A stretch of 37,982 nucleotides of DNA from Deltaproteobacteria bacterium (GTDB lineage: Bacteria > UBA10199 > JADFYH01), in NCBI GenBank assembly GCA_015233135.1, contig JADFYH010000028.1, positions 1 to 37,982 of the forward strand, written 5' to 3'. Of this stretch, positions 1 to 37,982 are shown in pieces. Position numbers and translations under genes: made by a program. Position 1 is the first letter of the stretch. Each line of letters starts with the position of its first letter. The notes under the pieces are model-generated. The model was not told where the DNA came from, made no database searches, and saw only the letters and a program-made list of their open reading frames with translations.

Positions 1-24
1 GCCCAGAAAAAAACAAATTGCATC

Positions 25-113
25 GATAGGGACCCACCTATAAAAAGAAAAAATAAGATCCGTCGCTACGCTCCGAGTGGGTCCCTATCCTTGCGGATCA
101 CTGGGTCCCTGTC
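25..113. repeat. Inverted repeat with a third degenerate copy, left edge
   Basis: A perfect 13-bp inverted repeat, GATAGGGACCCAC at 25-37 and GTGGGTCCCTATC at 77-89, flanks 39 bases. A degenerate third copy (CTGGGTCCCTGTC) follows at 101-113. No reading frame of note covers 1-220. The intervening GTCGCTACGCTCCGAG resembles the loops of short interspersed palindromic repeats. A TTGACA hexamer at 153-158 could be the -35 box of the downstream operon, but I see no convincing -10 box. Confidence 0.6.
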
Positions 114-220
114 TTGCGATTTCGCATATCCCCTATTTTTTAGGCTTATCGATTGACAAGGCCCAAGGAAATTGTCTAGGCGGCCTAACAAGTTGTCCGA
201 ATTATTAATTAAGTATTTTT

Positions 221-494
221 CAGAGTTTAAGGGAATGCCGTGAAAATCGGCGACGGTCCCGCCACTGTGATAGGTTTTAGCTCTACTCGTTTAAGTCACT
301 GTCCCGCTAGAAACCTAATTACAGAATTTTCTTTAGGCGAGGCGCTCATGAAGGAGCAACCGGAGTGTACCCTAAGGTACATGAGGATTGCGACTGAGTG
401 AGCAACGAAGCATAAGGGAAATTATGTAGTTAGGTACGAGGGATGGGAAGGCAAGGGTAAGCGAAACGCCTTAAGTCAGGAGACCTAAATTCTG
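221..494 (+). promoter_or_regulatory. Cobalamin riboswitch
   Basis: The conserved core is plain: GGGAATGCCGTGAAAATCGG near 231-250, the B12 box GTCCCGCCACTGTGA ending at 270, and AGTCAGGAGACCT at 474-486. The ends pair as CAGAGTTT (221-228) with AAATTCTG (487-494), giving P1. Known behaviour of the family: adenosyl- or methylcobalamin binding represses downstream B12 uptake genes, here the btuB-like receptor at 551. The aptamer is unusually long. A stem TAGGTTTTAG/CTAGAAACCTA (271-317) and a long imperfect stem (314-330 with 417-433) carry about 85 extra bases with a repeat-like palindrome. The aptamer class is secure; the exact fold of the insertion is inferred. Confidence 0.95.
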
Positions 495-504
495 GAATTT
501 TGCA

Positions 505-541
505 CCCCCCGATGTAATCGGGGACTCTTCGAGGAAAGAGT
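505..541 (+). promoter_or_regulatory. Tandem hairpins between riboswitch and btuB start (likely expression platform)
   Basis: Two small hairpins lie between the aptamer and the ATG at 551. The first is CCCCGAT-GTA-ATCGGGG (507-523). The second is ACTCTT/AAGAGT (524-541) and holds the purine-rich Shine-Dalgarno sequence GAGGA in its loop. No T-tract follows either stem, so control of translation initiation is more likely than termination. The assignment as expression platform is inference. Confidence 0.55.
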
Positions 542-550
542 AGTGCCGTC

Positions 551-2509
551 ATGAAACATCTCCTTCTTGCTGCTTTTGCGGCCTCTACAATTTTTTCTTT
601 TTTTACTCCTTGCTTGCTTGTTGCTCAAGCTCAGTTGGGAGAAATTCAAGTTTCGGCGGATGCTCCTCCGGAATCTTCTGAAAGGCCTTCTGCGTTTGTA
701 AGCGTCATTCAGCCCAAAGCCTTTGACACCCAAGTCAAAAGCCTGCCCGAATTATTGTCTGAACAAAGTGGGGTTCAAGTAAATCAATTTGGGGGACTGG
801 GCCATTTGTCCACCATCTCCATTCGCGGGAGCAGTGCCGAACAAGTGAGCGTGTTCGTGGATGGGGTCAAAATTAATACGGCCCAGGGCGGCGCGGTGGA
901 TTTTTCGAGTCTGCCTCTCGATCAAATCGATCATATTGAAATTATTAAAGGGGGCGCTTCCTCAGAGTTTGGTTCCGATGCCATGGGTGGGGTCATTCAA
1001 ATTAAGACCAAGCGGGCTTCGGCAAAAAAACAAAGTTATGAATTTTCGTTAGGAGGAGCATCTTTTAATACCCTGCAAATTCAAAACAGTTTTTCCCATC
1101 GCTTTTCAAAGTCCGCACTTTATTTGAGTCATAGCCATCTCCAAAGCGAGGGGGATTTTACTTTCCGTTCTACTCCTACTGAAATTGGAGGAGTGACTTT
1201 AGGAGGAGGCGAAAAATATACCCGAGAAAACAATCAATTTTTTAGCGAGAATGGTTTGCTAAAATGGGAGATTTTTCCTTCTGAAAAATGGGAGCTGCGA
1301 CTTCTTAGCGATTGGATGGGGTCAAGGCGTCATGTGCCTCCCACCGAGGAAGAGTTTATTCTACTAACGCCGGTGAATCCTGCAGAAGCAAAAGAACAGC
1401 TGCTTAAAAATTTAAGCAGTGCACAGTTGTTAGTTCACGATTTAGGGTTTAAGAATTTAGAATTAGAAGTTCAACCTTATTATCGTCTGGATCAAAGCCA
1501 TTTTGAAGATGCGAGTCCTGGTTTAGGTCCACCCATCGACACCCAATATAAAAATCAATCTTTTGGATCCAAGTTAGCGCTGCGATACCAGGGTCGCAGT
1601 GGAATTGTTGACCATAAAATCTCATTTTTCTATGAGCCGCGCCTTGACTGGCTTCGCAGCGAAGATTCTATCACTTCCCTCGAAGAAGAACATCATCGCT
1701 TTACCCATGCCTTTTATTTAGGAGATGAACTCTCTTTTTTCTCGCAAAGGCTCAGTGTTCAGCCTTCTCTTCGTTTTGAAAATACCACGGATTTTGCGTC
1801 CCGTTTTGCAGGGCATTTGGGTTTAATCTACAAAGCTCTCTCCTGGTTGGTCTTTAAAACAAATGTTGATCAGGCCTTTCGTTACCCCAATTTTAATGAA
1901 CTCTATTTTCCCAATCAGGGCATCATTCGTGGAAATCCGGAGTTAGCTCCAGAAAAATCCGTGAATATGGATGTGGGATTCGTGTTGGAACATCATTTAG
2001 GCCCACATCAATTCAGACATCAATTCAGCTATTTTAAAAATTGGATTGATAATTCCATTGTATTCGTTCCCATCTCTGCCTTTACCATTGCCCCCCTCAA
2101 CACCCAACAGGTACATACCCAAGGTTTTGAATGGAATTCCTTTGTTCATCTAGGTTCCCATGTGGATGTAGAGGGAAACTACACTTTTTTAAAAGCCAGT
2201 CTTCAAGATTCTGGGAAGCAACTTCCAGGTCGTGCCAAACATAAAGCCAATGGCAAGCTAACGCTCAAAAATTCTTGGGCAGCCCTCTATGTCTCCTTAC
2301 AATATATTGACCAATTACCCATCGATTTTCAAAACAGCACTTTTATCAAGTCCCGCTCGCAACTCGATTTGGGGGTCTCTCTTCTGTTTAAAAAACACCT
2401 TTCTTTCAACTTTGATGTCAAAAATGTCAGCAATGTTCAATTACTCGATTCGCGGGGCTTTCCCCTTCCGGGGCGCTCGTTTTTCTTAAGTGTGGGGGCT
2501 AAAATATGA
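551..2509 (+). CDS. btuB: TonB-dependent outer-membrane cobalamin receptor, BtuB-like
   Basis: Predicted outer-membrane receptor that imports corrinoids using TonB energy. The 652-residue protein begins with a signal peptide (MKHLLLAAFAAS to about residue 27), followed by a plug domain at about 45-155 with typical signatures: LPELLSEQSGV, SIRGSSAEQVSVFVDGVKI, and IEIIKGGASSEFGSDAMGGV. The remainder is beta-barrel, with FRYPNFNELYFP, GNPELAPEKS and a terminal strand SFFLSVGAKI. Length fits BtuB (about 600 residues) with a little more barrel. The cobalamin riboswitch just upstream, and btuF/btuC-like genes downstream, support the B12 assignment over siderophore transport. The next gene overlaps by 4 bases (ATGA), so translation is probably coupled. 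TonB and ExbBD are not in the window. Confidence 0.9.
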   Translation: MKHLLLAAFAASTIFSFFTPCLLVAQAQLGEIQVSADAPPESSERPSAFVSVIQPKAFDTQVKSLPELLSEQSGVQVNQFGGLGHLSTISIRGSSAEQVSVFVDGVKINTAQGGAVDFSSLPLDQIDHIEIIKGGASSEFGSDAMGGVIQIKTKRASAKKQSYEFSLGGASFNTLQIQNSFSHRFSKSALYLSHSHLQSEGDFTFRSTPTEIGGVTLGGGEKYTRENNQFFSENGLLKWEIFPSEKWELRLLSDWMGSRRHVPPTEEEFILLTPVNPAEAKEQLLKNLSSAQLLVHDLGFKNLELEVQPYYRLDQSHFEDASPGLGPPIDTQYKNQSFGSKLALRYQGRSGIVDHKISFFYEPRLDWLRSEDSITSLEEEHHRFTHAFYLGDELSFFSQRLSVQPSLRFENTTDFASRFAGHLGLIYKALSWLVFKTNVDQAFRYPNFNELYFPNQGIIRGNPELAPEKSVNMDVGFVLEHHLGPHQFRHQFSYFKNWIDNSIVFVPISAFTIAPLNTQQVHTQGFEWNSFVHLGSHVDVEGNYTFLKASLQDSGKQLPGRAKHKANGKLTLKNSWAALYVSLQYIDQLPIDFQNSTFIKSRSQLDLGVSLLFKKHLSFNFDVKNVSNVQLLDSRGFPLPGRSFFLSVGAKI

Positions 2510-3729
2510 TGAAAAAACCATCTCGAACCCTTTTTATTTGCTGCCTGGTCTTAGGCTTTTTTGGCTGCGGATCTGAAACCCAGAATGCAAGTCCTGTAGA
2601 CCCTTCAGCTCAGTTGTCTAGTCCTGCGGTTGCATCGAGTAGTGCAAACCCCAATTCTTTTCAGATTGTAAGAGAAGGCCAAAGCCTGCCTTTACAGAAT
2701 TTATTAGGGGCGCATGTCGGTGAGGAAATTCCCCTATCAGTTCTGGGTGCTAGTGGGGACATTTATTGGGTAACGATGGATCCCTTTGCAGGATACTTTG
2801 TCAGCCCGGGCAGATTGAGGTTAAGGGCCCCGGGTCGATTCTACATTGCGGCTTTGTCCGCAAATCAAAGCGATTATGTGGCGGTGGAAGTTTTGGAATC
2901 TCCGCCTAGTCCAGCTGAAGCGCCAGCTTCCTCAACTCCAGCCAGTGGTTCAACTCCTCCAACGCCTGAAAGCTCTCCTGCCCCAGTCTGTGTAGCGACC
3001 ACCTGTGAGCACGAAGCCAAAAACTGTGGGGAAATTTCAGATGGCTGTGGAGGAACTTTGCAGTGTGGAGTTTGTAGTAATCCTGGAGAAACTTGTGGAG
3101 GGGCCTCTGTTCCCAATGTTTGTGGACTTTCTCCTCCGCCTCCCCCAGCGACACCATCACGTCCAGCCTCTCTTCCCTCAGATCCCTTTATCGATGAAGT
3201 CATTAGCTTTACTCCTGGCCCGGGAGGGAGTACGGACACGACTGAAAACCGTGCTCGGGTTTTGGGTCCTCCTCGAGGCTGTGGACTTTCTTGTGGTTCT
3301 ACGGATGTCCTCTCTCTGGGTGTAAGAGGAGAAATTATCCTTCGCTCGGCCACACCGATCTTAAATGGAGAGGGTGTTGATTTTATCGTATTTGAAAATC
3401 CATTTTTTGCCGGTGGCAATCCTATGGGGCTTCTATTTGCCGAGTTAGGGGAAGTGGCAGTGAGTCAAAATGGCAGCGACTTTATTCCATTTCCTTGTGA
3501 TTCCGCGAATCGAAGTATGCTCTACCCCGGCTGTGCAGGAGCGCATCCCGTTTTTGCCAATGCGGATACCAACACGATATTACCTACGGATTATCGAGTT
3601 TCAGGAGGGGATGGCTTTGATCTGCAAGATTTAGGTTTAGATTGGATTCAATACATTCGAATTCGAGATCTGGATACGGTAGGTGGTTCGGGTTTTGATT
3701 TGGATGCAATTTCTATTGTTCATCAATAA
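2506..3729 (+). CDS. Predicted surface lipoprotein with Cys-rich segment, in B12 operon
   Basis: A 407-residue exported protein. The N-terminus (MMKKPSRTLFICCLVLGFFGC) is a lipoprotein signal with Cys21 as likely lipidation site, though the lipobox is loose. A Ser/Pro/Ala-rich linker (about 130-160) leads to a Cys-rich segment at 162-206 with the pattern CGEISDGCGGTLQCGVC, a motif I associate with myxobacterial secreted proteins. A second Pro-rich linker precedes a C-terminal domain (225-407) with GSTDVLSLGVRGEIIL, GEGVDFIVFENPF and GSGFDLDAISI. That domain recurs in uncharacterised bacterial surface proteins. It overlaps btuB by 4 bases, so it is very probably co-regulated by the riboswitch. 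A role in capturing B12 or a B12 carrier at the cell surface is inference from position; no catalytic motif is visible. Confidence 0.8.
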   Translation: MMKKPSRTLFICCLVLGFFGCGSETQNASPVDPSAQLSSPAVASSSANPNSFQIVREGQSLPLQNLLGAHVGEEIPLSVLGASGDIYWVTMDPFAGYFVSPGRLRLRAPGRFYIAALSANQSDYVAVEVLESPPSPAEAPASSTPASGSTPPTPESSPAPVCVATTCEHEAKNCGEISDGCGGTLQCGVCSNPGETCGGASVPNVCGLSPPPPPATPSRPASLPSDPFIDEVISFTPGPGGSTDTTENRARVLGPPRGCGLSCGSTDVLSLGVRGEIILRSATPILNGEGVDFIVFENPFFAGGNPMGLLFAELGEVAVSQNGSDFIPFPCDSANRSMLYPGCAGAHPVFANADTNTILPTDYRVSGGDGFDLQDLGLDWIQYIRIRDLDTVGGSGFDLDAISIVHQ

Positions 3730-3741
3730 TAAGGAGTTTTT

Positions 3742-4311
3742 ATGGATACTTCTCTGCGGCTTTCCAATTATGAACTTAGCCTGCAAAGCGTTTATCAAGT
3801 ACAGCCTCAGGTTGAAGCATTATATCGAGCTCAATATGCACAGCGTATTTCCACTCGCTGGTATTTTGCAGCAGGGGCAGATTCCAACTTCAAAACGGGT
3901 TCAGGAAACCATACTCAAGCTTTTGTGTCTATGGGTCCTCGCTTTTTTTTAGACAATAGCACTCAAGTTGATTTGCGTGCGATGAGTGCCTTCAATTTAG
4001 ACGAGAGAGGCTCTCAGCTTCCAGGTCGAAGTTATATCTCGAGTAGTCTTGAAGCTTGTGTAAGTTCTATTTATTCTTCTTCTATTCAATTTGCTGCGGG
4101 CTTTTGTGCTCAGTTGGGTGTTCAATGGTTTACTCAAGATTCAATTTCCCCGGCTTTTGTGGTAGAAGTAGGTTTGCAATTTTCATTAGGAGGTTTTGTG
4201 AGAGAACAGAGTCCTCCAATCTCTCCCCCTGCCTCTATTCAAACAGATTACGATTCATTAGGACGGATTCGACAAATTCAAGTTTCTAGAATTCGCGTAG
4301 TAGTTCATTAG
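3742..4311 (+). CDS. Small beta-rich protein of unknown function in B12 operon
   Basis: A 189-residue protein that I do not recognise. It has a strong ribosome site (AAGGAG, ending 7 bases before the ATG) and lies 12 bases after the lipoprotein gene. Alternating polar/hydrophobic strands such as RWYFAAGADSNF, QAFVSMGPRFFL, SIQFAAGFCAQLGVQWF and FVVEVGLQFSLGGF resemble outer-membrane beta-barrel strands. The frame is closed by stops just upstream, however, and no signal peptide is visible. Either the protein is cytoplasmic, or the true N-terminus has been lost by a frameshift. The last 30 residues (QTDYDSLGRIRQIQVSR) recall a YD/RHS-type repeat. Function unknown; co-transcription with the B12 genes is likely from spacing. 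Confidence 0.65.
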   Translation: MDTSLRLSNYELSLQSVYQVQPQVEALYRAQYAQRISTRWYFAAGADSNFKTGSGNHTQAFVSMGPRFFLDNSTQVDLRAMSAFNLDERGSQLPGRSYISSSLEACVSSIYSSSIQFAAGFCAQLGVQWFTQDSISPAFVVEVGLQFSLGGFVREQSPPISPPASIQTDYDSLGRIRQIQVSRIRVVVH

Positions 4312-4330
4312 ATAAAATTAAAGGAGCCTT

Positions 4331-5650
4331 ATGTTTAATCTTCAAAAAACAAAAAATGTGTTTGTAGGTCTGATTTTTACTTGTCTTGTTGCGTGTGGAG
4401 GCGGAGGCCTTCAAACAAGCCCTGCACCTAATTTGAATGAAAACAACACTCCTGCGGCCCTTTCCCTTTCCAGCAATTATCCTGCAGACATTGATATTGT
4501 CTCGGGAGATCCAGCGCTGAAGGATATTGCTTTTATTACTAGCAGCAGTGGAAGCCCTGCTCTGGTCTTTGCAGTCAACCTCAGCCAAAATCCGTTGCAA
4601 ATTTCAACACAATTTCGAGGATTACCCACTCTGGTTTCGGCAGGTATTCCCAATAATCTCGTGGTGCTGGATTCTACGCATGCCTTTCTACTCACCTCGG
4701 ATAAACTCATTTATTTTGATCCCAAAGAGGGCAGCGTAAAACAGGAAGTGGATCTGACAGAAGCAATTACCCTGAGTGATCCTGTACGACAGGTAAATGC
4801 GAGCAGTGTTGCGATGTCCGATTTGAGTGGAACTTTCATTCCTTCCTTTCCTGCGAGCTTAGCCGTTTCTGGAAATCGCATTGCAGTGAGTTTCTCAAAT
4901 TTAAATTATGCGCCGACGCTCACTGCCGCCCAAGGTTTAGTCCGTTTTTATGATTATCATCCTGAAAATTCGGTGGCTATTAGCTCCAGTAATGAACATT
5001 GGTTTACACATTGTGGATCCACTGCGCAGTCGGGTTTTAATACCAGCGGATTAACGGTAGTGGGGGACGGCCGTTTGCTGGTGACTTGTACGGGACTGAC
5101 CCGATTGGACTTGAGTGCGAGGAGCTCTCTCCCCGTTACTCCTGCGGGAATTGATGTCCTCGATTTTGCTACAGGAGACATTTTGGCTTCCCTGGATCTG
5201 GGATTAACGGCCCCTGCTTTTCGATCCTGGGCGGTTAGTTCGGATAGGAAAAAAGCTTATTTGGGAAGTTCATCCGGGGGATATCTCTTACAATTGAGTC
5301 TTGAAGGAGATGTAACTTTGGAACGGGGTCTTTCTAACCCCATCGTCATAACGGATTCTCACAATGGTAGCGATTTCATGGATGAGGTTCTGATAAGCAA
5401 TGATAACAGCAAACTCTTCGCCTTTAGCAGTAATAGCAGCTCGGTTTATACCTTGGATTTAACGCAAACGAATATGCCTATTTTGACACAACGAACAGTT
5501 GATTTAAGTGCAGCTGGAAGCCCGGGAGGGATTACGGGCGTGGGACCTGCGGCACTGCGTCAAGGGCGGCCAGGTGTAGATTTTACAGGGCCTGATTTAT
5601 GGGTTTTGACGGGGAATCCTGGGACCTTGGCAGCGATTCGGAGTTATTGA
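4331..5650 (+). CDS. Lipoprotein with beta-propeller-like repeats, candidate BtuG-like B12-capture protein
   Basis: A 439-residue exported lipoprotein. The signal MFNLQKTKNVFVGLIFTCLVAC gives Cys22 after LVA, followed by a Gly-rich tether. The mature part is made of repeated short strand-turn units: PNNLVVLDSTHAFLLTSDKLIYFD, VSGNRIAVSFSN, VVGDGRLLVTCTG, VSSDRKKAYLGSSSG, ISNDNSKLFAFSSNSSSVYTLDL. This is the rhythm of YVTN/WD-like beta-propellers. The start is set by AAGGAG 7 bases upstream. In Bacteroides, the surface lipoprotein BtuG is a beta-propeller that binds B12 tightly and sits on BtuB. A propeller lipoprotein in a riboswitch-led btuB operon is therefore suggestive, but homology to BtuG cannot be established by reading. 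Confidence 0.75.
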   Translation: MFNLQKTKNVFVGLIFTCLVACGGGGLQTSPAPNLNENNTPAALSLSSNYPADIDIVSGDPALKDIAFITSSSGSPALVFAVNLSQNPLQISTQFRGLPTLVSAGIPNNLVVLDSTHAFLLTSDKLIYFDPKEGSVKQEVDLTEAITLSDPVRQVNASSVAMSDLSGTFIPSFPASLAVSGNRIAVSFSNLNYAPTLTAAQGLVRFYDYHPENSVAISSSNEHWFTHCGSTAQSGFNTSGLTVVGDGRLLVTCTGLTRLDLSARSSLPVTPAGIDVLDFATGDILASLDLGLTAPAFRSWAVSSDRKKAYLGSSSGGYLLQLSLEGDVTLERGLSNPIVITDSHNGSDFMDEVLISNDNSKLFAFSSNSSSVYTLDLTQTNMPILTQRTVDLSAAGSPGGITGVGPAALRQGRPGVDFTGPDLWVLTGNPGTLAAIRSY

Positions 5651-5740
5651 TTTCTGCATGGGCTTGACCTTAAGATCCAGCTGTGGCACAGCGGACCAAT
5701 ATTACAGCAGTAATTTTTATCTGATCGAAAGGTCTGGCCA

Positions 5741-6538
5741 TTGAACTCTATCTTTTTATTTTCGTTGCGGGCTAAAAAATGCATTGAGCTTCAAATTCCG
5801 TTGGCTAAATCTTCGGATTTTGAGGTGTTGAAGGGTTTGTTGCCTAAAAATTTGAGAGGGATTAGTTTATCCAAACCGGAAGCTCCAGAAAAAAAGGCCT
5901 TGGAATTTTATAAGGAGTGCCGTGAACCCTATGTTGCCCGTTATCTGACTGACGTTGGAGAAAAACTTCTTCATCTGGGTCAGGCTATGGGGGCCTTGAA
6001 GTTGTTGGAGTGGGCTTCTAACCTGGAAAAAAGTTCACGAGTTACATTGATGCATGCTTGGGCAAAATTAGGTTTGGGGCGTTTGGAAGAAGCCGAGCAG
6101 GATATAAAGGTATTGCTCAAATGGCATCCGCGAAATTCGGTGGCCCAATTTTTAATGGGCAAGGTGTTTTTCCAGCGTAGTGATCATCAAAAGGCCCAAG
6201 AATATTTTGCTCTGGCCCTTCGTTCAATTGAACCTTCTAATGTTTATTTAATGCTGTTAGAGACGTTTTCAAAGTTTAACCAAATTTTAATTGATCGGGA
6301 TTCTTTATATTCCAAGAAACTTTCGTCGCGACATTTATATAAAGAAATTGAAGGGCTTAAAAATCGTGCGGCAAAGCTCAAACAAAGCATTGAAAAAACT
6401 TCCAATAATTCCGAACTCCAAGGAATTGGGGTATATTTGGAAGGCCTGGAAAAGCTTTTTGAAAGCTGGTTGGCTGAAATGGGTGCACGCCCCGGTTTTT
6501 TCAAAGAAGTACCGAGTACTCAATTTCAGCATTTATAG
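5741..6538 (+). CDS. TPR-repeat protein
   Basis: A 265-residue predicted cytoplasmic protein with tetratricopeptide-like helices at about 75-170: LLHLGQAMGALKLLEWA, HAWAKLGLGRLEEAEQDIKVLLKWHP, FLMGKVFFQRSDHQKAQEYFALAL. The third unit is a near-canonical TPR. A C-terminal charged helical region follows. The start is TTG with GAAAGG 8 bases upstream; no ATG fits the frame near the N-terminus. The 3' end overlaps the likely start of the btuF-like gene. No signal peptide is seen. A scaffold role is all that the fold suggests; the link to B12 uptake is positional only. Confidence 0.7.
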   Translation: MNSIFLFSLRAKKCIELQIPLAKSSDFEVLKGLLPKNLRGISLSKPEAPEKKALEFYKECREPYVARYLTDVGEKLLHLGQAMGALKLLEWASNLEKSSRVTLMHAWAKLGLGRLEEAEQDIKVLLKWHPRNSVAQFLMGKVFFQRSDHQKAQEYFALALRSIEPSNVYLMLLETFSKFNQILIDRDSLYSKKLSSRHLYKEIEGLKNRAAKLKQSIEKTSNNSELQGIGVYLEGLEKLFESWLAEMGARPGFFKEVPSTQFQHL

Positions 6539-7331
6539 TTTTATCTTTCTCTATTCTTTTCCCCTTTTTTCTTTTGAACGCGTCATCTCCCTCAAACCCA
6601 ATATTACCGAAGTGGTTTTTGCTCTTGGCCTAGGAAACAAGTTGGTGGGGGTAACCAGTTATTGCGACATTCCTCCTGAAGCAAAAAAAATCACTCATGT
6701 CTCCGATTATATTCAGCCTTCTTTGGAAAAAGTCATCGCCCTAAAACCCGATCTTATTTTAACTTCACAAGAAAATAGTTCACGCCGAGAAATAGAATTC
6801 CTTATCGAAAAAGGGTACCGCGTCGAAAATAGCAAATGGGACACCTTGGATAACAGCTTAGAAAGTATTTTAAATTTGGGTCTACTCTTGGGTAAAAAGG
6901 AAATCGCTGAAAAATTGACGCAGGAAATAATAAATAAATTAAACAATATTGCGTCAAAAAATTTAGGAGTAAAAAAGAAAGTACTTTTCGTTGTAGGACA
7001 GCAACCCCTGATTGTTGCTGGATCTAATAATATTTTTGGTGACGTTGCCCATTATTTAGGTTTGGAAAATGTGGCGGCCCAAAGCAAACTCAAATATCCA
7101 AATTATTCTCTTGAAATGCTTGTCAAAAGCTCACCCGATCTGATCATCGATTTGTCGATTGGAATGGAAGGAACTCAAAAAAGTGAAAAAGATTTGCTGT
7201 CCTGGTGGAGGCAATATCCTTGGGTGCCAGCAGTAAAAAATGATCGTGTTTATTTTTTTCACATGGAAGAACTCAGGGCGTCACCTCGTTTTCCGGAGGC
7301 GGTGGAGAGGATATCGAGGATGATTAGGTAA
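6483..7331 (+). CDS. btuF: Periplasmic cobalamin-binding protein, BtuF-like
   Basis: Predicted substrate-binding protein of a B12 ABC importer (helical-backbone class III fold). Signature stretches are RVISLKPNITEVVFALGLG, LVGVTSYCDIPPEA, VSDYIQPSLEKVIALKPDLIL, QQPLIVAGSNNIFGDVAHYLG and the C-terminal NDRVYFFHMEELRASPRFPEA. These match BtuF and related metal-chelate binding proteins. The frame extends upstream to 6291 inside the TPR gene, but GTG at 6483 places a basic segment (SKKYR) before a hydrophobic stretch (FSIYSFIFLYSFPLF) as signal peptide, giving about 282 residues. The start is therefore tentative and overlaps the TPR gene by 56 bases. The btuC-like gene follows after 40 bases. Confidence 0.85.
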   Translation: MHAPVFSKKYRVLNFSIYSFIFLYSFPLFSFERVISLKPNITEVVFALGLGNKLVGVTSYCDIPPEAKKITHVSDYIQPSLEKVIALKPDLILTSQENSSRREIEFLIEKGYRVENSKWDTLDNSLESILNLGLLLGKKEIAEKLTQEIINKLNNIASKNLGVKKKVLFVVGQQPLIVAGSNNIFGDVAHYLGLENVAAQSKLKYPNYSLEMLVKSSPDLIIDLSIGMEGTQKSEKDLLSWWRQYPWVPAVKNDRVYFFHMEELRASPRFPEAVERISRMIR

Positions 7332-7371
7332 GGGTGCAATTGGGGAAAAAACCGAATTAAAAAGAGTTTTA

Positions 7372-8346
7372 ATGTTCCAAAAATTCAAACTCAAAATAAG
7401 TATTCTTATTTTATTTTTTTTCTTTTCCGTTTTTCTTTCCTTGAGTGTGGGTGTGTCCCAATTTTCATTCCAATCTTTTCTTTCAGCTTCTAATCAAGAA
7501 ATCATCCTGCAACTTCGTCTTCCCCGAATTCTTCTGGGGGCTTTAGTCGGCATTGCTCTTTCCGTTTCAGGGGCTGCTTTTCAGGCCTTGCTGCGTAATC
7601 CTCTGGCAGATCCTTTTATTCTTGGTGTTTCTGGTGGTGCGGCCTTGGGAAGTGTGTTGGCAGTGGGTTTGCATTTACCCTTTATTTGGGTTTCGCTATT
7701 CGCCTTTGGGGCGGCCTTGCTCTCCATGTTATTGATTTATAGCTTGGCTCAGACGAAAGGCCGTTTGAATCCCCACACCTTGCTTTTGGTGGGCGTGCTT
7801 TTTAATACCACCACTTTTGCGCTTATCTTGTTTATCAATGCCTTGGTTTCTATGGAAGATCTGCACCGCATCTGGTTCTTGATGGTGGGCTCGCTCGAAG
7901 CCATTGAATATTCCCGCTTGGCTTTGGTCGCTTTTCTGGTTTTTTTAGGTTTGGGGATTATTTTTTACGATGCCTCTTCCTTGAATCTCCTGACATTGGG
8001 AGAAGAGAATGCAAGCCTGTTGGGCGTGGAGGTTGAAAGGGTACGCACCCGAGTTTTTTTTGCCGCCTCGCTTATGGTAGGGGCAATTGTTTCAGTGAGT
8101 GGATTGATTGGTTTTGTAGGTTTGGCCGTACCCCACATCGTCCGTTTGTGGCTGGGTGCCGATCATCGCCTGCTGATTCCCTCCACCGCAGTTTTTGGAG
8201 CCAGCTTTTTAGTCTTATCCGATTTTATTGCACGGATTGCTTTTTCAGGAGAAAATTTTCAAACTCAGCTTCCGGTGGGAGTGCTTACCGCCCTGATTGG
8301 CGCACCCTTGTTTTTTTATTTGTTAAGACATGAAACGAGGGGTTAG
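7372..8346 (+). CDS. btuC: FecCD-family permease of B12 ABC importer, BtuC-like
   Basis: Inner-membrane permease of 324 residues, the usual size for BtuC/FecCD. About ten hydrophobic helices are visible. Family signatures include LRLPRILLGALVGIALSVSGAAFQALLRNPLADPFILGVSGGAALGSV near the N-terminus, then LLTLGEENASLLGVEVERVR, and SGLIGFVGLAVPHIVRLWLGADHR, the cytoplasmic loop that contacts the ATPase. It follows the btuF-like gene and should form the channel for B12 delivered by it. The partner ATPase (BtuD) is not downstream: the next gene is nadC. The ATPase must be elsewhere or shared. Confidence 0.9.
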   Translation: MFQKFKLKISILILFFFFSVFLSLSVGVSQFSFQSFLSASNQEIILQLRLPRILLGALVGIALSVSGAAFQALLRNPLADPFILGVSGGAALGSVLAVGLHLPFIWVSLFAFGAALLSMLLIYSLAQTKGRLNPHTLLLVGVLFNTTTFALILFINALVSMEDLHRIWFLMVGSLEAIEYSRLALVAFLVFLGLGIIFYDASSLNLLTLGEENASLLGVEVERVRTRVFFAASLMVGAIVSVSGLIGFVGLAVPHIVRLWLGADHRLLIPSTAVFGASFLVLSDFIARIAFSGENFQTQLPVGVLTALIGAPLFFYLLRHETRG

Positions 8347-8390
8347 GGGGAGTCTAAGATAATTTGAGCTATTGATACCCTATTATAAAA

Positions 8391-8504
8391 AACCTACTGA
8401 CGAGTCGCCAATTAAACTGACACAATGCGACTCTCTAGTACAACCGGCGGTAGGGTAAGCCCCGGTGGGCTGTCCGATAAACTGCGACTTGTTGTTAGTA
8501 GGTT
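8391..8504 (+). ncRNA. Candidate structured 5' leader RNA of nadC (unidentified class)
   Basis: A 164-base gap separates btuC from nadC and contains nested helices. P1: AACCTACT (8391-8398) with AGTAGGTT (8497-8504), 8 perfect pairs enclosing about 98 bases. P2: GAGTCGC (8402-8408) with GCGACTC (8427-8433). P3: ACCGG (8443-8447) with CCGGT (8462-8466), competing with AGCCC/GGGCT (8458-8471). The 5' strand of P2 can instead pair with GCGACTT (8484-8490), giving an alternative fold. P1 ends only 8 bases before the nadC Shine-Dalgarno sequence GGAAG. This layout fits a cis-regulatory RNA acting on translation. It does not match any riboswitch or ribozyme consensus that I can recall. Confidence 0.5.
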
Positions 8505-8522
8505 ATAGTTTTGGAAGAATTT

Positions 8523-9461
8523 ATGGGAAAGTTTGTTTCGCTTTCAGAAGCCAAGGCAAAATTGAATCGAAAGGTGAGCATCCCTTATCAAATCTTAATA
8601 AAAAATGCTCTTCAAGAAGATCTCGGGAAAAATGATATTACCACTCAGGCTCTCTTTACAAAAAAATCACCTCGAGTGTCTGCCCGCATTATCGCCAAAC
8701 AAGATTTAGTTTTAGCGGGTGCAATGATAGCCAAAAAAACTTTTAAGCAAGTAGACCCCCAGCTTAAAATTCGCTTAATTAAAAAAGACGGAATTTTTTG
8801 CGAGGCAGGGCAAAGTATTTTAGAAATCTCCGGAAAAGCCTCCTCTATTTTAACGGCGGAGCGGACAGCGCTTAATTTTTTACAACATTTATCAGGAGTA
8901 GCAACCCTTACGCAGCGTTTTGTGCAGGCGGTAAAAGGAACTTGCGCAAAAATTTTAGACACCCGAAAAACATTGCCAGGCTGGCGCAATCTACAAAAAT
9001 ATGCAGTGAAAGTGGGCGGAGGGGCGAATCATCGTTTTGGCCTCTACGATGCCTATCTCATTAAAGATAATCATTTGGCGCTTTATGGATCTCTTTCTCA
9101 GGCGATTGAAGCGGTTCGAAAACATCGAGGGAAAAAATCGATAAAAATAGAAGTGGAAGTTGACACTTTGCAACAGTTTGAAGAGGCGATTGATTGTGGT
9201 CCAGACATTATTCTTTTGGACAATATGTCTTTGGAAGATATGCATCTGGCGGTACTTCGCAATCACAAAATTCCTCCTAAAAACCGGCCTAAGCTTGAGG
9301 CCTCTGGATCTGTGAATTTAAATAATGTCCGTGCCATTGCTCAAACAGGAGTGGATTTCATTTCTGTTGGAGCGCTTACTCATTCAGCCCAGGCCATGGA
9401 TCTGAGTTTGGAAATAAAATTGGACCGCGAAATGGTGTTCGCTATTAAAAAATTCAGCTAG
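8523..9461 (+). CDS. nadC: Nicotinate-nucleotide pyrophosphorylase (quinolinate phosphoribosyltransferase)
   Basis: Converts quinolinate and PRPP to nicotinate mononucleotide, the last committed step of de novo NAD synthesis, in the cytoplasm. The 312-residue protein shows the family motifs in order: EDLGKNDITTQAL (32-44), TAERTALNFLQHLSGVAT (111-128), ILDTRKTLPGWR (144-155), KVGGGANHRFGLYDAYLIKDNH (163-184), then IEVEVDTLQQFEEA, DIILLDNM and LEASGSVNLNNV. ATG at 8523 is preferred: GGAAG lies 5 bases upstream, whereas an upstream TTG at 8511 has none. A structured leader precedes it, and no nadA or nadB is nearby. It ends 3 bases before the convergent cupin gene. Confidence 0.96.
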   Translation: MGKFVSLSEAKAKLNRKVSIPYQILIKNALQEDLGKNDITTQALFTKKSPRVSARIIAKQDLVLAGAMIAKKTFKQVDPQLKIRLIKKDGIFCEAGQSILEISGKASSILTAERTALNFLQHLSGVATLTQRFVQAVKGTCAKILDTRKTLPGWRNLQKYAVKVGGGANHRFGLYDAYLIKDNHLALYGSLSQAIEAVRKHRGKKSIKIEVEVDTLQQFEEAIDCGPDIILLDNMSLEDMHLAVLRNHKIPPKNRPKLEASGSVNLNNVRAIAQTGVDFISVGALTHSAQAMDLSLEIKLDREMVFAIKKFS

Positions 9462-9464
9462 CGG

Positions 9465-9770
9465 TCATCTTTTTCCAACCAGAAGAAAACAGCCTGCAGG
9501 AGAATTCACTCGAATGGCATAGGATAACCCTTTTTCGCAGAACACGCGGTCTCCAGCCTTCATTTCTATTTTTGTATCCCCACTTTGAAAGGTAATTTCC
9601 CCTCTTACTAACCAAAAACATTCCTGGTGGTTGGTTTTGGCGGGACCGTGATAATGCTGACGCGGCCAGGGAAAAGCTGATTTTCCCAAATATTCTTTGC
9701 TGAGTTCAGAACTTATATATTCCGTTGTGGGTTCCTCGGCCTTGTTCCAAGGTAAATACTTTATTGCCAT
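9465..9770 (-). CDS. Single-domain cupin protein
   Basis: A 101-residue protein with a single cupin barrel. Motif 1 is HYHGPAKTNHQECFWLVRGE (39-58) and motif 2 is around MKAGDRVFCEKGLSYAI. Histidines 39, 41 and 48 are in position to hold a metal. Small stand-alone cupins of this kind are often sugar- or metal-binding or act as sensors, but nothing here identifies the substrate. It is convergent with nadC, with 3 bases between the stop codons. The 155 bases downstream of its start (9771-9925) hold no gene and separate it from coaX on the same strand. Confidence 0.8.
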   Translation of the reverse strand: MAIKYLPWNKAEEPTTEYISSELSKEYLGKSAFPWPRQHYHGPAKTNHQECFWLVRGEITFQSGDTKIEMKAGDRVFCEKGLSYAIRVNSPAGCFLLVGKR

Positions 9771-9925
9771 CGCTTTCTATCTTTCCACCAACCCTATTCA
9801 AGAGTTTGCTCCTAAAGGGTTCTCCATCGAGGGTCAGTAAAATGGATAAATTTTTACAGCCACTTTGGATAAAGATAATTATATAAATTTTTTCAATTTC
9901 GTGAAGGGAATTTTTTAAAAAGAAG

Positions 9926-10744
9926 TTAGCGATTTTTCTCCCAAATCAAACGCATGCCTTCGAGGGTGAGGAAGGGATCCACTTTTTTGATGCGTTTCGA
10001 TTCGGGCACGATCAGACTGGTAAAGCCCCCGGTGGCAATCACTTGCACCTTCTTTTCTTTCGATTCTTCAATCATACGTCGAATAATTTCATCTACCATA
10101 CCGATGTAGCCAAAATAAATTCCCGCCTGCATGCTTTCGATGGTGTTTTTTCCAATCGCGCGGCTGGGTTTTTTGATTTCTACATGGGGTAATTTGGCCG
10201 CTCTCTCAAAAAGGGCTTCATTGGAGATGGAAATACCGGGTGCAATCATTCCTCCGCAGTATTCTCCTTTGGCGCTGATGTAATCGAAGGTGGTGGCGGT
10301 GCCGAAATCTACAATAATGAGGGGGCCCCCATATTTTTTGAAACCCGCGACCGCATTCACTATACGGTCTGCCCCAATTTCTTTTGGATTATCCAGTTTG
10401 ATTTTAATGGAAGTTTTAATCTGTGGGGTAATCCAAAGCGGCTTTATTTTTAAATAACGTTCGCACATGCGTTCCATCGCAAATTCCAAGGTAGGAACGA
10501 CGCTGGAGATGACCACATCTGTAATGTCTTCAAAATTGAGCTTGGCGAATTGAAAAAGTTCCTTGATGAGAATTCCAAATTCATCGGAGGTACGTTCCTT
10601 TTTGGTTTCCAGGCGCCAATGTTCTACTAGAGTGGCTTGCGTCGCCCCCTCTGGTCCGCGTTGCGGCCTATTTTTGGTTTTTCCAGGCAATTGAAAAACT
10701 CCAATAACCATATTGGTGTTGCCGATGTCTAAGGTGAGAAGCAT
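9926..10744 (-). CDS. coaX: Type III pantothenate kinase
   Basis: Phosphorylates pantothenate in the first step of coenzyme A synthesis. The 272-residue protein has the ASKHA phosphate motif DIGNTN (6-11), the motif NPKEIGADRIVNAVAG (119-134), and VDFGTATTFD (145-154) followed by GGMIAPGISIS. ATG at 10744 is chosen because AGGAGG sits close upstream and DIGNTN falls near the N-terminus; the frame opens a little further up. Residues about 20-38 (GKTKNRPQRGPEGATQA) are extra relative to the usual VGVF...HWR spacing and are encoded by an interspersed repeat (10634-10668). The gene follows birA after 64 bases on the same strand, a common pairing. Confidence 0.95.
   Translation of the reverse strand: MLLTLDIGNTNMVIGVFQLPGKTKNRPQRGPEGATQATLVEHWRLETKKERTSDEFGILIKELFQFAKLNFEDITDVVISSVVPTLEFAMERMCERYLKIKPLWITPQIKTSIKIKLDNPKEIGADRIVNAVAGFKKYGGPLIIVDFGTATTFDYISAKGEYCGGMIAPGISISNEALFERAAKLPHVEIKKPSRAIGKNTIESMQAGIYFGYIGMVDEIIRRMIEESKEKKVQVIATGGFTSLIVPESKRIKKVDPFLTLEGMRLIWEKNR
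10634..10668. repeat. Interspersed repeat, core GAGGGGGCGACGC, in frame within coaX
   Basis: On the minus strand this reads GAGGGGGCGACGCAAGCC at its core (10634-10651), which matches 17 of 18 bases of 25945-25962 between the two tRNA-Arg copies. Here it is read through in frame and adds the peptide RPQRGPEGATQA near the coaX N-terminus. Confidence 0.6.
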
Positions 10745-10808
10745 GCAGTATCCTTTCCTCCTCCTGATCACAAGAGGGGGGAATATAAAAAATTATTGCA
10801 TCAGTGAA

Positions 10809-11603
10809 TCAAATCCCCCAATTCACATCTCCTGCAATCACTAAGTTTTCTCCTGTCGCCGTTTGTACTCTTAAATAACCTTCTTTGTTCAGTCCCAGGT
10901 AAGTCCCCTCATAGCGAAGTTCAGCTTCCTCAACTGATACACGAGTGCCCCAGGGCTTGGCATAGCCCTCCCACTTTTCTCTAAAAGGGGCAAAGCCTGT
11001 TTGGAAATATTCCTCAAAGGCGGAGAAAAAAGAGGCTAGAAAACGACCTGCGATTTCGGCCCGGTTAAAATCTTTGGAAAATTCAATTTTGAGCGAAGTT
11101 GCCTTGTTTGAAAGGGTCTCCGAAAAATCTTTGGGCCCCGCATTCACATTAATTCCTACGCCGATAATCAACTTTGCTGGCTGCCCAATATTTAAAACCA
11201 GTTCGCTCAGGATTCCTGCCACTTTTTTTTTATTCAGCAACACATCATTGGGCCATTTTAGCTGAAGTCCCTGAGGGACAAGGGGAAGCAGGCTTTCCAG
11301 TAGCGCAATGCCACAAATAAGGGTGTTTTGGGCCAGCAAGTTTTGAGAAGGCAACTCAATCACAAGACTGAGGTATAAATTCTGATAGGCAGGGGATTCC
11401 CATTTTCGATCCAGACGGCCTCTTCCCTGGGTTTGGGATTCTGCAAAAATCACCAGTGGGGGGGGCATTTTTTTTTCAGAAATCAGACGCTGGGCCTCGC
11501 TATTTGTGGAATCAATCTGATCCAGAATGAGAATTTTCAAGGAAGGGGGGAGCTGAGGAGAAGAATTCTTTAAAATTTCAGAGACGTTTAAGAGGGGTGG
11601 CAT
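10809..11603 (-). CDS. birA: Biotin--[acetyl-CoA-carboxylase] ligase, monofunctional
   Basis: Activates biotin with ATP and attaches it to the biotin carboxyl carrier protein. The 264 residues show DQIDSTNSEA (28-37), the biotinyl-AMP loop GRGRLDRKW (60-68), KWPNDV (116-121), KVAGIL (127-132) and GVGINVN (148-154), followed by an SH3-like C-terminal domain. There is no N-terminal winged helix, so it should not act as the biotin operon repressor. The loop has LDR where GRGRxGR is more usual, a mild variation. It lies upstream of coaX on the minus strand and diverges from the diguanylate cyclase gene; the 96 bases between them must hold both promoters. No good Shine-Dalgarno is seen for the start. 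Confidence 0.94.
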   Translation of the reverse strand: MPPLLNVSEILKNSSPQLPPSLKILILDQIDSTNSEAQRLISEKKMPPPLVIFAESQTQGRGRLDRKWESPAYQNLYLSLVIELPSQNLLAQNTLICGIALLESLLPLVPQGLQLKWPNDVLLNKKKVAGILSELVLNIGQPAKLIIGVGINVNAGPKDFSETLSNKATSLKIEFSKDFNRAEIAGRFLASFFSAFEEYFQTGFAPFREKWEGYAKPWGTRVSVEEAELRYEGTYLGLNKEGYLRVQTATGENLVIAGDVNWGI

Positions 11604-11699
11604 GTTCTTGGGTTAATTCGGCCATATGGCTATTGACAAGTCAAAAGAGGGGCTTCTACAATTGCGCACCGAGTCATTTTTTAATGGGGCCTTATTTTT

Positions 11700-13226
11700 A
11701 TGCATTTATTAAGAGACATCAAAGAACATTTGGGTTGGAAGATTGCGATCCTGACTTCCGTGGTTTTGTTTGTTGTGGCGGGCCTGTTGATCTTTACCCT
11801 CTCCGTCATTGAGGTTCAGTTTTTCTCCAAATTCAACCTGATTCAGATTTTAGCAGTGTCTGTCATTCTACTCGCCTTGGTCTCGGTGATGGCCATCTAT
11901 ATTTCTACCATGATTTTCGTCCAACGGCCTTTGGGGAAGTTACTTTCCGTCATTCGTAAGGCCGAAAAAGGGGATTTGAATGTGCGAGTACAGAATGAAT
12001 CGGAGGATGAGATTGGCGATCTTGCGCATCAATTCAACCAGATGTTACACCGTATTGGGGAGTTGGATACCAAAAAAATTCGTACCGAGCGGCAATTGAT
12101 CCAGGCCCAGGAAGAGTTGAAATACAAAAAAGCCCTCGAGGAAAAGTCCAAAATCATCGAAGAAACCAACCAAAAACTGGCGCGCAGTTTTCAAGACTTG
12201 TCCCTGCTCTATCAAGTTTCTCAAAGCATTTCCTCCACCCTCGAAAAAGACGAACTCTATAATGTGTTGCTCGATGTAGTGGTGAAGACTTTGGGTTTTC
12301 AGGAATTTGCCTTATTGGAATTTGATGAGAAAACACAAAAACTGGTCGTCAAGTTGGCCTATGGTTTTGAGGATAATGAACGGGTGAAGGATCTTTCTTT
12401 TGATCTGGGGGAAGGTATTAGCGGCAAAGTGGCTCAGCAACGCCAGGTGGTTTATATCGAAGACACTTCACAAGACAGTCTTTACCTGCATTATAAAGGG
12501 GAAAAAAACGACCATGGGTCTTTTTTATCCGTGCCTATCTTATCGCATCAAAAATTGCATGGGGTGATGAACTTTACACGTCCCCACGCCAGGGCCTTCA
12601 GTGAAATGGAGATAAAATTATTGGTCTCTCTGGCCGTACAAATTGGTTCTGCCCTTGAAAACGCAAAGCTGTTCACCCAAACCAAAGAGTTGTCTGTCAC
12701 CGATGAGCTCACTCAAATATTCAACCGTCGCCATTTTCAGCAAATGCTTAACCAGGAATGGAAACGCGCTCTGCGTTTTCAACGCAATGTTTCTCTACTC
12801 ATGATCGATGCAGATCATTTCAAAAGGTTCAATGATAGTTACGGGCATCTTCAAGGGGATCAGGCCCTCATTCAAATTGCCAAGACGCTTTCCAGCCATG
12901 TGCGCGAAGTAGACACCGTAGCTCGCTATGGAGGTGAAGAATTTGCGATTATTTTGACCCACACGAGCTTGGAAGACGCGCAGCATGTGGCCGAAAAACT
13001 CCGTGCCCACGTAGAAAAGCATCCCATTTTGGATACCCAAGGGGCGATCATCTCCTCTATCAGTATTTCCATTGGGGTTTCCAACTACCCGCAAACGGCT
13101 TCCAATATGGATGACTTACTCAATCAGGCCGACATGGCACTCTATGATGCAAAGGGGCAGGGGAGAAATCGTGTCGTGGCTTTTCAGGATGCCAAAACGG
13201 TGGGTCATCTGCGAATCTTGTCCTAA
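11700..13226 (+). CDS. Membrane-bound diguanylate cyclase (HAMP-GAF-GGDEF)
   Basis: Predicted to make cyclic di-GMP from two GTP. Domain order in 508 residues: two membrane segments (about 15-37 and 48-72) with a very short loop between them; a HAMP linker (73-125, RPLGKLLSVIRKAEKGDLNVRV); a coiled coil (125-165); a GAF sensor domain (165-325); and a GGDEF domain (330-495). The active site is GGEEF (411-415) in RYGGEEFAII, so the enzyme should be active. An RxxD inhibitory site (REVD, 402-405) lies exactly five residues before it, which predicts product feedback. The tiny periplasmic loop means signals probably enter through GAF. Its stop codon overlaps that of the convergent murU-like gene. 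Confidence 0.93.
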   Translation: MHLLRDIKEHLGWKIAILTSVVLFVVAGLLIFTLSVIEVQFFSKFNLIQILAVSVILLALVSVMAIYISTMIFVQRPLGKLLSVIRKAEKGDLNVRVQNESEDEIGDLAHQFNQMLHRIGELDTKKIRTERQLIQAQEELKYKKALEEKSKIIEETNQKLARSFQDLSLLYQVSQSISSTLEKDELYNVLLDVVVKTLGFQEFALLEFDEKTQKLVVKLAYGFEDNERVKDLSFDLGEGISGKVAQQRQVVYIEDTSQDSLYLHYKGEKNDHGSFLSVPILSHQKLHGVMNFTRPHARAFSEMEIKLLVSLAVQIGSALENAKLFTQTKELSVTDELTQIFNRRHFQQMLNQEWKRALRFQRNVSLLMIDADHFKRFNDSYGHLQGDQALIQIAKTLSSHVREVDTVARYGGEEFAIILTHTSLEDAQHVAEKLRAHVEKHPILDTQGAIISSISISIGVSNYPQTASNMDDLLNQADMALYDAKGQGRNRVVAFQDAKTVGHLRILS

Positions 13227-13948
13227 AAAATCCGACGCACCTCTTCGAGTCGGTCAAAAGATCCCACATCATGAAAATAACCGGGATGAGTTAGTCCTGC
13301 GAGGGTTTTGCCCTGCGCCAAAGCGGGGAGGTAAGCCTCATCGATGATGGAGCAAACATGATTTGCAGGAAGATAAGAAAAGATTTCGGGTTCCAGAATT
13401 TGTAGTCCTGTAAAAATTCTTCCCCTCTCCCCTTGAGGGAGAGGGGAGTGTGAGGGGTCCAATTCACTGATAGCAACAATTTTTCCGTCATCATCCAAAT
13501 ACACCTTCCGTTTCACATCTTCTCTTTCTACTCCTGAAACCAGCAAGGTGGCCAAGGCGTTATGCCTCTGATGCAGCTCAAAAAGGGCTTTCAAATCGGC
13601 ATCGATCAACACATCCGCATTCAGCATGACAAAAGTAGAATCAAAATATTGCTCAGCCTGCTTCAATCCGCCACCCGTGCCCATCAGGATTTTTTCTTTC
13701 GAGTAGCTGATTTTGAAATCGAACTTTAATCCATTGCCCAATTGAGCTTCAATCTGTTCGCCCAGATGAAACAGGTTGATGACCACTTCGCCAATGCCAA
13801 ACTTTTTCAGCAAATCCAGATTATACTCAATCAGACTTTTTTCCCCCACTTCAATCAAGGGCTTGGGGGTCGTCAAGGTAAGCGGTCTCAGCCGCTCGCC
13901 CAGGCCTGCGGCGAGGAGCATGGCTTTTTGGGGGAAATGTGAATTCAT
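13223..13948 (-). CDS. murU: NDP-sugar nucleotidyltransferase, MurU-like
   Basis: A 241-residue nucleotidyltransferase of the NTP_transferase family. Signatures: AMLLAAGLGERLRPLTLTTPKPL (9-31), where the first part binds nucleotide; KILMGTGGGLKQAE (86-99); MLNADVLID (108-116, catalytic Asp); and HDVGSFDRLEEV near the end. Size and motifs fit MurU (N-acetylmuramate-1-phosphate uridylyltransferase) of cell-wall recycling, and an AmgK-like kinase lies nearby at 15233, which supports this over mannose-1-phosphate guanylyltransferase. The start follows the Fic stop by 14 bases, so the two are probably co-transcribed. Residues about 165-176 (SHSPLPQGERGR) come from an in-frame interspersed repeat. 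Confidence 0.85.
   Translation of the reverse strand: MNSHFPQKAMLLAAGLGERLRPLTLTTPKPLIEVGEKSLIEYNLDLLKKFGIGEVVINLFHLGEQIEAQLGNGLKFDFKISYSKEKILMGTGGGLKQAEQYFDSTFVMLNADVLIDADLKALFELHQRHNALATLLVSGVEREDVKRKVYLDDDGKIVAISELDPSHSPLPQGERGRIFTGLQILEPEIFSYLPANHVCSIIDEAYLPALAQGKTLAGLTHPGYFHDVGSFDRLEEVRRIF
13422..13446. repeat. CCCTCTCC/GGAGAGGG palindromic repeat inside murU-like gene
   Basis: A perfect-looking palindrome with arms CCCCTCTCCC and GGGAGAGGGG around TTGA, followed by a GTGTGAGGGG tail to about 13458. It lies in frame in the murU-like gene and encodes SPLPQGERG. It belongs to the same family as copies at 15838, 16178, 16727, 22522 and 33902. Confidence 0.85.
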
Positions 13949-13962
13949 AAATTGATCTCAAT

Positions 13963-14982
13963 TCAAGCTAAACGATAAAAGGTTGCCCGTGTAAATCCTT
14001 CGCGAATCACCAAATCTTGCGCAATAAGCGGTTGCAGAATTTGACTGATGCGGCTCCGCGAAATAGCAAAGGCTCTTTCAATTTCAGGTGATCGTACTTT
14101 GCCTTTGTCTCTTATAAACCTCAGCAAATCTTCCTGTTTTTTATTTAAAGTGATTGTGTGATCCTTTGCACTTACCTGAAGCGATACAATGCGATGTTGG
14201 GTGGCTTTTAAGGTTTGCACTACGCCTTCTGCGACGTACTCTATCCAGTAACTCAAGTCGTTATCCATATCTCGTGCCTGTTGAATTTTGTTGTAGTAGC
14301 GGGCCCGATCTGCTTCAAAATATTCGTCCAAGGCAAGGAGATGATGCGTGTCAAATCCACGCGTATAAAGAACCCATATTCCTAAGGCTCGTGAAATTCT
14401 TCCGTTTCCATCGCTAAAAGGATGGATAGAAACCAAATGATGATGAGCGATGGCAGAGCTCAGGATCGGATGAAGTTCATAGGCTGCTTTCGAATTCAAC
14501 CAGGATAAAAATTGAGTCACGAGAGCTTGAGTTTCTTGAGGGGCAGGAGGAGTGTAAATCGTTTGCCCACGGGAATTGACCACTCGATTTTGAACGGTTT
14601 TGTATTTTCCACACTGTTCGGGCTTGAGCAAGCTTTGAGCAATTATTTTATGAAGCTTCAGGAGAGTGGTTTCTTGAATCAGCGCATTTGATTTTTGAGT
14701 CCAAATCCAGCGAAGAGCAGATAAATAATTGAGAACCTCTTGTTTGGACTTTTTCTCCGCAAATATTTCTTCTCCCTGTGACAAAGATTGAACTTCAGGA
14801 AGTGTCAGTAAATTTCCTTCAATTGCAGTTGAAAAGTGGGCCAGTTTAATAGTGGTCTCATTTTGCAGTTGTGGAAGCCAAGGCACTTTAATCAGGCTTT
14901 GGTTAATCAAAGTCTTGAGTTCCGTTGCCTGGGTAATGAAATTTAAAAGGCGGCTACTCAAATCAAAATGGGGTGAATACAT
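13963..14982 (-). CDS. Fic-domain protein (predicted AMP-transferase) with winged-helix C-terminus
   Basis: A 339-residue class II Fic protein. The N-terminal inhibitory helix motif STAIEGN lies at 51-57, and the catalytic motif HPFSDGNGR at 187-195 is complete, including the His and both Arg/Asn positions. A C-terminal winged-helix-like domain (about 280-339, VRSPEIERAFAISRSRISQIL) suggests DNA binding. Family knowledge: such proteins AMPylate themselves or targets such as gyrase or EF-Tu when the inhibitory Glu is displaced. No separate antitoxin gene is seen, as expected for class II. A triple TTGACATAAA promoter array lies directly upstream. It is followed after 14 bases by the murU-like gene, separating the latter from the amgK-like gene. 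Confidence 0.92.
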   Translation of the reverse strand: MYSPHFDLSSRLLNFITQATELKTLINQSLIKVPWLPQLQNETTIKLAHFSTAIEGNLLTLPEVQSLSQGEEIFAEKKSKQEVLNYLSALRWIWTQKSNALIQETTLLKLHKIIAQSLLKPEQCGKYKTVQNRVVNSRGQTIYTPPAPQETQALVTQFLSWLNSKAAYELHPILSSAIAHHHLVSIHPFSDGNGRISRALGIWVLYTRGFDTHHLLALDEYFEADRARYYNKIQQARDMDNDLSYWIEYVAEGVVQTLKATQHRIVSLQVSAKDHTITLNKKQEDLLRFIRDKGKVRSPEIERAFAISRSRISQILQPLIAQDLVIREGFTRATFYRLA

Positions 14983-14988
14983 TGAATT

Positions 14989-15029
14989 AGAATAATTTAT
15001 GTCCAGTTTATGTCAAGTTTTATGTCAAG
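14989..15029 (-). promoter_or_regulatory. Triple tandem -35-like repeat and leaderless promoter of fic
   Basis: Three tandem copies of an 11-base unit, on the plus strand TTTATGTCCAG (14996-15006), TTTATGTCAAG (15007-15017) and TTTATGTCAAG (15019-15029). Read on the minus strand they give TTGACA, TTGACA and TGGACA. From the middle copy, TTGACA (15016-15011) lies 16 bases from TATTCT (14994-14989). That box ends 6 bases before the fic ATG at 14982, so transcription should begin at or next to the start codon. The repeats may also be an operator, for example for the Fic winged helix (inference). Confidence 0.6.
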
Positions 15030-15232
15030 GGGTTTAAGTAAGTTTACGAAAAAGCAATGCGAATAAAGAACCCGTGGGAACAAAAGTGATTGCAGAAGTA
15101 GAAAGAAAAACCCAACTTTTTAAACTCCCTCATTCGCACACTTTAGAAAAAGTTCTGATTTGCTTGAATGATGCCTCCGAAGCTGTAAAAGACGGAATAT
15201 TTTCATCACATTTTACTTATCGAGAAAATCTT

Positions 15233-16345
15233 CTAATGAAGCTCCCCCACATATCCCGCAATCCATTTTCCTAACTCTTCATACTCCGGCAACTTCTCAA
15301 AGGCTTGTTTGACGTAGCGTAGCGAAGAAGGCACGCTGACCAAGAAACTCGGGTTTCCTTTCACAGTATTGATGAATTGAAAACGTCCGGTATCTTTCAG
15401 TTTTCGCTGAAGGGTATTTTGATAAAATAGTTTTTTGAATGCAGGGGTGTTTTGTATTTCAATACCGGCCTTTTTGCGAGCCTCCAAAAAATAATCGATC
15501 AACTTTTCAACCGCTTCGGGGGAAAGTTCAATATAAGAATCCCGCGTCAAACTCACTAGATCATAAGTCTGCGGGCCCAGCAGGGCATCCTGAAAATCCA
15601 GGATATAGAGCTGATAATCTTTCATCATCAAATTTCTACTTTGGAAATCGCGATGCACAAAAATGTAAGGCGAGGCAGCAATTTCTTTTGAGATTTGACG
15701 CGTGATTTCTGTGAAAACTTTTTTTTCAGATTCCGGGATTTTAATTTTGAAGCGGTCTTCAATGCCATACTCCAGAAAATGATCGAATTCCCAGTTGAGC
15801 AGGGTTTCATCAAAGTTTCGGGCAAAGGCGATTACTCCCTCGCCCCTTGCGGGGGAGGGTTGGGGAGAGGGGGAAAAAGAAGTCTTCTTCTGCATCTCAA
15901 CCAATAAATCTATGGCCCGTTTATAGAATGAAATCCGCAGTTCAGGGGAGGCATCCTTCAGATACAATTCCAGATGCTGATCGCCTACATCTTCTAAAAG
16001 CATGAGTTTGTTTTCTTCATCCCAGGCATAAATTTTGGGGATGGGAAGTCCCAGAGAACTCAAATAGCGCTGAATGTTGATGAAAGGAAGCTCCTCCTTT
16101 TTGCCCTGATAATTGGTAATTTCTTCGGAGACCGAAGAGGCTCCAGCGGGCATTTGCATGAGGATCAGAGTGATTGGCCCCTCTCCCGTCCTGCGGACAC
16201 CCTCTCCCTCGAGGGGAGAGGGGATTTGGAAAGAGACTCTATAGTAGGCGCGATACGAGGCATGCTCGCAGAGTTTTTGAAGCTCGAAGGATCTGATTTG
16301 GGTTTTGAAGGTTTTTTCTAGGAGGGTTTTAATCAGTGTTTTCAT
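15233..16345 (-). CDS. amgK: Aminoglycoside-phosphotransferase-family sugar kinase, AmgK-like
   Basis: A 370-residue APH-fold kinase. The catalytic loop HRDFQSRNLM (231-240) and metal-binding LDFQDALLGP (249-258) match AmgK, the anomeric kinase that phosphorylates N-acetylmuramate or N-acetylglucosamine in cell-wall recycling. The product would feed the MurU-like enzyme at 13223. ATG at 16345 is chosen: it overlaps the cutA stop (ATGA), and the frame above it is the antiparallel shadow of cutA. Two in-frame repeats add IPSPLEGEGVRRTGEG (41-56) and SPSPQPSPARGEG (158-170), both presumably surface loops. The interval to fic (14983-15232) carries no supported gene. Confidence 0.86.
   Translation of the reverse strand: MKTLIKTLLEKTFKTQIRSFELQKLCEHASYRAYYRVSFQIPSPLEGEGVRRTGEGPITLILMQMPAGASSVSEEITNYQGKKEELPFINIQRYLSSLGLPIPKIYAWDEENKLMLLEDVGDQHLELYLKDASPELRISFYKRAIDLLVEMQKKTSFSPSPQPSPARGEGVIAFARNFDETLLNWEFDHFLEYGIEDRFKIKIPESEKKVFTEITRQISKEIAASPYIFVHRDFQSRNLMMKDYQLYILDFQDALLGPQTYDLVSLTRDSYIELSPEAVEKLIDYFLEARKKAGIEIQNTPAFKKLFYQNTLQRKLKDTGRFQFINTVKGNPSFLVSVPSSLRYVKQAFEKLPEYEELGKWIAGYVGELH
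15838..15873. repeat. Palindromic repeat inside amgK-like gene, copy 1
   Basis: Degenerate member of the family, with left arm CCCTCGCCCCTTGC and right arm GGGGGAGGGTTGGGGAGAGG. It is read in frame on the minus strand as SPSPQPSPARGEG (residues 158-170 of the kinase). Confidence 0.75.
16178..16223. repeat. Palindromic repeat inside amgK-like gene, copy 2
   Basis: Left part CCCCTCTCCCGTCCTGCGGA, then CCCTCTCCCTCGAGGGGAGA ending in GGGG. It is read in frame on the minus strand as SPLEGEGVRRTGEGP near the kinase N-terminus. Confidence 0.8.
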
Positions 16346-16671
16346 ATCAGCGTATTCTCTTTCATCCAAAGCCCATAAGCCTTGGAACAAGCGGCTATCG
16401 GTAATACAATAAACTCGGGCACTTCGTAGCTGTGCAATTCGCAGAGCCTTTGTTCCAGTTTTTTTGCCAGACTTTTTTTTGTTTTCATCACCAATAAAAT
16501 TTCCTTGTCCTTGCACAATTTGCTTTTCCAATTATAGATCGAAAGAAGCTGAGGCACTAAATTGACGCAGGCGACGAGTTTTTCTTTTACCAGCGTTTCG
16601 GCAATTTTTTTGGCTGGTTTGAGCTGGTTGTGGGTGCTGAGGCAGAGGACAAAATTATTTGGAGACGGCAT
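16342..16671 (-). CDS. cutA: CutA family protein
   Basis: A 109-residue trimeric CutA-fold protein. Signatures: AETLVKEKLVACVNLVPQLLSIYNW, EILLVMKTKKS and HSYEVPEFIVLPI. The family was named for divalent cation tolerance, but its molecular role is unsettled. Length is typical. Its stop overlaps the kinase start by 4 bases (ATGA), so it is the first gene of a cutA-amgK unit. Upstream (16672-16780), shared with a divergent gene, lies one palindromic repeat at 16727-16760. Confidence 0.93.
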   Translation of the reverse strand: MPSPNNFVLCLSTHNQLKPAKKIAETLVKEKLVACVNLVPQLLSIYNWKSKLCKDKEILLVMKTKKSLAKKLEQRLCELHSYEVPEFIVLPIAACSKAYGLWMKENTLI

Positions 16672-16726
16672 ATCCTGAAGAAAACTTTAATTTGACTTTA
16701 ACTGCAAGCGTAAAAATATAATTATA

Positions 16727-16760
16727 CCTCACCCTAACCCTCTCCTACTTTAGGAGAGGG
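16727..16760. repeat. Intergenic palindromic repeat upstream of cutA and exported-protein gene
   Basis: CCTCACCCTAACCCTCTCC at 16727-16745 with right arm GGAGAGGG (16753-16760) and a TACTTTA loop. It ends 20 bases before the ATG at 16781, too far to act as its Shine-Dalgarno. Confidence 0.8.
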
Positions 16761-16780
16761 AATAGGTTGAAACAAAATTT

Positions 16781-17656
16781 ATGAAAAAAATATTCCCTCT
16801 TGTTTTACTCTTCAGCTTCTTCCTTTGTTCTCTCGATGCCCGGGCAGAAAGTCCGCAAACGGTTCCTGCCTCGCAACCTGTTACGACCTGGCATCTCATC
16901 AAAAAGAAAGAGCTGCCTAATTACCGCATTGAAATCTGGATGAAAGAAAATGCAAAACTGCCTTTGGGAATCGAAAGCAGCAGCGCCAAAATTTTCAACA
17001 AAGAGGGAAAGCTTTTGCAGGAAGTGAAAGATCTGATTTTAGAGCCGGATCCCAAGGAAAATGTGGAGGGCTGGTCTTCCGATAAAATTTTGGATCTGGA
17101 TGGAGATGGTCAGGAAGATCTGCTCTTGAAGGGCTATAGCGGCGGTTCTCATTGCTGCTATCAGTATCATGTTTTCTCTTTGGGAAAGATTTTAAAAAAA
17201 ATGGGGACGATTTCTCTAAAAGATTGTGGAGAGAAAATTGAAGTAAAAGATTTGAACGGGGATAAAATTCCAGAAATTATCAGTTGCTCCGCAGACTTTA
17301 CCAATTTTAAACAAATCCCTTATTCGGTTTCACCCTTCCCGCCTCGGGTGTTCAGTTTAAAAAATGGGTCTTATGTGCAAAGTGATCAGGAATTTCCCCA
17401 AGTGTACGAAGACGACGCGGCCTTGCAAAAGGCCCAAATTACCAAGGAGGGTTTTGATATTGCCAAGGTGCTGCAGCTCACGCTGGATCAGCTGATTCTA
17501 GGCAAAGAAGAGCAGGCCTGGAAGGATTTCGACCAGTATTACAAGGCTGCCAATAAAGAAAAAGTGAAGGCGGAGTTGCAGGAAAAATGGTCTGCTTTTA
17601 AGATGCCCTCCAGTGAATCGAAGATGGTGCTTCCTTCGGGAGGGGTCAGGCAATGA
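16781..17656 (+). CDS. Exported protein with FG-GAP-like repeats and GGSHCCY motif, function unknown
   Basis: A 291-residue secreted or periplasmic protein. The signal peptide MKKIFPLVLLFSFFLCSLDARA ends at about residue 22. The body carries two Asp-rich, calcium-binding-style elements, LDLDGDGQEDLLL (104-116) and DLNGDKIPEI (157-166), as in FG-GAP/VCBS repeats. Between them is YSGGSHCCYQYHVF (119-132), a motif I have met in uncharacterised exported proteins; the paired cysteines could form a disulphide or bind metal. The C-terminal 80 residues are helical. The last codons overlap the next gene by 4 bases (ATGA), so it is coupled to an AI-2E family permease. Function is not known. Confidence 0.8.
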   Translation: MKKIFPLVLLFSFFLCSLDARAESPQTVPASQPVTTWHLIKKKELPNYRIEIWMKENAKLPLGIESSSAKIFNKEGKLLQEVKDLILEPDPKENVEGWSSDKILDLDGDGQEDLLLKGYSGGSHCCYQYHVFSLGKILKKMGTISLKDCGEKIEVKDLNGDKIPEIISCSADFTNFKQIPYSVSPFPPRVFSLKNGSYVQSDQEFPQVYEDDAALQKAQITKEGFDIAKVLQLTLDQLILGKEEQAWKDFDQYYKAANKEKVKAELQEKWSAFKMPSSESKMVLPSGGVRQ

Positions 17657-18711
17657 CCCCACTTTTTCAATCTCAAAAGAGGGCCTTTCTGGTTTTGTTG
17701 ATCTCTTTATTGGTGTTGGTCTTTTATATCCTCAGACCTTTCTTTCTGGTTTTCTTGATCAGCCTGGTTTTTGTGCTCTTGTTTTATCCCATTTATGAGT
17801 TTTTTCTGAGAAAGTTCAGAGGCAAGGCCTATCTGGCCAGTTTTTTTAGTACGCTTATTATGACCTGGGTGCTCATTTTACCTTCTGCCATTGTGACCTC
17901 CCTGGCGGTGGCCCAGTTGTCGGGAGTGGTAGATCCTGCCATCGAATTTATTCAGTCGGGGAAAATCTACAAACTTTTGGGTAATTTTAATGTGGATTTA
18001 CAGAATTATCTGCAGCGCATCGAGCAGTCTTTTCACCTCAGCATTAATTTAAGCGGGGCCTTGGCCAACACCATCAAACAGGCGGCATTTTTAGCTTATC
18101 AATTCTCGCCCAGTGTCTTGGGGCAAACCGTTTCATTCATCGCCCAGGCCTTTCTGATGTTGGTGGTCGTGTTTTTTCTTTTTGTAGAAGGACGAAGTCT
18201 GTACCAGGAATTTGTCTTACTTTCTCCCTTAAAAGATGCCCATGAACATGCCCTGGCCAAGGAAATCAAGACGATGATTCATGCCGTCCTCTATGGTTTT
18301 TTTATGACGGCCATGGTGCAGGGCTTGCTTGCTGCCGGAATTTTTTATTTTTTAAGCATTAAAGGTTTTATCGTCTTGGGAATTCTCACCTTCTTTTTTT
18401 CCTTTATTCCCATCATCGGTGCGGCAGGCATTTGGGTGCCGGCCACGCTTGTTTTATTTTTATTGGGGGAAACAAAATCAGCCCTCGTCTTGTTGGGATA
18501 TGGAGCCCTGATTATTTCGAGCGTAGATAATTTTTTGAAGCCTTATTTTATGGGCAGTGGAAACCACGTACACCCTGCCCTGCTTTTTCTCTCCATTATG
18601 GGAGGTGTTGCCCTAGTGGGGCCTCTGGGGATTTTACTGGGGCCTATTGCCATTGCGGTATTTCTGGCAGCACTTAAAATTTACAAGCAGGATTATCTGG
18701 TGAATTCTTAG
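17653..18711 (+). CDS. AI-2E family transporter (PerM/TqsA type)
   Basis: A 352-residue inner-membrane protein of the AI-2E/PerM superfamily. It has the usual layout: two N-terminal helices (RAFLVLLISLLVLVFYILRPF and a second at 31-45), a third near 65-85, an extended soluble central part (about 85-150), then helices at 155-180 and a helical bundle from 205 to the end. The C-terminal half has characteristic FFFSFIPIIGAAGIWVPA, DNFLKPYFMG and GPLGILLGPIAIAVF. Some members export quorum signals and others act as Na+/H+ antiporters, so the substrate cannot be assigned. It is translationally coupled to the preceding exported protein. Confidence 0.88.
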   Translation: MTPLFQSQKRAFLVLLISLLVLVFYILRPFFLVFLISLVFVLLFYPIYEFFLRKFRGKAYLASFFSTLIMTWVLILPSAIVTSLAVAQLSGVVDPAIEFIQSGKIYKLLGNFNVDLQNYLQRIEQSFHLSINLSGALANTIKQAAFLAYQFSPSVLGQTVSFIAQAFLMLVVVFFLFVEGRSLYQEFVLLSPLKDAHEHALAKEIKTMIHAVLYGFFMTAMVQGLLAAGIFYFLSIKGFIVLGILTFFFSFIPIIGAAGIWVPATLVLFLLGETKSALVLLGYGALIISSVDNFLKPYFMGSGNHVHPALLFLSIMGGVALVGPLGILLGPIAIAVFLAALKIYKQDYLVNS

Positions 18712-18723
18712 ACGTCGGATTTT

Positions 18724-19110
18724 TTACTCTACTACAACACCCAAGCTATTCGACGGATTCTCCCTTACCATGAGATAGGCCGAATAAGTGCCTGCACTGA
18801 GTCCGGCAGGAAGGACAAAGTCCAGCTGTTCCAAATTCCCCTGAGCCGTACTGACAACCGAATAATGGCTAGACGAAATAAGAAAGGCTCCAATAGACAG
18901 AAAATTTTCATTCAAGAGGGGGCTAAATCCCTCTCCCTGAATAGAAAGGGTGGAGGCTATGGAAACAGGATTTGGACTAAAGGAAATGAGGATAGGAGCA
19001 GGACTCGAGAGATCTGCATTAGTTGAAGTTGTGCTTGATCCGCAGGAGAGCAGGATGATGAGAAAAAATGGGGAGATTTTTTTTGCGAATTTTAGAAGAG
19101 GAGAATACAT
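18724..19110 (-). CDS. Small lipoprotein with IPT/TIG-like domain
   Basis: A 128-residue exported lipoprotein if ATG at 19110 is used (MYSPLLKFAKKISPFFLIILLSC); a GTG at 19128 in the same frame would only lengthen the n-region. The Cys follows ILLS. The mature part (PILISFSPNPVSIASTLSIQGEGFSP ... LPAGLSAGTYSAYLMV) is one immunoglobulin-like IPT/TIG domain. It is convergent with the permease gene and diverges from murG across 192 bases (19111-19302) that hold no other gene. Function unknown. Confidence 0.7.
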   Translation of the reverse strand: MYSPLLKFAKKISPFFLIILLSCGSSTTSTNADLSSPAPILISFSPNPVSIASTLSIQGEGFSPLLNENFLSIGAFLISSSHYSVVSTAQGNLEQLDFVLPAGLSAGTYSAYLMVRENPSNSLGVVVE

Positions 19111-19302
19111 ATCTTGGCCTGGTTGCACCCAAAGGACGGTTACGGAGTGGAGTGGTAAAAATTATTAATTATCGTTCTTACGAGGACGTCATGAGCCTAA
19201 TAAATACGATAGCCGCATTTGGCAAGCTTATGCAATTAACATGTTCTAATTCAAATCTAAACAAACGGTAGAATAAAAAATCTTGTCACGTGAGAATAAA
19301 TT

Positions 19303-20391
19303 ATGAAAATCCTCTTTGCCGGTGGTGGCACCGGTGGGCATTTATTTACAGGCATTGCCTTGGCGGAGCGTTTGACTTCCGAAGATGAGGTGCTGTTTGT
19401 CGGTACTTCTTATGGGCTCGAAAACGAGATTGTTCCTCGAGCGGGTTACCGTTTGGAGAAAATCGAGGTGAAGCCTCTCAAGGGGAAGGGCCTCAAGGCC
19501 CGTCTCAAGGCCTTGTTTGAGGTCCCCGCGTCACTGTTTCAATCTTATAAACTACTGCGCAAAGAAAGGCCCCAATTGGTGATTGGTATTGGTGGTTACG
19601 CCTCCGGTCCTGTGATCCTAATGGCGCGATTTATGGGGATTAAAACGGCGATTGTCGAACAGAACTCCATGCCGGGTTTTTCAAATCGAATTTTGGGAAA
19701 GTTTGTACATCGGGTATTCATTGCCTTTGAGCAGGCGAGAGATTTTTTTTCGCCCTCAAAGACTCTTTTGACGGGAAATCCGGTACGGAAGGCGTTTTTG
19801 ATGCCCCCTCTCCCCCTCTCCCCCTCTCCCCTCTTCCTGTCCTTCACTCTCCTCATCCTGGGCGGATCCCAAGGGGCCCATTCTGTCAACGAAGCCATGG
19901 TGGAAGCGGCAGTGATTTTAAATTCCAATTCTGAACTTCCTCAAATCCGCATTATTCATCAAACCGGTAAGTTGGATTTCGAAAAGGTAAAAGAGGCCTA
20001 TGCTCAAAAAGGGATCTCCGCCGAGGTGTTTGAGTTTATCCAGAATCCGAAAGAGTATTATAGCCAAGCCGATCTGGTCATTTCCCGTTCCGGTGCCGGC
20101 AGCGTGAGTGAGCTTCAAATTCTGGGAAAGGCCTCCATCCTTATTCCTTATCCTTACGCGACAGATGACCATCAGCGCTTCAATGCCATGGAATTGGTGG
20201 ACAAAGGGGCCGCCCGATTGATTTTGAATCCGAATTTAAACGGGGGGCGCTTGGCAAGTGAAATTCTGGAGTTGATGAAACACCCCGAGAAAATCCAAGG
20301 CATGTCGGAGGCCGCTCAAAGGCTGGCAAAACCACAGGCGGCTGAAAAAATTTTGGAAGAGTGTAGAAAAATACTTGAAAAAAGCACCTAA
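19303..20391 (+). CDS. murG: UDP-N-acetylglucosamine--MurNAc-(pentapeptide)-PP-undecaprenol transferase
   Basis: Makes lipid II from lipid I at the inner face of the cytoplasmic membrane. The 362 residues show FAGGGTGGHLFTGIALAERL (5-24, GGGTGGH loop), IGIGGYASGPVILMA, EQNSMPGFSNRIL, LILGGSQGAHSVNEAM, QADLVISRSGAGSVSEL and ILIPYPYATDDHQRFNA, all classic MurG. The stretch at about 167-179 (PPLPLSPSPLFLS) replaces the usual short linker before LLILGGSQG and is encoded by a C/T-rich repeat (19803-19836). It starts a murG-phd-pin-murC-murB cluster in which neighbours overlap or lie close together. Confidence 0.97.
   Translation: MKILFAGGGTGGHLFTGIALAERLTSEDEVLFVGTSYGLENEIVPRAGYRLEKIEVKPLKGKGLKARLKALFEVPASLFQSYKLLRKERPQLVIGIGGYASGPVILMARFMGIKTAIVEQNSMPGFSNRILGKFVHRVFIAFEQARDFFSPSKTLLTGNPVRKAFLMPPLPLSPSPLFLSFTLLILGGSQGAHSVNEAMVEAAVILNSNSELPQIRIIHQTGKLDFEKVKEAYAQKGISAEVFEFIQNPKEYYSQADLVISRSGAGSVSELQILGKASILIPYPYATDDHQRFNAMELVDKGAARLILNPNLNGGRLASEILELMKHPEKIQGMSEAAQRLAKPQAAEKILEECRKILEKST
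19803..19836. repeat. C/T-rich tandem repeat inside murG
   Basis: About three tandem copies of the 8-mer CTCTCCCC, followed by a short CTCTTCCTGTCC tail. It is in frame and encodes a Pro/Ser/Leu linker between the two MurG domains. It looks like a relic of the CCCTCTCC repeat family without its right arm. Slippage in this tract would alter the linker length or break the frame. Confidence 0.75.
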
Positions 20392-20408
20392 TGTTGTACC
20401 CTCATCTC

Positions 20409-20645
20409 ATGAAAAGTGTAGCCATTAAAGAGCTTAAAGAAAACCTCGCTTATTGGACTGATTTGGCAGCTCAGGGTGAAATGATCGAAGTCACCAAGTA
20501 CAATCATGCTTATATTCGAATGATTCCCGTTGTAGAAAATGGTTTATCGATTGGGAAAGATGTGGGGCGGGTCTCTCTGAAGGCTGTGGGAAAAAACCTA
20601 AGCAGGGGAAAATGGTTGAAATATCTTGAAGAAGACAGGGGTTGA
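20409..20645 (+). CDS. Phd/YefM-like antitoxin
   Basis: A 78-residue protein beginning MKSVAIKELKENLAYWTDLAAQGEMIEVTKYNH, the N-terminal DNA-binding fold of Phd/YefM antitoxins. The C-terminal part (LSRGKWLKYLEEDRG) would contact the toxin. An upstream ATG at 20391, overlapping the murG stop by one base, is in frame and could also be used; neither start has a clear ribosome site. Its stop overlaps the PIN-domain gene by 4 bases. Such pairs autoregulate, but this one appears to sit inside the mur transcript. Confidence 0.8.
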   Translation: MKSVAIKELKENLAYWTDLAAQGEMIEVTKYNHAYIRMIPVVENGLSIGKDVGRVSLKAVGKNLSRGKWLKYLEEDRG

Positions 20646-21076
20646 TTTTGGAAGAGGAATATTATTACTTGGACACTTCTGCCTACTTGGGGATTTTATT
20701 GGGTGAAGAAAAGGCAGACTTGATCCGCAACTTTTTACAAGAAAAGAAATTGTGTTCTAATGTTTTAATGTTTATCGAGGCAGAAAGAAATCTTGTGTTG
20801 ATGTCTCGTGAAAAAGACATGAGTTCGAATTTTTATGAATCTTGTTCACAGCGTCTTCATCAAGATGTGGAATCTTTTGTTCTAAAAGATTTGAGTTTGG
20901 ATTTGGCTTTGAATCGTGTGTATCCTCCCCTGAAGACCCCTCGTACATTAGATTTAATTCATTTGAGAACAGCGTTGTGGTTTCAGCAAAATTATGAACT
21001 GAAGGCTTTTGTTACCTTGGATCGGCACCAGGAAGCTGCGGCAGTAGAGTTAAACTTACCGTTACTCAAAGAGTGA
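20642..21076 (+). CDS. PIN-domain toxin, VapC-like ribonuclease
   Basis: A 144-residue PIN-fold nuclease. The four acidic residues expected for metal binding are present: Asp11 (YYLDTSAY), Glu46 (MFIEAERN), Asp104 (RTLDLIHL) and Asp127 (VTLDRHQ). VapC-type toxins cleave tRNA or rRNA and are held inactive by the partner antitoxin, here the overlapping Phd-like gene. The start is TTG at 20642, with another TTG at 20648; no ATG is available before the first acidic residue. The active-site set looks intact, so this is probably a live toxin-antitoxin pair rather than a remnant. Confidence 0.85.
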   Translation: MILEEEYYYLDTSAYLGILLGEEKADLIRNFLQEKKLCSNVLMFIEAERNLVLMSREKDMSSNFYESCSQRLHQDVESFVLKDLSLDLALNRVYPPLKTPRTLDLIHLRTALWFQQNYELKAFVTLDRHQEAAAVELNLPLLKE

Positions 21077-21097
21077 AGTAAAGGTACAAAATAAATT

Positions 21098-22489
21098 ATG
21101 TTTCAAAAATTTCAACACATTCATTTTATTGGTATTGGCGGCATTGGCATGAGCGGCATTGCCGAGGTGCTGCTCACTTTGGGCTATAAAATTTCAGGTT
21201 CGGATTTAAAGAAAGGCCCCACCACTCAGCATCTGGCTAAAAAAGGCGCCAGAATTTCTTTGGGGCATAAAGCGGCTAACGTAGAAGGGGCACATGTTGT
21301 CGTCATCTCTTCTGCGGTTCGGCCTAGTAATCCCGAGCTTATTGCCGCCCAGGAGAAAGGCATTCCCGTTATCCCACGAGCGGAGATGTTGGCCGAACTC
21401 ATGCGTCTTAAATACGCCATCGCGGTGGCGGGCAGTCACGGAAAAACCACCACCACTTCTTTGGTGGCGCACATCCTCTATAAGGCGGGAATGGATCCCA
21501 CGATGGTGATTGGTGGGCGTGTAAAATCTTTTCGAAGCAACGCTAAATTAGGCAAAGGCGAGTTTTTGGTGGCCGAGGCCGATGAATCCGACGGTTCCTT
21601 TTTAAAACTCAGTCCCATCATTGCGATTATTACCAATATCGACCCGGAACATCTCGACCATTATCAAAGTTTTGCGGAACTCAAGAAATCCTTCGTGGAG
21701 TTTGCCAATAAAGTCCCTTTTTACGGGGCCGTAGTTGCGTGTGCCGATCATCCGACGGTGAAAGAAATTTTGCCGGGTATCAAAAAGAAGGTGCTGACTT
21801 ATGGCCTGCAAGACACAGCAGATTTTTATGCACGGGCGATTGATCAACAAGGGATGCAAAGTTGTTTTGAGGTATTCCACCGTGGAGTTTTGTTAGGGAA
21901 GGTTTGGTCCAGGCTGGCGGGGCTACACAATGTGTACAACGCTTTGGCAGCCATTGCTGTGGCTCATCAGCTGGATATCCCATTTAAAAAAATCAGCCGA
22001 GGACTGGATACTTTTCAGGGCATTGAACGGCGTCTGGAATCTTTATTCAAGGGGAAAGAGGTGCTGGTGTTTGATGACTATGGTCACCATCCCGAAGAAA
22101 TCAAGGCCACGCTATCGGCCTTGCGCCTTGCTTTCCCAAAGCGGCGATTGGTAACACTCTTTCAGCCTCATCGTTATACACGCACGCGAGACCTGTTTCA
22201 GGAATTCCAGGGGGCCTTTGGAAACACAGATCTGCTGTTGCTCACCGAAATTTATGCTGCAGGCGAAGACCCTATTGACGGCATTAGTGGTGCGAATTTG
22301 GCGAATGCCGTGAAGGCGACACGCCCTGAAAATGGAGTCTGTTTTTCCAACAACCTCGAAATTCTGCTGAAAGAAGCAACGCAGCAACTCCAGCCTGGTG
22401 ATGTGATTGTTACCCTGGGTGCGGGTGATATTGTGAAAGTCGGAAAAAAATTGGCTCAGTTTTTAAAGAAGAAAGAGAAACAGATTTAG
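21098..22489 (+). CDS. murC: UDP-N-acetylmuramate--L-alanine ligase
   Basis: Adds L-Ala to UDP-MurNAc in the cytoplasm, the first amino acid step of peptidoglycan precursor synthesis. The 463 residues show the N-terminal Rossmann motif HFIGIGGIGMSGIAEVL (9-25), the ATP loop AGSHGKTTTTSLVAH (113-127), EADESDGSFL, TNIDPEHLDHY, and the C-terminal domain motifs DDYGHHPEEIKATLSALR and FQPHRYTRTRDL. Length is standard. It lies 21 bases after the PIN gene and 59 before murB. No ftsW or ddl is present in the cluster. Confidence 0.97.
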   Translation: MFQKFQHIHFIGIGGIGMSGIAEVLLTLGYKISGSDLKKGPTTQHLAKKGARISLGHKAANVEGAHVVVISSAVRPSNPELIAAQEKGIPVIPRAEMLAELMRLKYAIAVAGSHGKTTTTSLVAHILYKAGMDPTMVIGGRVKSFRSNAKLGKGEFLVAEADESDGSFLKLSPIIAIITNIDPEHLDHYQSFAELKKSFVEFANKVPFYGAVVACADHPTVKEILPGIKKKVLTYGLQDTADFYARAIDQQGMQSCFEVFHRGVLLGKVWSRLAGLHNVYNALAAIAVAHQLDIPFKKISRGLDTFQGIERRLESLFKGKEVLVFDDYGHHPEEIKATLSALRLAFPKRRLVTLFQPHRYTRTRDLFQEFQGAFGNTDLLLLTEIYAAGEDPIDGISGANLANAVKATRPENGVCFSNNLEILLKEATQQLQPGDVIVTLGAGDIVKVGKKLAQFLKKKEKQI

Positions 22490-22521
22490 TTTTTCTTTGG
22501 GTATTGCTCCTCATATGATCT

Positions 22522-22545
22522 CCCTCTCCCTCAAGGGGAGAGGGG
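22522..22545. repeat. Palindromic repeat supplying the murB ribosome-binding site
   Basis: Left arm CCCTCTCCCT, loop, right arm AGGGGAGAGGG. Within the right arm, GGGGAG (22535-22540) lies 8 bases before the GTG start of murB at 22549. Pairing of the two arms would bury the Shine-Dalgarno. Confidence 0.85.
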
Positions 22546-22548
22546 ATA

Positions 22549-23499
22549 GTGTTAAAAAAAATGTTATCCCCCAAACAACAAGAAAAACTGCGTTCTCTCC
22601 TCAAAGGCGAACTCCTTTTTGAAGAACCCTTGGCAAAATACACCAGCCTAAAAATCGGAGGCCCCGCACAGATTTTATTTTATCCGACCGACTTAGAAGA
22701 TCTTTCCAAAGCCCTGCAATGGTGCAAGACCAGTGATTGCCCTTATTTTATTTTGGGCAGTGGTTCTAACTTGTTAGTTCGCGATGGAGGAATTCGGGCT
22801 ATGGTCTGCAAGTTGTCCAGGGCTCTAAATCAACTGACAGTTCAGGAAAATGAAAAAAGTGAGGATGTTTTTATTGAGGTGGAGGCTGGATATTCTCTGG
22901 CAAAGCTGGTGGAGTTATCCAGGCAAAAGGGTTGGACAGGGATTGAAAGCCTGTTTGGAATTCCGGGCACCCTGGGTGGCGCTCTGGTAATGAATGCGGG
23001 AACGCGTGAAGGTGAAATTGGCACAAGGGTAGAAGAAGTGAGTGTGATGAATTCGGATGGGGAGGTTCGAAAAATTCCGGCCAAACGTTTACACTTTGAG
23101 TACCGGTTTCTCAAGCTCAACCGAGGTGAAATTTTGATTAAGGCTAAGCTCAGGCTTAAAAAAGTAGATGCAAGCGAAGTGGCTGAGCGCATCCAGTTTT
23201 TTCAAAAACGCAGGTTTGAAACTCAGCCTTTGGACCAAGCCAATGTCGGCAGCATTTTCAAGAATCCACCCAAAAAATTTGCAGCCCAGCTTATTGAAGA
23301 ATTGGGTCTAAAAGGTGTCCGCGTCGGTGGGGCACGTATTTCTGAAAAGCATTCCAATTGGATTATCAACGAAGGAGGCGCTACCGCCCAAGATGTCTTG
23401 GCCTTAATAGGTTTGGTAAAAGATAAGGTAAAGGAAACTGCAGAGATTAAATTGGAAGTGGAAGTGAAGGTGGTGGGAGAGGAAGCTAACTCGGACTAG
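22549..23499 (+). CDS. murB: UDP-N-acetylenolpyruvoylglucosamine reductase
   Basis: NADPH- and FAD-dependent reduction of UDP-GlcNAc-enolpyruvate to UDP-MurNAc. The 316 residues show YTSLKIGGPAQILFYP, LGSGSNLLVRDGG (FAD binding), GIPGTLGGALVMNAGT, and ANVGSIFKNPP with the catalytic Ser, plus the short C-terminal arrangement of type II MurB. GTG at 22549 is preferred because the only good Shine-Dalgarno, lying within a repeat arm, is spaced for it; an ATG at 22561 is the alternative. It is the last gene of the mur cluster and is convergent with the exported-protein gene at 23559. Confidence 0.96.
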   Translation: MLKKMLSPKQQEKLRSLLKGELLFEEPLAKYTSLKIGGPAQILFYPTDLEDLSKALQWCKTSDCPYFILGSGSNLLVRDGGIRAMVCKLSRALNQLTVQENEKSEDVFIEVEAGYSLAKLVELSRQKGWTGIESLFGIPGTLGGALVMNAGTREGEIGTRVEEVSVMNSDGEVRKIPAKRLHFEYRFLKLNRGEILIKAKLRLKKVDASEVAERIQFFQKRRFETQPLDQANVGSIFKNPPKKFAAQLIEELGLKGVRVGGARISEKHSNWIINEGGATAQDVLALIGLVKDKVKETAEIKLEVEVKVVGEEANSD

Positions 23500-23558
23500 T
23501 CTTTCCGCTTCTAAATCTTGATCTAGAAAACTGAATTTAAATTTTTCCAGGCTCAAAG

Positions 23559-24245
23559 CTACTTTAATTTCTCCGCAGCCTTCACTGCATCCTCTGCAAT
23601 TTCTTTGTTTTTGCTTTTCCTCAAACTGGCGAGGGTTGTTTTTGTCGTTCCATCCACCTCGATTTTTCCTTCATAAAGCAAAATACCCCTTAACACGTTC
23701 AGCGACTGCTCGGGTTCTAATATTGTTGTTTTGCTGAGGTAAGCGATGGGGGCTATATTATAGGGTTTGCATTCCGCATGTATTTCATCCGAAATAAGGC
23801 GGGCGTGGCCTGTCCCGCCTGTATCTACTTCCTTGGTATAGAAGTTGTACTCAATGGTTCCGCCTACTTTCAGTTGTTTGGCATCCCCCGAACTGAGTTC
23901 AACTTTTATGGGGATTCCATTTTTATAATGATCGAGTGTGATGTAATGATGGGGATTATTTAAAACCTCAATGGGCAAAATACTAATGTTGTATTCCTTT
24001 CCTTTGCCTTCCACTTTTTCAAAAGACTGAACACTTCCCCGGACAAAAAAATTGGGATTTTTGACCTCGTAACCTATAGGGTAATCGGAAGTCCATCCAA
24101 GCAACTTCTTCTCACGGGGGCCAAATTTAGTGCTGGCCTTTCCCTGAACAGCATGTTTTTTTTTCGCTGCCCAAACGGAGGGGCTGAGTGGGCTAACGAG
24201 AACCAGGTTCAATCCTAAAAGTAACGCTAAATATTTAAATTTCAC
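23559..24245 (-). CDS. Exported protein of unknown function
   Basis: A 228-residue protein read from GTG at 24245, where TAGGAG lies 8 bases upstream and a clean signal peptide begins (VKFKYLALLLGLNLVLVSPLSPSVWA). The open frame continues upstream to 24428, but that part crosses a terminator-like hairpin and is not supported. The mature protein has a basic start (KKKHAVQGKASTKFG), a central beta-rich part (SILPIEVLNNPHHYITLDHY, VGGTIEYNFYTKEVDTGGTG) and a helical Lys/Glu-rich tail (SLRKSKNKEIAEDAVKAAEKL). I recognise no family. Confidence 0.65.
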   Translation of the reverse strand: MKFKYLALLLGLNLVLVSPLSPSVWAAKKKHAVQGKASTKFGPREKKLLGWTSDYPIGYEVKNPNFFVRGSVQSFEKVEGKGKEYNISILPIEVLNNPHHYITLDHYKNGIPIKVELSSGDAKQLKVGGTIEYNFYTKEVDTGGTGHARLISDEIHAECKPYNIAPIAYLSKTTILEPEQSLNVLRGILLYEGKIEVDGTTKTTLASLRKSKNKEIAEDAVKAAEKLK

Positions 24246-24377
24246 AATATTTACTCCTAATAAATTACCAAATATGAATGTAGAACCAAGGGGTCCGCTA
24301 ACAAATTTTACCTGCCCCCGCAATAGGGCATTTGAAAAAAAGTACAAAAAAATACATTTTTCACGAAACATTTTACA

Positions 24378-24413
24378 AAAGGCCTGCAGATCGAAAGATT
24401 TGTGGGCCTTTTT
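24378..24413. terminator. Terminator-like hairpin upstream of xseA
   Basis: AAAGGCC (24378-24384) pairs with GGCCTTT (24405-24411), extended inside by CAGATC-GAAA-GATTTG, and followed by T-rich sequence on the plus strand. On the minus strand it ends in CCTTTTG. No plus-strand gene directly upstream needs it, so it may stop read-through from the mur cluster. Confidence 0.55.
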
Positions 24414-24422
24414 ATTGCCGTG

Positions 24423-24484
24423 TGTCATTCGGAGTGGTAGCTAAGAATCTAATTGCATGCACTCGATTGCACCTGGGGATGACA
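24423..24484. repeat. TGTCATTC...GATGACA interspersed repeat before xseA
   Basis: Imperfect inverted repeat with ends TGTCATTCGGAG (24423-24434) and TGGGGATGACA (24474-24484), around GTAGCTAAGAATCT and CGATTGCACC. This is the style of the common TGTCATTC...GAATGACA short repeats of many bacterial genomes. It ends 4 bases before the xseA ATG, so it forms most of the xseA leader. Confidence 0.6.
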
Positions 24485-24488
24485 ACAA

Positions 24489-25697
24489 ATGAATCTTCGC
24501 CAAAAAATCTACACCATTTCTGAGCTCAACTCTCAAATTAAACAAATTTTAGAAAACACCTTTCCCTCCATTTGGATTTCAGGAGAAATTTCCAATTTCA
24601 AGGCCCATAGTTCGGGGCATTACTATTTTTCCCTCAAGGATGGACATGCGCAAATTTCTGCAGTTATGTTTAAAGGCTCTAACCGCTTCCTAAAATTTCA
24701 ATTAGAAGATGGACTGGAAGTGATTGCGAATGGTCGGGTGACTGTCTATGAACCTCGAGGCTCTTACCAAATCGTTTTGGAATACCTAGAGCCCAAGGGC
24801 TTGGGTGCTCTGCAGCTGGCTTTCGAGCAACTGAAAAAAAAATTAGAAGCAGAAGGTTTGTTTGAGCTCACCCGTAAAAAAGCCCTACCTTTATTGCCAC
24901 AAAAAATTGGAATCATTACTTCTCCAACGGGTGCGGCCATTCGCGACTTGCTGCAAATCCTTCAGCGTCGATATCCCAATATTGAGGTGTTGCTGATCCC
25001 GGTTCAGGTGCAAGGTGAAAAAGCGGCCCCAGAAATTGCAGCGGCCATGGCTGAAATGAATACTTTTGAGGATGTCGATGTCCTAATTGTGGGCCGAGGT
25101 GGAGGTTCTCTGGAAGATTTGTGGGCCTTTAATACCGAACTTGTTGCTCGTGCAATTGCCGCTTCGCGTATTCCCATTATTTCCGCAGTAGGACACGAAA
25201 TCGACGTCACGATTTCCGATTTTGTGGCGGATCTACGAGCGCCTACCCCCTCGGCGGCGGCAGAACTGGTTGTCCCTCGGAAGGAAGACCTGCGTTCTCT
25301 CGTTGCTCAATTTCAAGTGGATCTGTACAAAAACTGCCTACGATTTATAAAGAATTATCAGGAAAAATTAAACTTTTTGAAGAGCCACCTCAGGCATCCT
25401 CAAAAACGGCTGGAAGAACTTTTTCAACGCCTGGATGAGCTTCAAGAAAGATTGAATCTAGCACAAAAAAAATCCTTCGAAAAATACCACTTGGCTGTTT
25501 GTAATCTTCAGCAAATGTTGCAGATGCTTTCTCCCTTAGCAATTTTGAAGCGCGGGTATGCGATTGTTTATCAGCAACAAAATCAAGTTTGGATTCCGCT
25601 AAAAACCAAAGTTCATGTTCAGGTGGGGGAACTTTTGAAGATTCGGCTGAGTGAGGAGGAGTTGGAAACAAAGGTAACTGCTAGAGGGCAGCTCTAA
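24489..25697 (+). CDS. xseA: Exodeoxyribonuclease VII large subunit
   Basis: Large subunit of the single-strand-specific exonuclease of DNA repair and recombination. The 402 residues have the N-terminal OB fold (about 5-100, with ISGEISNFKAHSSGHYYFSLKD and ISAVMFKG), then the catalytic domain (about 120-320): KIGIITSPTGAAIRDLLQIL, DVLIVGRGGGSLEDLWAFN, PIISAVGHEIDVTISDFVADLRAPTPSAAAEL. A shorter coiled coil follows, then the C-terminal motif LAILKRGYAIVY. It is some 50 residues shorter than the E. coli enzyme, chiefly in the coiled coil. No xseB small-subunit gene follows; a tRNA gene comes next. Confidence 0.96.
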   Translation: MNLRQKIYTISELNSQIKQILENTFPSIWISGEISNFKAHSSGHYYFSLKDGHAQISAVMFKGSNRFLKFQLEDGLEVIANGRVTVYEPRGSYQIVLEYLEPKGLGALQLAFEQLKKKLEAEGLFELTRKKALPLLPQKIGIITSPTGAAIRDLLQILQRRYPNIEVLLIPVQVQGEKAAPEIAAAMAEMNTFEDVDVLIVGRGGGSLEDLWAFNTELVARAIAASRIPIISAVGHEIDVTISDFVADLRAPTPSAAAELVVPRKEDLRSLVAQFQVDLYKNCLRFIKNYQEKLNFLKSHLRHPQKRLEELFQRLDELQERLNLAQKKSFEKYHLAVCNLQQMLQMLSPLAILKRGYAIVYQQQNQVWIPLKTKVHVQVGELLKIRLSEEELETKVTARGQL

Positions 25698-25793
25698 AAA
25701 CTACTGCGCGTCCAGGGTGCTTCGTTAATCTTTTCTTCGCTTTTTAATGTTTCTTGTTTTAGAGAAAAAATAAATTTTGCTTGTCATATTGTT

Positions 25794-25865
25794 GCCCTCG
25801 TAGCTCAGTGGATAGAGTCCCCGCCTCCGAAGCGGGTTGCGCAGGTTCGATTCCTGCCGAGGGCG
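25794..25865 (+). tRNA. tRNA-Arg (anticodon CCG)
   Basis: Complete cloverleaf: acceptor GCCCTCG (25794-25800) with CGAGGGC (25858-25864); D stem GCTC/GAGT; anticodon stem CCCGC/GCGGG around loop CTCCGAA (anticodon CCG); and T arm GCAGG-TTCGATT-CCTGC. The discriminator base is G25865. CCA is not encoded. It lies about 100 bases after xseA. Confidence 0.95.
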
Positions 25866-25944
25866 TGAGGGAGTTACCAGTTATCAGTTTGGAAATAGCG
25901 AACACAGTGAGCGAGAGGGGGAGGCTCCAGCGGCTCAGCCGATG

Positions 25945-25962
25945 GAGGGGGCGACGCGAGCC
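25945..25962. repeat. GAGGGGGCGACGC repeat core between the tRNA copies
   Basis: GAGGGGGCGACGCGAGCC, sharing 17 of 18 bases with the repeat inside coaX (10634-10651). Here GGGGGC and GCCCCC form a small hairpin. It lies in the 110-bp spacer (25866-25975) that separates the tRNA from its partial duplicate. Confidence 0.6.
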
Positions 25963-25975
25963 CCCTGTGATAAAC

Positions 25976-26022
25976 TCCCCGCCTCCGAAGCGGGTTGCGC
26001 AGGTTCGATTCCTGCCGAGGGC
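25976..26022 (+). repeat. 47-bp duplicate of the tRNA-Arg 3' portion (att-like or tRNA relic)
   Basis: Exact copy of tRNA positions 25818-25864, covering the anticodon arm, variable loop, T arm and 3' acceptor strand. It lacks a matching 5' acceptor strand, so it cannot be a working tRNA. Upstream GCTCAGCCGATGGAG (25933-25947) resembles the tRNA D arm GCTCAGTGGATAGAG, so a whole tRNA copy disrupted by a repeat is possible. The alternative is an attachment-site scar left by an integrative element. From 26023 to 26184 I see only the leader of the permease gene. Confidence 0.85.
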
Positions 26023-26184
26023 ATGCTTAATAAGTAAGCATTGCATAAAAAAAAACCACCCTCGAAATGAGACTCAATACGTAAATCTTAATTATTTTAA
26101 GGAAATCCGCATGAATTGCAGTGGCATAAGCCTTGCCTATTCTTGATGATGTGAAAACCACATTGTCAAAATAAGGAGAGTCTT

Positions 26185-28098
26185 ATGGCAAATCTAAACA
26201 ATATTTCAGTGGAGTCTAATCCTTCCAAAGGGACCTTGGGATTAACGGGTCTCACCATCAACGCAATGGCGCTCATTGCGCCTGGGGCATTCCTCTGGTT
26301 AACCTTTCAGATGCAATCTTTGTATGGTGCTCCGATGGCAGGCAGTTCAATGTGGTTCGGCATTTTAGCCGCATTGTTACTTTGCTTTGCCACGGCCATC
26401 AGTTATGCGGAACTTTCTAAACTTTATCCCGGAGCAGGCTCTTCTTACTTCTTTGCAGAGCAGGCCTTTCTTTCTAAAACGAAGGCCTACAAGTTTGCCC
26501 GAATCGCAAAATTCATGACCGGTTGGGCCAGTCACTTGTACTACTGGGTTTACCCGGGTTGTATGGTAGGGGTGACGGCGATTCTGAGTGGTTACCTGCT
26601 GAATCAGTTTTTTCCAAATACCTTTGCCGGTAATTACAACAGCCCACTTTTTATGTACCTTTTCTGTTTCGCCTTTGCCCTGGGAGTTGCTTACATTGCC
26701 TTCCGCGGGGTCACTGGAACGACCGCGGTCAACATGGTGATTAACATCATTCAGATCACTGCCCTTTTGGTTTTTTCGTTCATTGCGATTTCTTATCGAA
26801 TTAATCATCCTCAAGGGGCTACGGGTTATCATCTCTCCAATGGAATTGCGGTGAATTATCAGGTGGCTCAAGAAGTTGTAAAAGACCCTGCTGGAAATCC
26901 GGTCTCTCACTTAGATGCAGAGGGAAAACCGGTTGTGGATAAAGACGGGAAAGCTGTTTATCAAATGCAAGACATGATGGATAAAGACGGAAATCCTGTA
27001 GGCGCAGATAAAGACGGCAAGCCTGTCAGCGATGCAAAACTGGCGGCCCCTTTTACCGTCAGCTACAGTGCAGAAGAAGCAATTACAAAGGATGACAAGG
27101 GGGTCGGCACCTTTAACTTCCATGCCAGTGCTGTTTCTGTTCCCGCTCCCCACAACTTCAATTATATTTTCATACAAGCCTGTATTGCCATCTTGATTCT
27201 GGTGGGTTTCGAATCGGTGACTTCGATGGGAGAAGAAGCTAGGAATGCAAAAAGGGATATCCCCCGTGCAGTGCTTTTGTCGTTAGGTATTCAAGGCATC
27301 GTCTGTTATGCCATTGAATATTTTGCGGCCAATTATTTTCTGCACAATGGTTATACCATGCCGATGGCAGGCGCCTCTGGAGCACCTTTGGGCGACATGA
27401 TGGTGATTGTGGGGTCGTGGTTGTTTGGGAGTTATGAAGCCGGTCGTGCTTTTATGCTGGTGCAGGCCCTCACCGTTTTTCTGGCACTCATTGGCACCAC
27501 CCTCTCTTGCTTGAGTACGGGGGCCCGCGTCACTTATGCGATGGGTCGTGACAATGAAGTCCCTTCTCATTTTGGTCTATTGCATGGCAAAAAATTAACT
27601 CCTCATCGCGCCATTTGGACCCTGGCCATTATTTCAGCCATCATTGGAGTAGTCACTTGTACCCTTTATCTGGGAGGCGCCTCCACGTTGACCCCTCTGG
27701 ATGAGAAGTACCATAATATCTGGTACAGCTTTGGCTTCTTCAACCCTGCGGTGATGAGTCAGTTGCCCAATACCTTGGTGGTGGTCACCCTCATTAGTAA
27801 CTTTGGTACTTTCCTGCTTTATATGATGACCTGTGCCATCGCGATTGTCGCCTTCCGTGAACATCATTCTTTCAACGGTTTTAAACACCTGGTGATTCCT
27901 GTGTTTGGGCTGCTGGCTAACTTGTCTTGCATGTTGTTTTATCTCATCGGTCCTTTTTCAGTCAGTGGGATGAGTGTCAAAGAACCTTTCATTGCCCTGG
28001 GGGTTTGTGCCGTCTGGGGCATTTATGGAGTGATCTATTTTGCCCGTTCGAGTAAAGCAAAGGCCCGGCCGATTTTAGTTGAGAGACAGGCGGCCTAA
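26185..28098 (+). CDS. APC-superfamily amino acid permease with a long repeat-bearing extracytoplasmic loop
   Basis: Predicted proton- or substrate-coupled amino acid transporter of 637 residues with about 12 helices. The N-terminal helix motif LGLTGLTINAMALIAPGAFLW (18-38), SYAELSKLYPGAGSSYFFAE (73-92) and GFESVTSMGEEARNAKRDIPRAV (341-363) are APC signatures. Between helices 5 and 6 (about 207-322) is an insertion of over 100 residues holding five D-x-x-G-[KN]-[PA]-V units (near 234, 244, 252, 266, 275). The start has AAGGAG 8 bases upstream. A terminator follows at 28131. The substrate cannot be told from the sequence. Confidence 0.88.
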   Translation: MANLNNISVESNPSKGTLGLTGLTINAMALIAPGAFLWLTFQMQSLYGAPMAGSSMWFGILAALLLCFATAISYAELSKLYPGAGSSYFFAEQAFLSKTKAYKFARIAKFMTGWASHLYYWVYPGCMVGVTAILSGYLLNQFFPNTFAGNYNSPLFMYLFCFAFALGVAYIAFRGVTGTTAVNMVINIIQITALLVFSFIAISYRINHPQGATGYHLSNGIAVNYQVAQEVVKDPAGNPVSHLDAEGKPVVDKDGKAVYQMQDMMDKDGNPVGADKDGKPVSDAKLAAPFTVSYSAEEAITKDDKGVGTFNFHASAVSVPAPHNFNYIFIQACIAILILVGFESVTSMGEEARNAKRDIPRAVLLSLGIQGIVCYAIEYFAANYFLHNGYTMPMAGASGAPLGDMMVIVGSWLFGSYEAGRAFMLVQALTVFLALIGTTLSCLSTGARVTYAMGRDNEVPSHFGLLHGKKLTPHRAIWTLAIISAIIGVVTCTLYLGGASTLTPLDEKYHNIWYSFGFFNPAVMSQLPNTLVVVTLISNFGTFLLYMMTCAIAIVAFREHHSFNGFKHLVIPVFGLLANLSCMLFYLIGPFSVSGMSVKEPFIALGVCAVWGIYGVIYFARSSKAKARPILVERQAA

Positions 28099-28116
28099 AA
28101 CAACCTAAAACAGTTC

Positions 28117-28146
28117 TTGAAAATAAAGAAACGGTCACTTTATAAC
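28117..28146 (+). promoter_or_regulatory. Promoter of the kinase/phosphatase gene, overlapping the permease terminator
   Basis: TTGAAA (28117-28122), an 18-base spacer, and TATAAC (28141-28146). The -10 box lies in the loop of the terminator hairpin. A start at about 28152 would fall in the hairpin's right arm, so transcripts from this promoter could not form the terminator. This is the only space for a promoter before the ATG at 28174. Confidence 0.45.
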
Positions 28147-28163
28147 GAGTGACCGTTTTTTTT
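28131..28163 (+). terminator. Rho-independent terminator after the APC permease
   Basis: ACGGTCACT (28131-28139) pairs perfectly with AGTGACCGT (28148-28156) over an 8-base loop, and eight T residues follow. It is 32 bases after the permease stop. Confidence 0.93.
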
Positions 28164-28173
28164 GGGTTAAATT

Positions 28174-29976
28174 ATGGAACTTAACTATTCTGCTTTAAGT
28201 AGCGCAGGGCCTGTCCGAGCTAATAACGAGGATTGTATTGCCTATTGGAAACCGGAAAGCCTGGATGAACAGCGTTTTCGGGGTGCCATCGCTATTCTGG
28301 CGGATGGTGTGGGGGGCCATGGAAAAGGGGAGGTCGCCAGTCAATTGGCCGTGGCAACCGTATTAAAGGTATTTCAGGAAAGCCAGGATCTGAGCAGCTC
28401 CCAGCAATTATTGGCGGAGGCATTTACCCGCGCAAACACTGCTGTTTACGACCAGGGCATGGATCATCACTCCCCTTTAAGAATGGCTACGACATTGGCA
28501 GCGGTTGTTTTTCGGGGCAATCAGATCTGTGTTGGAAATGTGGGGGACTCCCGGGTTTATATTATTCGCAAGGGGCAGATTAAACAGGTGAGCACCGATC
28601 ACTCTTATGTGGCGATGCAGCACAAGCTGGGTTTGATTAATGACGAAGAAGCCAGGCACAGTGAGAATCGATCGATTCTTACCCGCAGTATAGGGCATGA
28701 TGCCATTACCCGAGTGGATTTTGAGGAGGAGACCATTTTCCCGGGAGATCACATTCTTCTCTGCTCCGACGGTTTGCATGCCTATGTTTCGGATAATGAA
28801 ATTTGCAATGTGGTCAGCTGTAACAGTCCTGCACGAGCCTGTCAGGAACTCCTGACCCTTGCTGAGAAAAATGGAACGGATGACAACCTCTCGGTTCAGA
28901 TTATTTTAGTCGAAGAAGTGGAGGAGGTGCTTTATTATAAAGGTCTTCCTGTCTTTAGCAATAGAACTCGCGAACCTCGAAGTTCAAATAATGAAATCCG
29001 ATCTGGGGAAGTTTTGGATGAACGTTTCCTGATTACCGAAATGGTGAGTCGGGGTGGCATGGCCACGATTTATAAGGCGCTGGATCAAACAAATCAGCAA
29101 ACTGTAGCCATCAAAATTCCTCACATGCAGTTTGAAAGTGATCCCGGTTTTTTTTCACGCTTTGAAAGAGAAGAAGAAATTGGAGAAAAACTCCATCATC
29201 CCTATATCCTGGAATTTATAGCGGTCGAAAAAAAAAGCAGACCTTACATTGTTACCGAATATTTGCGGGGCTATACCCTGGCCCATCTGCTGCATAGTGT
29301 TTCTCCTCTTCCCGTTCGAGATGCGCTGAAGATTGCCAGCCGGGTTTGCGAGGCCCTGGATTACATGCATTCCAAGGGAGTGACCCATCGGGACCTCAAG
29401 CCACAAAACATCATGATTTGTTATGATGGTTCTATTCGCATCATGGATTTTGGAATTGCCAAAGGAGGATCCGGAAGAAGAATTACTTTTTCGGGTTTTA
29501 CTCCTGCCATGGGCACTCCAGATTACATGGCCCCTGAACAAGTAAAAGGGAAACGGGGAGATGTGCGGACCGATATTTATAGTCTGGGTGCCATCCTTTA
29601 TGAAATGCTCACAGGACATGTGCCTTACGAAGGAGGAGACAATCCTTTTATTGCCATGAATGCCCGTCTGACGAGTGATCCTCCCGCCCCTCGTAAAATG
29701 AACCCGGAGCTGTCTGAGCAGGTCGAAGAAATGATTTTGCATGCCCTGGAACGAGAACCCGAAAGGCGTTATGCCTCTGCCCTGCTTTTTAAAGCGGAAC
29801 TGGAAAATCCGGAGCAGATAAAACTTACGGGTCGAGTCGAACGCCTGCACAGTGTCAAGATCTGGAAGCCACATCGTCCCTGGAAGAAAATTTTAATTTT
29901 ATCCATTTCTATTCCCTTGGGAATTCTCCTTCTCTTTATCCTCCTGATGCATTTTTCTCCTCACAGGCACCCTTAG
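28174..29976 (+). CDS. PP2C phosphatase-Ser/Thr protein kinase fusion, membrane anchored
   Basis: One 600-residue protein with opposing activities. A PP2C-type phosphatase occupies 1-248, with metal-binding Asp20 (NNED), Asp44 (ADGVGG), Asp199 (CSDG) and Asp237 (TDDNLS). An eukaryotic-like kinase occupies 284-545: Gly-rich loop SRGGMATIYKA (292-302), Lys314 (VAIK), HRDLKPQN (405-412), DFG (425-427), GTPDYMAPE (447-455) and DIYSLGAILYEML. A single C-terminal helix (572-593) anchors it, leaving only about seven residues outside, so no external sensor domain is present. The fused architecture is known in Proteobacteria. The start lies 11 bases after the terminator. The neighbouring nitrogen genes suggest, but do not prove, a metabolic signalling role. 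Confidence 0.93.
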   Translation: MELNYSALSSAGPVRANNEDCIAYWKPESLDEQRFRGAIAILADGVGGHGKGEVASQLAVATVLKVFQESQDLSSSQQLLAEAFTRANTAVYDQGMDHHSPLRMATTLAAVVFRGNQICVGNVGDSRVYIIRKGQIKQVSTDHSYVAMQHKLGLINDEEARHSENRSILTRSIGHDAITRVDFEEETIFPGDHILLCSDGLHAYVSDNEICNVVSCNSPARACQELLTLAEKNGTDDNLSVQIILVEEVEEVLYYKGLPVFSNRTREPRSSNNEIRSGEVLDERFLITEMVSRGGMATIYKALDQTNQQTVAIKIPHMQFESDPGFFSRFEREEEIGEKLHHPYILEFIAVEKKSRPYIVTEYLRGYTLAHLLHSVSPLPVRDALKIASRVCEALDYMHSKGVTHRDLKPQNIMICYDGSIRIMDFGIAKGGSGRRITFSGFTPAMGTPDYMAPEQVKGKRGDVRTDIYSLGAILYEMLTGHVPYEGGDNPFIAMNARLTSDPPAPRKMNPELSEQVEEMILHALEREPERRYASALLFKAELENPEQIKLTGRVERLHSVKIWKPHRPWKKILILSISIPLGILLLFILLMHFSPHRHP

Positions 29977-30087
29977 TCTGATGCTGAAGGATGCAGTCGC
30001 TTATCTTTTGTGCAGCCTCTGCAGAAGATTTTTTGTTACCTTTTTGATTTTACCTTTAATTTTTAAACGCTTCCGACTTTTTTAGCC

Positions 30088-30104
30088 TTGGTACATTGTT
30101 TGCT
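30088..30104 (+). promoter_or_regulatory. Sigma-54 promoter of the amt-amt-PII cluster
   Basis: TTGGTACATTGTTTGCT has the invariant GG (30090-30091) and GC (30102-30103) separated by exactly 10 bases, close to the consensus TGGCAC-N5-TTGC. Transcription should start near 30115, which rules out the upstream ATG at 30096 and supports 30156 as the gene start. I find no convincing NtrC site upstream (29977-30085). Confidence 0.75.
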
Positions 30105-30155
30105 CCTTTAGCGCTTGCAGTTCCTTCGTATTCATTTTTATTTTTGGGAGAAGTC

Positions 30156-31730
30156 ATGCGTCAAGGCCTGGGAGGCAACAAACTCAAACGTTTTCTTGAA
30201 AAGATGCACGAGGCAGAATGGCGACGTTATGGCTATCTTTTGTTTGCGGGAAAGTGCCTGGGCCTGGCACTGCTCTTGGGTTGTATTTATTTTGTCTCTA
30301 CTTTTATTGGCACAGAGGCGCAGGCGGAAGATGTAGCCCCAGTACTTAGCGGAAATGCTATTGTGAATCCTATCAATACCGTCTGGACCTTAGTGGGCGC
30401 CTTTCTGGTGTTTGGGATGCAAGCCGGTTTTACCATGCTGGAGGCCGGTTTTTCTCGTTCTCGAGAAACAGTCAACGTGTTGATGGAGTGTGTGGTCGAC
30501 ACCTGCCTTTGTGGACTTCTCTTTTATGCCTTTGGATTTGCCTTCCTGTTTGGTTCGGGCAGTCCCTGGATTGGGAAAGAGTTTTTCTTTCTTCAGCATA
30601 TTCCAGCGACCTATGGAACCAGTGGAGTGGCATTCTTGGCCTTCTTTCTTTTTCAATTTGCCTTTGCCGATACCTGTTCCACCATTACCTCGGGGGCCAT
30701 GATCGGCAGAACCGGATTTTTAGGGGATCTGCTCTACAGCGTGGTGGTTTCAGGTTTCATTTATCCTATCCTGGGTCACTGGGCCTGGGGTCCTGATGGT
30801 TTCCTCGCTCTCATGGGAAGCCCAGGAAATTTTTTTCCTGGCTTAGGGATCGGCTTTCACGATTTTGCAGGCTCTACCGTCGTTCACACCATCGGCGGTT
30901 TTGTAGCCCTTGCTGGGTCTATCGTGTTGGGTCCTCGTTTGGGCCGTCGCTTTAAAAGCGAAGGGGGCGGACCAATGCTGCCTCATGATTTGACGATGGC
31001 CACCGTCGGCGGACTGATCCTCTGGTTTGGCTGGTATGGCTTTAATCCAGGAAGTACGCTTTCGGCGATGGATTTTGAAGGCATTGGACGGGTTGCGACC
31101 AACACCACGCTTGCCGCTTGTGCCGCTGGACTGGTCGCCATGCTTTTTGCTTATCCAAAAACAAAAATTTGGGATGTGAGCTTTACGGTAAATGGTTTTC
31201 TGGCCGGTCTGGTTGCCATTACCTGCCCTTGTTATTGGGTGTCCCCTACAGGCTCAATCGCTATTGGGGGCATTGCCGGGGTGGTCGTTATTCTGGCTGT
31301 GGATCTCCTGGAATGGTTAAAAATTGATGATCCTATTGGGGCGGTTCCTGTCCACGGGATTTGCGGAATTTGGGGAACTTTATCTCTAGGTTTCTTTGCT
31401 TGCGGAAAGTATGGGCTAAGCGGTCCATTAGCCGCTGATAATTCTGCGCCTTTGACGGGTTTGTTTTACGGAGGTGGAACCCAGGTGTTGCTGGCTCAGG
31501 CACTGGGAAGTTTTATTGTCACCGCGACTACTTTTATTTCGGCCCTTCTCGTCATGTACGCAATCAACGCCATGGGAATACTTCGAGTATCTGAAGAAGG
31601 TGAGTTACGAGGTCTGGATGTCCATGAGCATGGAATTTCAGCTTATCCGGAGTATGTCATCAATTCTTTTGCAACGCCTCATGGCTCTCTAAAATCAAAA
31701 GGAGATAGAGTTCAAAAACGAGATGAGTAA
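30156..31730 (+). CDS. amtB: Ammonium transporter (Amt family), first copy
   Basis: A 524-residue ammonium channel. ATG at 30156 follows GGGAG by 5 bases and lies downstream of the predicted sigma-54 start site. A basic N-terminus and signal-like helix (YLLFAGKCLGLALLLGCIYF ... AQA) precede eleven helices. Family marks: MLEAGFSRSRETVNVLMECVVDT, FADTCSTITSGAMIGR, HDFAGSTVVHTIGGFVAL (first pore His in VVH), WFGWYGFNPGSTLSA, and VPVHGICGIWGTLSLGFF (second pore His). The C-terminal tail RVSEEGELRGLDVHEHGISAYPEYV is the part that binds PII. It heads an amt-amt-PII cluster; the second copy is only moderately similar, so this is not a recent duplication. Confidence 0.94.
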   Translation: MRQGLGGNKLKRFLEKMHEAEWRRYGYLLFAGKCLGLALLLGCIYFVSTFIGTEAQAEDVAPVLSGNAIVNPINTVWTLVGAFLVFGMQAGFTMLEAGFSRSRETVNVLMECVVDTCLCGLLFYAFGFAFLFGSGSPWIGKEFFFLQHIPATYGTSGVAFLAFFLFQFAFADTCSTITSGAMIGRTGFLGDLLYSVVVSGFIYPILGHWAWGPDGFLALMGSPGNFFPGLGIGFHDFAGSTVVHTIGGFVALAGSIVLGPRLGRRFKSEGGGPMLPHDLTMATVGGLILWFGWYGFNPGSTLSAMDFEGIGRVATNTTLAACAAGLVAMLFAYPKTKIWDVSFTVNGFLAGLVAITCPCYWVSPTGSIAIGGIAGVVVILAVDLLEWLKIDDPIGAVPVHGICGIWGTLSLGFFACGKYGLSGPLAADNSAPLTGLFYGGGTQVLLAQALGSFIVTATTFISALLVMYAINAMGILRVSEEGELRGLDVHEHGISAYPEYVINSFATPHGSLKSKGDRVQKRDE

Positions 31731-31733
31731 TTG

Positions 31734-31897
31734 GTAACTACCCAGGTAACCCCTCCAATTGCTGCGGAACTCGCGACTATTTGGAGGTGACGGAAACAAA
31801 AATTGTGTCACCCCCGAGAAATCGGGGGTCCATTTGTGATTTTTCTCAAGGAATGCTCGGCAGTCCTCGCAATTTCCAGGGCTACCTGAGCAGTTAC
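31734..31897. mobile_element. MITE-like element between the two amt genes
   Basis: A 164-bp segment with imperfect terminal inverted repeats: GTAACTACCCAGGTA (31734-31748) and the reverse complement of TACCTGAGCAGTTAC (31883-31897). They match at 16 of 20 positions when extended to 20 bases, with a shared AATTGC further in. The centre has a perfect hairpin CCCCCGA-GAAA-TCGGGGG (31811-31828). No coding frame of note is present. It fills nearly all of the 205-base gap between amt genes, which otherwise shows only the leader of the second copy. Confidence 0.55.
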
Positions 31898-31935
31898 AAA
31901 ATAGAAGCAATCATCATTAAAGGGAGGAAGATAAA

Positions 31936-33519
31936 ATGTTTCAATCGTTGTGTCGTAAAAGTGTAGTCCACTTGTGCCTGTTCCTGATCTTAATCGCAGG
32001 AGTGATTTCTTTTGCAGTTAAGGTGCAAGCCCAAGTTCCTGATACCGCCCCCACTGCAGTAGCGCCTGTCCCTCCACCAGCCGTTGTAGCAGCACCCCCT
32101 GCGACCAATAATTTTGAGGAACGAATTGCAGACCTCGAGGCCTACATGAACAACGGGGCTCGGGTGAAAGATCTTCCCGACTCCAAGGTGAAAGACTCCA
32201 AGGTGCCCGGGGCAGGTCCAGGTCACAATGCCTGGATGATGGTCTGCGCGGCCCTGGTTCTCTTTATGACTCTGCCTGGACTGGCTCTTTTTTACGGAGG
32301 GCTGGTTCGATCCAAGAATGTCCTCTCTGTACTCGCTCAATGCTTTGGGATTGCAGGACTGGTTACTCTGCTCTGGTGGGCCTTTGGTTATAGTTGGGTG
32401 TTTTCCGCCGGCGCTGATGGCTCAATCTTTAAAGGCATTCTAGGCGGGATAAAATTTGCCTTCCTGAACGGAGTCGACTCGATGCCGAACACCGATTATT
32501 CGGCCTGGGTCTCCCACAATGTCTTTGCGATGTATCAAATGATGTTTGCCATTATTACCCCTGCCTTGATGATTGGGGCCATTGCCGAACGCATGAAATT
32601 TTCGGCCATTATGCTTTTTGTTGCCCTGTGGATGATGATCGTTTATTTTCCCATCGCCCACATGGTTTGGGGTGTCGATGGACTGATGAATGGCGTGTGG
32701 AATGGAAGCGCAGCCATCAAGGCCATTGATTTTGCGGGTGGGACGGTGGTGCACATGTCTTCCGGTTGGTCGGCTTTGATCCTCTGTCTTTTGCTGGGAA
32801 AGCGCCTGGGCTATGGAAAAGATCTGATGGCCCCGCACAGCATGGTACTTTGTATGGTGGGGACCGGCATGTTGTGGGTCGGTTGGTATGGATTTAACGC
32901 CGGTTCTGCAGTGGCTGCCGATGGGATTGCCGCAAACGCCTTTATGACCACCACTCTTGCCGCCGCGGTTGCCTCTTTTACCTGGGCTCTGCTGGAATAT
33001 ATGCTTCGAGGCAAACCCAGTGTCTTGGGTTTCTGTTCGGGTGCAGTCGGAGGCCTGGTGGTCATCACTCCAGCCTGCGGATTTGTAACGGCCTCTTCGG
33101 CGGTTATTATCGGAGTTTTGGCGGGCGCCGTTCCTTTTGTGGCCTGCACCAAATTAAAACACTGGTTTGGTTATGACGATGCCTTAGATACCTTTGGAGT
33201 GCATGCGATCGGTGGAACCTTGGGGGCCTTTGTGACAGGTATTTTTGCCGATGCCAGTGTGAATGGAAATTTAAGCCTGTCCACTGCAGCACCCTTGAAT
33301 CCTGCAACCCAGAATGGTTTGGCCCAACTGGTGATCCATCATGGTGTATGGATAGAACAACTCAAGGCCATGGGAATTACAATTGTCTTGTCAGTGGCGG
33401 CTACTTTTGTAATTGCAGCTATTGTCAAAGTAGTATTAGGCGGTATTCGCGTGAGTGAAGATGTCGAACGTCAAGGTCTGGATGTTTCGGAGCATGGCGA
33501 AGAAGGTTATGTCCACTAA
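31936..33519 (+). CDS. amtB: Ammonium transporter (Amt family), second copy
   Basis: A 527-residue Amt protein. It starts with a signal peptide (CLFLILIAGVISFAVKVQAQ), then a Pro/Ala-rich periplasmic extension (about 35-95) with a charged segment containing twin KVKDSKV-like units, before the first channel helix at AWMMVCAALVLFMTLPGLALFYGGLVRSKN. Pore marks include FAGGTVVHMSSGWSALIL (first His), WVGWYGFNAGSAVAADG and FGVHAIGGTLGAF (second His). The C-terminal RVSEDVERQGLDVSEHGEEGYV is the classic AmtB tail that docks PII. It is more E. coli AmtB-like than the first copy, lies 29 bases before the PII gene, and is probably co-transcribed with it. Confidence 0.95.
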   Translation: MFQSLCRKSVVHLCLFLILIAGVISFAVKVQAQVPDTAPTAVAPVPPPAVVAAPPATNNFEERIADLEAYMNNGARVKDLPDSKVKDSKVPGAGPGHNAWMMVCAALVLFMTLPGLALFYGGLVRSKNVLSVLAQCFGIAGLVTLLWWAFGYSWVFSAGADGSIFKGILGGIKFAFLNGVDSMPNTDYSAWVSHNVFAMYQMMFAIITPALMIGAIAERMKFSAIMLFVALWMMIVYFPIAHMVWGVDGLMNGVWNGSAAIKAIDFAGGTVVHMSSGWSALILCLLLGKRLGYGKDLMAPHSMVLCMVGTGMLWVGWYGFNAGSAVAADGIAANAFMTTTLAAAVASFTWALLEYMLRGKPSVLGFCSGAVGGLVVITPACGFVTASSAVIIGVLAGAVPFVACTKLKHWFGYDDALDTFGVHAIGGTLGAFVTGIFADASVNGNLSLSTAAPLNPATQNGLAQLVIHHGVWIEQLKAMGITIVLSVAATFVIAAIVKVVLGGIRVSEDVERQGLDVSEHGEEGYVH

Positions 33520-33533
33520 TTAGAATCCTGTAA

Positions 33534-33887
<354 letters not shown>

Positions 33888-33901
33888 GCATCCTTAAAGA
33901 T

Positions 33902-33939
33902 CCCCTCACCCCGACCCTCTCCCTCAAGGGGAGAGGGAG
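33902..33939. repeat. Palindromic repeat after the PII gene
   Basis: CCCCTCACCCCGACCCTCTC leading into CCTCAAGGGGAGAGGGAG. It is a full-length family member with the CCTCACCC outer part, lying between the PII stop and the terminator. Confidence 0.85.
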
Positions 33940-33950
33940 TTTAATTTCAA

Positions 33951-33988
33951 AAAATCCCCCGCTTCGTTTTGATTTGGGGGATTTTTTT
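33951..33988 (+). terminator. Rho-independent terminator after the PII gene
   Basis: AAAATCCCCC (33951-33960) pairs with GGGGGATTTT (33976-33985) around a 15-base loop, with seven T residues from 33982. It closes the amt-amt-PII cluster. Confidence 0.88.
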
Positions 33989-34050
33989 ATGGACTTTTTG
34001 TTGCACCCATTTCATAGCGAAAGAGCTTATCGCCAATGAAATGCTCATAA

Positions 34051-34093
34051 CTCCTCCCGACCTCCTCTTATCTTAAAGAGGAGGAGATTGAGG
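34051..34093. repeat. Palindromic repeat upstream of scoA
   Basis: CTCCTCCCGACCTCCTCTT, then a short loop and AAGAGGAGG (34076-34084) with a tail AGATTGAGG. The purine-rich tail runs into AGGAAATAGG, which probably serves as ribosome site for the ATG at 34109. Confidence 0.75.
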
Positions 34094-34108
34094 AAATAGG
34101 TTTATTGT

Positions 34109-34810
34109 ATGAAAAAAGTCTACACATCCGCTACCGAAGCCGTTGCCGACATCCCTGATGGAGCCACCCTGATGGTAGGGGGTTTTGGCCTTTGCGGAAT
34201 TCCGGAAAATCTTATTTTGGCCTTGCGGGACAAGGGCGTGAAGAATCTCACCATCATCAGCAACAATGCCGGCGTGGACGATTTTGGTTTGGGTCTGCTT
34301 TTGCACACCCGCCAAATCAAAAAGATGGTTTCTTCTTACGTGGGAGAAAATAAGACCTTCGAAAAACAATATCTCGATGGCTCGCTGGAGCTGGAGTTCA
34401 ATCCTCAAGGAACCCTGGCAGAACGCATCCGTGCTGGGGGTGCGGGCGTGGGTGGATTTTTTACCCCCACGGGAGTAGGCACCAAACTCGCCGAAGGAAA
34501 AGAAGTTCGAGAAATCGATGGAAAGAAATATGTGTTCGAAAGGCCCCTCAAGGCCGATTTTGCCTTGGTGAAAGCCTGGAAGGGCGATCGCTTGGGCAAT
34601 CTCGTCTATCGACTCACAGCCCAGAATTTTAATCCCCTCATGGCCATGGCTGCCACGGTAACGATTGCCGAGGTGGAAGAACTCGTGGAACCCGGACAAC
34701 TGGATCCCAACTTTATTCATACACCCAATATTTTTGTTCAGAGAATTTTGAAGGGTGAGAAGTATGAGAAGAGGATTGAACAGAGAACCATCAGAAAGAA
34801 ACATACCTAA
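34109..34810 (+). CDS. scoA: 3-oxoacid CoA-transferase subunit A
   Basis: Alpha subunit of a succinyl-CoA:3-ketoacid (or acetoacetate) CoA-transferase, which moves CoA between a short acyl-CoA and a 3-oxoacid. The 233 residues show [18 protein letters not shown] (22-39), the CoA-binding GGFGxCGIP of the family, then [34 protein letters not shown] and a terminal EQRTIRKK. The [16 protein letters not shown] stretch fits SCOT/AtoD type. Subunit B follows after a 108-base gap that is almost wholly made of repeats. Likely role: ketone body or polyhydroxybutyrate breakdown; the exact acyl substrate cannot be read. Confidence 0.94.
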
Positions 34811-34814
34811 ATTT

Positions 34815-34837
34815 CCCCCTCTTAAGCTAAGAGGGGG
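34815..34837. repeat. Palindromic repeat in the scoA-scoB gap, left copy
   Basis: CCCCCTCTTA-AGC-TAAGAGGGGG, followed by TTAGGGGGCGTTATG. It faces the copy at 34888 head to head; between them is AATTGGATCCAATT (34855-34868), itself a palindrome. Confidence 0.8.
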
Positions 34838-34887
34838 TTAGGGGGCGTTATGGTAATTGGATCCAATTGGACATAACCCCTCCCAAC

Positions 34888-34908
34888 CTCCCCTTAACTT
34901 AAGGGGAG
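34888..34908. repeat. Palindromic repeat supplying the scoB ribosome-binding site
   Basis: CTCCCCTTAA...TTAAGGGGAG. The right arm GGGGAG (34903-34908) lies 10 bases before the scoB ATG at 34919 and is the only Shine-Dalgarno candidate. Outer bases CATAACCCCTCCCAAC (34872-34887) mirror the copy at 34815. Confidence 0.8.
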
Positions 34909-34918
34909 CAGTTGCATT

Positions 34919-35578
34919 ATGACACTAACCCGAGATCAAATCGTCCAACGTGCCGCTCAGGAATTGACTGACGGCGCCTATATCAACCTGGGCATTGGCA
35001 TGCCTACGCTCGTGGCGAACCATGTACCTCACGGCATGGATGTGATTCTCCACTCCGAAAATGGCCTGCTCGGTTACGGTGCCTTTCCTTGGGAAGGAGA
35101 GGAAGATGCGGACCTCATCAACGCGGGAAAACAAACCGTGACGATGATTCCCGGCTCCGCCATCTTCGACCATGCCACCTCTTTCGCCATGATTCGGGGA
35201 GGTCATATCGATTTGTGCATTCTGGGCGCCATGCAGGTCTCTGAAAAAGGGGATATCGCCAACTGGATGATTCCCGGTTCCATGGTGAAAGGCCCTGGCG
35301 GGGCCATGGATCTGGTGGCGGGGGCCAAGCGTGTGATCGTCACCATGGAACATGTTTCCAAAAATGGAAAATCCAAAATCGTAAAAAGCTGTGATCTCCC
35401 TCTCACCGGTCAAAGTGTGGTTTCGCGCATTATTACGGATTTGGCGGTGTTTGATGTGACCCCCAAAGGACTGCTCCTCATTGAAAATGCGCCTGGCGTG
35501 AGTGTGGAAGAAATTAAAAAAGCCACGGAAGCTAATTTCGAAATCTCTCCACAACTCAAAGAGATGAAACTGCCATGA
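34919..35578 (+). CDS. scoB: 3-oxoacid CoA-transferase subunit B
   Basis: Beta subunit of the CoA-transferase, 219 residues, carrying the catalytic glutamate Glu47 in [11 protein letters not shown] (44-54), which forms the thioester intermediate. Other marks: [17 protein letters not shown] (21-37), [41 protein letters not shown], and [21 protein letters not shown]. It overlaps the HAD gene by 4 bases (ATGA), so the hydrolase is translationally coupled to it. Confidence 0.95.
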
Positions 35579-36261
35579 TCCGCGCCCTTATTTTCGATTT
35601 TAACGGTGTCGTGGTAGACGACGAGCCCGTGCATTTCCAGCTCTTCCAAAAGACCCTGGAGGCCGAAGGGATAGCCCTCGATCAAAAAGATTATTATGAA
35701 AAATATCTGGGCTATGATGATTATGAATGTTTCGAGGCCATTTTAAAAGATCGGCAAAAGGCATTTGATGCGGCCTACATCGAAACTCTCATCCAGAAAA
35801 AATCAAAATTTTACGAAGAGGTGTTAGAAGAGGGAAATCTATTTGTGCCGGGGGTGCTCGAATTTATCCGCAAGAATTCGGACAAATATTTCATGGCCAT
35901 TGTCTCGGGTGCCTTAAGGTCTGAAATTGTATCGTGGTTGGAAAAGGCAGCAATCCAAGAAAATTTTCAAGTGATTATTGCCGCAGAAGACGTGAGACGT
36001 TCCAAGCCCGATCCCGAAGGCTATGAACAAGCGCTTTACCTGTTGAACCGTGATTTTACTGCTCCCTTGGAGATCATTTTTCCCCAGGAATGTGTGGTTT
36101 TCGAAGATTCAATGTGGGGGCTGCAAGCCGCCCATGAAGCGAAAATGAGGCGTGTAGGAGTCAGCACTTCTTACCCCTCGGAACAGTTGAAGGATGCTGA
36201 ATTTGTAGTGGGCCACTTTTTAGATTTGACGATGGAAAAATTGTTAGAAAAATTAGGGTGA
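35575..36261 (+). CDS. HAD-superfamily hydrolase, beta-phosphoglucomutase-like, with D-x-N active-site loop
   Basis: A 228-residue HAD subfamily IA protein with an alpha-helical cap (about 16-85). Motif I is [12 protein letters not shown]: nucleophile Asp8 is present, but the usual second Asp (acid/base) is Asn10. Motif II Ser111 (IVSGA), motif III Lys144 (RRSKPDP) and motif IV Glu177-Asp178 ([13 protein letters not shown]) are intact. It could be a phosphatase or a mutase with altered chemistry. It overlaps scoB by 4 bases, and the exonuclease gene starts 3 bases after its stop. Confidence 0.88.
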
Positions 36262-36264
36262 ATT

Positions 36265-36855
36265 ATGCAAGGCACTCTCGTCTTCGACCTCGAAACCAAA
36301 AAATCATTTGCAGAAATTGGTTCGCGTTCCCCCAAAGATTTGGGGGTGACGGTCTGTTGTCTCTACGACTACCAGGAGAATCAATACCACTCCTTTGTCG
36401 AACATGAGCTCTCCCGCATGGAGAATTATTTTCTGGATGCCAGACTCCTCGTGGGTTTCAATATCCGACGTTTTGATTTGCCGGCCTTGCAGCCTTATTT
36501 CAGCATCGATGTGGAACGCTTGCCTGTTTTTGATATTCTGGAGGATCTCACGCAACGCCTGGGACATCGTATTGCACTAGACTCGGTTGCCCACGCGACA
36601 CTCAACATCGGGAAAAGCGCCTCGGGCCTGGAGGCCATTAAGTTTTATCGAGAAGGTCGTTGGGAAGAATTAAAAGCCTACTGTCAAAATGACGTTAAAA
36701 TTACCAAAGACGTATTTGACTATGGACTTGAACACGGAGAAGTGTTTTATCTCTCCAGAGATACCCATAAAAAAATTCGAGTATCTGTGAATTGGCGCGA
36801 ACAAATTCCACAAGTGCCGCTAGAACAAGATTTTGCGCAGTACAAACTTCTCTAA
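36265..36855 (+). CDS. Predicted DEDDy-type 3'-5' exonuclease (RNase H-like fold)
   Basis: A 196-residue protein with exonuclease motifs. ExoI is VFDLETKKS with Asp8 and Glu10. ExoII is VGFNIRRFDLPAL with Asp71. ExoIII is AYCQNDVKITKDVFDYG, where Tyr139 and Asp143 give the DEDDy YxxxD pattern. No polymerase, helicase or HRDC domain is attached. Such small stand-alone exonuclease domains are widespread and mostly uncharacterised, and whether the substrate is DNA or RNA is unknown. It lies in a tight string scoB-HAD-exonuclease-greA. Confidence 0.85.
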   Translation: MQGTLVFDLETKKSFAEIGSRSPKDLGVTVCCLYDYQENQYHSFVEHELSRMENYFLDARLLVGFNIRRFDLPALQPYFSIDVERLPVFDILEDLTQRLGHRIALDSVAHATLNIGKSASGLEAIKFYREGRWEELKAYCQNDVKITKDVFDYGLEHGEVFYLSRDTHKKIRVSVNWREQIPQVPLEQDFAQYKLL

Positions 36856-36873
36856 TAATTGGTAGGTCATTTT

Positions 36874-37350
36874 ATGAGCGATTCTATTCCTATAACTCCT
36901 CAGGGTCTCCTCAAGCTCAAGGAGGAACTAAAATATTTGAAGTCGGTCGAGCGACCTAAGATCGTATTGGCTATTGAAGAAGCTCGTGCGCATGGGGATT
37001 TATCCGAAAATGCGGAATACGATGCGGCGAAAAATCGCCAAGGCCAAATCAATTCACGCATGCTGGAGCTCGAAGATAAGATCGCCCGTGCTCAAGTGAT
37101 TGATCCTGCAACCTTGTCTTCCGACAAAGTAGTTTTTGGCGCAACGGTGAAATTGCTCGACCTGGATTCGGAAGAAGAAGTGAAATACCAGATTGTGGGT
37201 GCAGACGAGTCAGACGTCAAGGAAGGGAAGATTTCTATCCTCTCTCCCATCGCCAAAAGTCTTATCGGGAGGAAACAATCCGACATCGTAAAAATTACGA
37301 CCCCCAAGGGTTCACGCGAGCTTGAAGTATTAAAAATCTTGTTTGAATAA
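36874..37350 (+). CDS. greA: Transcription elongation factor GreA
   Basis: Rescues backtracked RNA polymerase by promoting cleavage of the nascent RNA. With ATG at 36874 the protein has exactly the usual 158 residues. The N-terminal coiled coil carries ITPQGLLKLKEELKYLKSVERPKIVLAIEEARAHGDLSENAEYDAAKNRQ (the acidic tip D-L-S-E-N-A-E is present), and the C-terminal FKBP-like domain has YQIVGADESDVKEGKISILSPIAKSLIGRKQSD. GGTAGG lies 8 bases upstream. An in-frame ATG at 36859 is less likely. Confidence 0.96.
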   Translation: MSDSIPITPQGLLKLKEELKYLKSVERPKIVLAIEEARAHGDLSENAEYDAAKNRQGQINSRMLELEDKIARAQVIDPATLSSDKVVFGATVKLLDLDSEEEVKYQIVGADESDVKEGKISILSPIAKSLIGRKQSDIVKITTPKGSRELEVLKILFE

Positions 37351-37360
37351 TGTCCCAAGC

Positions 37361-37784
37361 CTAAACATGCTTGCTATCGTGTCTACGATGCTGCCAGGAG
37401 ATATAAGCAAATCCAATACCTGCCCAGAGCAAAGTGCGTATCCTCCTGAAAATTTGTACCGAGGTTCCGGTGGCGGGATCCAAAGACAGTAGATGAAACG
37501 TGGCGGCGTAGGTGCCTTCCATCACTCCCACTGCGCCGGGAATAAAGGCGAAAATCATAATCGCAATAGCCGTCACCATGAGGCCATCAGATAGATCTAG
37601 GGAGCCCCGAAACATCAAACGGTGAAATAAACTGAATTTTTCGAGCATAGCCGAAACGAAAAGCGATCCCGACCCTGCAATCCAGGCGTTGAAGCGATCG
37701 GGATGTTTTTTTTTGAAAATGAAAATAGAGCGGGCGTAACAAGGTGGCGATAAAGATTTTGAGGGATTTTGAGAGGTTTTTCAT
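37361..37784 (-). pseudogene. Frameshifted, truncated flippase-like (lysylphosphatidylglycerol synthase TM family) remnant
   Basis: Two overlapping minus-strand frames join into one sensible protein end. The upstream frame gives MKNLSKSLKIFIATLL...YFHFQ, and the downstream frame gives HPDRFNAWIAGSGSLFVSAMLEKF and then IFAFIPGAVGVMEGTYAATFHLL and RRIRTLLWAGIGFAYI. The FIPGAVGVMEG...R...LLW pattern is the C-terminus of UPF0104/LPG-synthase TM (AglD-like) proteins. The switch falls at a run of nine T (37706-37714, plus strand). Only about 140 residues of a usual 300 or more remain, and no ribosome site precedes the ATG, so truncation is likely beyond the frameshift. An assembly indel at the homopolymer could explain the shift but not the missing half. 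Confidence 0.55.
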
Positions 37785-37869
37785 TGGATCAAAATTTCAC
37801 TCCTGTTTGCAGAAAATAACAACAATAACAATGCAATTCTATATTTTTTGAGGCCTTCAAAAGATGCAT

Positions 37870-37982
37870 TTAATTACTGGGGGTAGTTTTTTTTGATAAG
37901 GCGAGAAGTTTCTTGATTTCTATTTTTTTCCCTTTGCCTTCTTCTTTTCTAAAGTCAATCACTTCTTGTTTGGGGTGTTGTT
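37870..37982 (-). CDS. C-terminal end of a partial gene, unknown
   Basis: On the minus strand, the frame entering from the right edge reads QHPKQEVIDFRKEEGKGKKI followed by EIKKLLALSKKTTPSN, then TAA at 37870-37872. The other two frames stop within the first 30 bases. The Lys-rich tail is not diagnostic. The 85 bases between this stop and the flippase remnant hold no feature that I can support. Confidence 0.4.
   Translation of the reverse strand, partial: QHPKQEVIDFRKEEGKGKKIEIKKLLALSKKTTPSN

Follow-up and report, generated by a model that had tools for sequence, protein, structure and literature searches.

Introduction

In the BtuB1-BtuG1 system of B. theta (8blw; PMC10404256) the gene for a TonB receptor is followed by that for a lipid-anchored beta-propeller, and BtuG1 extends beyond its propeller by about 250 C-terminal residues, which are homologous to BtuH2 and give the protein two B12 sites. 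BtuH2 itself consists of three Ig-like N-terminal domains and a globular, B12-binding C-terminal domain (7biz; PMC8941943). BtuG has been called exclusive to Bacteroidetes (PMC6143338), and lipoprotein-capped TonB transporters have been called apparently exclusive to the same group (PMC10404256). Two further families are relevant here: DUF4465/BtuJ, which comprises secreted beta-rich domains found in riboswitch-controlled B12 loci of several phyla (PMC13398666, PMC12751083), and the LIC_13355 lipoproteins (NF033170), named for a Leptospira surface protein which is reported to bind host plasminogen and in whose description B12 is not mentioned (PMC11891782). In the papers we found on the latter family it is not linked to B12.

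Here we describe a B12 locus from outside Bacteroidota. The window is a stretch of 37,982 nucleotides from a Deltaproteobacteria bacterium (contig JADFYH010000028.1). A preliminary description of it, made from the sequence alone, had proposed a riboswitch-led B12 uptake locus with two extra surface lipoproteins, one of them a possible independent or distant counterpart of BtuG.

Results

A B12 uptake locus with two additional lipoprotein genes

The locus joins an ordinary B12 operon core to an unusual outer-membrane stage (Table 1). Its riboswitch scored well above the gathering score of RF00174 (31.5 bits) and is the only cobalamin riboswitch in the genome (2.6 Mb, 98% complete). It is followed on the same strand by btuB, a lipoprotein gene (LP2), a small orphan gene (S3), a propeller lipoprotein gene (PROP), a TPR protein gene, btuF and btuC. 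The proposal of a riboswitch-led uptake locus was borne out by the riboswitch score and by the BtuB, BtuF and BtuC models, with the open reading frames lying where the preliminary description had placed them. Each of the three Btu proteins is supported by a family model, none of them above its equivalog cut-off: BtuB reached 198 bits against the 600 bits of TIGR01779, yet this was its best-matching model, and we base the assignment on that match together with the riboswitch and the neighbouring btuF and btuC. LP2 starts within the btuB stop at an ATGA (positions 2506-2509), as had been noted, and btuF, for which a GTG is the likely start, overlaps the TPR gene in a different frame. Terminator-like sites within the locus stretch were not more frequent than in shuffled sequences. 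At the locus, no btuD was identified adjoining btuC.

Table 1 Features of the B12 uptake locus in the window and second propeller genes at related loci.
Feature	Locus	Position	Strand	Remarks
Cobalamin riboswitch (RF00174)	window	186-504	+	65.4 bits, E 4e-14
BtuB-type TonB-dependent receptor	window	551-2509	+	Plug and TonB barrel; TIGR01779 TonB-B12 best NCBIfam model, E 2.3e-58
LP2, lipoprotein, proposed BtuH-like B12-binding protein	window	2506-3729	+	Lipobox; AlphaFold2 model; Foldseek
LP2 C-terminal domain (LIC_13355-like)	window	3172-3726	+	Conserved, riboswitch-linked; fused to propellers elsewhere
S3, orphan ORF between two lipoprotein genes	window	3742-4311	+	189 aa
PROP, beta-propeller lipoprotein, proposed BtuG-like lid and B12 capture protein	window	4331-5650	+	Lipobox; AlphaFold2 pTM 0.73
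TPR protein	window	5741-6538	+	TTG start
BtuF-type periplasmic binding protein	window	6483-7331	+	Peripla_BP_2 E 2.3e-29; PRK03379 BtuF E 1.9e-35
BtuC-type permease	window	7372-8346	+	FecCD E 5.4e-82; BtuC models best
Second propeller gene	L063	10475-11878		
Second propeller gene	L052	7556-8902		
Second propeller gene	L060	7163-8533		
Second propeller gene	L064	7459-8901		
Second propeller gene	L069	11864-13378		
Second propeller gene	L095	2184-3746		
Second propeller gene	L071	784-2241		

The genome encodes seven domains that match PF02310, the B12-binding domain, and has no match to CbiC, from which we conclude that the organism uses B12 and, by the CbiC marker, does not synthesise the corrin ring, as expected for a B12 scavenger. 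The closest named relatives, at five named loci found with a narrowed profile from alignment A1, are mostly MAGs titled Deltaproteobacteria bacterium.

The preliminary description had suggested one transcript for the four genes between btuB and btuF/btuC; membership of a common system is supported for LP2 and PROP and is not supported for S3. From the single ATG of S3 no signal peptide is encoded, and the gene lacks a homologue among 45 genomes of the class; perhaps it stands outside the uptake system. The TPR gene is present as described, its product has no evident signal peptide, and relatives of it lie directly before btuF in three related genomes. In several relatives the gene for PROP and the C-domain is separated from btuF by a second propeller gene (Table 1), a position at which the window has only the TPR gene.

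Downstream of the locus, between btuC and a nadC-like gene, lies a structured intergenic element (positions 8391-8505, forward strand; -43.5 kcal/mol, z -3.05). The same genome holds a second copy, 93% identical, at positions 1296-1396 of locus L145 (reverse strand), near an ORF with a B12-binding domain and what appears by inspection to be a PIN-type toxin pair. The element matched no Rfam family at cut-off (a hammerhead-like match reached 13.6 bits) and nothing in IMG/VR.

PROP is a predicted propeller lipoprotein linked to btuB

PROP is an acidic protein with a signal peptide and a lipobox cysteine (...LVAC), and the Cys-Gly of the lipobox is conserved in the homologue alignment A1. Structure prediction had been named as the check that could refute a propeller, and it gave one: the AlphaFold2 model, built from six sequences, is all-beta with a beta-propeller fold. 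Searched with Foldseek, the model had more than 1000 PDB matches at E ≤ 0.001, those listed being overwhelmingly beta-propellers. The best was E. coli YncE (E 1e-9; 3vgz, 7seu), which shares the fold but, unlike PROP as proposed here, is no lipoprotein lid of a B12 receptor. BtuG was absent from the best 50 PDB matches.

We found 18 strong homologues of PROP in the class of the window. In 16 of these btuB and a cobalamin riboswitch lie upstream, and the remaining two lie at contig ends. Homologues mostly away from btuB and such riboswitches had been named as a second ground for refutation; the neighbourhood was present in all 16 cases not cut by a contig end. In the window itself LP2 and S3 separate PROP from btuB. 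In an unclassified MAG a PROP homologue (locus L096, positions 2-1141) precedes a TetR-like gene and a long ORF (1967-5260) which, on inspection, resembles a B12-dependent acyl-CoA mutase.

At the level of sequence, PROP had no significant match in Pfam, NCBIfam or PDB, including PF16819 and the BtuG structures, and a PF16819/BtuG search of the PROP family matched three of 19 members with a best E of only 0.02. Direct comparison of PROP with BtuG by hhalign gave 80% over 133 columns only, with no sequence match at E ≤ 1e-3. In other genomes of the same class (L110, L111) the slot after btuB is occupied by a different propeller lipoprotein with weak similarity to DUF5074. We took DUF5074 to be the Pfam family of BtuG-type proteins because a DUF5074 protein adjoins btuB in another phylum (L107) and because fused DUF5074 propellers match BtuG structures. 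Since iterated profile matches are circular for family assignment, we used non-iterated profiles and a reversed-sequence control for the relation between PROP and BtuG; by this control the PB0 profile was somewhat noisy, with a reversed match as good as E 3e-4, and only PB0 matches well below this value were counted. In such comparisons PROP matched the BtuB-linked DUF5074-like propellers at 98.7% over 313 columns, and these in turn matched BtuG at 98.9% over 336 columns. Propellers resemble one another in general, and profile similarity among them is not specific to B12. The chain of profiles from PROP through DUF5074-like intermediates to BtuG therefore supports, and does not prove, a common descent of the two proteins.

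LP2 is a second lipoprotein with a widespread C-terminal domain

LP2, likewise acidic, has a signal peptide and a lipobox cysteine (...FFGC), so that both of the lipoproteins proposed earlier carry these signals. It is built of an Ig-like N-terminal domain, a linker rich in proline and cysteine and a conserved C-terminal domain. The AlphaFold2 model is of low confidence overall (pTM 0.42). Among 350,542 PDB chains its sole Foldseek match at E ≤ 1e-3 was chain B of 8blw, B. theta BtuG1 (rank 1, E 8.3e-4, probability 1.00), but the TM scores were only 0.26 and 0.18 and the model is weak. Ig-domain structures were also among the matches. We regard this low-TM match as a strong lead and not as proof, and the domain through which the two proteins match as presumptive.

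The C-terminal domain matched no PDB sequence at E ≤ 10, and hence none of BtuH. At E ≤ 0.01, 37 of 39 such domains matched the LIC_13355 model NF033170, weakly, with LP2 of the window at 43.1 bits against a curated cut-off of 120 bits. In being a secreted beta-rich domain of riboswitch-controlled B12 loci in several phyla LP2 resembles DUF4465/BtuJ; membership of that family was rejected, as none of the 39 domains reached E ≤ 1 against the Pfam model of DUF4465, and BtuJ1 (9fct) was absent from the best 50 folds for the LP2 model. Plasmid searches returned no named carrier of the domain.

PROP and the LP2 domain are fused in relatives and follow cobalamin riboswitches

Ten genomes of the class encode PROP and the LP2 C-domain in a single ORF of 647-820 residues directly 3' of btuB, with btuF and btuC behind it on contigs that extend far enough. 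A propeller fused to an LP2-type C-domain and adjoining btuB also occurs in three genomes of other phyla (L086, L133 and L140). The fused propeller of L140 scored above the DUF5074 cut-off (two of the three were scanned), and a joint profile of the three propellers matched the BtuG structures 8ptd/8ptf (E 2.4e-14) and 8blw_B (E 9.3e-14). Fusion elsewhere of genes that are separate is classic evidence for joint action. The fusions are thus evidence that PROP and LP2, separate in the window, act together, and the fused architecture is that of BtuG1. In this our findings go further than the preliminary description: LP2 is as important as the propeller, its C-domain being fused to propellers in relatives and its model having its best match in BtuG1, the BtuG with a BtuH domain.

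Across 241 genomes a C-domain profile had 56 strong matches (E ≤ 1e-40). In 46 of the 56 loci, including all 16 outside the class of the window, a cobalamin riboswitch of the same strand lay no more than 7 kb upstream, and most of the exceptions were close to the end of a contig. As a genome has one to a few riboswitches, any one gene would show such linkage by chance with a probability well below 1%. A propeller gene lay within 4.5 kb of the C-domain in 49 of the 56, and no btuB was present in the stretch read in 27, some of which are cut by contig ends. Five loci (L084, L085, L090, L125 and L138) have the C-domain with neither propeller nor btuB nearby, four of them with an upstream cobalamin riboswitch, so that the domain may also function independently of a receptor.

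Discussion

The locus of the window most likely works like BtuB-BtuG-BtuH: we put at roughly 70% the probability that it is a B12 uptake operon under riboswitch control in which the outer-membrane stage operates as in Bacteroides. We build this reading on observed features, namely the gene order, the riboswitch, the lipoboxes, the propeller prediction, the conserved linkage and the fusions. Cobalamin riboswitches permit expression when B12 is low. BtuB would then serve as the TonB-driven channel, and PROP, anchored by its lipid, would sit over BtuB as a lid and capture B12. LP2, with an Ig-like stalk and a jelly-roll-like C-domain, would bind B12 and pass it to the pair of propeller and BtuB, as is thought for the BtuH domain, after which BtuF and BtuC would carry it onward to the cytoplasm. 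We infer the B12-capture role of the two lipoproteins, their surface location, the binding of B12 and the movement of the lid. To our knowledge no export signal has been defined for this group, in which the Bacteroidetes export signal is not expected.

As in BtuB1-BtuG1, a TonB receptor gene under cobalamin riboswitch control precedes a lipid-anchored propeller, a second domain is fused C-terminally to the propeller (in relatives of the locus), and BtuG1 itself is the best PDB match of the LP2 model. The differences are that the locus lies outside Bacteroidota, that PROP is too divergent for a direct sequence match, and that the window carries the two domains as separate lipoproteins, the second without sequence similarity to BtuH. 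LP2 shares with BtuH an Ig-like N-terminal and a globular C-terminal domain in its predicted model, whereas it has one Ig-like domain where BtuH2 has three, and B12 binding is proposed only. By sequence criteria the proteins of the window lie outside both BtuG and BtuH.

PROP and LP2 might instead serve B12 uptake other than as a lid, storing or carrying B12 while facing the periplasm or borne on vesicles, and touching BtuB transiently or not at all. B12 is bound on vesicles of B. theta by its BtuJ proteins (PMC12751083), and the C-domain loci read without btuB would fit such a role; however, PROP follows btuB wherever the contig allows, and its fusion to the C-domain mirrors BtuG1 of the BtuB1G1 complex, so we consider stores or carriers improbable. 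A role apart from B12, for example in adhesion or envelope structure, with the lipoproteins merely sharing the operon, has a precedent in Leptospira LIC_13355, for which in vitro binding of host plasminogen and cells has been reported (PMC11891782). The linkage of the C-domain to riboswitches across phyla is hard to explain without a role in B12, as is its repeated fusion to BtuB-linked propellers, and we regard this explanation as very improbable.

A different question is that of ancestry, where PROP could be an unrelated YncE-like recruit whose BtuG-like function reflects convergent operon design and not common descent, an idea compatible with a lid of BtuBG(H) type. The weak direct similarity between PROP and BtuG and the nearest fold being YncE, of a large superfamily, speak for recruitment, against which stand the BtuB-linked DUF5074-like propellers of the same class, which bridge PROP and BtuG by profile, and the fused propellers of other phyla, which match BtuG directly. 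We think recruitment rather unlikely, though the likeliest of the three alternatives. The suggestion of an independent or distant BtuG counterpart outside Bacteroidota is supported by the propeller fold and by the linkage to btuB and the riboswitch.

On balance we favour the view that the LP2 C-domain is an unrecognised B12-binding domain present in many phyla, which together with BtuB-linked propellers would form lipoprotein-capped B12 receptors far beyond Bacteroidota, BtuG1 of Bacteroides being one instance of an older and wider module. The locus and its relatives argue against the exclusivity to Bacteroidetes of BtuG and of lipoprotein-capped TonB transporters, and they offer a testable function, the binding of B12, for a domain that is widespread, uncharacterised and related to the LIC_13355 lipoprotein of Leptospira.
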